Shown here piece by piece: positions 1 through 49,476 of a stretch of DNA of 49,476 nt (position 1 is the stretch's first letter; the number at the start of each line of letters is the position of its first letter). Position numbers and translations under genes: made by a program. The DNA lies in assembly GCA_902586695.1 (NCBI GenBank), contig CACIIL010000006.1, positions 1-49,476 on the forward strand, in the 5' to 3' direction. This stretch comes from an uncultured Alphaproteobacteria bacterium. Lineage in GTDB: Bacteria > Pseudomonadota > Alphaproteobacteria > HIMB59 > GCA-002718135. The notes beneath the pieces were generated by a model that saw only the letters and a list, made by a program, of their open reading frames with translations, did not search any database and was not told where the DNA came from.

Positions 1-629
1 TAGAGGATAAATCAAATTCTTATTATGGAGATTTGGAATATGCAAAAATTTCAGTAAAAAAAAATGAATTAGAATATTTTAAATTTATTACAGATGATGG
101 TTACAAAGATTATTTTAATAGAGAAGGTAAAAATGTAAAAAAATCTTTATTAAAAACTCCTTTGGATGGTGCCAAACTTTCATCTAATTTTGGAATGAGG
201 AAACATCCAATTCTCGGTTATAATAAAATGCATAAAGGGATTGACTTTGCCGCACCGAGAGGGACTCCAGTTTATGCTGGTGGAAATGGAGTAATTGAAA
301 TTGCTGCAAGAAATGGAAGTTATGGGAAATATATACGTATTCGACATAATAATGGATATAAAACTGCTTATGCCCATCTAAATGGTTATAAGAAAGGTAT
401 TAGTAAGGGGATTAGGGTTAATCAAGGAGAAGTTATTGGATATGTAGGAAGTACAGGTAGATCTACCGGTCCTCATTTACATTATGAAATAATATATCAA
501 GGCAAACAAATTAATCCGATGACATTAAAATTGCCATCAGGAAAAATTTTAGAAAATGATGAATTTAAAAGATTTGAGAAAAGTTACAAAGTTATATTAG
601 CAAATCATTTAAATAATTTATTTGAATAA
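1..629 (+). CDS. M23 family metallopeptidase (LysM/LytM-type endopeptidase), 5'-truncated
   Basis: The reading frame is open from the window edge, so the N-terminus (usually a signal or membrane segment plus a coiled or LysM region) is missing. The C-terminal part is a peptidase M23 domain. It has a GMRKHPILG segment, the zinc motif HKGID (nt 231-245), and a PHLHYE motif with the third zinc ligand near nt 480. The family cleaves peptide cross-links in cell-wall peptidoglycan in the periplasm, or acts as an amidase activator when degenerate. Here the zinc ligands H, D and H are all present, so an active enzyme is likely. Its stop codon abuts the stop of the convergent DUF4167 gene with no spacer. 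The domain call is firm; the substrate is not known. Confidence 0.9.
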   Translation, partial: EDKSNSYYGDLEYAKISVKKNELEYFKFITDDGYKDYFNREGKNVKKSLLKTPLDGAKLSSNFGMRKHPILGYNKMHKGIDFAAPRGTPVYAGGNGVIEIAARNGSYGKYIRIRHNNGYKTAYAHLNGYKKGISKGIRVNQGEVIGYVGSTGRSTGPHLHYEIIYQGKQINPMTLKLPSGKILENDEFKRFEKSYKVILANHLNNLFE

Positions 630-1064
630 TTATTTTGATGTTCTAACTTTTTTCTTTTTAACAGGTTCTGAAATAAATTGAACAGATTCAATTGATTGTT
701 CATCTTCTTTATCTTGATTTTCTATTTGAACCTTCTCTTTTTCAACTTCAACTGCTTCTTTAGTTTCTTCTGAATTAGTATTTTCACTATTGTTTACTTT
801 TGATTCTTGAGAAGGGTCCTGTTCTTCTAGACTTATACCTAGTTCAACCATCAAACGATAATAATGATCTGTAAATTGAAAATAGTATTCAGATTGTATT
901 CTGTCTCCTGAACTAAAAGTATCTTTAGCTAATTTTAAATATTTGTTATATTGTTGCGTAATATTTCCTTTATTTCTACCTTTAGAACCATAATTATTGT
1001 TTCTTTTATAATTTGGTCTTCTATTTGATTTAAAGGTCACGCGACCATTTTTCTTCGTATACAT
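630..1064 (-). CDS. DUF4167 domain protein
   Basis: A 144-aa protein with a basic, Arg/Asn/Lys-rich N-terminus followed by a conserved stretch (about residues 37-76: QQYNKYLKLAKDTFSSGD, then a YYFQFTDHYYRL segment) typical of alphaproteobacterial DUF4167. The second half is acidic and low complexity (Glu/Asn/Ser) and ends in a lysine-rich tail. The N-terminus looks suited to nucleic acid binding, but no function is established. Its position downstream of hisS-prfA-prmC is the usual alphaproteobacterial context. It is 79 bp from prmC, so it may have its own promoter; that gap contains two TATAAT-like hexamers on the minus strand. Confidence 0.85.
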   Translation of the reverse strand: MYTKKNGRVTFKSNRRPNYKRNNNYGSKGRNKGNITQQYNKYLKLAKDTFSSGDRIQSEYYFQFTDHYYRLMVELGISLEEQDPSQESKVNNSENTNSEETKEAVEVEKEKVQIENQDKEDEQSIESVQFISEPVKKKKVRTSK

Positions 1065-1143
1065 AATTTTTATTAGTTATTTTAGTGAAAACTCTTTAAT
1101 TTAAATCTAAATCTTAAATTATAATTTTCTTATTATATTTATC

Positions 1144-1974
1144 CTATAACTTTGATAGCAACATAATTCTATCTTTTTTTTGTAAATCTTGTACTTTTTT
1201 TATGTAACTTAAACCTGAAAATTTGAAGATTTCTTTGCATGAATTAAGTTGCTTTTCTCCAATCTCAATAATTAAATGAGCGTCTTTATTCATTATTTCT
1301 GGTACTTTTTTAGCTAATTTCCTATAAAAATTTAGACCATCTTTTCCTCCATCTAGAGCAATTTTGGGTTCAAAGTTTTTTATTTCAATACTTAGATCCT
1401 TATATTCAGATTTTGACAAATATGGGGGATTGGAAACTATAAGATCAAAACTGGTATTAATTTTATCTAAAGAAACTTTTTTTATTTTAACTTTATGTTG
1501 TAATTTTTTATTATAAATATTTTTATTTGCTACATTAATTGCTTTATCTGAAATATCTATTGCAGTAATACTTGCATTTTTAAATTCACGCGATAATGAT
1601 ATCGCTATGGCTCCTGACCCAGTTCCAATATCAAGTATTTTAATATTACGTTTTTTATTTTTAATTAAATTTAAACTTTCTTCAATAATGCCCTCAGTTT
1701 CAGGTCTAGGATCTAAAACAAATTCATTTACAAAAAAATCATCTTTCCAAAAACTTTTTTTATTTATAATTTTTGAAACAGGTTCATGTTTTAATCTTCT
1801 ATTTAAAAATTTATTAAATTTTTTTACATTAATATCATTTCTATTAATATTACTTAAAATAATTTCATTTTTTGCATATTTTGAATAGTTTAAAAGAATC
1901 CTAAGATCAATTTCAGGGTTTGGAATATCTATTTTTTTTAATTTATTTAAATTTGAAAGAATAAAATTATTCAT
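1144..1974 (-). CDS. prmC: Peptide chain release factor N5-glutamine methyltransferase
   Basis: PrmC methylates the glutamine of the GGQ motif in release factors, using S-adenosylmethionine in the cytoplasm. The 276-aa protein shows the family's RPETE motif (residues 90-94), SAM-binding loop DIGTGSG (115-121) and active-site NPPY (182-185). It lies directly downstream of prfA, its substrate gene, with an 8-bp overlap, so the two are likely translationally coupled. The length is normal and no defect is visible. Confidence 0.96.
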
Positions 1975-3043
1975 TTCCTAATTCAGCTAATTTACTTGCC
2001 TCATCACCTGCTATTAATGGATTAATTAAATCATTTAAGTTACCTTCAAGAATTTCATTTAGATTATATAAAGTTAAATTAATCCTATGATCTGATACTC
2101 TCCCTTGGGGAAAATTATATGTTCTAATCCTTTCAGATCGATCACCTGAACCAACTTGATTCTTTCTTTCAAGTGATCTTTTTTTATTTTTTTCTTGTAT
2201 CTCATTATCAAGAATTCTAGATCGCAAAATTTTTAATGCCTTTGCTTTATTTTTGTGTTGAGATTTTTCATCTTGTTGTGAAACTACAATTCCTGAAGGA
2301 ATATGAGTTATTCTTACTGCACTATCAGTAGTATTTACAGACTGGCCACCTGGTCCACTTGATCTAAAAACATCAATTCTTAAATCCTTTTCTGCAATAA
2401 TAATATCAACTTCTTCTGCCTCTGGAAGAACAGCTACAGTTGCAGCAGAGGTATGGACTCTTCCACTACTTTCAGTTGCTGGTACTCTTTGAACTCTATG
2501 AACACCTGACTCATATTTCAATTTTGAAAAAACATTGTATCCAGAAATATTGCAAATTACTTCTTTAACTCCCTTTAATCCAGTCTCTGATATTGATAAT
2601 ACTTCAAATTTCCAGTTATTTAAATCAGAGAACCTTTGGTACATTGAAAATAAATCAGCAGCAAATAATGATGCCTCATCTCCACCTGTTCCTGCTCTAA
2701 TTTCTAGAATTGAATTTTTTTTATCATTTTCATCTTTAGGAATTAACAATTTCATCAACTCATTTTCAAGAAAATTAATTGATTTTCTTTTTTCTTTGAA
2801 TTCAATTTCTGCAATTTCTCTTATTGATTTGTCTTTATCATCAATTAGTTTAGAGAGTTCACTCAACTCATTCTTATCTTCCTTATATTTTTTAATAGTA
2901 TCAACAATAGGTGATAAATCAGCATATTCTTTATTTAGTTGTACTAATTTATCTTTATTTATATCTGATTGATTATTAAGATTATTTTCTATATCTCTGA
3001 ATTTTATTTCAATATTTTTAAATTGTTTTTCAAAATTTATCAT
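1967..3043 (-). CDS. prfA: Peptide chain release factor 1
   Basis: RF1 reads UAA and UAG stop codons and triggers peptide release on the ribosome. The 358-aa protein has the RF1-type anticodon-like tripeptide PAT (residues 188-190, in [10 protein letters not shown]) and the catalytic GGQ (232-234, in [10 protein letters not shown]). The PxT signature separates it from RF2 (SPF). It overlaps hisS by 4 bp upstream and prmC by 8 bp downstream, indicating one transcript. Stop codons in the window are mainly TAA, with some TAG (accA) and TGA (for example the saccharopine gene ending at 49090). Confidence 0.97.
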
Positions 3044-4272
3044 TTAATAAATTCCATAATATTAGATAGATCTTTTACTTTTTGCTCTCCATTTAATAAG
3101 TTTTTAACTGTATAATGATTATTAATATTTTCATCTTCACCAATAATTACAATAAATTTTGCTTTTTGTTCATTAGCTGTCGATAAAGATTTTTTTAAAT
3201 TATATTTATAATTCCAAAAAACAGATAAATTATTTTTAATTAAAAAATCATAAATTTTAAAAGCATGTGATTTATAATTTTGATTAAGTATTGCTAAATG
3301 AATAGATTGATTTTGTGATTGAACATCATCCATTAAAAGCATCATTCGTTCAATTCCGCCAGCCCAACCAACACCTGGAATATCTTTACCACCAAGAACT
3401 TCTATAAGTCCGTCATATCTCCCTCCACCAATTAAGGTATCCTGACTTCCAATTTCATTAGTTTTAAACTCAAAAACGGTATTACAATAATAATCTAATC
3501 CTCGCACAAGACTTGTGTTTTCGTAAACTGTAATATCCAAATCATTAAGACATTTTTTTATTTCTTCATATTCATTTAAATTTTCTTTAGATAAAAAATC
3601 AATTAAAACTGGCGCTTTATCAATAACTTCCTTATCTTCAATATTTTTCGAATCTAGTATTCTAAGAGGATTTAATTGAATTTTATCTTTACTTTCACTA
3701 GATAAAAAATTTTTATTTTGATTAAAATAATGACTTAAAGTTTTTTTATAATTAATTAAATTTTCTCTAGTACCTAATGAATTAATATGTAATTTTATTT
3801 TCTTATTAGGAAGTATTTTTTTAATTAATAAATTTGCTAAATTTATAATTTCAACATCTGCAAAAGAATCATTAGAGCCAAAATTTTCAAAATTAATTTG
3901 ATTAAACTGTCGATATCTTCCTTTTTGAGGTCTTTCTCTTCTAAACATTTGCCCCGTACCAAAAAATTTAACTGGTAAGTTATTTAGGAGACCATTTGAT
4001 ATTGCTGCCCTAATCATCGGTGTAGTATATTCTGGTCTCAGTGTAATCTCATCATCATTCCTATCTTTAAAAGTATACATTTCTTTTAAAACTACATCAC
4101 TCTGTTCACCTAAAGGTTTTTTGAATAGTGCAGTACTCTCAAAAATTGGTGTGACTAGCTCATTAAAACCAAATTGATATGCAATATCTTTAACATCAGA
4201 TATAATCTTATTAAACTTCTTAATATTTTTTCCAAATAAATCATGAGTTCCTCTTACAGGATTAATTTTCAT
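3040..4272 (-). CDS. hisS: Histidyl-tRNA synthetase
   Basis: A class II aminoacyl-tRNA synthetase that charges tRNA-His. The 410-aa protein shows LRPEYTTP (residues 78-85), motif 2 with [13 protein letters not shown] (111-123), the histidine-specific LVRGLDYY (255-262), GGGRYDGL (282-289) and motif 3 ending GGIERM. Motif 2 is of the canonical bacterial kind. That is notable because many alphaproteobacteria carry a divergent HisRS adapted to a tRNA-His lacking G-1. The gene is 1 bp from ispG and overlaps prfA by 4 bp. Confidence 0.97.
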
Positions 4273-4273
4273 A

Positions 4274-5368
4274 TTATTTCTCTATATTTTTATTAGCTTT
4301 TTTTCTTATAATATTTTCTAAATATGGTGCTAAATCTATGTCTTTAACTATATGATTTTTTTTACCATCTAAATATATCATATGAGTATTATTACCACCT
4401 CCAGTTATTCCAATATTTGTCATGTTTGCTTCACCAGGACCATTTACTACACAACCAATAATAGATACTGTCAAGGGATTTTCGACGTCCTCTAAAGATT
4501 TTTCTAATTTTTTGACTAAGTCTATAACTTGAAATTGTTGCCTTGCGCATGAGGGACAAGAAATAATTTTTACTCCTCTATTTCTAATACCCAAGCTTTT
4601 TAAAATTTCATATCCAACTTTTATTTCTTCTTCAGGTTCATCTGATAATGAAACTCTTATAGTATCACCAATTCCTCCAAGTAAAAGACTTCCCATGCCA
4701 ATTGATGATTTAATTGAACCAGTTCTTCTTCCTCCTGCTTCAGTGATACCCAAGTGAAGAGGATAATCACATTTTTTAGCAAGACTTTCATACGCTTTGA
4801 TAGCCATAAATATATCAGAAGATTTTACACTAATTTTAAAGTTGAAAAAGTCATTATCTTCTAGAATTTTAATATTATCTATAGCACTCTCTACTAAAGC
4901 ATCTGGATTTGGTTCTGAATATTTTTCCAATATTTTTCTATTTAAACTTCCTGCATTAACTCCAATTCTCATAGAACAATTATTATCTTTAGCAGCTTTT
5001 ATCACATCTTTTACTTTGTCTTTTGACCCAATATTACCTGGGTTTATTCTTAAACAACTAGCTCCATTTTCAGCTGCTTCTATTGCTCTTTTATAGTGAA
5101 AATGTATATCAGCTATTATTGGCACCATACTATGTTTAGTAATTTCTTTTAGAGCTTTAGTTGACTCTTTGTCTGGCACAGATACTCTAACTAAATCTGC
5201 TCCACATTTTATAACTCGATTTATTTGATTTAAAGTAGCACGAACATCTGTTGTAAGGGTGTTTGTCATAGTTTGCACTAGTATTGGATTATCTCCTCCA
5301 ACTAAGATATTACCTACATTTACAACACGCGTTTTTCTTCTGTTAATTTTTTGGTATGATCTTAACAT
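4274..5368 (-). CDS. ispG: 4-hydroxy-3-methylbut-2-enyl diphosphate synthase
   Basis: IspG (GcpE) reductively converts MEcPP to HMBPP in the non-mevalonate isoprenoid pathway. The 364-aa protein has the expected [4Fe-4S] ligands: C271 and C274 in [11 protein letters not shown]306 and E313 in [11 protein letters not shown]. The N-terminal TIM-barrel motifs, for example [18 protein letters not shown], are intact. It sits 4 bp downstream of a RodZ-like gene and 1 bp upstream of hisS. The enzyme needs a reduced electron donor such as ferredoxin or flavodoxin. A ferredoxin is encoded elsewhere in the window (29455-29763), but nothing links the two. Confidence 0.97.
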
Positions 5369-5372
5369 ATAA

Positions 5373-6188
5373 CTAATTATTAAAATTTTTATCTAAAACT
5401 AGAGAATCAACTACTTGTCCTTTTTTGCCTACTTTACCTCTAACTTTTTGGTTTATCAAAACTAAAATGTGTCCAGCATTACCAGATGTAATTGAGTAGT
5501 TTAAATTAGAATCATAAGAATATTCATCATCTTTATTCATCAGTTGACTTAAAATCATTTCATCATTTTCATCTCTTAATTGAATCCAAGTATCATCTAA
5601 AAATTTTAGAGTAATTAGAATAGGTATATCATCTTTTATTTTAGATGAAGCAGCTATCGCACTTGAGGAATTAATATTATCATCTTTTTTTGCATAATTT
5701 AAATTATTTATATTTGTATTTTTAGTTTTTTCATTTTTAACTTCTTCCAAATTTGCACTTTCAACAATTGGTATATAATTTTCAGGCAAATCTGGAATAA
5801 CAGCATATTCTCTTGAAGGTCTATTATCACTAATAAATAATATATAGAATGAAGAAAAAATAATTATAATTAGAGAAAGTGAAAATACTTTATTAGAAAG
5901 TATATTATTTTTTTTTATTATAGGCCTTTCAATTTCAAATTCATTTTTTTCTTCTGGAAAGTGTTGTTTTCTAAATTGATCTATAAGCTCATTTTCATTT
6001 AAATCTAAATACGAGCAATAAGACCTTAAATGACCGATCAAAAATACAAAATTAATTTTGTCTTTAATTTGATTATTTTCTAAATCAAATAGAATATCTT
6101 GAGATATTTTTAATTCATCAGATACATTTTTTAATGTAAGATTATTTATTTCTCTTTGTTTTTTAAGTTTTTCTCCAACAAGTTCCAT
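5373..6188 (-). CDS. RodZ-like helix-turn-helix membrane protein (DUF4115)
   Basis: The 271-aa protein begins with a Cro/CI-type helix-turn-helix (residues about 4-65), like the cytoplasmic HTH_25 domain of RodZ. A single transmembrane segment follows (about 99-119, rich in Ile, Leu and Phe). The rest is a periplasmic region ending in a DUF4115-like beta domain containing [17 protein letters not shown]. RodZ links the MreB cytoskeleton to cell-wall synthesis. Alphaproteobacterial relatives next to ispG share the architecture, but an MreB role is inference. The gene lies 12 bp after lysC and 4 bp before ispG. Confidence 0.85.
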
Positions 6189-6200
6189 AAGACTTTAGTT

Positions 6201-7406
6201 TTACAGGTTATAAACCTCATGTAAAGATTTCACAGCTATATTTGTATATTTTTTATCAATTAAGACACTTATTTTTATCTCAGATGTTGAAATAGCAAGT
6301 ATATTTATTGCATTTTTGGCAAGTGTTTTAAACATTTTTTCAGCAACACCAGATTGAGACATCATTCCCATTCCTATAACTGAAATTTTTGCAACATTTT
6401 TATCAAGTGACAAAGATTTGTAATCAAGTTCATTATTATTATTTTCAAGTACAGATTTAGTTAAATTATAATCTTTCTGGTTTATTGTAAAAGTAATATT
6501 CGCTAATATTCCATCTTGAGATATATTTTGAACTATCATATCAACATTAATGTTATTTTCTGACATAAGACTAAAAATTTTTGCAGAAATACCAGGCTTA
6601 TCTAATATTCCAGAAATAGTAACTTTAGCTTCATTTTTACTATAGCTTACACCGCTAACAATTTCTTTTTCAATTAGCTCATTTTCATCAACTATGAAAG
6701 TTCCTGATTTTTTAGTTAAAGAAGATAAAACTTGTAAAATTAAATTATTTTTCATTGCTAATTCAACTGATCTTGTATGTAACACTTTTGCTCCAGTTGA
6801 AGACATTTCTAGCATTTCTTCATAAGACATTTTAGAAATTTTTTTTGCATTTTTTTCAATATTAGGATCAGTTGTATAAACACCTTCTACATCAGTATAT
6901 ATGTCACATCTTTCAGCTTCTACTGCTGAAGCAATAGCAACTGCAGTTGTGTCTGACCCCCCTCTTCCAAGTGATGTAATATTTCCATTTACATTAATTC
7001 CTTGAAAGCCAGCTAATACAATTACGTCGTTGTTTTCAAAAAATTTATTTATTCTTTTGTTGTCAATTTTAAGAATTTTCGCTTTTTCATGATTATCATC
7101 TGTAATTATAGGTACTTGCCAGCCTAGAAGAGGTAATGAATTTATTCCTTCTTTCTTTAAAGCTATTGATAATAATCCTATAGATACTTGTTCACCTGAA
7201 GTTAAGACTAAATCACTTTCAATAGAATTTTGAGATTTAAAATCATCAAGATATTTTTGTAATTTATCAGTTTCACCAGCCATCGCTGATAAAACTACAA
7301 TAATTTTATTTTTTTTAACTTCTTTAGAAACTATTTTTACTATATTTTTTATCTTATCAGTATCAGCAACTGATGTACCACCAAATTTCATTACAATAGT
7401 ATTCAT
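6201..7406 (-). CDS. lysC: Aspartate kinase
   Basis: The enzyme phosphorylates L-aspartate, the first step toward lysine, diaminopimelate, threonine and methionine. The 401-aa protein has the KFGGTSV substrate loop (residues 7-13), the GRGGSDTTA motif and two C-terminal ACT domains (from about residue 260). The ACT domains normally bind feedback inhibitors (lysine and/or threonine). It heads a minus-strand gene run and is divergent from ubiG across 60 bp, a common alphaproteobacterial arrangement. No lysine riboswitch fits in that gap. Confidence 0.97.
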   Translation of the reverse strand: MNTIVMKFGGTSVADTDKIKNIVKIVSKEVKKNKIIVVLSAMAGETDKLQKYLDDFKSQNSIESDLVLTSGEQVSIGLLSIALKKEGINSLPLLGWQVPIITDDNHEKAKILKIDNKRINKFFENNDVIVLAGFQGINVNGNITSLGRGGSDTTAVAIASAVEAERCDIYTDVEGVYTTDPNIEKNAKKISKMSYEEMLEMSSTGAKVLHTRSVELAMKNNLILQVLSSLTKKSGTFIVDENELIEKEIVSGVSYSKNEAKVTISGILDKPGISAKIFSLMSENNINVDMIVQNISQDGILANITFTINQKDYNLTKSVLENNNNELDYKSLSLDKNVAKISVIGMGMMSQSGVAEKMFKTLAKNAINILAISTSEIKISVLIDKKYTNIAVKSLHEVYNL

Positions 7407-7466
7407 AGATATATATTTAAATCTATTTGGGTATTATTATTATTAGTGTAAAACACAAGGTTTAAC

Positions 7467-8168
7467 ATGAGATTTAAATCAAAAAAAAGCGAATTTGATC
7501 ATTTTTCTAGACTAGCTGGTGAGTGGTGGGAAAAAAATGGAAAGTTTAAAGTTTTACATGATATTCAGCCAATTAGAATCAAATATATACAGAATGTAAT
7601 TAATAAAAAAAAACTAGATAAAATAAAAATTTTAGATGTTGGTTGTGGAGGTGGATTAATATCGGAAGGTATGTCTAAATTGGGAGCGAAAGTAACTGGA
7701 ATAGATTTTGTAGAAGAAAATATTAATGCAGCCAAACTTCATTCCTCTGAAAATAACTTAAATATAAATTACATGGTAAAAGATTTTGAAAAAGAACATA
7801 TAAAATCTAAATTTGATATAATTGTAATTTTTGAAGTCTTAGAACATCTTGATGATTGGGAATCTTTTTTAAAAAAAATAAAATTAAATTTGAAACCAAA
7901 TGGTGCATTAATTATATCAACTATAAATAAAAATTTAATTTCAAAATTTTTTGCAATAGATTTAGCGGAAAACTTACTAAATTGGATACCAAAAAATACA
8001 CACAACTATCATAAATTTATAAAACCAGAAGAACTAGAGTTTTTTTTATCTAATAATAATTTTAAAAAAATAAAAATTAAGGGTATGGTTTATGATCCTT
8101 TTAAATCATCATGGAAACTAAATGATAATTCAAAAATAAATTATTTTTGTAGCTGTTTTAATAGTTAA
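7467..8168 (+). CDS. ubiG: Ubiquinone biosynthesis O-methyltransferase
   Basis: UbiG carries out both O-methylations of the ubiquinone ring. The 233-aa protein starts with the family's FDHFSRLAGEWWEKNGKFK region and has SAM motif DVGCGGG (residues 57-63), GIDFVEENI, and EVLEHLDDW. An AAGG Shine-Dalgarno-like sequence lies 6 bases before the ATG. The 3' end overlaps the convergent DUF1178 gene by 4 bp. The window carries two other quinone-pathway candidates, COQ9 (34834-35475) and an ABC1/UbiB-like protein (39122-40462). Confidence 0.95.
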   Translation: MRFKSKKSEFDHFSRLAGEWWEKNGKFKVLHDIQPIRIKYIQNVINKKKLDKIKILDVGCGGGLISEGMSKLGAKVTGIDFVEENINAAKLHSSENNLNINYMVKDFEKEHIKSKFDIIVIFEVLEHLDDWESFLKKIKLNLKPNGALIISTINKNLISKFFAIDLAENLLNWIPKNTHNYHKFIKPEELEFFLSNNNFKKIKIKGMVYDPFKSSWKLNDNSKINYFCSCFNS

Positions 8169-8581
8169 TTAGTTTTTTTGTTTGACTGAAATGGAAGTGG
8201 TGTAACACTTATATCTTCATCTAACAATTCTTTAGTCTGTTCAATTGTTGCTTCTCCATATATAGGTCTATCTTTTGTTTCTCCATATTTAATTTTTTTT
8301 GCTTCTTCAGTAAATTTATCACCAACATAATCAAAGTTTTCTTCAACAATTTTTTTTATTTTGTTAATATTACTAGCCATAGTTTTTTTATTTTTAATTT
8401 TTTTTGAATTACTTTTTTTTCCTATATTTGGTGCAACAAGTGTTTTTTTAATATTTGTACTTTCACAATTAGGGCAATTAATTGCTTTATTTTTTTTTTG
8501 GCTATTAAACGATGCTGTATTATCAAACCAGCCTTCAAATTGATATTCGCATTCGGAACAAATTAAATTAAAAACAATCAC
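8165..8581 (-). CDS. DUF1178 zinc-ribbon protein
   Basis: A 138-aa member of DUF1178. It has an N-terminal zinc-ribbon with two CxxC pairs (C8/C11 in ICSECEYQFEGWF and C36/C39 in NCPNCEST), a basic linker, and a conserved C-terminal region containing YVGDKFTEEAKKI and RPIYGEAT. The family is widespread in Proteobacteria and has no established function. The ribbon suggests structural zinc and perhaps nucleic acid or protein binding. It is convergent with ubiG (4-bp overlap). Confidence 0.88.
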   Translation of the reverse strand: MIVFNLICSECEYQFEGWFDNTASFNSQKKNKAINCPNCESTNIKKTLVAPNIGKKSNSKKIKNKKTMASNINKIKKIVEENFDYVGDKFTEEAKKIKYGETKDRPIYGEATIEQTKELLDEDISVTPLPFQSNKKTN

Positions 8582-8606
8582 TTCTTTAATATTATATCAT
8601 TTTTTA

Positions 8607-9065
8607 TTATTTCAATATTTCATCCATATCTTTATTCTGAATTTCAATTAAAAGTGTATTTTTATTAGACTTGCTGTTAATAATAGTACCCTTAGGCAAA
8701 GAAATTCCAGTATTTTTGTATAAAAGTAAGCTAATGAATTTTTTTTCATCTTTATATATATCAAAATTAGAAGTTTCATTAAAAGAAAAAAACAAAGAAT
8801 CATTATCAATTTTTTTTTTGTTAACTGAAATGGAGTTAATATAATAATTTACTATAATATTAAAATTTCTTACTTTTTCTTCTGTTTTTTTTTCAAAATC
8901 AATTATGTTATTTAGTGGAAATTTTTGTTTATTTAATAATATTAATAACTTTTCAGCTAGACTAATTTTTAATAATTCTAAAAAATTTAATCCTTTGATC
9001 TTCTCATTTATTGAAATTGCTTCTTTAATTACAATATCACATATATTTTTTGTAAGTCTTTCCAT
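8607..9065 (-). CDS. Hypothetical protein, 152 aa, not recognised
   Basis: I do not recognise this protein. It is lysine- and isoleucine-rich with no signal peptide or clear membrane segment. The first 75 residues look helical. The C-terminal third (LLYKNTGISLPKGTIIN onward) looks like beta strands, vaguely cupin- or OB-like, but I see no diagnostic motif. A run of ten A's (minus strand, 8810-8819) encodes part of NKKKID and is prone to slippage. The gene lies 25 bp beyond the DUF1178 start and only 21 bp from the divergent methyltransferase start. The open frame, clean start and tight fit argue that it is real. Confidence 0.65.
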   Translation of the reverse strand: MERLTKNICDIVIKEAISINEKIKGLNFLELLKISLAEKLLILLNKQKFPLNNIIDFEKKTEEKVRNFNIIVNYYINSISVNKKKIDNDSLFFSFNETSNFDIYKDEKKFISLLLYKNTGISLPKGTIINSKSNKNTLLIEIQNKDMDEILK

Positions 9066-9086
9066 TAATAGTTTATATATATCTTA
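9066..9086. promoter_or_regulatory. 21-bp divergent spacer with a symmetric TATA core
   Basis: The whole space between two divergent start codons is 21 bp and contains a TATATATATA core (9072-9081 region). A -10-like hexamer read on either strand would end about 7-8 bases before each start codon. Transcription would then begin at, or within a base or two of, both starts, giving leaderless or near-leaderless messages. Promoter activity is inferred from composition and spacing only. Confidence 0.4.
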
Positions 9087-9929
9087 ATGATTAATAAAAA
9101 GTATCTTAAAAACTTAAGATGTAAAGAAATCAATAACAAAAATGACTTTATTTATGATTTATACAGTGAAAGAATAGTTGACTCTTTAGAAATCATAAGT
9201 CTTAATTTTAAGAATATATTAATTTTAGGTGATCATGGAACTAATATTTATAAATATATTCTTAAAAGATATAAAGATTCTTTAATTACTATTTGTGATT
9301 TTAAAAAAATAAATCCCAAATATAATAAATTTGATAATTTTACAGACAATAATATAAATTTAGATTTATGGAAAAACGAACCAAAAAACTATAATTTAAT
9401 AATTAGTAATTTTTTCTTAAATTTTACTGATGATATTTCATTCGTTCTAAACAAAATAATTACATCACTAATTCCAAATGGTTTTTTTATTGCTACATTA
9501 CCTGCCCAAAAAAATTTTAATGAATTAAAATCTGCTATGATAAAAACTGATATTGAACTTTACGGTGGAGCCTATAATAGATTTAACAAAGTAATAGAAT
9601 TGCCTCAAATAATAGAACTTTTAAAAAAAAATCATTTTAAAATACCCTTGGTTAATTTAGAAGAAATTAATTTAGAATATAAAAACTTTCATAAATTACT
9701 TTTAGACATCCGCTCAATGAATTCATCTTATTATTATAAAGATAAAAAAAAAAATTTTGAAAAAAAACAATATTTCGAATTATTGAAAAAAAATTATAAA
9801 GTTAACAATGATAATAATTTTGTTCTTACCACAAACTTTTATATTATTTCTGGTTGGAAAAATCATCATTCTCAACAAAAACCTTTAAAACCAGGTGAAG
9901 CAAAAAATAATTTAAAAAATTTTTTTTAA
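9087..9929 (+). CDS. NDUFAF5-like SAM-dependent methyltransferase, SAM loop degenerate
   Basis: The 280-aa protein matches alphaproteobacterial methyltransferases related to NDUFAF5, a complex I assembly arginine hydroxylase, and to BioC. The best evidence is the C-terminal signature SGWKNHHSQQKPLKPGEAK and the ELYGGAYNRFNKVIELPQI-like middle. Motif I, normally LDLGCGxG, reads ILILGDHGTN (residues 44-53), so the glycine-rich SAM loop is altered. Substrate and activity are uncertain. The start is 21 bp from a divergent gene and the stop is 3 bp from convergent argJ. Confidence 0.75.
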   Translation: MINKKYLKNLRCKEINNKNDFIYDLYSERIVDSLEIISLNFKNILILGDHGTNIYKYILKRYKDSLITICDFKKINPKYNKFDNFTDNNINLDLWKNEPKNYNLIISNFFLNFTDDISFVLNKIITSLIPNGFFIATLPAQKNFNELKSAMIKTDIELYGGAYNRFNKVIELPQIIELLKKNHFKIPLVNLEEINLEYKNFHKLLLDIRSMNSSYYYKDKKKNFEKKQYFELLKKNYKVNNDNNFVLTTNFYIISGWKNHHSQQKPLKPGEAKNNLKNFF

Positions 9930-9932
9930 TAG

Positions 9933-11192
9933 TTAAGATCTATAATCAGCATTAATTTTAATATACTGATTATTTAAATCATTCCCATAAACAATACTTG
10001 ATGAGTTTCCTAGATTAAGACTAACTTCAATCTTTATAATTTTATTTTTCATATATTTATCAATTTTAGAAAAATTTAATTTTTTATTTTTTTTTCCATT
10101 ACTAGCTAGTAGAAAGTTACCTAATTTTATTGATATTTTGTCTTGTATTATTTTTTCTTTTGTTTTTCCAATTGCCATAATTATACGACCCCAGTTTGCA
10201 TCTTCGCCAGCAATAGCAGTTTTTACAAGTGGAGAATTTGCAATAGAAAATGCAATTTTTTTTGCTTGTTTTATTGTTTTTCCTTTTATTACTTTTATTT
10301 TAATTAATTTTTTTATACCTTCTCCATCAGATATAATCTTTAAGGATAATTCCTTCATAACTTTATTTAAAACTTTAGAGATTTTATTATAATTAGAGTT
10401 TACATTTATTTTTTTTAGTGGATTTGAAAAAAGCATTAAAGTATCACTTGTAGAGGTATCACTATCAACAGAAATAGAATTAAAAGTTTCATCCAGATTG
10501 TCAGACAAAAGTCTTTTCAATATTTTTTTTGTTATTTCGCAATCAATAAATATATACGAAAGCATAGTTCCCATATTAGGAAAAATCATACCGGAACCTT
10601 TAGCAAAACCATATACTTTAATATTTTGATTATCTATTTTAACATTATGAACTGCAGTTTTAATAAAAGTGTCAGTTGTACCAATAGCTCTTGCGGCATC
10701 AATAAGCATTTTTTTATTTGAATTGTTTATTAATTTTATTTTTTTACAAATTAAATTTGGATCAAGTTGTTCACCTATTACTCCTGTAGATGAAACCAAT
10801 ATATCTTTTGTTGAACAAGATATTATTTTTGCAAGTTGATTGGTGTAAGTATTTATATTTTTTACTCCTATATAACCCGTATGTGCGTTAGCATTACCTG
10901 AATTTACTATCAACGCTCTACAGCTACCTTTATTATTTTTTTTATCCCAAATAATAGGAGCTGATGGAGTAGATGTAAGGGAATACTTACAAGCAACATT
11001 AATAATTTCATCAAATACAATAATCAAAAGATCATCATTTTTCTTTTTGAAACCTGATTTGAATGTAAATATTTTAAATCCTTTTGGATTTAAATCCTTA
11101 TAAAGTTTAGGGGCAAAAGGGGATTTTGAATTTTTGTACAAGCTATCATTAGCCCTAAGATTTAAATCCTTTCTAGCGTTCTTGAATTTCAT
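9933..11192 (-). CDS. argJ: Glutamate N-acetyltransferase / N-acetylornithine acetyltransferase
   Basis: ArgJ moves the acetyl group from N-acetylornithine to glutamate, which makes the arginine pathway cyclic. The precursor normally cleaves itself before a threonine that becomes the nucleophile. The conserved stretch reads [16 protein letters not shown]; the Thr is kept (codon 10566-10568), but the usual Ala before it is Gly. Downstream [11 protein letters not shown] and [18 protein letters not shown] motifs are intact. I chose the ATG at 11192 (419 aa), because the longer reading to 11213 adds seven residues of no family character and nearly reaches the divergent secA start. Confidence 0.95.
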
Positions 11193-11216
11193 ATGATAAC
11201 AGCCACATATCATAAT
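11193..11216. promoter_or_regulatory. 24-bp divergent spacer between argJ and secA starts
   Basis: With the family-supported starts, argJ and secA are separated by only 24 bp. The interval carries TATCAT/CATAAT on the plus strand and TATGAT on the minus strand as weak -10 candidates. Both promoters must overlap each other or lie inside the neighbouring coding region. The call rests on spacing, not on a strong consensus match. Confidence 0.3.
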
Positions 11217-13736
11217 ATGCTTAATATAGTTAACAAATTATTTGGTAGTTTAGGTTCAAGTAATCTAAAAAAATATGAAAAAATAGTAAAAATCATTAAT
11301 GATTATGAAGTTAAAATCTCTAAATTAAGTGATGAAGAACTTCAAAAAAAAACTGAATATTTTAAAATAAAATTTCAAAAACAAAAAAACTCAATTGAAG
11401 AAATTTTGCCAGAAGCTTTCGCTGTCGTTAGAGAAACAGCTAAAAGAACTCTAAATATGAGACATTTTGATGTTCAGCTAATTGGTGGTATTGTTCTTCA
11501 TGAGGGAAAAATTGCTGAAATGAAAACCGGTGAAGGTAAAACTCTTGCTGCAACTTTACCAGCATATTTAAATGTTATTGGTGGTAAATCTGTTCATATA
11601 GTTACTGTAAATGATTATCTGGCTAAAAGAGATTCTGAATGGATGGGTCAAATTTATAAGTTTCTTAATATAAGTGTTGGTTGTGTAAATTCTCAAACAA
11701 ATCATGAGGACAGACCAAAAGAATATGAATGCGATATTATTTATGCAACTAATAATGAAATAGGATTTGATTATTTAAGAGATAATTTAAAAGGCGACTA
11801 TGAGAGTCTTTGTTTTAAAAAAGATGCATTTGCAATCGTAGATGAAGTTGATAGTATTTTAATTGATGAAGCAAGAACACCATTGGTTATATCTGCTGAG
11901 GCATCTTCATCTATAGAATTATTCCCTAAAATAAACAAAATTATAAAACTTTTTAAGGAGTCTGATTACGAATTAAATGAAGAAAGTAAAAGTATTCTTT
12001 TAACAAATGATGGAATGGAATTTGCTGAAAAATTACTATTAGAAAATAATCTGATTAAAAGTGGAACTCTACAAGATCTTGATAATATGTCTTTAAATCA
12101 TAATATAATTCAAGGATTAAGAGCTCATAAATTATTTCTTAAAGATAAAGATTATATAATTAAAGATAAACAGATTGTAATTATTGATGAATTAAGTGGT
12201 AGACCTATGGAAGGACGAAGATACGGAGATGGTTTACATCAAGCTATCGAGGCAAAAGAAAATCTTGTTATTCAAAAAGAAAATCAAACAATTTCTTCCG
12301 TAACATACCAAAATTTTTTTAGATCATATAGTAAATTAAGTGGAATGACGGGAACGGCTTTAACAGAGGCAAATGAGTTTGAAGGAATTTATAATTTGGG
12401 AGTAGTTTCTATCCCTCCAAATTTAAATGTTAATAGAATTGATCAAAATGATCAAATTTATATAACTAAAAAAGAAAAGTATGATGCAGTAATTAAACTA
12501 GTTAAAGAACGTAATCAAAAAAAACAACCTATCCTAATAGGAACAACCTCAGTTGAAAATTCTGAACTAATTTCAAAATTTCTTAAAAATGAAAATATTA
12601 ATCATTTTATTCTTAATGCTAAACATCATGAGCAAGAGGCTGAAATAATTGAAAAAGCAGGAATACCAGGAAATGTAACAATCTCGACTAACATGGCAGG
12701 TAGGGGGACTGATATAAAATTAGGTAATGATGATAATGATTTAAAGAAAAAGGCAATAGACTCTGGGGGTTTATTAGTAATTGGTACTGAAAGACATGAA
12801 AGTAGAAGAATTGATAATCAACTAAGAGGTAGATCTGGGCGCCAAGGTGATATTGGAGAAAGTGTTTTTTTTCTATCTTTAGAAGATGATTTAATGAGAA
12901 TATTTGGTTCGAAAACGCTAGAAAATGTTTTAGGAAAATTAGGTTTAAAAGAAGGAGAAGCAATTACCCATTCATTAATTACAAAATCTCTTGAAAGGGC
13001 TCAACAAAAAGTTGAGGCTCATAATTATGATATTAGAAAACAAATATTAAAATTTGATGATATTTTGAATGATCAGAGAAAAATAATTTATCAAAATAGA
13101 AGAGAAATTTTAACTACTGAAGACCAATCAAAAATTATTCAAGATATGATAGACGATTATGTTAATGATGCTATTAATGAATGTATACCTCCAAAAAAAT
13201 ACTCACATGAGTGGGATGCAAAACTTTTAAAAGAAAAACTTGAAGATACCTTCAACTTTAATTTTCCAATTAATGATTGGTTTGATGAGGAAGGTATTGA
13301 TGAAGAGGAAATTATAAAAAGAATTAAAGATCAAGTAGAACAAAAATTAAAAGACAAAAAACAAAAATATTCTGAAGATTTATTTGAATTTGCTGAAAAA
13401 AGAGTAATGCTATTTCAAATAGATAAAGATTGGAGAGAACATTTAGCAGCAATGGATATGTTACGTGGAAGTGTAAATTTACGAGCTATGGGAGGAAAAG
13501 ATCCATTCTTTGAATATAAGAGAGAATCATTTAACTATTTTGATGAAATGTTATCTAATCAAAATCAAAGAGTTCTTAAAACTCTTTTTGGAATAGAATT
13601 AATAAATAATTCACAAAAAAATGTTAATCAAGAAAAAGAAAAACAACCTAACAGAATTATTGCAAAAAAAATTGGAAGAAATGACCCCTGCCCTTGTGGT
13701 TCGGGAAAAAAATATAAAATTTGTCATGGAGCCTAA
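11217..13736 (+). CDS. secA: Preprotein translocase ATPase SecA
   Basis: SecA is the cytoplasmic motor that pushes precursors through SecYEG. The start at 11217 gives 839 aa beginning [11 protein letters not shown], the usual SecA N-terminus; an upstream in-frame ATG at 11193 would add eight unrelated residues. Visible are Walker A MKTGEGKT (ends about residue 109), [47 protein letters not shown]-type motif VI and the C-terminal zinc SEC-C motif (C825, C827, C836, H837) that binds SecB or ribosomes. The stop overlaps convergent accA by 4 bp (CTAA). Confidence 0.98.
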
Positions 13737-14671
13737 ATATTAGATGTAATATTAAGAAATTTTTCATTTCTATTTTTTCTTTTTAGTTCCCCATTTATTG
13801 AATTTAAACTTTCTAGAGTTTCTAATATATTTTTTTCAAGGATTTTTGCTTGTTCTTTTGGGAATCTATGAGCGCCTCCTGGAACTTCTTTAACCACAGA
13901 ATCTATAATCTTATTATTTAAGCAATCTTGAGCAGTTAACTTTAAATTTTCTGCAGCTTTTCTAGAATATTCATTACTTCTCCAAAGTATAGAAGAACAA
14001 CCTTCGGGAGAAATTACTGAGTATATAGAGTGCTCAAGCATCAGAACTTTATCAGCAGTGGCTAATGCAATTGCGCCTCCAGAACCCCCTTCTCCAATTA
14101 TTATTGAAATAATTGTTGAATTAATTTTGAGAGAAGTAAGTATAGATGAGGCTATTGATTCAGATTGACCTCTTTCTTCAGCTTCTTTGCCAGGAAAGGC
14201 TCCAGCTGTATCAACAAATGTGATGACAGGAAGATCAAATTTATCTGCAAGCATCATTAATCGTTGAGCCTTCCTATATCCTTCAGGCTTAGCCATTCCA
14301 AAATTATGTTTTATTCTTGAATCCATAGTATTGCCTTTTTCTGTACCAATAATAATTACAGAATGACCATCTATTTCTCCTAGACAACCTACAATTGCAC
14401 TATCATCTGCAAATTTTTTATCACCATGCAAGTAAACAATATTTTTAAATATTAAATTAATATAATCGATTGAGTGTGGTCTATCAGCATGTCTAGAGAC
14501 TTGAACTTTTTCCCAAGCAGATAGATTAGAGTATGTTTTAATTAATAATTTTTTTTTTTGATCTAATAATTTTTCTCTTATAACTTCATAATTATTATTG
14601 TTATTTTTTAATTCATTTATTTTATTATCTAATTTTTCAATCTCAGTCTCAAAGTCTAAATATTTATTCAT
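13733..14671 (-). CDS. accA: Acetyl-CoA carboxylase carboxyltransferase subunit alpha
   Basis: AccA pairs with AccD to transfer CO2 from carboxybiotin to acetyl-CoA, the first committed step of fatty-acid synthesis. The 312-aa protein shows the family block [46 protein letters not shown] and [14 protein letters not shown]. The upstream 606-aa gene ends in TAATG overlap with this start (1 bp), suggesting coupling. An unbroken run of eleven A's on the coding strand (14549-14559) encodes DQKKKLL and could promote slippage. Confidence 0.97.
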
Positions 14672-16491
14672 TAAAATATTTCTATAGCACTCAAAATTTC
14701 TAAGATAATTGGTTTAATTAATAATCCTTGATCATAATTATTATAAGAATTTAAAACTAGAGTTAGATGTTCGGGATGAAGCTCTTGCCAATTTTTATTA
14801 TTCATAGAAATTAATCCCAGCAAAAATAATGATAAATCATTTTGCTCTTTCATATTATTTTTAATATCATTTATTAAAAAATAAGAAGGCATTAACCTGT
14901 TATCAGTTATATTATCATAAGAAACTGTTAAATTGGATTCCTCTTTAATATTTAAAAAATTTTTCAAAATTTGCATTGTCTCAAGAGTATTTTGATTATT
15001 AATTGAATTTATTTTTTGACCATTGTTTGAAAGATAATTAATAATATTAGTCAAATCATCTGTGTCATTTAAAGCTATTAAAAATCTAGCATAATCTATT
15101 TGATCTTTACTTGTATTTGAGCTTTCAGAAAGATCTATCCATTTAGAGGCTTCTACATAGTTTTTATTAGATATATGAGCTATTGCAATTTCCATACCAT
15201 ATTTTGAATTTTCAATAGTTGGAGTAAATGTTTCAATAATATTTTTAGTAATTGCATATGCAATGAATTCTAATCCTGAATTTTTAGCAAATTTCCAATA
15301 ATCTAAAATTACGTTCAATCTTTCATCAGGAAAAATTTGAATATTTGCAAGTTGATAATAGAAAGCCATTATAAGTTCATCATTATTTAATGAAGATATA
15401 GTTTGATCTGGCTTATTGAAATCTTTGGAATTAAAATCAACTGATTGATAAAGTGCGGACAAACTATCAATTGATATTACTTCATCAATGAAAGCTTTAT
15501 TAGCTGCTTTTATTCTAATATTGATTTGTGTTGATTCACTTAAAATAACAGGAATTGTCAAATTCAGGGGGTCTATACTAATAAAATCTTCGTACAAAGG
15601 TAATTCATTGATCCTTAACATTGCGCTATATAAAAATACAAGTTCTTTAGAATTAATAGATGATAATGCCTTAAAGGCTTCAGTATTATTTTCAATAATC
15701 ATATAATTAAATAAATCTTGAAAATTTTTGTCAATATCACTTTCGTTTTCTAGAAGTAAAGAATTTAAAAGTTTAGCTTCTGCAAATTTATTTTCTAAAG
15801 TTAAACAAAAAATATCTGTTTTTTCTAATAAATATTTTGGGAGCATTATTGATTGATCTAAAAGTAGAGTTTTAAGCTCACATACTTCTGTAAGTTTAAA
15901 AGTAGAAAATAAATAATTTAATTCTATAAGCTTAAAATAAGCCAAATGTTCTTTATTTGTTATAGAAGATGAATCTATATTTTTTATTAATTTATAAGCA
16001 TTTCCAATTTCACCAATTTCATATAGTTTTTTTATAATAAAGTATATTTTATCATTAGTAATATTTTCACTATCCAATTGAGGGTTAGATAAAATTTTTA
16101 TAAACTCCCTATTTAAAGTTCTAGATTTAATGTTTGATATACTAGCAAAATGTGTATTAATTATTTTTTCGTTTATATCAAAAAGATTTTCTGATTTTAA
16201 TATATCAACAACTTCTGAATTTTCTAATTTAATATCATCATTTTCTAAATCATTATTTTCATTATTTGAGTCTTCAGCAGTTGAATTTTCAATATCTGAA
16301 GATGTATCATCTGAAGATTCTTCAGAAATATAAACATCATTTAATTCGTTACTTTCTGATGTTGTAGAAGATTCTAAAACAAGTTGATCTAAACTCTTAT
16401 TCTTATGTATTTCAATAATTTCAACTTCATTAGCTTTAACAGAGCCTGTAAAAAAAAGGAAAAAGATCAGAAAAAGCTTTAAATACATCAT
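14671..16491 (-). CDS. Secreted/periplasmic helical-repeat protein of unknown function
   Basis: The 606-aa protein starts with a signal peptide (hydrophobic core LFLIFFLFFTG, likely cleavage after VKA near residue 20). A Ser/Glu/Asp/Asn-rich linker follows (about 35-90), then a long all-helical region that looks like degenerate TPR or solenoid repeats (FKLIELNYLF, YAITKNIIETF, ISNKNYVEASKWI). I recognise it only as the type of exported protein found upstream of accA in several alphaproteobacteria. It is coupled upstream to a 42-aa membrane peptide gene (ATGA overlap) and downstream to accA. No catalytic motif is visible. Confidence 0.75.
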   Translation of the reverse strand: MMYLKLFLIFFLFFTGSVKANEVEIIEIHKNKSLDQLVLESSTTSESNELNDVYISEESSDDTSSDIENSTAEDSNNENNDLENDDIKLENSEVVDILKSENLFDINEKIINTHFASISNIKSRTLNREFIKILSNPQLDSENITNDKIYFIIKKLYEIGEIGNAYKLIKNIDSSSITNKEHLAYFKLIELNYLFSTFKLTEVCELKTLLLDQSIMLPKYLLEKTDIFCLTLENKFAEAKLLNSLLLENESDIDKNFQDLFNYMIIENNTEAFKALSSINSKELVFLYSAMLRINELPLYEDFISIDPLNLTIPVILSESTQINIRIKAANKAFIDEVISIDSLSALYQSVDFNSKDFNKPDQTISSLNNDELIMAFYYQLANIQIFPDERLNVILDYWKFAKNSGLEFIAYAITKNIIETFTPTIENSKYGMEIAIAHISNKNYVEASKWIDLSESSNTSKDQIDYARFLIALNDTDDLTNIINYLSNNGQKINSINNQNTLETMQILKNFLNIKEESNLTVSYDNITDNRLMPSYFLINDIKNNMKEQNDLSLFLLGLISMNNKNWQELHPEHLTLVLNSYNNYDQGLLIKPIILEILSAIEIF

Positions 16492-16616
16492 TTAATATCC
16501 AAATAATAAGTTTCAACTATAGTTTTGCTAGGAGATGGTATATTAATAAAATACATTGATAAAAAAAAGAGCATAAGGATTGCAAATAAAAATAAGGTAA
16601 TATAAGTAGTTTTCAT
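16488..16616 (-). CDS. Small membrane protein, 42 aa
   Basis: An ATG at 16614-16616 (minus strand) opens a 42-codon frame ending in TGA at 16488-16490. It starts MKTTYITLFLFAILMLFFLS, a hydrophobic helix of about 18-20 residues, and ends with a short polar tail, NIPSPSKTIVETYYLDIK. The TGA overlaps the ATG of the 606-aa exported protein (ATGA), the classic coupling arrangement, and it fills an otherwise empty 125-bp gap. Single-pass membrane topology is predicted from composition. Function is unknown. The overlap and membrane segment make it a convincing unlisted gene. Confidence 0.65.
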   Translation of the reverse strand: MKTTYITLFLFAILMLFFLSMYFINIPSPSKTIVETYYLDIK

Positions 16617-16720
16617 ATATATAAATTAAGTATGCCTAATATAGGAATTAGTTAGTTTTTTAAATTGTTTCTTTCTGGAATTAAATTTTGTCAATAATAA
16701 GATAAATTACTCAAAACAAA

Positions 16721-17257
16721 ATGTTTTTAATACCACTTAATAAAATAAATCTCACATTTTGTGGTATGATGGGATCTGGGAAGTCAATAATAGCTAGAAA
16801 GGTTGCTAAAATAATAGACTTTAAACATATTGATACAGACAAATTAATTGAAGAAAAAATGGGAAAATCAATTAGTAAGATTTTTGAAAATGAAGGGGAA
16901 AAACGATTTAGAGAAATTGAAGAAGAAGTAATTAGCAAAATTCTTAACAAAAAAAATTTTGTTATTTCATTAGGTGGAGGATCATTAATAAATAAAAAAA
17001 TAAGAAATATTATTAAAAAAAATTCTTTTAACATTTATTTAGATGTTAGTATTAAAAAATTAATAAATAGATTATCCTCTTCACAAAATAGACCGTTAAT
17101 TAAAAATACTAATTTAAAAAGCAAATTAATAGAAATATATGAGAAAAGAAAATCTTTTTATAATCAAGCAGACTTAATCATTAATAATGAAAATAATTTG
17201 TCAAAAACAATTAACGATTTAAAAAAAAAATTAAAAATTAATGAAAAAAACAATTAA
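16721..17257 (+). CDS. aroK: Shikimate kinase
   Basis: The enzyme phosphorylates shikimate with ATP on the way to chorismate. The 178-aa protein has P-loop GMMGSGKS (residues 15-22), the shikimate-binding DTD (38-40), RFREIEEEV and GGGS, and the lid region with QNRPLI. It overlaps aroB by 17 bp, so the two are co-translated. The 3' end has a run of ten A's (17221-17230). The intergenic stretch upstream (16617-16720) separates it from the divergent 42-aa gene and must hold both promoters; I see no clear -35/-10 pair there. Confidence 0.95.
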   Translation: MFLIPLNKINLTFCGMMGSGKSIIARKVAKIIDFKHIDTDKLIEEKMGKSISKIFENEGEKRFREIEEEVISKILNKKNFVISLGGGSLINKKIRNIIKKNSFNIYLDVSIKKLINRLSSSQNRPLIKNTNLKSKLIEIYEKRKSFYNQADLIINNENNLSKTINDLKKKLKINEKNN

Positions 17258-18308
17258 AATTAGTACTAAGGAACAAAATTACTCAATAGAAATTGAAAAT
17301 AATTCTATTATTAAAAAATTAGAAAAAATTACTTCTAATCAAAAAAATACAATATTTTTAGTTGATAAAAAAGTACTAAAAATTTTTAAAAAATTTCGAA
17401 GTTATAAAAAGTTTAATTATATTTCTTTAAATTGCTCAGAACAAATAAAAAGTTTTAAAGTTTATGAAAATATCACTCAAAAAATATTAAAAATGGGTAT
17501 CGATAGAAATTCGCAAATTATAGCAATTGGTGGTGGTACTTTAGGTGACCTTAGTGGCTTTATTGCAAGTACAATTATGAGAGGTATAGACCTAATATTA
17601 ATTCCAACAACGCTATTGTCACAAGTTGATAGTTCAATTGGAGGTAAAAATGGAATTAATACTCATTATGGTAAAAATCTTGTAGGAACATTTTATCAAC
17701 CTAAATTAGTTATAATTGATCCTTCTGTTTTAAAAAGTCTACCATTAAGAGAAATAAGATCTGGATATTCTGAGATTATAAAACATAGCATTATTAATGA
17801 TGGAAAATTTTTTAATTGGTTAGAAAAAAACTCAAAATTAATTTTTGATTTAAAACCAAAAATTTTAATAGAAGCAATTTATAAAAGTATTAATATAAAG
17901 AAAAAATTTATTTTAAATGATGAAAAAGAAAAATTGCAAAATAAATATTCTAGATCTATATTAAATTTTGGTCATACCTTTGGTCATGCATTGGAAACTT
18001 ACTATAATTATAATAAAAAATTAACCCATGGTGAGGCTATATCAATAGGAATGAGTATTGCTGCGAAAATTTCTACTAAATTGAATTATTTATCATTCAA
18101 AAATTATGAAAAAATAATTAATCATTTTAATAAAAACAAATTACCAACATTTGATAAAAATATGTATAATAAAAGCATATTTTTGATTATTAAAAAAGAT
18201 AAAAAAAATTTTAATGGTTTAATTAATTTTGTACTAATTAATAAAATTGGTAACGCTTTTTTAATCAATAGGCTTAATCTAGAAGATATTAAAAAAATAA
18301 TTAAATAA
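17241..18308 (+). CDS. aroB: 3-dehydroquinate synthase
   Basis: AroB converts DAHP to 3-dehydroquinate (NAD+ and divalent-metal dependent), the second step of the shikimate pathway. The 355-aa protein contains GGGTLGDLSGFIAST, RGIDLILIPTTLLSQVDSS, GKNLVGTFYQP, a RSGYSEIIKH segment carrying metal ligands, and NFGHTFGHALE. The start at 17241 overlaps aroK. The gene is followed 6 bp later by the CNNM/CBS protein, a conserved alphaproteobacterial order. Confidence 0.96.
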   Translation: MKKTIKISTKEQNYSIEIENNSIIKKLEKITSNQKNTIFLVDKKVLKIFKKFRSYKKFNYISLNCSEQIKSFKVYENITQKILKMGIDRNSQIIAIGGGTLGDLSGFIASTIMRGIDLILIPTTLLSQVDSSIGGKNGINTHYGKNLVGTFYQPKLVIIDPSVLKSLPLREIRSGYSEIIKHSIINDGKFFNWLEKNSKLIFDLKPKILIEAIYKSINIKKKFILNDEKEKLQNKYSRSILNFGHTFGHALETYYNYNKKLTHGEAISIGMSIAAKISTKLNYLSFKNYEKIINHFNKNKLPTFDKNMYNKSIFLIIKKDKKNFNGLINFVLINKIGNAFLINRLNLEDIKKIIK

Positions 18309-18314
18309 ATATTA

Positions 18315-19571
18315 ATGTCATTAATCACCTTATTTCTAATAGTTTTTCTTTTCATACTTATAATTATTTCAGGTTTTCTTTCTGGATCTGAAACAGCTTT
18401 AACTGCAACTTCTAAACCTCGAATACTTTTTAAATATAAAAAAGGAGATAAAAGAGCTAATTATGTAATAAAAATTCTTGATAATTTAGATAATGTTATT
18501 TCTTCTTTATTACTTTCAAACAACCTAGTTAATATTCTAGCATCATCTTTAGCTACAGCTGTTCTATATGATTTATTTGGTTTAAGTGGCATATTTTATG
18601 CAACAACATTAATGACCGTAATAATTGTTATTTTTGCCGAAATTTTACCAAAAACTTATTCTTTAAATAAACCAACGAGAACTTCATTACAAATTGCTCC
18701 AGTAATTTACTACTTAAGTAAGATACTTTATCCAATAATATTTGTAATTAATTTGATTGTTAAAAAAATATTTATAAAAAATGTAATAAAAGATACTAAA
18801 TTTAAAGATCTGCAGTCAGAAGAAGAACTTCAGGGAGTAATTGATATGTATAAAACTTCTAACCCAGATTCAGAACATGAAAAGGATATGCTTCAGAGTA
18901 TCTTGATGTTAAATGATACTACTGTAGAAGAAGTTTTTACACATAGAAAAAATATTTATTCTATTAATAGTTCTTTGGATATTTCAGAAATAATCAAAAG
19001 AATCAACTTGTCTAGATTTACTAGAATACCTTTCTGGAAAGAAAATCCAGAAAATATAATTGGCCTTTTAAATGTTAGAACATTAAATGTTGATTTAACT
19101 AATCAAGAAAGATCAAAAGAAATTATTTTTGAAAAGATATCAAAGCCATGGTTTATACCAGAGACAACTAACTTACTAGAACAACTAGTAGCTTTTAAAA
19201 AAAGAAAAGAGCATATTGCTTTTGTAGTAGATGAGTATGGCGAACTATTAGGTTTAATAACACTTGAAGATATTATAGAAGAGATAGTAGGAGAAATAGT
19301 TGATGAAATAGATTTACCCGATGATGAATTTACAAAGAATAAAGATGGAGTAATAATTACAAATGGTGAAAAAAATTTACGAGATTTATATAAAAATTTT
19401 GATCTAGACTATCCTGTAAGTGAAGCGTCAACAATATCTGGTCATATTTTAGATATTGCTAAAAAAATACCTTTATTTGGAGAAAGTGTAAGTGATGATT
19501 ACTTTATTTATAAAATATTATCACACTCAAGAAAACAAATATCAAAAATTGAAATTAAGCGTATTAATTAA
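18315..19571 (+). CDS. CNNM/CBS domain membrane protein (HlyC/CorC family)
   Basis: The 418-aa protein has an N-terminal DUF21 (CNNM) membrane domain with several helices (residues about 5-150), including the SGSETALTA motif. A pair of CBS domains follows (about 200-330: VLEEVFTHR-type start, GLLNVRTL, FVVDEYGELLGLITLEDIIEE), then a CorC_HlyC-type C-terminal domain. Relatives are implicated in magnesium or cobalt efflux and were once called hemolysin C. Transport substrate cannot be read from sequence. The stop interlocks with convergent bolA over 8 bp (TTAATTAA). Confidence 0.92.
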   Translation: MSLITLFLIVFLFILIIISGFLSGSETALTATSKPRILFKYKKGDKRANYVIKILDNLDNVISSLLLSNNLVNILASSLATAVLYDLFGLSGIFYATTLMTVIIVIFAEILPKTYSLNKPTRTSLQIAPVIYYLSKILYPIIFVINLIVKKIFIKNVIKDTKFKDLQSEEELQGVIDMYKTSNPDSEHEKDMLQSILMLNDTTVEEVFTHRKNIYSINSSLDISEIIKRINLSRFTRIPFWKENPENIIGLLNVRTLNVDLTNQERSKEIIFEKISKPWFIPETTNLLEQLVAFKKRKEHIAFVVDEYGELLGLITLEDIIEEIVGEIVDEIDLPDDEFTKNKDGVIITNGEKNLRDLYKNFDLDYPVSEASTISGHILDIAKKIPLFGESVSDDYFIYKILSHSRKQISKIEIKRIN

Positions 19572-19818
19572 TTTTAATCTCTAATGAATGTAACCCTTTA
19601 TCAAATTCATCTTTAAGTAAAGAATTAATCATTTTGTGTATTTCTAATCTATTAATTTTATTTTTAGTTTTTTTTTTAAGTAATATAGCTATATGAGTTT
19701 CAAATAACCCATTAAAGTTATTATGACCTTTATGTAAATGGGAATTATCAATAACATTAATACTAAAATTAGTTAAATTTTTTTGTAAAATATTTCCTAT
19801 TCTTTTTGTACGATTCAT
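19564..19818 (-). CDS. BolA family protein
   Basis: The 84-aa protein matches the BolA fold. It has INVIDNSHLHKGH, where the histidines are typical iron-sulfur ligand candidates shared with a monothiol glutaredoxin, FETHIAILL, and the helical NRLEIHKMINSLLKDEFDKGLHSLEI. BolA proteins take part in iron-sulfur trafficking and, in some bacteria, transcription control. The gene is convergent with the CNNM/CBS gene and divergent, by 23 bp, from the J protein gene. Which BolA subfamily (BolA, IbaG or BolA3-like) it belongs to is not settled here. Confidence 0.92.
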   Translation of the reverse strand: MNRTKRIGNILQKNLTNFSINVIDNSHLHKGHNNFNGLFETHIAILLKKKTKNKINRLEIHKMINSLLKDEFDKGLHSLEIKIN

Positions 19819-19841
19819 TTTTTTAAATTATATATTAATTA
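19819..19841. promoter_or_regulatory. 23-bp divergent spacer with back-to-back -10-like hexamers (bolA / J protein)
   Basis: The space between the two start codons is 23 bp of pure A and T. On the plus strand TATATT (19831-19836) ends 5 bp before the J-protein ATG. On the minus strand a perfect TATAAT (19832-19827) ends 8 bp before the bolA ATG. The two hexamers overlap, so only one polymerase could bind at a time, and both messages would be leaderless or nearly so. The sequence is direct; promoter use is inference. Confidence 0.45.
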
Positions 19842-20435
19842 ATGAATAAATTTAAATTTGATATTAAAAAAAATGATTTATCTTGGGAGAAATCTACCTT
19901 TAAAAAATGTGACTATCTAAATTGTGTCAAAAAAGGAGAATTTAGGGCACCAAAGTCAAGATTATTGCTTAAAGATTACTATTATTTTTGTATGGATCAT
20001 ATTAAGGAATACAATAAATCTTGGGATTTTTATAAGGGTATGTCAGTTGATCAAATTGAAAAATCAATGAGAAGTGATGCAGTTTGGGATAGACCTTCAT
20101 GGCCTTTAAAAGGAAATTTAAAAAATACTTATGAAGAATTATATGATTATACAGATGACTTTATAAAAGCAAATGATGATAAAATTAATGAAAATTACTT
20201 TAAAAACAAATTAATTGATGAAACTTTAACATTTGATGAAAATCAAGCTATTAAGAGGCTAGAGCTAAAAATGCCAATCTCATTAGAAAAAGTGAAAAAA
20301 AAATACAAAAAGTTAGTGAAAATCTTTCATCCTGATGTAAATGGAAATAATAAAAAAGCTGAAGAAAAATTTAAACAAATAAATGAGTCTTATACACTGC
20401 TGTTAAAAAAATTTGTAAAGAATGATGGAAAATAA
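19842..20435 (+). CDS. J-domain protein with N-terminal Cys/His zinc-finger-like motif
   Basis: The 197-aa protein has a C-terminal J domain (about residues 135-195) with the HPD tripeptide (in IFHPDVNG) that stimulates Hsp70 ATPase. The N-terminal half has the alphaproteobacterial signature GEFRAPKSR, YNKSWDFYKGMS and WDRPSWPL, plus a CX4C...CX2H set (C23, C28, C50, H53) that may bind zinc. It overlaps cobS by 14 bp and precedes cobT, a conserved trio in alphaproteobacteria. It is not a full DnaJ: there is no G/F region and no CxxCxGxG repeats. It probably recruits DnaK to the CobS/CobT machine (inference). Confidence 0.88.
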   Translation: MNKFKFDIKKNDLSWEKSTFKKCDYLNCVKKGEFRAPKSRLLLKDYYYFCMDHIKEYNKSWDFYKGMSVDQIEKSMRSDAVWDRPSWPLKGNLKNTYEELYDYTDDFIKANDDKINENYFKNKLIDETLTFDENQAIKRLELKMPISLEKVKKKYKKLVKIFHPDVNGNNKKAEEKFKQINESYTLLLKKFVKNDGK

Positions 20436-21393
20436 AATTAAAAAAAAAATAAATACAAATGATATTTTTGGAGTGTCTTGTAATTTTGATGTTTTTGCTT
20501 TTGAAGACAGAAATGAACATGTTCCAGAAATTGATGACACATATTGTTTTGACCCAGAGACGACAGTTGCAATTCTTGCAGGTTTTTCAAATAATAGAAG
20601 AGTACTTATTCAGGGTTATCATGGAACTGGAAAATCAACTCATATTGAACAAGTAGCAGCTCGCTTAAATTGGCCTTGTGTAAGAGTTAATTTAGATAGT
20701 CACATAAGTAGAATAGATTTATTAGGAAAAGATGTAATTGTATTAAAAGATGGAAAGCAAATAACAGAATTTCAAGATGGTATTTTGCCATGGGCATATT
20801 CAAATCCAGTTGCTTTAGTGTTTGATGAATATGATGCTGGTAGACCAGACGTTATGTTTGTAATTCAGCGTATTTTAGAAACTGATGGTAAATTAACATT
20901 ACTTGATCAATCAAGAGTCTTAAAACCAAATAAATATTTTAGACTATTTGCAACGGCAAATACTGTTGGTCTTGGTGATACTTCAGGACTATATCATGGA
21001 ACCCAGCAAATAAATCAAGGTCAAATGGACAGATGGAATATTGTAACAATACTAAATTATCTTACTAATAATGAAGAAGAAAAGATTATTTTAAGTAAAA
21101 TTAAAAAATTAAATAATAAGAATGGAAAAGATATAATAAAATCAATGGTTGCTACAGCAGATTTAACAAGATCAGGATTTATCAATGGTGATATTTCAAC
21201 TGTAATGAGTCCCAGAACTGTTCTAACATGGGCTGAAAATTATTTAATGTTAAATGATGTTGAATATGCATTTAAACTTTCGTTTTTAAACAGATGTGAT
21301 GAATTAGAAAGACCTATCATTGAAGAATATTTTCAAAGATCATTTGGTATAGATATTTCTGATGCAAAGGTAGCGAATGTTAAAGAATCATGA
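20422..21393 (+). CDS. cobS: CobS-like AAA+ ATPase (cobaltochelatase subunit family)
   Basis: The 323-aa protein belongs to the MoxR-related AAA+ branch. It has Walker A GYHGTGKS (residues 65-72), a [16 protein letters not shown] block, Walker [14 protein letters not shown] with D135/E136, and sensor ATANT. CobS with CobT powers cobalt insertion by CobN in aerobic cobalamin synthesis. No cobN or other cobalamin gene lies in this window, so a different client is possible. Two in-frame ATGs open the gene (20422 and 20425), and a ten-A run (20440-20449) follows at once. It overlaps the J protein by 14 bp and cobT by 17 bp. Confidence 0.9.
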
Positions 21394-23158
21394 GATTATT
21401 GAAGAATTTAAAAAATCTCTAACAGCAACTACAAAATCAATTAGTAAAAATGAAAAAATAGAAATAAATTTTATAAAAGAGAATCCTTCAATTGATGGTA
21501 ATTTAATAAATCTTTCTGAACCTAATCTCGAGAGTATAAAAAAAAACTTAACTTATCTTAGGGCTGAAGCTGATAGTTTAGCTCTAGTATTTAGATTTCA
21601 TTCAAAGGAAATACACCAAAATTTAATTAATAATAATGAAATAAACAATGAAATTTTGAATGGGGTAGAACAATCAAGAATTGAAGCAAAAGGATCAGTT
21701 TCATTTAAAGGTATTAAATCAAATATTTCTAAAAAGCATTTATTAGATCTTAAAAAAAAAACTATAAATCAAGAACATAAAATTCCAAATGCTTTTAAAT
21801 ATGTTGCTTATGAAAAATTTCTTGATGTTGATTTTGGTGAATTTAATGAAAGTAATAGAAAGATAATTAAAGAAAAACTAGGAAAAGATTACGAAAAAAT
21901 TTTTAGTGATTTAAGAGAAAGTATTAATGATCAAAAAATTTTTGGTTCAAAAATAAAAAAATATTTAGAGGATTATGGTTTTATTGAAAATAATGAAAAT
22001 GCAAAAACTTCAGATGATATAAATCAAGAAAATGAATTAAATAATGAAGAAAATCAAAATAATGAAGACAGCAATCAAAACAATGATAAAAAAAATCCAA
22101 GTAAAATAGAATCTGAAACTACAGAAGTAGATTTAAAACAATCTGTTTCGATGGAAGAAAGTGATGAAATTGGTGATGATTCTGCCGATAGTGATATAGA
22201 ATATTTTCCTAAAATGGCATTAAACAATATTCAAGATCAATATAAAATTTATACAAAAGATTTTGATGAAATTATTAATGCAAATGAACTTTGTGATCAA
22301 AAAGAATTACAAAAATTACGTTCCAATTTAGATAAGCAAGTATTTTCTTTTCTGCCATTAATAACAAAAATTGCTAATAGACTTCAACGTAAACTACTTG
22401 CACAACAAAATAGAAATTGGAACTTTAATATGGAAGAAGGTTATTTGGATACATCAAGACTTTCAAGAATAATTGCCAACCCTCAAAATAAATTAACTTA
22501 CAAAAAAGAAAAGGAAGTTGAATTTAAAGATACAGTAGTATCTCTTTTAATTGATAATTCTGGATCAATGAGAGGTAGGCCAATTACAGTTGCTGCATTG
22601 TGCGGTGATATTTTATCAAAAACACTTGAGAGATGTCTAATTAAAACTGAAATACTTGGATTCACTACTAAGGCTTGGAAAGGAGGAGAATCAAGAGAAA
22701 AATGGATTAAAAATGGTAAACCATCAAAACCAGGCAGATTAAATGATTTAAGACATATAATTTATAAGTCAGCAGATTCACCATCAAGAAGATCAAAACA
22801 AAATTTAGGACTCCTTTTAAGAGAAGGTATCTTAAAAGAAAATATAGATGGAGAAGCATTAAATTGGGCTAATAATAGATTAAAAATCCGACATGAAAAA
22901 AGAAAGATACTTATAGTTATAAGTGATGGTGCGCCAGTAGATGATTCAACTTTATCAGTAAATCCTGGTAATTATCTTGAAAAAAATTTAAGAGAAACAA
23001 TCAATCATATTCAAGATAAAGGAGAAGTTGAATTAATTGCAATTGGAATTGGTCATGATGTATCAAGATATTATTCAAAAGCAGTAACTATTATGGATGT
23101 AGATCAGTTAGGTGAGGTACTACTAAATGAGTTATCTGAAATATTTAATATTAACTAA
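21377..23158 (+). CDS. cobT: CobT-like von Willebrand A (VWA) domain protein (cobaltochelatase subunit family)
   Basis: The 593-aa protein ends in a VWA domain with the MIDAS motif LIDNSGSM (D393, S395, S397). It also has the CobT-specific [13 protein letters not shown] and the acidic, Asn/Glu/Asp-rich linker (about 210-275) that separates the N-terminal domain from the VWA region. CobT binds the metallated tetrapyrrole enzyme through MIDAS and couples it to CobS. The start overlaps cobS by 17 bp, and the stop interlocks with convergent tgt over 8 bp (TTAACTAA). The family is firm; the cobaltochelatase role is not proven in this genome. Confidence 0.9.
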
Positions 23159-24344
23159 ACCATTCCTTTTCAGCCTCTTCAAGATTATCATTCTCAATAG
23201 AATCTCTAATAATGCTCATTAAATTATTCATAAAAAAAATATTGTGAGATGTAATAAGGTTAAGACTTAGTAATTCACGAGATTTAAATAAATGATGAAT
23301 GTATGCTAAAGAATAATTTCTACATGTTGAACAGTAGCAATTTTTATCAATTGGTGATAAATCATTTGAAAAACGTATATTTTTGATATTTAACTTACCT
23401 TTTTTTCCTTTAACTAGGGCTGTTCCATGTCTTGCTAATCTAGTTGGACTTACACAGTCAAATGTATCAATGCCGCTCTTAACTAAATTCCAAATATCAT
23501 TTGGATCACCAATTCCAAGAAGATGCAAAGGATGTTTATTGCCTAATTTTGGAGCTGTAAAATTTACAACTTTATACATTTCTTCTTTCGAAGATCCTAA
23601 ACTTCCTCCTATAGCTATACCAAAAGCATCAATTTTATTTAAATTAAATTCAATACTTTCTTCACGAAGTTCCTCATAAATTCCTCCTTGAACTATACCA
23701 TATAATTTTTGTTCACCTGCTGAACCAAAACCTGACTTAAATTCTATATTTGTATTTAAACGATTAAAAGATCTTATTGCCCATCTATGACTTCTTTTCA
23801 TAGAACTATTTGTATAAGCTTTATCAACATGAAAAGGAGTACATTCATCAAAAACAAGTATTAAATCTGCTCCAAGATTTCTTTGAATTTGAATTGATTT
23901 TTCTGGTGATAATAGTTTTATTGAACCGTCTAAATATGATTTAAATAAACTTCCTTCTTCATTAATACTTAACAAACTTTTGTTTTTTTTATTATTTGAC
24001 CTACCTTTAATTTCATCAGCTACGGATCCGTGACCCAAAGAAAAAATTTGAAAACCTCCGCTGTCTGTAAGCATAGGACCATCCCAATTCATAAATTTAT
24101 GTAATCCACCATGGTTTGCAATTAATTCACTACCTGGCTGAAGCATCAAATGATAAGTATTTGAAAGTATTATTTGAGTATTATTTTTTTTAGCTTCTAT
24201 AGTTGAAAATGATTTAAGAGATGCTTTTGTTGCACAAAAAATAAATGCGGGTGTATTAATTTTTCCATGCGGTGTAAGTATTTCTCCTGTTCTTGCTTTA
24301 TTTTTTTTACAAAATTTTTTTACTTTCCAGCCAAATGTTTTCAT
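23151..24344 (-). CDS. tgt: tRNA-guanine transglycosylase
   Basis: Tgt exchanges guanine 34 of Asp, Asn, His and Tyr tRNAs for a queuosine precursor. The 397-aa protein has [12 protein letters not shown] with catalytic D94, DECT (166-169), nucleophile D293 in [12 protein letters not shown], and zinc ligands C336, C338, C341, H367. The substrate-pocket strand reads AIGGSLG (residues 244-250) where preQ1-using bacterial enzymes classically have VGGLAVG. Together with the coupled transporter (ATGA overlap, 4 bp), this raises the chance of salvaged queuine or preQ1 as substrate. Confidence 0.95.
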
Positions 24345-25075
24345 TTTTTATGAATAAATAATTTAGATAAATAAATAAAAGGAGTATCAACAAGGGCAAT
24401 AAAAATTCTTAAAATATAAGTACCAAAAATATAAATCATAATTACATTATAAAATGTTTCAGGATTTGGATTTAAAATTATCCACGCAAGCAAACTAAAT
24501 ATAGTATTATCAACTAAAGAAGATAAAATTGTTGAAAGATTATTTCTAAGCCATAAAAACCTGCTTGAAGTATAATTTTTAATAATTGAATAAATCCAAA
24601 CATCAAAATACTGGCTTGCTAAATATGCAATCATACTAGCTATAAAGAATCTAGAAATTGGTGTAAAAATATTTTCTAAACTAGACTGAGCAAAATCATT
24701 TTCTGAAGGTTGAAAACCTATTGTTATCAACATAATAATTGTTATGAATAAGAAACTTGTAAAACCAATAATTACATTTTTTTTCGCTTTATCTTTACCA
24801 AAGTGTTCAGATAAAATATCAGTACAAAGAAAAGTTGAGGCAAATAAAATAGTTCCCAGAGCAACTGGTTCTGGTGAGTAAAAGAAATCTACTGTCTTTA
24901 ATACTTGAATATTACCCGTAATTAATGCCAAAGCTGAATATATATAAATACCAATATATCCAAATAATTTTAAAAAAATTAAAATTGAAGAAAAACAAAA
25001 AATAAGCATTACAAGCCACAATACAAAAGTATTTAATGTACCCAAATATGTTGTTAAACTTATAAAAATATCCAT
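24341..25075 (-). CDS. VUT family queuosine precursor transporter (YhhQ-like)
   Basis: The 244-aa membrane protein has about six or seven hydrophobic helices and the family motifs YSPEPVALGTILFASTFL, TDILSEHFGKDKA and, near the C-terminus, LVDNTIFSLLAW. VUT proteins (DUF165, YhhQ/QrtT) import the queuosine precursors preQ0, preQ1 or queuine. The 4-bp overlap with tgt strongly supports that role. It lies 7 bp after rpmB. Confidence 0.88.
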   Translation of the reverse strand: MDIFISLTTYLGTLNTFVLWLVMLIFCFSSILIFLKLFGYIGIYIYSALALITGNIQVLKTVDFFYSPEPVALGTILFASTFLCTDILSEHFGKDKAKKNVIIGFTSFLFITIIMLITIGFQPSENDFAQSSLENIFTPISRFFIASMIAYLASQYFDVWIYSIIKNYTSSRFLWLRNNLSTILSSLVDNTIFSLLAWIILNPNPETFYNVIMIYIFGTYILRIFIALVDTPFIYLSKLFIHKK

Positions 25076-25082
25076 TTAAGGA

Positions 25083-25364
25083 TTAGTTATTTATATTAAG
25101 AATTGTTTTTTTTAATTTTTTTGCCTTTACTGGAAGTTTACTATTTGGAGTTGAGACTAAAAATTCATCTAGTCCTCCTTTTTTTTCAACTGTTCTAATT
25201 GTGCTTGCTGCAACTTTTAGTTGGACTTTTTGACCAAGTTTTTCACTTAAGAAAGTAACTTTTTGAAGATTAGGTAAAAATCTTCTTTTAGTTCTATTTT
25301 TTGCATGACTTACATTGTTTCCAGTTTGGAATGTTTTTCCTGTTAATTCACATTTCATGGACAT
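25083..25364 (-). CDS. rpmB: 50S ribosomal protein L28
   Basis: A 93-aa ribosomal protein with the signature MKCELTGKTFQTGNNVSHAK, followed by RTKRRFLPNLQKVTF and a basic tail. An upstream in-frame ATG at 25406 would add 14 residues (LDKLSFIFTTPVI) that do not look like L28. I therefore chose the ATG at 25364 giving MSMKCELTGK; the next Met (25358) is a second option. It sits between the HAD gene (44 bp) and the VUT transporter (7 bp). Confidence 0.93.
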   Translation of the reverse strand: MSMKCELTGKTFQTGNNVSHAKNRTKRRFLPNLQKVTFLSEKLGQKVQLKVAASTIRTVEKKGGLDEFLVSTPNSKLPVKAKKLKKTILNINN

Positions 25365-25408
25365 AATGACAGGGGTAGTAAATATAAATGATAATTTGTC
25401 AAGCAAAG

Positions 25409-26281
25409 TTAAGTAGAAAAGTTGCTACATAAGAAAGTAGGTTTACTCTCCCATTTATTAGACTTTTCTATATTACTTAAACCTATCTGAAGACCTTCTT
25501 TAAATAATTCCTTATGTATTCCACTTGATATCAGAACACTATCAATTTCAAAATTATTAGCACCTAATATATCATGGTCTAATGAATCACCTATTGCAAT
25601 AGTTCTAGATAAATTTAATTTACTAATTTTCTTTGTAGACTCAATATATATTTCTTTGTTTGGTTTGCCCAAAATTGTAACATGACCGCCCATGTTAATA
25701 TATAAATCTGCTATAGTGCCCATACAAAAAACATTACTTGAATTATTTTTTTCTATAGTCACATAATCAGGATTAGCACAAAACATAATCAAATTTAAAT
25801 CTAATGCTTTTTTCAAGATCGGTATATAATCTATAGGTTCAGTTTTCTCAAAAGGAGTACATGCAAGTATAAAGTTTGCTTCACTAATATTTGAAACAAA
25901 ATTAAATTTATTTAAACCCATTCTAAAATCTAAACCATCCTCTTTTGAAGAATTATAAATATGAAAACAATTTTTTAATCCCTTTCCATAACTATCAATT
26001 GCACAAAACAATTCTTGCCAAATCATTTCACCACTAGTCATAACTTCTACAAAATGATTTTTATTAAAGCCTAAATCTTTAAGTTTATTAACTGAGTTTA
26101 TTTTTCTTCTTGATGAATTAGAGATAATAATTAATTTCTTATTTTTTTGAATTAAAGTATTTATTGATTTAATAGCACATTCATAGCCTTTTTTTCCATC
26201 ATGCATGACGCCCCATTGATCTAAGATAAAAGTATCATAAGAATCTATAATTTCAGAAATATTATTTATAATTTTTGTCAT
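25409..26281 (-). CDS. HAD superfamily hydrolase, TIGR01459 type
   Basis: The 290-aa protein matches the alphaproteobacterial TIGR01459 HAD branch (related to NagD, class IIA). The nucleophile motif reads LDQWGVMHDG (D21; a Trp stands where most HADs have the second Asp, as I recall is usual for this branch). Other motifs are IIISNSSRR, GKPNKEIY and AIGDSLDHDILGA. The substrate is unknown. It overlaps pyrD by 1 bp (TAATG) and belongs to the marR-lysS-pyrD run. Confidence 0.85.
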   Translation of the reverse strand: MTKIINNISEIIDSYDTFILDQWGVMHDGKKGYECAIKSINTLIQKNKKLIIISNSSRRKINSVNKLKDLGFNKNHFVEVMTSGEMIWQELFCAIDSYGKGLKNCFHIYNSSKEDGLDFRMGLNKFNFVSNISEANFILACTPFEKTEPIDYIPILKKALDLNLIMFCANPDYVTIEKNNSSNVFCMGTIADLYINMGGHVTILGKPNKEIYIESTKKISKLNLSRTIAIGDSLDHDILGANNFEIDSVLISSGIHKELFKEGLQIGLSNIEKSNKWESKPTFLCSNFST

Positions 26282-27333
26282 TAAGATGATCTTCCAACAA
26301 CTTCGGAAATATTTCTATAACCTTCGGTTAATACAAGATTATTTAACTCTGTTAAAATTTCTTTAATTATTTTTGGTCCATTAAAAGTAAGCGCAGTATA
26401 TAATTGAACTAAACAAGCTCCTGCTTTAATTTTTTCATAACATTCATAACCATTTGAAACACCTCCTACACCTATTAAAGGAATTTGACCATTAGTCAGA
26501 GAGTACATTTTTTTTAAAATGATAGTTGAATCTATAAAAATAGGTTTACCACTTAATCCGCCTAATTCATTTTTGTGATAAGAAATTAATGATTCAGGAC
26601 GCTTAATACTTGAGTTAGAAATAATTAAACCATTAATGTTGTTTGCTAATGACATTAATGCAATGTCCCTTAATTGTTCATCATCAAGATCTGGAGAAAT
26701 TTTTATAAATATAGGTTTATTATTTAATTGTTTTATTTCGGATTGTTTACTTTGTATTTTCTTTACTAAAGTTTCAATTCTACCACGTAATTGTAAATCT
26801 CTTAGTCCTGGAGTATTAGGGGATGAAATATTAATAGTTATATAATTCCCAAATTCACCAAGTTTTTCAATACAATATAAATAATCATCAATATCATTTT
26901 TAGTAGATTTATTTTTTCCAATATTTATTCCTACAACTCCATTAATTGCTTTATTTTCATAAAATGCTTTAAGATTTCTTAATATTTTTTCACTTCCTTT
27001 ATTATTAAAACCTAAATGATTAATAACTGCTTCATCCTCTAACAATCTAAAAATTCTTGGTTTTTGATTACCTTTTTGTGGTCTAGGAGTTATTGTTCCA
27101 ACTTCAACAAATCCAAAACCATAACGAATCATTGGTATTATAACTTCAGCATTTTTATCAAATCCAGCTGCAAGACCTAAAGGGTTTTTAAAATCTATTC
27201 CAAGAATATTTTGTTTTAATGTTGTGTATTCTTGATTTCTTTTAATACCTACAATAAAATTAGATTTTATAAGTTTAATTGTTAACTCATGTGCCATTTC
27301 AGGTGGAAGGAGCCTTAATAAATTAATCAACAT
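26281..27333 (-). CDS. pyrD: Dihydroorotate dehydrogenase (quinone), class 2
   Basis: PyrD oxidises dihydroorotate to orotate in pyrimidine synthesis and passes electrons to ubiquinone at the inner membrane. The 350-aa protein has the class 2 N-terminal helices (LLPPEMAHELTIKL), NPLGLAAGFDKN, GFVEVGTITPRPQKGN, RLLEDEAVINHLGFNN, the catalytic Ser in NISSPNTPGLR, and GVGGVSNG. It lies 2 bp after lysS and overlaps the HAD gene by 1 bp. Confidence 0.97.
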   Translation of the reverse strand: MLINLLRLLPPEMAHELTIKLIKSNFIVGIKRNQEYTTLKQNILGIDFKNPLGLAAGFDKNAEVIIPMIRYGFGFVEVGTITPRPQKGNQKPRIFRLLEDEAVINHLGFNNKGSEKILRNLKAFYENKAINGVVGINIGKNKSTKNDIDDYLYCIEKLGEFGNYITINISSPNTPGLRDLQLRGRIETLVKKIQSKQSEIKQLNNKPIFIKISPDLDDEQLRDIALMSLANNINGLIISNSSIKRPESLISYHKNELGGLSGKPIFIDSTIILKKMYSLTNGQIPLIGVGGVSNGYECYEKIKAGACLVQLYTALTFNGPKIIKEILTELNNLVLTEGYRNISEVVGRSS

Positions 27334-27335
27334 CT

Positions 27336-28934
27336 TTATAATTTATAAAATTCAATTTTTTTTACAATTGTCTTAATAGTTTCCTTAATGCCAAATAATT
27401 TGATAAACGATCCTAAACGAGGTCCTTGTTTTTGACCCAATATTACTTGATATACAAGTTGAAAATAATCTTTTAAATTTTCAAATTTATGATTTTTTCC
27501 AACCTCATAAAGTAATGTCTGAATTTCTTCAGATGTGCTATTTTCGTTTACCTTAAAATTCAAAACAGCCAGTATTTCTTCAAAAAGAGCTATATTATCA
27601 TTATCAATTTTCAAATATTTTTTGTTTGGTAAAACAAAATCATTATAATAATTAATTGCATGATCAATTAATTTATCAAATTCAGGATTATTAGAAGGAT
27701 TAATACTTTTATCGTATTGATTAACAAAGCCCCAAATTATTTTTTTATCATCAGTATTACATATACTAACAAGATTGGTTAGAGAATTAAAGGTTATATC
27801 TGATTTAAATCCTTTTGGATTTCCTGAATGTATATGCCAAATTGGACTATCAAATTTTTTTTCTTTTTCAAGATTTTCATAATTATTATAGTAAGAAATA
27901 TATTCATCTACTGTCTTTGGAATGACATCAAAAAAAAGTTTTTTTGCAGATTTAGGTTTTTGAAACATAAATAAAGATAAGCTTTCAGGGGAACCATAAC
28001 GTAACCATTCATCAACACTAATTCCATTACCTACTGATTTTGATATTTTTTCACCATTTTCATCTAAAAACATTTCATAAATTAAGTTTACTGGAGGTTT
28101 TTTTCCTATGGCTCTACAAATCTTTGAAGCTAGGTCTACGCTTTCTGTAAGATCTTTTCCGCACATTTCATAATCTACATCCAATGACATCCATCTCATA
28201 GACCAATCAACCTTCCATTGTAATTTACAATTACCACCTGTAACTAAAACTTCTACTTTTCTTTGATTTGTAGGTTCTGTGTAAACAATTGTATTTTTAT
28301 TTGGTCTATATTCTTCAATTTGTACTTGCAAAACATTACCAGTTTCTTGACTTATAGGTAAAAAAGGACTGTAAGTATTTTTTCTTTCTTTTCTTAATGT
28401 GGGTAAAATTATTTCAAGTATTTTTTGATAATTATGGAGAATTTCAATTATAATATTATCGAAGAATCCACTTTTGTATTTTTCAGTTGAGCTAACAAAA
28501 TCATAATCAAAATTAAATTTATCCAAAAACGATCTCAATTTTGCATTATTATGATGACCAAAACTTTCATATTTTTCAAAAGGATCAGGAATTGAAGTTA
28601 GAGGTTTACCAATATTTTCAGCCAGCATTTTTTTATTTGGAACATTTTCAGGTACTTTTCTTAAACCATCCATATCATCTGAAAATGTATATAACTTAGT
28701 TGGACAATCGATTAGGGACATAAAAGCATTCCTAACCATAGTTGTTCTAACAACCTCACCAAAAGTTCCTATATGTGGCAAGCCTGATGGACCATAACCA
28801 GTTTCAAATAAAATATAACCTTTATTTGGAGTTTTAAAATTTAACAAACCACCATTTCTTTTAATTAATTGTTGCGCTTCTTTAAAAGGCCAAGATTTTA
28901 AATCAGTTTGAATTTGTTTATTTGTATTATTCAT
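27336..28934 (-). CDS. lysS: Lysyl-tRNA synthetase, class I
   Basis: This is the archaeal-type class I enzyme, also found in many alphaproteobacteria and spirochaetes, rather than the common class II LysRS. The 532-aa protein has the HIGH-type motif GLPHIGTFGE (H54-T57) and the KMSKS-type motif KISKS (296-300, in ENGEKISKSVGNGIS). A helical anticodon-binding region forms the C-terminus. It overlaps the 3' end of a marR gene by 8 bp, so it should be co-transcribed with that regulator. Confidence 0.96.
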   Translation of the reverse strand: MNNTNKQIQTDLKSWPFKEAQQLIKRNGGLLNFKTPNKGYILFETGYGPSGLPHIGTFGEVVRTTMVRNAFMSLIDCPTKLYTFSDDMDGLRKVPENVPNKKMLAENIGKPLTSIPDPFEKYESFGHHNNAKLRSFLDKFNFDYDFVSSTEKYKSGFFDNIIIEILHNYQKILEIILPTLRKERKNTYSPFLPISQETGNVLQVQIEEYRPNKNTIVYTEPTNQRKVEVLVTGGNCKLQWKVDWSMRWMSLDVDYEMCGKDLTESVDLASKICRAIGKKPPVNLIYEMFLDENGEKISKSVGNGISVDEWLRYGSPESLSLFMFQKPKSAKKLFFDVIPKTVDEYISYYNNYENLEKEKKFDSPIWHIHSGNPKGFKSDITFNSLTNLVSICNTDDKKIIWGFVNQYDKSINPSNNPEFDKLIDHAINYYNDFVLPNKKYLKIDNDNIALFEEILAVLNFKVNENSTSEEIQTLLYEVGKNHKFENLKDYFQLVYQVILGQKQGPRLGSFIKLFGIKETIKTIVKKIEFYKL

Positions 28935-29388
28935 TATAGTTTGCTTTAATTCTTATTTTTTTACCCAATAACAATTTTAAAGAATTTATGAAATTATAAG
29001 TTTCTTGATTAAGTTTACTAAAAAAATCATTCTCAGTATTAATTACATCATTAATTATTTTTTTAACAATATTATTTCCCTCTTTTGTTAATTCTAATTT
29101 ATTAGATCTGTTGTCATTTGGTGTCATTTTTTTAATTAGCTTCTTTTTATTCAATTTAGTTAATTTAGCACTTACAACTGATTTATCTATAAATGAGTGT
29201 TTTACTATATCAACTTGACTAATATTATTTGAAATATCAGATAAATTATAAATGGTTTCTAATATTAAGTATTCATTAAAGGAAATATTAAATTTATTTA
29301 TTTTATTTCTAATTTTAGATTGCCACAGATTTGAAGTCTGCCAAATTAATAACCCTATTCTATTCTCATTAAGAGAAGTGTCTGCCAT
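28927..29388 (-). CDS. MarR family transcriptional regulator
   Basis: The 153-aa protein has the MarR winged-helix core: NEYLILETIYNLSD, then a recognition helix region VDIVKHSFIDKSVVSAKLTKLNKKKLIKK, then the wing MTPNDNRSNKLELT. I chose the ATG at 29388. A longer frame to 29436 would add 16 residues (SLQIKKVCIQIVCIQ) made by translating two DNA palindromes. Those palindromes are the likely operator. It overlaps lysS by 8 bp, so autoregulation would extend to lysS, pyrD and the HAD gene. The ligand is unknown. Confidence 0.88.
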   Translation of the reverse strand: MADTSLNENRIGLLIWQTSNLWQSKIRNKINKFNISFNEYLILETIYNLSDISNNISQVDIVKHSFIDKSVVSAKLTKLNKKKLIKKMTPNDNRSNKLELTKEGNNIVKKIINDVINTENDFFSKLNQETYNFINSLKLLLGKKIRIKANYNE

Positions 29389-29414
29389 TTGTATACAAAC
29401 TATTTGTATACAAA
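29388..29414. promoter_or_regulatory. Tandem perfect 12-bp palindromes, predicted MarR operator
   Basis: TTTGTATACAAA occurs twice, at 29388-29399 and 29403-29414, with centres 15 bp apart. Each copy is a perfect inverted repeat. The first overlaps the initial base of the marR ATG. On the minus strand the second contains a TATACA -10-like hexamer (29410-29405), with a TTTACA -35-like element at 29431-29426 (15-bp spacing, short). A bound regulator would block initiation. The repeats are seen directly; MarR binding is inferred from family habit and position. Confidence 0.7.
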
Positions 29415-29454
29415 CTTTTTTAATTTGTAAAGACAATTATTATAAATTTCTTGC

Positions 29455-29763
29455 TTATTCAGGCGCTAATTCCAATTCTAGACCATCAAGTTCTTCAGAA
29501 AGCTCAATTTGACAACTAAGCCTGGAGTTATTTTTAACATCAAATGCTTGATCTAACATAGACTCCTCTTCATCATCTTTTTGTTTAAGCTTATTAAGCC
29601 ATTTATCACTAATATAAACATGACATGTAGCACATGCACAACATCCGCCACACGCAGCCTCTATATCAAGTCCTTTATCTCTAATCACTTCCATTAAAGT
29701 TGAGTTATTATCTGCCTCCAATATATGTTTGTTACCTTCTCGATCAATAATTGATATTTTCAT
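29455..29763 (-). CDS. [2Fe-2S] ferredoxin, adrenodoxin type
   Basis: The 102-aa protein has the adrenodoxin-type cluster spacing: C38, C44, C47 and C84 (C-x5-C-x2-C...C), in ACGGCCACATCHV and RLSCQIEL. Two extra cysteines (C41, C42) lie in the loop. Such ferredoxins serve iron-sulfur assembly, hydroxylases and heme A synthesis. It overlaps a ferredoxin reductase gene by 4 bp, and that pair is divergent from ctaA. The downstream gap to marR is 66 bp. Confidence 0.93.
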   Translation of the reverse strand: MKISIIDREGNKHILEADNNSTLMEVIRDKGLDIEAACGGCCACATCHVYISDKWLNKLKQKDDEEESMLDQAFDVKNNSRLSCQIELSEELDGLELELAPE

Positions 29764-30776
29764 GTAGAATTAAGTTTTTTATGGAGATCTTTAGATGAAG
29801 TTGTATATCGAAATACATTTTTTTTATCAGGAAAACAATATTTAAAACATTCTTGAGCCATTAATGCTGCTTCATGAAAGCCTGATAAAATTAATTTCAA
29901 CTTACCTGGATATATATTGATATCACCGATAGCAAATATTGAAGGTTCTGAAGTTTCGAATTTTTCAGTATCTACTTTTATTAAATTTTTATCTAAATTT
30001 AATCCCCAATCTGCTATTGGACCTAGTTCCATTTTTAAACCAAAAAAAGGTAATAAAAAATCAACTTCATAATTTTTTGCTTCTTTATCATTTTTAACAA
30101 TAACTTTTATTTTTTCATTTTTTAATTCTTCAATATTTTGTATCTGACCAATTGAAAAAATAATTTTCTTTTCTTTTTCTAATTTAAGCATTTTAGAAAC
30201 TGAATCCGGAGCTGCTTTAAATTCTTTTCTTCTATGGATTAAAGTTACGTCCGCAATTTTTGATAATTCATTAGTCCAGTCTAAAGCAGAATCCCCACCA
30301 CCAGCAATGAGTAATTTACCTCCTTTAAATTTAGATTTATCCCTTATTGAATAAAAAATATTTTTACCTTCTAAATGATCAATATTTTGTAATGGAATCT
30401 TTCGAGGAACAAAACTTCCAGCCCCTCCAGCTATTACCAAGCATTTTGACTGTATTTTTTTATTTATGCTTGTTTCAACAAGCCACTCATTTGTTTCAAG
30501 TTTAGTTATTTTTTGAACTTGTTGGTTTAAATGATAAACAGGTTTAAATGGTTTTGCTTGTGCTATCAGATCATTAGTAAGTTCTTGCCCTGTAATACTA
30601 ATTCTTGATGGAATGTCATATATCGGCTTATCTGGATATAATTCAGCACATTGACCACCTGGTTTATCTAAATTATCAATAACATGGCAAGAAATATTCA
30701 ATAAACCTAGTTCAAAAATTGCAAATAAACCTACAGGTCCAGCACCAATAATTATAACATCAGTTTTTTCATTCAT
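29760..30776 (-). CDS. Ferredoxin-NADP reductase, thioredoxin-reductase-like
   Basis: The 338-aa flavoprotein has FAD motif IIIGAGPVGLF (residues 8-18), GGQCAELYPDKPIYDIPS, NADPH motif IAGGGDSALDW (157-167), LIHRRKEFKAAP and the C-terminal FAIGDINIYPGKLKLIL. There is no redox-active CxxC, which distinguishes the YumC-type ferredoxin reductase from thioredoxin reductase. I chose the ATG at 30776; the longer frame to 30851 would run into the divergent ctaA gene and adds 25 residues before the FAD motif. The 4-bp overlap with ferredoxin marks its partner. Confidence 0.93.
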   Translation of the reverse strand: MNEKTDVIIIGAGPVGLFAIFELGLLNISCHVIDNLDKPGGQCAELYPDKPIYDIPSRISITGQELTNDLIAQAKPFKPVYHLNQQVQKITKLETNEWLVETSINKKIQSKCLVIAGGAGSFVPRKIPLQNIDHLEGKNIFYSIRDKSKFKGGKLLIAGGGDSALDWTNELSKIADVTLIHRRKEFKAAPDSVSKMLKLEKEKKIIFSIGQIQNIEELKNEKIKVIVKNDKEAKNYEVDFLLPFFGLKMELGPIADWGLNLDKNLIKVDTEKFETSEPSIFAIGDINIYPGKLKLILSGFHEAALMAQECFKYCFPDKKNVFRYTTSSKDLHKKLNST

Positions 30777-30827
30777 GGTATTTAAATAACAAAATTTCTT
30801 ACTATTTCTATATAATATATTAATTTT
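30777..30827. promoter_or_regulatory. 51-bp divergent promoter region, ferredoxin reductase / ctaA
   Basis: A perfect TATAAT (30811-30816) stands 11 bp before the ctaA ATG, giving a leader of only a few bases. On the minus strand a TATTTA hexamer ends 6 bp before the reductase ATG. No clear -35 is visible for either. The region is all A/T-rich; promoter activity is inferred. Confidence 0.4.
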
Positions 30828-31874
30828 ATGCAATTTACCGAGATAAAACAAAACTATTATGGCTCAGTTATGCTGTGGCTGATTTTATTAACAATTATGG
30901 TGTTTTTAATAATCATAATTGGTGGTTTAACAAGATTAACTGATTCAGGATTGTCAATGGTAGATTGGCAGCCATTACTTGGAACTATTCCACCTTTAAA
31001 TTATAGTCAATGGATGGAGGTATTTGATAAATATAAATTAACTCCTGAATTTATTTACGTAAATAAAAATATGGAACTTGAAGAATTCAAATTTATTTTT
31101 TGGTGGGAATGGTTCCATAGATTTTTTGCAAGACTAATAGGGATTGTTTTTGTTTTTCCATTCATTTACTTTTTTTTAAAAAAATATCTAAACAAATTTT
31201 TTTATAAAAGATTTACAATCCTGTTTTGCCTAGGTTTGCTTCAAGCATTTGTTGGTTGGTGGATGGTAAAAAGTGGTTTAGTTAATGATCCTTATGTAAG
31301 TCAATATAGACTAACTTTTCACTTAATGAATGCTGTAATAATTTACTGTTTACTAGTATGGACATGTATAGAATATTATTTTTTTAAAAATATGCGTTTT
31401 ATATCGTCTTTTAATAGTAAAGAATTTTGGATATTTTTATGCATCTCTTTAGTCTTTTTGACAATTTTAAGTGGTGGATTTATGGCAGGTTCTCATGCTG
31501 GACAATCCTTTAATACTTATCCGTTAATGAATGGCAAAATCATACCTGATGATATTTATTTAGTAGATTTAGGAATTTTAAACATTTTTGAAAATGTTGT
31601 AACTATAAATTTTAATCATAGGTGGCTTGGTACGCTCACTTTTATTTTTACTTTTTCACTTTTTAGTTATCTAATTTTTAATAATTTTATAAAATTATCA
31701 AATAAAATTATCGTAATAGTGTTAGTGGTTTTAACATTCCAATTTACACTTGGTATAATGGCATTACTATCAAATGTTGCTATACAATATGGAAGTTTAC
31801 ATCAAACAAATTCAATTGTTTTATTAACAGTACTTTTGTTTGCTTATTTCAAATCAAAATTAAATGCAGGATAA
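30828..31874 (+). CDS. ctaA: Heme A synthase (COX15/CtaA)
   Basis: CtaA oxidises the C8 methyl of heme O to a formyl group, making heme A for aa3-type cytochrome oxidase. The 348-aa integral membrane protein has about eight helices and four conserved histidines, H97 (WFHRFFARLIG), H165 (LTFHLMNA), H264 (NFNHRWLGTL) and H325 (GSLHQTNS), which ligate hemes in the two halves. The GGLTRLTDSGLSM N-terminal motif is intact. It is divergent from a ferredoxin reductase-ferredoxin pair, which could be its electron supply. Confidence 0.96.
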   Translation: MQFTEIKQNYYGSVMLWLILLTIMVFLIIIIGGLTRLTDSGLSMVDWQPLLGTIPPLNYSQWMEVFDKYKLTPEFIYVNKNMELEEFKFIFWWEWFHRFFARLIGIVFVFPFIYFFLKKYLNKFFYKRFTILFCLGLLQAFVGWWMVKSGLVNDPYVSQYRLTFHLMNAVIIYCLLVWTCIEYYFFKNMRFISSFNSKEFWIFLCISLVFLTILSGGFMAGSHAGQSFNTYPLMNGKIIPDDIYLVDLGILNIFENVVTINFNHRWLGTLTFIFTFSLFSYLIFNNFIKLSNKIIVIVLVVLTFQFTLGIMALLSNVAIQYGSLHQTNSIVLLTVLLFAYFKSKLNAG

Positions 31875-32064
31875 TATCAAGTAATTAAGAAAGATGATTA
31901 GTAATAAAAACTTTATAGAGAATATATAAAAAATGTTAAAATTCCTAAAATAGTATAAAGAAAGGCCTTTAAATATCTAAAAAGATTTGCATTAAGTAAA
32001 AAAATACTGGATTACTTGGCAAATATTTCATATTTATGGATAAATCAAAATTAAGATTTAAATC
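31875..32064. other. Longest gene-free gap (190 bp)
   Basis: This is the longest non-coding stretch of the window. I see no tRNA, hairpin or riboswitch. On the minus strand a short hydrophobic frame (YLKAFLYTILGILTFFIYSL, ending in TAA near 31919) reads like a membrane helix, but it has no ATG, GTG or TTG start after the preceding in-frame stop. It may be chance or a decayed small gene. The promoter for the DUF6134 gene presumably lies near 32040. Confidence 0.5.
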
Positions 32065-32748
32065 ATGAGATATATTATTTCAGTCATTCTTTTAACATTT
32101 ATTAATTTGCCTCTATTAGCTCAAGCATTTCCCATCCCAGAAGATAAGGAAGTTGGTTTTGATGTAATAAGAAAAAATAAAATTATTGGCAATTTAACTA
32201 CTAAATTTAAAGTAAATGAAGAAGCTATCATTTTACATTCTGTGCTAAATATTGAAGTAAAAATTTTATTCATTCCTGCTTATAAGTTTTTTCAAGAAAC
32301 AACTGAAACTTGGATAGGCAATAATTTTATATCAATCGATGGTTTTACAAATTTTGAAGATGATAGAGAATATAAAATTGATGGTAAAGATGAAGATGGT
32401 TTTTTTAGAGTTACTGGGATGGATGGATTATTAGAATTAGATGAAAAGATAATTCCACTCAATTATTGGAATAAAAAAATGCTTAAAGAGAAAGAAGTTT
32501 TTGATACACAAAAAGGAATTGTAAGAAAAATTGAAGTAGAAAAATTAAAAGATGAAGAAATTAATATTAATAATATTCAGATCAATGCTGAAAAATATAT
32601 TTTTAATGCTTCAATAAACCCAAAAGATAAAGGGCCATTTCCAGAATATATATTATGGTATCACAATGACGAATTAATCAAGATGCAATTTAAAAATCCT
32701 AAAGATAAAAAAATTATAACTATCTTAAGAAATGACTGGAATTCATAA
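32065..32748 (+). CDS. DUF6134 family exported protein
   Basis: The 227-aa protein has a signal peptide (hydrophobic core IISVILLTFINLPLLAQA, likely cleaved near residue 21). A beta-rich domain follows, like DUF6134 and DUF3108 proteins: VGFDVIRKNKIIGNLTTKFKV near the N-terminus, then PFPEYILWYHNDELIKMQF toward the end. Such folds resemble lipid- or polymer-binding periplasmic beta barrels, but no role is established. The stop (TAA) directly abuts the GTG of the SDR gene, so they form an operon. Confidence 0.8.
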   Translation: MRYIISVILLTFINLPLLAQAFPIPEDKEVGFDVIRKNKIIGNLTTKFKVNEEAIILHSVLNIEVKILFIPAYKFFQETTETWIGNNFISIDGFTNFEDDREYKIDGKDEDGFFRVTGMDGLLELDEKIIPLNYWNKKMLKEKEVFDTQKGIVRKIEVEKLKDEEININNIQINAEKYIFNASINPKDKGPFPEYILWYHNDELIKMQFKNPKDKKIITILRNDWNS

Positions 32749-33510
32749 GTGCAAAAAACAATATGGATTACAGGAGGTTCTTCAGGAATTGGCTTTGCTA
32801 CTGCAAAAAAATTTTTAAAAAATAATTGGGTTGTAGTTATAAGTTCAAGTAATCTTGAGAAATTAAAAAAAGCAAAAAAAAATATCAGTAATGAAAATCA
32901 CATCGAAAATCTCCATATACTAAAGTGTGATATCACAAATAAATCTGAAGTAAAAAATACAATTACTTTTATAGAAGAAAAAATTGGAAAAATAAATATA
33001 GCTCTTTTAAATGCAGCAGCATACTCTCCCAATCAAAGCCAGGAATTTGATATAGAAAATTATGAATTACTTATAAATGTTAATTTGAAAGGGACACTTT
33101 ACTGCATAAATATACTTAAAGATGTTATGAAAGATAGAAACAATATTATTGCAATAGTATCATCACCGATAGGTTATAGAGGTTGGCCAACTTCAGGAGC
33201 TTATGGAATGACTAAAGCAGCACAATTAAATCTTTCAGAAAGCTTATTTTTTGATTTTAAAAAAATAAAAATTCAAATTAAAGTAATCAATCCAGGATTT
33301 ATTGATACCGAAGCAACTAGGTTAAATTCTTTTAAAATGCCATTTTTAAAATCTGCAGATTTTGCTGCTGATAAAATTTATAACGGACTGGTGTTCAAAA
33401 AAAAATTTGAAATTTATTTCCCTTTTTTGGTTGTTTTTTTTGTTAAAATACTACGAATACTTCCCTATCGTTTATATTTTTATATATGGAAAAAAATTGG
33501 AAATTTTTAA
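32749..33510 (+). CDS. Short-chain dehydrogenase/reductase
   Basis: A classical SDR of 253 aa with a GTG start immediately after the DUF6134 stop. It has the cofactor motif TGGSSGIG (residues 8-15), a NAAA-like N90 region, active-site Ser 138/139, and YGMTK with Y152 and K156. An SSSN stretch after strand 2 suggests NADP(H). The last about 40 residues are hydrophobic and basic (FPFLVVFFVKILRILPYRLYF), suggesting membrane association. The substrate is unknown. The stop overlaps convergent pfkA by 4 bp. Confidence 0.9.
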   Translation: MQKTIWITGGSSGIGFATAKKFLKNNWVVVISSSNLEKLKKAKKNISNENHIENLHILKCDITNKSEVKNTITFIEEKIGKINIALLNAAAYSPNQSQEFDIENYELLINVNLKGTLYCINILKDVMKDRNNIIAIVSSPIGYRGWPTSGAYGMTKAAQLNLSESLFFDFKKIKIQIKVINPGFIDTEATRLNSFKMPFLKSADFAADKIYNGLVFKKKFEIYFPFLVVFFVKILRILPYRLYFYIWKKIGNF

Positions 33511-34592
33511 TTAATATCACCTATATATATCCCTAAAGCTATAGCTACTTCAATTAACGGATCATTCTTGCTTAAAGTTTGGGATTTTCCTGCAATATCA
33601 TTTAGAGAAACATCTTTTACACTTCTATCTTGCCATACAACAACTCTATTAAATTTACCATTAGCGATTAAATCAACTGCTTTCACACCAAATGCACTTG
33701 CTATTAATCTATCTCGATGGGTAGGTTGCGCACCTCTTTGAACATGACCTAGAACAGTTACACGCGTTTCTGCATCAGTAAGTTTATATATTTTATCACC
33801 TAAATAAGCTCCTATACCACCTAGCCTTACCTCTCCATCTACAAACTTTACAGTTGCTTTTTTTCCATCTTCTTTCTTAACAGCTTCTGCTACAACAATT
33901 AAAGCATGGTTTCTTCCTTCACTTCTTATTTTCTCAATATGCTTTGCTATTCCTTTAATCGAATATGGTATTTCCGGAATAAGTATGACATCAGCTCCAC
34001 CAGCTATTCCTGCATTTAAAGCTATATGTCCAGCATCTCTTCCCATAACTTCTAAAATCATAGCTCTTCTGTGACTGGCTGCAGTTGGTTGTAACATATC
34101 AAGGGCATTTGTAGCAACATCAACAGCAGTGTCGTAACCTATAGATAACTCATTATGTTTTACATCATTATCAATTGTCTTAGGTATACCAATAAAGTTT
34201 ATATTTCCTTTTTTAGTTAAAGATTGCAATAATTTTAAACTTCCATCTCCACCTATGCCAATTAAAGCATCTAATTCTAATTTTTTAAAACTATCAATAA
34301 TCAGCTCGGTAATTTCAATTTCTTTCCCATTTCTAACTATTTTACCAAATGGTTTACCTTTATTATTTGATCCTAAAAAAGTTCCTCCCATCCTCAATAA
34401 ATTTCCATCAAAGTCTGAGGTTTTTAATTCTACCACATCAATTGGATCTTTCATTAAACCTAAAGTTCCATCTCTAAGGCCATATACTTGCCATCCATAC
34501 TGATTAATCGCTCTAAGGGTTACAGCTCTAATAACAGCATTTAATCCTGCACAGTCACCACCACTTGTTAAAATACCTATTTTTTTTACCAC
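33507..34592 (-). CDS. 6-phosphofructokinase (group III-like, probably ATP-dependent)
   Basis: PFK phosphorylates fructose 6-phosphate to the bisphosphate. The 361-aa protein has TSGGDCAGLNAVIR, GGTFLGSNNKGK, GGDGS (114-118), PKTIDND (137-143) with catalytic base D141, MEVMGRDAGH-type motif and GGADVILIPE. At the donor-choosing sites it has Gly117 (E. coli Gly104, typical of ATP enzymes) and Lys138 (E. coli Gly124, usually Lys in PPi enzymes). That Gly/Lys pairing is known from actinobacterial ATP-PFKs, so ATP is more likely than PPi. With pyruvate kinase also present, an Embden-Meyerhof route is suggested. Confidence 0.93.
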   Translation of the reverse strand: MVKKIGILTSGGDCAGLNAVIRAVTLRAINQYGWQVYGLRDGTLGLMKDPIDVVELKTSDFDGNLLRMGGTFLGSNNKGKPFGKIVRNGKEIEITELIIDSFKKLELDALIGIGGDGSLKLLQSLTKKGNINFIGIPKTIDNDVKHNELSIGYDTAVDVATNALDMLQPTAASHRRAMILEVMGRDAGHIALNAGIAGGADVILIPEIPYSIKGIAKHIEKIRSEGRNHALIVVAEAVKKEDGKKATVKFVDGEVRLGGIGAYLGDKIYKLTDAETRVTVLGHVQRGAQPTHRDRLIASAFGVKAVDLIANGKFNRVVVWQDRSVKDVSLNDIAGKSQTLSKNDPLIEVAIALGIYIGDIN

Positions 34593-34636
34593 GACGAGCT
34601 TATATACTATTATTTTATAAGATATATTTATTTTTA

Positions 34637-34837
34637 ATGATTGATTCTAATAAATTAATAGGAAAGCTTAAAGAGTTGGAGCAAGAACATTCAGATCTTG
34701 ATCAAATTTTAATTCAGTTACAAGAAAAACATACAGTTGATTTTTTACAAATACAAAGATTAAAAAAAAGAAAGTTAGCTCTTAAAGACAAAATCACACA
34801 TTTAAAAAATGATTTAGAGCCAGATAGTATTGCTTAA
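34637..34837 (+). CDS. YdcH-like DUF465 protein
   Basis: The 66-aa protein is a helical hairpin of the DUF465 family: LKELEQEHSDLDQILIQL, then FLQIQRLKKRKLALKDKI. Family members are small coiled-coil proteins of unknown function. An upstream frame open to 34565 adds 24 hydrophobic, unrelated residues overlapping the pfk 5' end, so I chose the ATG at 34637. The stop overlaps convergent COQ9 by 4 bp. Confidence 0.87.
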   Translation: MIDSNKLIGKLKELEQEHSDLDQILIQLQEKHTVDFLQIQRLKKRKLALKDKITHLKNDLEPDSIA

Positions 34838-35475
34838 TTAAAATTTTTTATAATTTTTAAAATATTTGGAAAATTATTTTTAAGAAGTTTTATTTTTAAT
34901 TTTAACTCTGGAATTTTGGAAACTCTTTTTAAATTAGTATCTATAATTTCCTCTAATTTGTCTTGGTTATTGTTGTTAAAAAAAAATAGTAAAACTCTTG
35001 TATAAATACCAGCTAATATTAATCTTTTTGTATAGTAATTAAAATCAACTGAAGTATCACCTGCGATTATCCAAATTTGATTTACAGAATTGTAAAGTTG
35101 ATTAGATATAGAAAGGTTTTTTTTCGGAAGTAGTATACTTAAAAAAATTTTTCTATAAAAATCTTTTTCTTTATCCATTAATAAAATTTTACAAAGTAAT
35201 ATTTTTTTTATTCTTTTATGAAGAGGTAATTTTATTAAATTTAATTTTTTACAATATTTTTCAAGATCATTGTTTAATTGATCCAATGTAAATTTAATAA
35301 TATCACTATTACCTTGGGGAAAAAGAAGATTTATTTCATTTTCATTAATATCATAATCATTTGACATCAATTTTATTGTGTCAGACCTTAATCCATTTCT
35401 TCTAATAGATTTTTTAAAAAATTTTAAAATTTCTAATCTTTTATTTAAAAGAAATTTATTTTGATTCTTTAGCAT
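34834..35475 (-). CDS. COQ9 family ubiquinone biosynthesis protein
   Basis: The 213-aa helical protein has the COQ9 C-terminal signature QIWIIAGDTSVDFNYYTKR followed by LILAGIYTRVLLFFF, and an N-terminal segment LLFPQGNSDIIKFTLDQL in place of the TetR-like helix. COQ9 binds isoprenoid lipids and presents quinone intermediates to COQ7-type hydroxylases at the membrane. It overlaps def by 20 bp, so they share a transcript. Sequence outside the signature is diverged and lysine-rich. Confidence 0.88.
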   Translation of the reverse strand: MLKNQNKFLLNKRLEILKFFKKSIRRNGLRSDTIKLMSNDYDINENEINLLFPQGNSDIIKFTLDQLNNDLEKYCKKLNLIKLPLHKRIKKILLCKILLMDKEKDFYRKIFLSILLPKKNLSISNQLYNSVNQIWIIAGDTSVDFNYYTKRLILAGIYTRVLLFFFNNNNQDKLEEIIDTNLKRVSKIPELKLKIKLLKNNFPNILKIIKNFN

Positions 35476-35992
35476 TATTTTTTTTCCAATACTTCTCTAT
35501 TTCATCTGAATAACCAAATGCACTTTTGTGAGCTAATCTTGATGTATATAATATCCCGTTAAGATGATCAAATTCATGTTGAATAATCCTGGCATGAATT
35601 CCTTCAACTTCTTTAGAAATTTCATTGCCATTTATATCTAATGCAGAATATTTTATACTTTTATATCTTCTTACTAATCCAGACATACCAGGTATTGAAA
35701 GGCACCCTTCCCAGTCATCCTCTGTCTCATCTGTTGTTTTTTCAACTATTGGATTTATCAATACTGAAATTTTGATATTTTCGGTATCTTCAATTTCAGG
35801 ATCCCTTAAAATAAAAAGTTTATGACTTAAATGAACTTGTGGTGCTGCCAAACCTATTCCATTATAATCAACCATAGTCTGAGACATATCAAACACAATT
35901 TTTTTTAAATCAATACTCGATAAATCATTAATTTCATTTGTTTTTTTTATTAAAACAGGATGACCCAATTTAGCTATTTTTAAGATTGCCAC
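35456..35992 (-). CDS. def: Peptide deformylase
   Basis: Removes the formyl group from the N-terminal Met of nascent chains. The 178-aa protein has motif 1 GIGLAAPQV (residues 45-53), motif 2 EGCLS with metal ligand C97, and motif 3 QHEFDHLNG with H139, E140 and H143. The start is GTG at 35990-35992; the ATG three bases upstream is out of frame. On the minus strand a TATATT hexamer lies just before the start (about 35998-36003), compatible with a leaderless message. It is divergent from rpsU (97 bp). Confidence 0.95.
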   Translation of the reverse strand: MAILKIAKLGHPVLIKKTNEINDLSSIDLKKIVFDMSQTMVDYNGIGLAAPQVHLSHKLFILRDPEIEDTENIKISVLINPIVEKTTDETEDDWEGCLSIPGMSGLVRRYKSIKYSALDINGNEISKEVEGIHARIIQHEFDHLNGILYTSRLAHKSAFGYSDEIEKYWKKNNAKESK

Positions 35993-36089
35993 ATCTAATA
36001 TATAATCATTATCATCAAATATACCAATTCTTTTATAGATATTTGAGTATTTGCATAAATTAATACTATGTGTTAAATGCCATCAAATT
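35993..36089. promoter_or_regulatory. 97-bp divergent promoter region, def / rpsU
   Basis: All transcription of rpsU and of def-COQ9 must start in or near this gap. On the minus strand the TATATATTAG sequence sits immediately before the def GTG. On the plus strand TTGAGT (about 36041) and TAATACTATG (about 36061-36070) are possible -35/-10 elements for rpsU. I see no Shine-Dalgarno before rpsU. The assignments are tentative. Confidence 0.3.
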
Positions 36090-36287
36090 ATGACACTGCA
36101 AGTAAATGTAAAAGACAATAATATCGAGCAAGCTCTAAGAAGTCTTAAAAAAAAGATGCAAAGAGAAGGTCTTTATAAAGAAATGAAACTAAGAAAACAT
36201 TTTGAAAAACCTTGTTTAAAAAGGGCTAGGGAAAAAGAAGAAAATATTCGTAGAGCAAGAAAAACAGCAAGAAGAAATAATATTTAA
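36090..36287 (+). CDS. rpsU: 30S ribosomal protein S21
   Basis: The 65-aa basic protein matches S21: [20 protein letters not shown], then [20 protein letters not shown] and a KTARRN tail. The frame extends upstream to 36051, but those 13 residues ([12 protein letters not shown]) are not S21-like, so the ATG at 36090 is preferred. The stop overlaps convergent pntB by 4 bp. Confidence 0.95.
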
Positions 36288-37675
36288 CCTAAACTTTTAA
36301 CTATATCCTCACACATCTTTTTAGCATCACCAAATAACATAGTTGTGTTATCTCTATAAAAAAGTTCGTTATCTACACCGGAGTAACCCGTAGCCATTGA
36401 CCTTTTTATAAATAAAACAGTTTGAGATTTTTCAACATCCAATATTGGCATTCCATAAATTGGTGAAGACTTGTCTGTTTTTGCAGCGGGATTTGTTACA
36501 TCATTAGCACCAATTACAAAAGAAACTTCTGTCATAGGAAAATCATGGTTAATTTCTTCTAATTCTAAAACTTCTTCATACTCTACATTTGCTTCTGCTA
36601 ATAATACATTCATGTGACCTGGCATTCTTCCTGCTACTGGATGAATAGCATATCTAACATTTATGCCTTCATTTTTTAATATATCACTCATTTCTCTTAA
36701 TGCATGTTGTGCTTGTGCAACTGCCATACCATAACCAGGTACTATTATAACTGAGTCTGCATTCTTTAAAACATAAGCTGCGTCTTCAGCATTTCCTTGT
36801 TTTACAACTTTATCAGAATTGTCTGAAGATGAACTAGAAGATTGTTCTCCACCAAAACCTCCTAGAACAACACTTATGATTGATCTATTCATTCCTTTAC
36901 TCATTATGTAACTAAGAATAGCTCCAGAAGCACCGACAAGTGCTCCAGTAATAATAAGCAAATTGTTACTTAAAGTGAAACCAATACCACAGGCAGCCCA
37001 ACCAGAGTAAGAGTTTAACATAGATACTACAACTGGCATGTCAGCACCACCAATAGGAATTACAACCAAAAAACCAAGTATAATTGAAACTAAAACTATT
37101 GACCAAAATATTGTAGGTGATTGGTTTCTTACAAATAAAAATATAAGAATAATAATAAATATTAAAATTAAAGCATTAATACTGTGTTGAAATTTAAATA
37201 CAATGGGTTTGCCAGACACAGTACCTTGAAGTTTTCCAAAAGCTAAAACAGATCCAGAAAATGTAATAGCTCCAATAAAGGTTCCTATACTCATTTCAAT
37301 TAAGCTACTCATTCCAATTGATCCAATATTTCCAATACCAAATGCCATAGGATCATAAAATGCAGCAGCAGCAACAAAAACAGCAGCTATACCTACTAAA
37401 CTATGAAAAGCTGCTACCAATTGAGGAAGAGCAGTCATTTCTATTCTTAAAGCAATAAATGTACCTATTGCCCCTCCTACTAAAATTGCTGAACCTATTT
37501 CAACATAACTAAGTACAGATTTAAACATAAGCGTAGTAATAATTGCAATAATCATACCAACTACTCCAAATATATTACCTAATCTAGATGACTCTGGATG
37601 TGATAAACCCCTAAGAGCAAAAATGAATAATAGAGCTGATACAAGATATAAAATTGCAACTATGTTAGATGACAT
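36284..37675 (-). CDS. pntB: NAD(P) transhydrogenase subunit beta
   Basis: PntB carries most of the proton channel and the NADP(H)-binding domain III of the energy-linked transhydrogenase, which uses the proton gradient to make NADPH. The 463-aa protein has eight or nine N-terminal helices (to about residue 265), then after a Ser-rich linker domain III with [46 protein letters not shown] and [17 protein letters not shown]. It is the last gene of pntAa-pntAb-pntB (3-bp spacing). Confidence 0.97.
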
Positions 37676-37678
37676 CTA

Positions 37679-37993
37679 TTAAGCCTTTTTTTGTTTTTTC
37701 GTTTTCTTCTTAAACATCGACAACATCCTGTATGTAACTATAAAGCCCCCAAAAATGTTTACTGATGCAAGAACAACTGCAATAATTCCAAATATTTTCG
37801 AAGTTTCATAACCAAGAGGTCCTGCTGCAAGGATAGCTCCAACAATAATAACACTTGAAATTGCATTTGTTACACCCATTAATGGACTATGTAAAGCAGG
37901 TGTAACTGACCAAACAACATAGTAACCAATTATACATGCTAAAAAAAATACAGTTAAACCTATAACAAAAACTTCTGAACTATGAGCTTCCAT
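37679..37993 (-). CDS. pntAb: NAD(P) transhydrogenase subunit alpha 2 (membrane part)
   Basis: The 104-aa protein has three or four transmembrane helices with the family motif YYVVWSVTPALHSPLMGVTN and GGFIVTYRMLSMF. It supplies the membrane helices that in E. coli are fused to PntA; in alphaproteobacteria they are a separate gene. The tail is lysine-rich (FKKKTKKQKKA). It directly abuts pntAa. Confidence 0.95.
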   Translation of the reverse strand: MEAHSSEVFVIGLTVFFLACIIGYYVVWSVTPALHSPLMGVTNAISSVIIVGAILAAGPLGYETSKIFGIIAVVLASVNIFGGFIVTYRMLSMFKKKTKKQKKA

Positions 37994-39115
37994 TTATTTA
38001 AACTGCTCCAATCTTATTGAACCATTTTCAGTTAAAACTACTGCGTTAACAATTTCATCTTCCCAATCAAGGTTAATTTCATTTTTTTCTTTATTTACAA
38101 TTAAACTCAAAAAATTAAAAATATTTTTTGCATATAAAGCTGATGCATCTTTTGCTACTCGCCCAGGTACATTGGCATATCCTAAAATCTTTACCCCTTT
38201 ATGATCTATAACCTTGCCCAATTCACTTAAAGGGCAGTTTCCACCTGCCTCAACAGCTAGATCTACAACAACTGAACCAGAAGCCATTGATTCAACCATA
38301 TCTTGTGAAATTAATGTAGGTGCAGTTTTACCTGGTATTAAAGCAGTACAAATAACAATATCTTGTTTAGCAATTGTTTCTGCTATTAGTTTAGCTTGTT
38401 TTTTTTTATAATCTTCACTCATTTCTTTAGCATATCCACCTTCTGTTTCGCCAACTGAAGCCTCTTCTTCTTCAACCATAATAAATTTTCCGCCAAGACT
38501 TTCTACTTGTTCTTTAGTAGCGCTTCTAACGTCTGTTGCAGAAACTATAGCACCTAATCTTTTGGCAGTAGCTATTGCTTGTAGTCCAGCTACGCCAACT
38601 CCCAAAACCATAACTTTTGCAGGATTGACACGTCCAGCAGCTGTCATCATCATTGGAAAGGCTTTTCCAAATTGTTCCGCCGCATCAATAACACTTCTAT
38701 AACCAGCTAAATTTGCCTGAGATGACAAAACATCCATACTTTGAGCTCTACTTATTCTTGGAATTAGCTCCATGCAGCAAGAGATAATTTTTTTATTATT
38801 TAAGGTATTAAGATATTTTTTATTTTCATAAGGATTTAAGATTCCTATTAAAACAGATTCTTGCTTAAGATTGTTTAAATCATTTTCTTCAGGAATCCTT
38901 ACACACAAACAGATATCAGAATTTAAACATTCTTTTCTTGAAACAATTTTTGCACCACCCTCTAAATATAATTCGTTAGGATAGCCTGAAGTAATTCCAG
39001 CACCGTCTTGAACTAAAACATCTAAATTTAAACGTTGAAAAATTTTTATTAAGTCTGGTGTTAGTGAGACTCTGTTTTCATTAATATTTTGTTCTTTTAA
39101 AACTGCTATCTGCAT
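37994..39115 (-). CDS. pntAa: NAD(P) transhydrogenase subunit alpha 1 (NAD-binding)
   Basis: The 373-aa soluble domain I binds NAD(H). Visible features are the N-terminal KEQNINENRVSLTPD block, MMTAAGRVNPAKVMVLGVGVAGLQAIATAKRLGA (Rossmann loop GVGVAG), the RDQ-loop region EMIPRISRAQSMD-like MELIPRISRAQSMD, and GGNCPLSE. The operon order aarF, pntAa, pntAb, pntB has spacers of 6, 0 and 3 bp. Confidence 0.96.
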   Translation of the reverse strand: MQIAVLKEQNINENRVSLTPDLIKIFQRLNLDVLVQDGAGITSGYPNELYLEGGAKIVSRKECLNSDICLCVRIPEENDLNNLKQESVLIGILNPYENKKYLNTLNNKKIISCCMELIPRISRAQSMDVLSSQANLAGYRSVIDAAEQFGKAFPMMMTAAGRVNPAKVMVLGVGVAGLQAIATAKRLGAIVSATDVRSATKEQVESLGGKFIMVEEEEASVGETEGGYAKEMSEDYKKKQAKLIAETIAKQDIVICTALIPGKTAPTLISQDMVESMASGSVVVDLAVEAGGNCPLSELGKVIDHKGVKILGYANVPGRVAKDASALYAKNIFNFLSLIVNKEKNEINLDWEDEIVNAVVLTENGSIRLEQFK

Positions 39116-39121
39116 AAGGTT

Positions 39122-40462
39122 TTATAATTGTAGGTTTACTAACTTTAAAGTGTTTTGTTGTCGCTCTGTTAATTTTTTTTCACTAAAATTATCAATTAAT
39201 TCATGAAAAACTCTATACCAGTTAACTTCAGCTTTTAGATGCATGAATACTGAACCAAGACCTACAGCTGCTCTATCCATAAAGACAAATTCTTTTGGAG
39301 GTTTTACACCCCCAATTTTCTTTAATTCTCTATGAACTTCAGAAGCTATTTGCGCTCCATAGATACCATTTTCGCTTTCTTGGATTTTCTGAACTTTATC
39401 CTCCATTAATGGTCCATATAAAAAATTTGCCCATTTACTTAAAACTTGTAACTTTTCTCTAGTAATATCGTCAAATCCCCATTGCTCATATGCGTGAACA
39501 GCTAGCGCTTCATCATTTTTTTGGAGGGCATAATATAAATCAATAACACCTTGAATAAACTTGGATTTAAATATTCGCATACATCCAAAATCATACAAGT
39601 TAATACTCAAATCTTTTTGAACAGAATAATTACCTAAGTGAGGGTCACCGTGTATAACACCATATTCAAAAAAAGGTTTATACCATGCATAATACATATT
39701 TCTTGCAAGTAAATTTCTAATTTCTTTTTTAGATTCTTTATAAGTTAATATTGATTTTCCTTCTAACCAAGACATTGTTAATAATCTTTTAGTACTATAT
39801 TTTTCAAAAGTTTTTGGAACATGTATAAAAGAATTTTTTTCAAAAATTTTATTAAAAACACTCATTAATTTTTTTTCTCTTTCGTAATCTAATTCTTCAT
39901 TTAATCTTTGAGTTATTTCTTTATAGACCTCTTCTGTTTTTATTGCTTTATTATAACTTTGGTAAATTGAAAAAATCATTTTTAATTGAGACAAATCTGC
40001 ATTAACTGCTGATTGCATATCTGGATATTGAAGCTTACAAGCTACTTTCTCAGAATTATTCAAAATTGCTTTATGAACTTGGCCTAAAGATGCAGCTCTA
40101 GTTGCTTCTTTGTCGAATTCTTTAAATTTTTTTTGCCAATCTTGCGAAAGTTCTGTTGCCATTCTTCTTTTAACAAATAACCATCCCATTGGAGGTGCAT
40201 TAGATTGTAAGTGCATTAATTCTTTGGTGTACTCATCTGGTAACAAATCAGGAATAGTTGCAGAGAGCTGGGCTACCTTCATGAGAGGTCCCTTTATGCC
40301 ACCTAAAGCTTCTCTAATCTCCAACGCATGCTTCTCTTTATCAAGTTTTACACCTAAATATTTTTGACTTGCTAACTTTGTAGCTAACTTACCTACTACT
40401 CCTCCAACCTGAGCATATCTTTTTATTTGCTTTGTAATTGATCTAGATTCATCTTCATTCAT
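39122..40462 (-). CDS. ABC1/ADCK (UbiB-like) atypical kinase family protein
   Basis: The 446-aa protein has the ABC1 N-terminal signature (GPLMKVAQLSATIPDLLPDE, LQSNAPPM), the Ala-rich loop AASLGQVHKA, the catalytic GVIHGDPHLGNY and the metal-binding DFG (LYDFGCMRIF). Family members support coenzyme Q biosynthesis or lipid transport. Canonical UbiB has two C-terminal membrane helices, which I do not see here. Being between pepF and pntAa in one operon does not fix its client. Confidence 0.9.
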   Translation of the reverse strand: MNEDESRSITKQIKRYAQVGGVVGKLATKLASQKYLGVKLDKEKHALEIREALGGIKGPLMKVAQLSATIPDLLPDEYTKELMHLQSNAPPMGWLFVKRRMATELSQDWQKKFKEFDKEATRAASLGQVHKAILNNSEKVACKLQYPDMQSAVNADLSQLKMIFSIYQSYNKAIKTEEVYKEITQRLNEELDYEREKKLMSVFNKIFEKNSFIHVPKTFEKYSTKRLLTMSWLEGKSILTYKESKKEIRNLLARNMYYAWYKPFFEYGVIHGDPHLGNYSVQKDLSINLYDFGCMRIFKSKFIQGVIDLYYALQKNDEALAVHAYEQWGFDDITREKLQVLSKWANFLYGPLMEDKVQKIQESENGIYGAQIASEVHRELKKIGGVKPPKEFVFMDRAAVGLGSVFMHLKAEVNWYRVFHELIDNFSEKKLTERQQNTLKLVNLQL

Positions 40463-42262
40463 TTACAAATTTTCCAATTCATCAATTAAATTTTCAATAA
40501 CGCTTATACCTTTTTTCCAAAAAGATTTTTTAGATAAATCTAGATTAAATGGTTTAAGTAATTCATCATATTTTTTAGAACCTCCACTTTTAAGCAGATT
40601 AATATATTTATTTTCAAAATCATTAAATCCTTTTTCATAAATATTGAATAAAGAATTAACTAAACAATCACCAAATGCATAAGCATAAACATAAAAAGGT
40701 GAATGGATAAAATGAGGAATATAACTCCAAAAATATTTATATTCATCTTCATATTTAATTGATGGCCCTAGACTATTTTTTTGAATATCCATCCATATAG
40801 AGCAAATTTTATCAATGCTTAATTCTGAATTTTTTCTTAAGTTATGAATTTCTTTCTCAAATTGAAAAAAAGCAATTTGTCTCACTACAGTATTCAACAT
40901 ATCTTCAACTTTATTTGCCAATAAAGCTTTTCTTTCTTTTTTAGAGTCTGTTTGTTTTAAAATTGATTTAAATGTTAACATTTCTCCAAATACACTTGCA
41001 GTTTCAGCCAAAGTTAAAGGAGTTGATGCATTGAAATGACTTTGATTTTTACCAGCAAGGTATTGATGAACACCATGACCTAACTCATGGGCTAATGTTG
41101 CTACATCTCTTGCTTTTCCTTGGAAATTAACAAGAATAAATGGGTGAGCAGATGCAACAGTAGAAGCTGCAAATGCACCAGGCGATTTTCCTTCTAAAAC
41201 TGGTGAATGTATCCATTTTTTATCAAAAAATTTTTTTACTATGACTCCTATATCTTTGTTAAATTCTGAGTAGGCATCAATAACTGTATTACTTGCCTGA
41301 TCCCAGGTATAAGTTTTAGAACTCTGAAATGGCAAGGGTGCATTTCTGTCCCAATACATTAAATATTTTTTTTTAAACCATTTGGCTTTTAAAGAATAGT
41401 AACGATGTGATAATTTTGGATAAGAGTCCACTACTGAATTAACCAAGCTATCTACTACATCATCTTCAACAACATTTGATAAATTTCTAGCGCTTACTGG
41501 AGTTGGTAATTTTCTCCAATTATCATTTATTGATTTATCTTTTGCAAGAGTATTAGTAATTGTAGAAAATATTTTTATATTAGTTCCTAATACTTCACCA
41601 ACAGATTTAGCTGCCATTTTTCTAGTAGCTTCTTTGTTATCTGATAATAAATTAAAAATTTGAGCACTTGTTAATTGTTCTTTTTTAAAAGGAAATTTCA
41701 AAGAAGCAATAACATCATCAAATAATCTAATCCAAGCCGATCGAGATGTTATACTTTTATCTTGAAGGATCTTTTCAATCTTTAAATCTAGTTGATAAGG
41801 TTTAAAAGACCTTTTATTAATTATCCAATTTTTATATATATTAAGTTTTTGATCTTTAAATAATTGTATAAGAGATCTATCACTTATTTGATTTAACTCT
41901 AGAGTAAAGAAAATTATTGAAGAAGCATAATTTGTTATTGTTTCTTGCATTTGTTGAAAAAAAATTTTGTTTTTTTCATTATTTCCATCTTCTGCTACTA
42001 ATAAGTGTGCATAAGATAAAATCTTATCCATAAGAATATCAATTTCCTCAAGCTTAGTTATTGCTTTAAATAATTCCTCTGCACTTAATTTTTTAATATT
42101 ATTTATGTATTTTTTTTCAAACTTGGATGATTCAGATTTAATAATATTTAAATCTTTAGTTAAATTCTTGTCAGTTTTAGAGATATAAAGATCTCTTAAG
42201 TTCCAAACAGGCAGTTTTCCAAGGTTTTTTACTTCATTGATTTGATTATTTTTATTATTCAT
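40463..42262 (-). CDS. Oligoendopeptidase F-type M3 family metallopeptidase
   Basis: A cytoplasmic zinc peptidase of 599 aa that cleaves short peptides. It has HELGH (residues 392-396, in ATLAHELGHGVHQ), the third ligand E420 in LTLAETASVFGE and the C-terminal FYVYAYAFGDCLV region typical of PepF. It abuts the ABC1 gene with no spacer and probably leads the transhydrogenase operon. Its substrate range is unknown. Confidence 0.94.
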   Translation of the reverse strand: MNNKNNQINEVKNLGKLPVWNLRDLYISKTDKNLTKDLNIIKSESSKFEKKYINNIKKLSAEELFKAITKLEEIDILMDKILSYAHLLVAEDGNNEKNKIFFQQMQETITNYASSIIFFTLELNQISDRSLIQLFKDQKLNIYKNWIINKRSFKPYQLDLKIEKILQDKSITSRSAWIRLFDDVIASLKFPFKKEQLTSAQIFNLLSDNKEATRKMAAKSVGEVLGTNIKIFSTITNTLAKDKSINDNWRKLPTPVSARNLSNVVEDDVVDSLVNSVVDSYPKLSHRYYSLKAKWFKKKYLMYWDRNAPLPFQSSKTYTWDQASNTVIDAYSEFNKDIGVIVKKFFDKKWIHSPVLEGKSPGAFAASTVASAHPFILVNFQGKARDVATLAHELGHGVHQYLAGKNQSHFNASTPLTLAETASVFGEMLTFKSILKQTDSKKERKALLANKVEDMLNTVVRQIAFFQFEKEIHNLRKNSELSIDKICSIWMDIQKNSLGPSIKYEDEYKYFWSYIPHFIHSPFYVYAYAFGDCLVNSLFNIYEKGFNDFENKYINLLKSGGSKKYDELLKPFNLDLSKKSFWKKGISVIENLIDELENL

Positions 42263-42288
42263 AGTATGAATTCAATATAGGTATTAAT

Positions 42289-42308
42289 TATAATGTTTTT
42301 AGGGAGGT
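42289..42308 (+). promoter_or_regulatory. TATAAT box and strong Shine-Dalgarno upstream of the acyl-CoA synthetase
   Basis: A perfect TATAAT (42289-42294) is followed by GGGAGGT (42302-42308), which ends 8 bases before the ATG at 42317. The ribosome site is unusually strong for this window, where most genes have weak or no Shine-Dalgarno. No convincing -35 lies 16-18 bp upstream. The leader would be about 16 bases. Confidence 0.5.
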
Positions 42309-42316
42309 AAAGTCAA

Positions 42317-44107
42317 ATGTCCATAAATTTTGATGAATATAATAATATTATTAGTATGTTTTTTAAAAAATCTACAGAGCTTCAAGACAAACCTTATTTG
42401 TGGAAAAAACATGATAATGATTTTAAATCCCTATCATGGAAAGAAGTTGAATCATTAGTAAAGGCAGTGTCTAGATCACTTTTAGATATTGGAATATTAA
42501 AAGGAGATCGTGTAGTAATATTATCTGAAAATAGACCTGAATGGCAAATTGCGGACCTCGCAATTATGGCTATAGGGGCGATAACTGTTCCTGTTTATAC
42601 TACAAGCACTACTCAAGATTATAGTCATGTTATAAATCATTCTGGAGCAAGATGCATGATAATATCTTCTCATGAACTGTGTTTAAAAGCGTTGCCTGCT
42701 GTAGAAAATTCTACTGATTGTAAAAGTGTAATTAAAATAAATCAAGACAGTCATTCTTATGATAACCCAGTTAATATTTTAAAATGGAATGAACTAGTTG
42801 AAAAAAATACTAATGATAATTATAATTTTGAAGAAGAGATTAAAAGTATTAAAAGATCTGATACAGCATGCATAATATACACATCTGGAACAGGAGGTAA
42901 TCCTAAAGGTGTTATGTTGAGTCATGGAGCAATGCTATCAAACTGTACTGGTGCAAAAATTTTACTTCAAAATCTTTTAGATGGAATGGATGAAATAAAG
43001 TTTCTTTCTTGGCTACCTCTATCACATTCTTATGAACATACTTTACAATTCTTTACATTAGGTATTGGTGCTCAGGTTTATTATTCAGAAGGAATTGATA
43101 AGCTTGTAGTTAATATGGGTGAAGTTAGTCCTCATTTCATGACTGCTGTTCCAAGATTTTATGATTCCTTGCATACAAGAATTTCACAAGGATTAAAAAA
43201 GCAAGGCAAGTTAAGCCAGTCACTTTTCTCTACTACCTTAAGATTAGGAAAGAAAAAATATAATGGTGAAAAACTTACCTTATTAGAAAACATAACTAAC
43301 AATATTCTTGATAAATTAGTTAGGAGAAAAGTTAACAAAAGATTTGGTGGTTCATTAAAAGCCCTTATTTCTGGTGGATCGGCTCTTAATTTTGAAGTTG
43401 GTCTTTATTTAACAGCTTTGGGATTACCTTTGCTTCAAGGTTATGGTCAAACAGAAACTGCACCAGTTGTATCTGCAAACCCACCTGAAAAAGTTAAATT
43501 AGATACTGTTGGTAAATTATTTCATGGAGTGCAAGTAAAAATTGCTGATGATGGTGAAATTTTAGTTAGTGGGGAAAATGTAATGAATGGATATTGGAAT
43601 GACCCTGAATCAACTTCAAAAACAATTATTAATGGTTGGGTACATACAGGCGATATTGGTGAATTTGATAATGAAGATTATTTGAAAATAACAGATAGAA
43701 AAAAAGATATCATAGTAAATGCGGGAGGTGATAACATCTCACCTTCAAGAATTGAGGCCAAACTAGATATTGAACCAGAAATATCTCAATCTATGTTATA
43801 CGGTGATTTTAAGAATTATCTTGTTGCAGTAATTGTACCTGAAAAAGATTTTTCAATTAATTGGGCTAAAGAAAATTCAAAAAATGACGATTTAAAATCA
43901 ATTATTGAAGATGATGATTTTAATAAAGTTATTAAAGATGTTGTATCTAGGGTAAATAAAAATTTATCTGTTATTGAACAAGTTAGAAAATTTATATTGA
44001 TAGATCATGAATTTACTATTGAAAATAGTATGATGACACCCTCAATGAAAGTAAGACGTTTTAAAGTAAAAGATAAATATGGAAAAAAATTAGAAGATCT
44101 TTATTAA
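42317..44107 (+). CDS. Long-chain acyl-CoA synthetase (AMP-binding, FadD-like)
   Basis: The 596-aa protein is an AMP-forming ligase with the P-loop IIYTSGTGGNPKGVML (residues 186-201), LPLSHSYEHT, the acyl-adenylate motif GYGQTETAP, GWVHTGDIGEFD and the hinge DRKKDIIVNAGGDNISP. The length and the FadD15-like LSHSYEHTLQF block favour long-chain fatty acids, but chain length cannot be fixed from sequence. It is a single-gene unit, divergent from pepF and 2 bp from convergent DUF1244. Confidence 0.92.
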   Translation: MSINFDEYNNIISMFFKKSTELQDKPYLWKKHDNDFKSLSWKEVESLVKAVSRSLLDIGILKGDRVVILSENRPEWQIADLAIMAIGAITVPVYTTSTTQDYSHVINHSGARCMIISSHELCLKALPAVENSTDCKSVIKINQDSHSYDNPVNILKWNELVEKNTNDNYNFEEEIKSIKRSDTACIIYTSGTGGNPKGVMLSHGAMLSNCTGAKILLQNLLDGMDEIKFLSWLPLSHSYEHTLQFFTLGIGAQVYYSEGIDKLVVNMGEVSPHFMTAVPRFYDSLHTRISQGLKKQGKLSQSLFSTTLRLGKKKYNGEKLTLLENITNNILDKLVRRKVNKRFGGSLKALISGGSALNFEVGLYLTALGLPLLQGYGQTETAPVVSANPPEKVKLDTVGKLFHGVQVKIADDGEILVSGENVMNGYWNDPESTSKTIINGWVHTGDIGEFDNEDYLKITDRKKDIIVNAGGDNISPSRIEAKLDIEPEISQSMLYGDFKNYLVAVIVPEKDFSINWAKENSKNDDLKSIIEDDDFNKVIKDVVSRVNKNLSVIEQVRKFILIDHEFTIENSMMTPSMKVRRFKVKDKYGKKLEDLY

Positions 44108-44109
44108 TA

Positions 44110-44394
44110 TTATTTATTTTTATATTTTTCTAACTTTTCTTTACTAACTTCTTTCTGATATTTATTTTTCCATTCCTCATAAGGCATTCCATAAATTAAT
44201 TCTCTTGATTTGCCATAATCTAAATTAATTTTTCTTTTTTCTGCTGCAGACAAGTACCATTTAGAAAGACAATTACGACAAAATCCAGATAAATTCATTA
44301 GATCTATATTTTGTACATCTTTTCTTTTCTGAAGATGATATATTAATCTTTCTGCAACATCGGCTAACAACTCTCTATCAAATTTTTTATCCAT
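44110..44394 (-). CDS. DUF1244 family protein
   Basis: The 94-aa protein matches DUF1244: HLQKRKDVQNIDLMNLSGFC, RNCLSKWYLSAA and YGKSRELIYGMPYEEWKNKY. The family is small and helical with a conserved CxxC pair (GFCRNC), has a solved structural-genomics representative, and lacks an assigned function. It is 58 bp from the divergent pyk start. Confidence 0.88.
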   Translation of the reverse strand: MDKKFDRELLADVAERLIYHLQKRKDVQNIDLMNLSGFCRNCLSKWYLSAAEKRKINLDYGKSRELIYGMPYEEWKNKYQKEVSKEKLEKYKNK

Positions 44395-44452
44395 AATTGC
44401 TCAATTAAGTTTAATTTCAGTTAAATTATATATATATAGTTATCCTAATTAA

Positions 44453-45892
44453 ATGAAACGAAATAGAAAAGCTAAAATTTTAGCAACTTTAGGCCCAAAT
44501 TCATCTTCAAGTGAGATAATAGAAACTATGTTTACTGCGGGTTGTGATGTTTTCAGATTAAATTTTTCACATGGATCAGTTGAAACTCATCGTAAAAATT
44601 TAGAAAATATAAGAAATCTGGAAAAAAAGTATAATCATGCAACTTGTATTTTGGCAGATTTACAAGGACCAAAACTAAGAGTGGGCGAATTTAAAAACTT
44701 ACAAGAAGAACTAAAACAGGGTCAAAAATTTATTTTGGATTTGAATTCAGAAGAAGGAGACAACCAAAGGGTTAATTTTCCACATGCTGATATTTATGAT
44801 AATCTAACACCAAACACTACACTATTAATTAATGATGGAAGAATTAGATTACAAGTAATTGAACAACATAAAGAGAAGTTAGTTACTGAAGTTTTAAATG
44901 ATGGAATTATTTCTAATAATAAAGGCGTTAATATACCAGACGTTATTCTTCCAATAGAATCATTAACAAACAAAGATAAATCAGACTTACAAAAAGCTAT
45001 AGAAATGAATGTTGATTGGGTTGCTCTTTCATTTGTTCAACAAGCTGATGATATAATTAAATTAAAAAAAATTGTTGATGGTAAAGTTCTTATAATGGCA
45101 AAAATTGAAAAACCTTCAGCAGTAAAAAATATTGATGAAATAATTAAAGTAGCTGACGGAATAATGATTGCAAGAGGTGATCTAGGAGTAGAAATGCCTC
45201 CAGAAAAAGTTCCTATAGTTCAAAAAAATATAATTAAAAGATGTCGATTTTTTGGTAAACCAGTAGTTGTTGCAACACAAATGTTAGAAAGTATGATATC
45301 TAGTTTGGTACCTACTAGAGCTGAAGCATCAGATGTAGCTAATGCTATTTATGATGGAACTGATGCAGTAATGTTATCAGGAGAATCAGCTGTTGGTGAA
45401 TATCCAATTGAGTCAGTTTCAACTATGAATAATATTATTGAAAATGTCGAGAAAGATACAAATAATTTTAATTTGGAAATAAATAATTCTCAAACTAATA
45501 AAAAAATAGACAACACTGATGCAATTACTAATGCAGCTTATTCAATTGCCAAAAATGCAGATGCAAAAGCAATTATAACTTTTTCAGTAAGTGGTAAAAC
45601 AACATTAAGAATGGCTCGAGAAAGAGCTCCAGTTCAAATAATTGGCCTTTCACCAAATATTAAAACAGCAAGAAAAATGCAAATTATTTGGGGTGTAAAC
45701 TCATGTTATTCAAACAAAGATGCAGTCAATACAACTGAAATGGTTAGTATAGCTTGTGGTATCGTAAAAAATAAAAATTTGGTAAAACCGGATGATATTG
45801 TTATTATTACAGCTGGTGTTCCATTTGGAAATGCTGGTTCAACAAATTTACTAAGAATAGCAAAAATAATTGCCGACAAAGACCTTACTTAA
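44453..45892 (+). CDS. pyk: Pyruvate kinase
   Basis: Converts phosphoenolpyruvate and ADP to pyruvate and ATP. The 479-aa protein has KILATLGPNSSS, RLNFSHGS, LQGPKLRVG, MAKIEKPSA, MIARGDLGVEMPPEKVP, TQMLESMI, TRAEASDVANAIYDGTDAVMLSGE, and a C-terminal regulatory domain. Having pyk with phosphofructokinase suggests an intact glycolytic route. It interlocks with the convergent aminotransferase over 8 bp (TTACTTAA). Confidence 0.96.
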   Translation: MKRNRKAKILATLGPNSSSSEIIETMFTAGCDVFRLNFSHGSVETHRKNLENIRNLEKKYNHATCILADLQGPKLRVGEFKNLQEELKQGQKFILDLNSEEGDNQRVNFPHADIYDNLTPNTTLLINDGRIRLQVIEQHKEKLVTEVLNDGIISNNKGVNIPDVILPIESLTNKDKSDLQKAIEMNVDWVALSFVQQADDIIKLKKIVDGKVLIMAKIEKPSAVKNIDEIIKVADGIMIARGDLGVEMPPEKVPIVQKNIIKRCRFFGKPVVVATQMLESMISSLVPTRAEASDVANAIYDGTDAVMLSGESAVGEYPIESVSTMNNIIENVEKDTNNFNLEINNSQTNKKIDNTDAITNAAYSIAKNADAKAIITFSVSGKTTLRMARERAPVQIIGLSPNIKTARKMQIIWGVNSCYSNKDAVNTTEMVSIACGIVKNKNLVKPDDIVIITAGVPFGNAGSTNLLRIAKIIADKDLT

Positions 45893-47087
45893 GTTTTTCG
45901 CAGGCTCTTTTTATTCTTTTACATGCATCTGTTAATATTTCATCACTAGTTGCATAAGATAATCTAAAATAAGGAGATAAACCAAATGCAGCCCCATGTA
46001 CTCCAGCAATACCCTCACTATCTAAAAGATAATTCATAAATTCTTCATCATTAGAAATTCTATTACCATCAGGGGTTTTTTTACCTATTACACCTTCACA
46101 AGAAGGATAAACGTAAAAAGCTCCTTCAGGAGTTAAACAACTTAAACCATCTATATTGTTTAATAAACTTACAACTAAATCTCTTCTTCTTAAGAATGCA
46201 TCATTATGATCTTTTATAAATTCTTGAGGCCCATTAATTGCTTCTACAGCTGCTGCCATTGATATAGAAGAAGTAGATGTTGTGCTTTGTGATTGAATTT
46301 TATTCATTGCTGCAATTATTTCTTTTGGAGCTCCACAATAACCTAACCTCCAACCAGTCATACAATATGCTTTGGAAACACCATTTAAGGTCAAACATCT
46401 ATCTTTTAATTTTGGTTCAATAGCAGCTAAAGTATTAAATTCTAAATTGTCATAAATAATTTTTTCATAAATATCATCTGACATTATTAAAACTTGCGGA
46501 TATTTTAACAAAACTTCTGCTAATTCTTTAAGTTCTTTTTTAGAATAAAGACTCCCTGTTGGATTGCTTGGGCTGTTTAGCATTAACCATTTTGTTTTAT
46601 CAGTAATACTATTTTCAAGTTGATCAGCAGTTATTTTAAAATTTTGATTTTCTGGACATTTAACAACAATTGGCTTTCCTTCTGCTAATAAAACTATATC
46701 AGGATAACTCACCCAGAAAGGTGCAGGGATAATTACTTCATCATTTGGATTAATTGTTGCCATCATAGCATTATAAATTATATGCTTTCCACCAACTCCT
46801 ACGATAATTTCATCTAAATCATAATTCAAATTATTATCTTTTAAAAATTTAGATTGAATTGCCTTTTGAAGTGCTGGTGTTCCTTTTCCGGGAACATATC
46901 TTGTTTGACCATCTTCCATTGCATCAGAAGCAGCTTTTCTAATATTAATAGGTGTGTCAAAATCAGGTTCTCCTGCAGCTAAAACCAAAACATCTTTACC
47001 CTCTGCTCTTAAAGCATTTGCTTTAACGTTTATACCTACAGTCATAGAAGGTTTAATTCTTTTTAATCTGTCAGCAATAAAATTCAT
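45885..47087 (-). CDS. Class I pyridoxal-phosphate aminotransferase (aspartate aminotransferase-like)
   Basis: The 400-aa protein is a class I subgroup Ib aminotransferase with LNSPSNPTGSLY (N171), SDDIYEKI (D204 region), PLP lysine K239 in NGVSKAYCMTGWRLGY, and a C-terminal PYFRLSYATS substrate-carboxylate motif. Alphaproteobacterial relatives act on aspartate and sometimes prephenate or aromatic amino acids. It starts 4 bp after a TauE/SafE gene, so the two are probably co-transcribed. Confidence 0.93.
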   Translation of the reverse strand: MNFIADRLKRIKPSMTVGINVKANALRAEGKDVLVLAAGEPDFDTPINIRKAASDAMEDGQTRYVPGKGTPALQKAIQSKFLKDNNLNYDLDEIIVGVGGKHIIYNAMMATINPNDEVIIPAPFWVSYPDIVLLAEGKPIVVKCPENQNFKITADQLENSITDKTKWLMLNSPSNPTGSLYSKKELKELAEVLLKYPQVLIMSDDIYEKIIYDNLEFNTLAAIEPKLKDRCLTLNGVSKAYCMTGWRLGYCGAPKEIIAAMNKIQSQSTTSTSSISMAAAVEAINGPQEFIKDHNDAFLRRRDLVVSLLNNIDGLSCLTPEGAFYVYPSCEGVIGKKTPDGNRISNDEEFMNYLLDSEGIAGVHGAAFGLSPYFRLSYATSDEILTDACKRIKRACEKLK

Positions 47088-47091
47088 AATA

Positions 47092-47901
47092 TCAAATTAT
47101 ATAATGCTCAATAATTAGACTTAGGCAGGTAAACAATAGAAAAATTGAAAAAATTCTTCTTAAAGTGATTTTGTTAATATTTACTGAAACTTTGGCTCCT
47201 ATATTTGCTGTAAATATGCTTGTTGATGATACTAATAAAACAATAGCTAGATTAAGATATCCAAAAGAAAAGGGAGGTAAAGAATCAATATTTGAACCAG
47301 AAAAACTCAAAATTATTGCACCAGGAAAAGCTATAAAAAAACCTAAGGTTGCTGATGTTCCTACTGCTTCATGTATTTTTTTTGAAAACATTGTAAGAGT
47401 TGGTACACTAAAACTCCCTCCTCCTATGCCAATTAGTACTGAAAAAAACCCTATTAAAAAGCTTACAATTAAATTTATAAATTTAGATTTTGGAAGATCT
47501 TTAGATATTATTATTGGATCTTTTTGAAATGCCATATTTATAGCTATTAAAAAAGCTAAAAATATAAAAATATTAACTAAGATCGCTCCTGAAATAATGC
47601 TAGCACTATAAGAACCTAATATTGATCCTAAAACTATTCCAGGAATCCAAGTTCTTAGAATTGCAAAATTTACATTTTTAAGCTTTATGTGAGTTCTTAT
47701 TGATGACATTGAAGTAAAACATATTACTCCTAAAGATGAAGCTATTGCAATATGCATAACGTAATCTGTTGGATAATTTAAATAAAGAAGAACAAAATAA
47801 CTTATTGGGACAATAATAATACCGCCACCAACTCCCAACAAGCCAGCCATAAATCCAGATATAATTCCTGTGATAAGGAAAATTATTATTAAACTTGTCA
47901 A
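47092..47901 (-). CDS. TauE/SafE family sulfite or organic anion permease
   Basis: The 269-aa membrane protein has about eight hydrophobic helices and the duplicated glycine-rich motif of the family: FMAGLLGVGGGIIIVPI near the N-terminus and VLIGIGGGSFSVPTL in the middle. Members export sulfite or sulfoacetate, or import other small anions. The substrate cannot be deduced here. It lies upstream of the aminotransferase and is divergent (64 bp) from the saccharopine pair. Confidence 0.9.
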   Translation of the reverse strand: MTSLIIIFLITGIISGFMAGLLGVGGGIIIVPISYFVLLYLNYPTDYVMHIAIASSLGVICFTSMSSIRTHIKLKNVNFAILRTWIPGIVLGSILGSYSASIISGAILVNIFIFLAFLIAINMAFQKDPIIISKDLPKSKFINLIVSFLIGFFSVLIGIGGGSFSVPTLTMFSKKIHEAVGTSATLGFFIAFPGAIILSFSGSNIDSLPPFSFGYLNLAIVLLVSSTSIFTANIGAKVSVNINKITLRRIFSIFLLFTCLSLIIEHYII

Positions 47902-47965
47902 TTTTTACCGCTTTGTTTCATTTTTTATTGTAGTAATCTTTTTAAAATAAAAGTAAATTAATTCT

Positions 47966-49090
47966 ATGCAACATATTCATTGGTTAGGGGCTGGTTTATC
48001 ATCTATTCCTGGTATCAGAAGACTGGCAAAAAACTATGATAATTTAACCATTTGGAATAGAACTTTAGAAAAAGCAGAACAAAGCATTAATCATGTAAAT
48101 AAAAATAATGTCTCGGCGAAAAGTTTTGATATAGTTTCATTAAGTAACACTTTAGAGGCTGGGGATATAGTTGTTTCGCAATTACCAGCAAATCATCATC
48201 TTTCTATTGCAAAATTATGTTTAGAAAAAAAATGCCATTTCGCTACTAGTAGCTATATTTCTCAAGATATGAAAAATTTACATAATGATGTACAAAAAAA
48301 TAATTTAGTTTTTGTAAATGAAGTTGGTCTCGACCCAGGTATTGATCATTTTTTTTCACATTTATTGGTTAAAAAATTGAATGACAAAAACTTAACTAAT
48401 TTAGATATTACGTATCATTCTTATTGTGGAGGTTTTCCAGCAATACCTAATGATTTTAAATATAAATTTAGCTGGTCTCCTGTTGGAGTAATTAAGGCTC
48501 TAAATAATGATGCAAAATTTGTTAGAAATTTTGAAACATTAATAGAAACACCTTATAAAAACGTTGGGAAGTACACTGTTAACAATGAGATTTATGAGGC
48601 TTACCCGAATAGAGATTCAACACCATATATTAAAGAGTATAATTTTAATCCAGATTGGAAAATCCAAGAATTTGTTAGAGGTACCTTAAGATTAAATGGC
48701 TGGAAAAATGCTTGGGAAGATATCTTTAAGATGCTTGATAATAAATCTCCAAAACTTGAGCAAGAAATAGATAATCTTGGTGCAGAATTATGGAAAAAAC
48801 ATCCTTATCTTCAAGATGAGCAGGATCGTGTTGTTTTATTTGTTAAGTTATTAGCACATAAAGATAATGAAGAAGTATTTAATGGTTTCTATTTTTTAGA
48901 TGAAAAAGGTTCTGGCGAAAATACAGCTATGGGTAAATTAGTTTCTATTACTCTATCTTGTGCAATCGATTTAATTGTGCAAAACAAAATACAATATGGT
49001 GTCCAAGCAGCACCTAATGATAAAAATTTAATAAATTATTTTTTTAAAACTTTTGAAGAATACAAAATTGTTATAAAAAATAATTTATGA
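47966..49090 (+). CDS. Saccharopine dehydrogenase-like protein (LYS9-type, glutamate-forming family)
   Basis: The 374-aa protein has a Rossmann start IHWLGAGLSSIPGI, then QLPANHH and the family's NEVGLDPGIDHF, YCGGFPAI and YKFSWSPVGVI blocks. This branch interconverts saccharopine and glutamate plus 2-aminoadipate semialdehyde. The 3' end overlaps the next gene by 4 bp (ATGA); that gene encodes the lysine-forming saccharopine dehydrogenase type. The paired activities together interconvert lysine and aminoadipate semialdehyde. Catabolism is favoured because the window also carries lysC, which starts the aspartate route to lysine; direction is inference. Confidence 0.9.
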   Translation: MQHIHWLGAGLSSIPGIRRLAKNYDNLTIWNRTLEKAEQSINHVNKNNVSAKSFDIVSLSNTLEAGDIVVSQLPANHHLSIAKLCLEKKCHFATSSYISQDMKNLHNDVQKNNLVFVNEVGLDPGIDHFFSHLLVKKLNDKNLTNLDITYHSYCGGFPAIPNDFKYKFSWSPVGVIKALNNDAKFVRNFETLIETPYKNVGKYTVNNEIYEAYPNRDSTPYIKEYNFNPDWKIQEFVRGTLRLNGWKNAWEDIFKMLDNKSPKLEQEIDNLGAELWKKHPYLQDEQDRVVLFVKLLAHKDNEEVFNGFYFLDEKGSGENTAMGKLVSITLSCAIDLIVQNKIQYGVQAAPNDKNLINYFFKTFEEYKIVIKNNL

Positions 49091-49476
49091 AAGAAAATAT
49101 AAATTCAATTGGAATTATTAAAGAAAGTAGAAAAGATGAAAGTCGAGCCCCTCTAGCACCTTATCAAATATCAGAAATTAAAAAGCAATTTCCTTCCATT
49201 AGTTTTTTAGTTCAACCTTGCAATAATCGAACCTTTAAAAATGAAGAGTATGAAGAATCTGGTGCAAAAATTATAGAAAATTTAAATGATTGCGACTTAT
49301 TATTTGGCGTAAAAGAAGTAGATGATAAAAAACTTATCCCAAATAAAACTTATGTTTTTTTCTCTCATACATACAAATTAAATAAAGAAACATTATCTAA
49401 TGCTCAAGGTACGCCAGGTATGGATAAAAAAGAACTTTTAAGATCTGTTTTAAAAAAAAATATTAAGCTTATTGAT
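49087..49476 (+). CDS. Saccharopine dehydrogenase, lysine-forming (LYS1-type), 3'-truncated
   Basis: Only the first 130 residues are present; the frame is open at the window end. They show the alanine dehydrogenase/PNT N-terminal-like fold of LYS1: IGIIKESRKDESRAPLAPYQ, DLLFGVKEVDDKKLIPNKTY, then FFSHTYKLN. The GVKEV...FSHT combination is the lysine-ketoglutarate reductase/saccharopine dehydrogenase signature. The start overlaps the LYS9-type gene by 4 bp, so they form one operon. Confidence 0.88.
   Translation, partial: MKENINSIGIIKESRKDESRAPLAPYQISEIKKQFPSISFLVQPCNNRTFKNEEYEESGAKIIENLNDCDLLFGVKEVDDKKLIPNKTYVFFSHTYKLNKETLSNAQGTPGMDKKELLRSVLKKNIKLID

Follow-up and report, generated by a model that had tools for sequence, protein, structure and literature searches.

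A ferredoxin and ferredoxin reductase gene pair divergent from heme A synthase in an uncultured alphaproteobacterium: a candidate electron supply for CtaA

The window analyzed here, the whole stretch of 49,476 nucleotides (G+C 26.6%), belongs to a 1.12-Mb assembly that is 75% complete. The MarineAlpha5_Bin7 assembly and several single-cell genomes, AG-457-A08 among them, are its named relatives. Genomes of the AEGEAN-169/HIMB59 group measure 1.26–1.84 Mb with 27–32.5% G+C (PMC10308909), and the host, a streamlined alphaproteobacterium, is probably marine. Three genes of the window are considered. On the reverse strand, fnr (30776 down to 29760, 338 aa) is followed by fdx (29763 down to 29455, 102 aa); on the forward strand, ctaA (30828–31874, 348 aa) is read away from them across a spacer of 51 bp (30777–30827). 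The start codon of fnr lies at 30776, and its TGA stop codon (29762–29760) shares the letters ATGA with the fdx ATG (29763–29761), giving a 4-bp overlap. The first-pass annotation had reported the fdx/fnr overlap and the divergence of the pair from ctaA over 51 bp, and its coordinates and gene order proved exact. The next gene downstream of fdx, also on the reverse strand, encodes a MarR-family regulator (28927–29388, 153 aa counted from the ATG).

The fdx product contains a CX5CX2C...C motif and an acidic helix, DDEEESMLD, and matched the Pfam family Fer2 over the cut-off (E 2.7e-11). Cys38, Cys44, Cys47 and Cys84 were invariant in an alignment with 13 relatives. Among proteins of solved structure, the nearest relatives were the R. 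palustris ferredoxin 3hui, Arx, Yah1, R. capsulatus FdVI, S. pombe Etp1 and human FDX2. The structure modeled with AlphaFold, at a mean pLDDT of 86 and less reliably in the cluster loop, aligned over its full length with members of the adrenodoxin family (Arx, Z 19.7; FDX2, Z 18.7; Etp1, Z 18.4); Z scores were about 16–20 against crystal structures and 13.7 against the NMR structure of Yah1. By both the solved relatives and the model matches, this ferredoxin groups with Yah1, Etp1 and FDX2. The acidic recognition helix, followed by SRLxCQ (DDEEESMLDQAFDVKNNSRLSCQ), aligned with the helices of Yah1 and FdVI. Judged by its ligands, modeled fold and acidic helix, the protein is an adrenodoxin-type [2Fe-2S] ferredoxin. 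With the ISC ferredoxin equivalog TIGR02007 it scored 71.3 bits, below the cut-off of 132.1 bits. One related genome (G001, genus g2) encodes another adrenodoxin-type ferredoxin besides, a divergent one with about 40% identity (L073:3172-3489).

The fnr product matched Pfam Pyr_redox_2. Its best match of solved structure was 5ygq, 'Ferredoxin--NADP reductase', which aligned over the full length including its YTTSS extension (E 5e-114), the corresponding C-terminal extension of the window protein being RYTTSSKDLHKKL. We take 5ygq to be the thioredoxin-reductase (TrxR)-type ferredoxin--NADP+ reductase (FNR) of Rhodopseudomonas palustris, and the window protein is 53% identical to a homologue from that species. 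The CxxC redox pair is absent from its sequence. By sequence criteria, fnr encodes a TrxR-type ferredoxin--NADP+ reductase of the YumC/RpFNR kind. A thioredoxin reductase identity was rejected for lack of CxxC, and an adrenodoxin reductase (Arh1/FDXR) identity was rejected as well, all solved matches at E < 1e-10 being TrxR-type FNRs or thioredoxin reductases. The initial description of the reductase as YumC-like rather than Arh1-like was therefore correct.

The ctaA product matched Pfam COX15-CtaA (PF02628) with E 4e-100 and 335 bits, the cut-off being 29.9. The catalytic Glu94 and His97, His165, His264 and His325 were invariant in 10 relatives, and these features assign the predicted protein to heme A synthase (CtaA/Cox15). 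It matched the alphaproteobacterial CtaA equivalog NF045570 over nearly the full length at 264.8 bits, below the cut-off of 550 bits, and we therefore regard it as a divergent member. Taken together, the Pfam assignments (Fer2, Pyr_redox_2 and COX15-CtaA) and the solved-structure matches confirm the identities first given to the three genes.

In a sample of the family comprising 110 genomes from six genera (g1–g6), ctaA, fnr and fdx were adjacent in nearly all genomes of g1, g2, g3, g5 and g6 whose contig covers the locus, so that five of the six genera have the three-gene linkage. In genus g4, ctaA remains in the block, facing a MarR gene, and fnr–fdx is found elsewhere as an intact pair. The wider neighborhood of about 30 genes is syntenic across the family, and because the three genes lie inside this conserved block, their linkage at the family level adds little independent weight. 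The same block holds a COQ9 homologue (34837–35475) and NAD(P) transhydrogenase genes (36287–37993); in yeast mitochondria, COQ6-type hydroxylation also uses ferredoxin. Two local variants were seen. In part of one genus, a short-chain dehydrogenase gene lies between ctaA and a DUF6134 gene (L087:7584-8306, in G078 and relatives), and in G029 a shikimate kinase open frame occupies the contig end where fnr is expected beside fdx (L091:5743-6198), by rearrangement or assembly error.

The ctaA–fnr spacer measured 51–53 bp in 66 of 74 relatives. Its core, with the element AAATAACAACTTTT...ATTTCTA, was conserved, and the spacer is a candidate shared promoter or operator. This element was missing upstream of ctaA and upstream of fnr in the groups where the two genes are split, genus g4 and the sister family f2. 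Its conservation, and its absence where the genes are split, weakly suggest shared control of ctaA and fnr. A scan of the 51-bp spacer with the sigma-70 consensus gave no match. The palindrome TTGTATACAA matched twice in the window, both times at 29389–29413, immediately before the start codon of the MarR gene, and none of 100 shuffles gave two matches; the palindromes are probably a MarR operator. They are retained in relatives. In genus g4, where the MarR gene adjoins ctaA divergently, they sit between the two genes, and MarR may therefore control ctaA there.

Outside the family, the linkage takes a different form. In the sister family f2, one of whose genomes is a single contig of 1,410,127 bp, ctaA is directly divergent from fdx over about 105 bp and fnr is located elsewhere; the locus continues with homologues of the genes that come next in the window (27339, 26284 and beyond). 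In family f130, fdx lies beside ctaA in all four genomes, joined by fnr in one, and the gene order resembles that of the Micavibrio assemblies L130 and L150. A gene of 265–298 aa, assigned to no family by Pfam or PHROGs, travels with fdx and ctaA in f130 and the Micavibrio assemblies (L181:8568-9362, L188:6807-7670 and L150:7020-7913). Further cases of ctaA–fdx linkage were found in families f16, f102 and f118. The constant partner of ctaA is thus the ferredoxin and not the reductase. In a tree of fdx built on few columns, the window sequence grouped with those of f2, f130, f16 and f102, apart from the clade that neighbors fnr in Hyphomicrobiales.

The frequency of the pairing outside the family was estimated in the 54 genomes of a class-wide sample for which the positions of both ctaA and fdx were known. 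Among the matches listed, the two genes lay within 8.1 kb of each other in 11 of the 54 genomes and 5 of 29 families, against a random expectation of about 0.3 genomes and 0.2 families; because the listed matches are the best-scoring ones, this set is enriched for window-like proteins. With these counts among the matches listed, and with the family-wide adjacency, chance placement was rejected. Conservation across all alphaproteobacteria was also rejected: with one ctaA locus inspected per family in about 65 families, a 6-kb radius around ctaA held no ferredoxin in most, and f118 and f130 were the only families with fdx in that range to be added to those found linked before. The linked families may share ancestry. 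These observations establish the ctaA–fdx linkage as a recurrent but minority pattern of the class. Accordingly, the arrangement is not confined to the window genome, being present in five of six genera, with ctaA–fdx linkage in five other families, and the expectation that it would be conserved across alphaproteobacteria held for its recurrence in those families and failed for the majority, which are unlinked. Most alphaproteobacterial families are without the linkage, so that their CtaA can do without a ferredoxin gene close by.

Adrenodoxin-type ferredoxins classically serve IscU and cytochrome P450. Targeted family searches, run on partly incomplete genomes, found neither in 13 genomes of the order (0/13 each), and SUF was found in 12 of the 13; these rival clients are thus missing from the searched set, an ISC or P450 role for fdx is disfavored, and heme A synthase becomes a leading remaining client. 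Other clients to be expected of a ferredoxin are IspG and IspH of the MEP pathway, radical-SAM enzymes and possibly ubiquinone hydroxylases. A search of 18 genomes for Fer2 domains placed nearly all other matches in larger open frames (about 260–930 aa), the few short frames looking like pieces. By this search, nearly every genome of the order that has fdx encodes no other stand-alone Fer2 ferredoxin, G001 being the exception, and a single Fer2 ferredoxin for the whole cell can hardly be dedicated to CtaA. Moreover, fnr and fdx are both present in complete genomes that lack ctaA (G168, G233, G308, G315, G327, G394 and G406), and the wider fdx family was found in 71 of 103 ctaA-negative genomes.

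Loss of fdx gave a further view of its role. Flavodoxin is encoded in 7 of the 110 family genomes. It takes the position of fdx after fnr in G100 (L080:5366-5800), lies between fnr and fdx in G019 (L083:5967-6398) and G097 (L082:7470-7913), and is found at another, common location in four other genomes (L267–L270). G095 is without fdx and has flavodoxin elsewhere in the genome; in the related G101, which is 77% complete, fdx was absent and flavodoxin was not found. On the fnr tree, the losses of fdx fall on two separate branches, and flavodoxin occurs in both lineages. All three genomes without fdx (G100, G095 and G101) retain ctaA. A general electron carrier would be expected to be lost in this way, from lineages that have flavodoxin, and if CtaA is a client of fdx, it must accept flavodoxin where fdx is gone.

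The reading that we favor, and consider somewhat better than an even proposition, is that fnr and fdx form a general NADPH–reductase–ferredoxin supply that is not dedicated to heme A synthesis and that most likely counts CtaA among its main clients. The two genes, which appear translationally coupled, would pass electrons from NADPH through the FAD-containing reductase to the [2Fe-2S] ferredoxin, the reduction of Fdx by FNR being expected from the FNR family, and this chain would be the cell's general source of single low-potential electrons. The gene ctaA is probably transcribed in the opposite direction from the 51-bp spacer that it shares with fnr. Reduced Fdx may use its acidic helix to bind CtaA at the cytoplasmic face and reduce heme b, and CtaA with its heme b reduced would then oxidize heme O to heme A using O2. 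Electron donation from Fdx to CtaA is suggested by the gene linkage and by the precedent of yeast Arh1–Yah1–Cox15. The pair is a good candidate, neither proven nor exclusive, for the donor of bacterial heme A synthase. Thus the idea of a ferredoxin chain for heme A synthase survives in its core, carried by the gene identities, the recurrent ctaA–fdx linkage and the missing IscU and P450, and is given up as regards dedication and class-wide conservation. A broader proposal, which we put forward tentatively and would sooner doubt than accept, is that this fdx subfamily is the physiological reductant of alphaproteobacterial heme A synthase, the ancestral counterpart of Yah1–Cox15, with flavodoxin feeding CtaA where the ferredoxin has been lost.

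The strongest competing explanation is that fnr–fdx is a general housekeeping chain whose closeness to ctaA is inherited gene order, CtaA being served by another donor such as the quinol pool or another flavoprotein. The synteny of the whole neighborhood in the family, the removal of the intact pair from ctaA in genus g4, the presence of both genes in complete genomes without ctaA and the unlinked state of most families are all in line with it. Inherited order accounts poorly, however, for linkage in five outside families, usually divergent and set in otherwise differing neighborhoods, for the pairing of ctaA and fdx where fnr is gone (f2 and f130) and for the conserved shared spacer, and we consider this explanation unlikely. 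A chain of fnr and fdx devoted to heme A synthesis alone, which the title of the first-pass annotation proposed, is consistent with the divergent three-gene arrangement and with the failure to find IscU or P450 in the order. The finding of no stand-alone Fer2 ferredoxin besides fdx in nearly all these genomes, the retention of fnr and members of the fdx subfamily in complete genomes lacking ctaA, the separability of the pair from ctaA in g4 and the two losses of fdx in lineages where flavodoxin occurs speak against such dedication, which we judge very improbable. Slimmer still is the prospect that fdx is an iron–sulfur cluster assembly ferredoxin in the ISC Fdx/FDX2 role with ctaA as an incidental neighbor: its fold and sequence are near FDX2 and Yah1 and its family is common in ctaA-negative genomes (71/103), but IscU was found in none and SUF in 12 of the 13 genomes of the order, and 71 bits against 132 falls short of the equivalog cut-off.

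Of the general supply that we favor, the parts are ordinary; the pairing of ctaA with a ferredoxin, which recurs in distant families, offers a useful lead, open to test, on the donor to bacterial heme A synthase. In a lineage in which IscU and P450 were not found, the pairing focuses the search for the donor on a single ferredoxin and supplies defined proteins for reconstitution, and the lineages that lost fdx and have flavodoxin would bear on whether a flavin carrier can also serve heme A synthase. Text searches of a review of bacterial oxidase assembly (PMC9145763), of a study on purified Aquifex enzyme (PMC7327177) and of the section on synteny in a large survey of heme A synthases (PMC12808453) showed no donor to bacterial CtaA being named, and our literature search found no paper describing ferredoxin as a neighbor of bacterial ctaA.

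Comparison with known systems places the locus between several precedents. As in the window, ctaA lies outside the cox operon in the neighborhoods described for type 2 heme A synthases; in the synteny account of the survey of these enzymes, the neighbors named for ctaA are ribosomal S9/L13 and other housekeeping genes and, unlike in the window, ferredoxin and FNR are not mentioned (PMC12808453). The TrxR-type FNR of R. palustris, whose structure has been solved and which was judged to run from NADPH to ferredoxin (PMC9137726), resembles the window protein in full length, in its C-terminal extension and in the lack of CxxC. In Rhodopseudomonas and other Hyphomicrobiales, in contrast to the window, the ferredoxin near fnr mostly belongs to another clade and ctaA is not close by. 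R. capsulatus ferredoxin VI and the R. palustris and Novosphingobium ferredoxins (1e9m, 3hui, 4ltu and 3lxf) are like fdx, with 40–44% identity and Z scores of 17.5–19.7; some of these serve P450s (3hui, the CYP199A2 system), whereas no P450 was found in the 13 genomes of the window's order. In yeast, Yah1 and Arh1 supply Cox15 (PMC7140478, PMC13213658). The yeast reductase is of the adrenodoxin-reductase type and that of the window a TrxR-type FNR; Yah1 also serves ISC, for which no partner was found in the window's order; and the window genes, unlike Arh1–Yah1–Cox15, are associated with ctaA by gene neighborhood only. Nevertheless, Yah1 and the adrenodoxin-like ferredoxin domain of S. pombe Etp1 are among the closest solved relatives of fdx, and in both systems an adrenodoxin-type ferredoxin and a pyridine-nucleotide-dependent reductase are associated with a COX15/CtaA enzyme.
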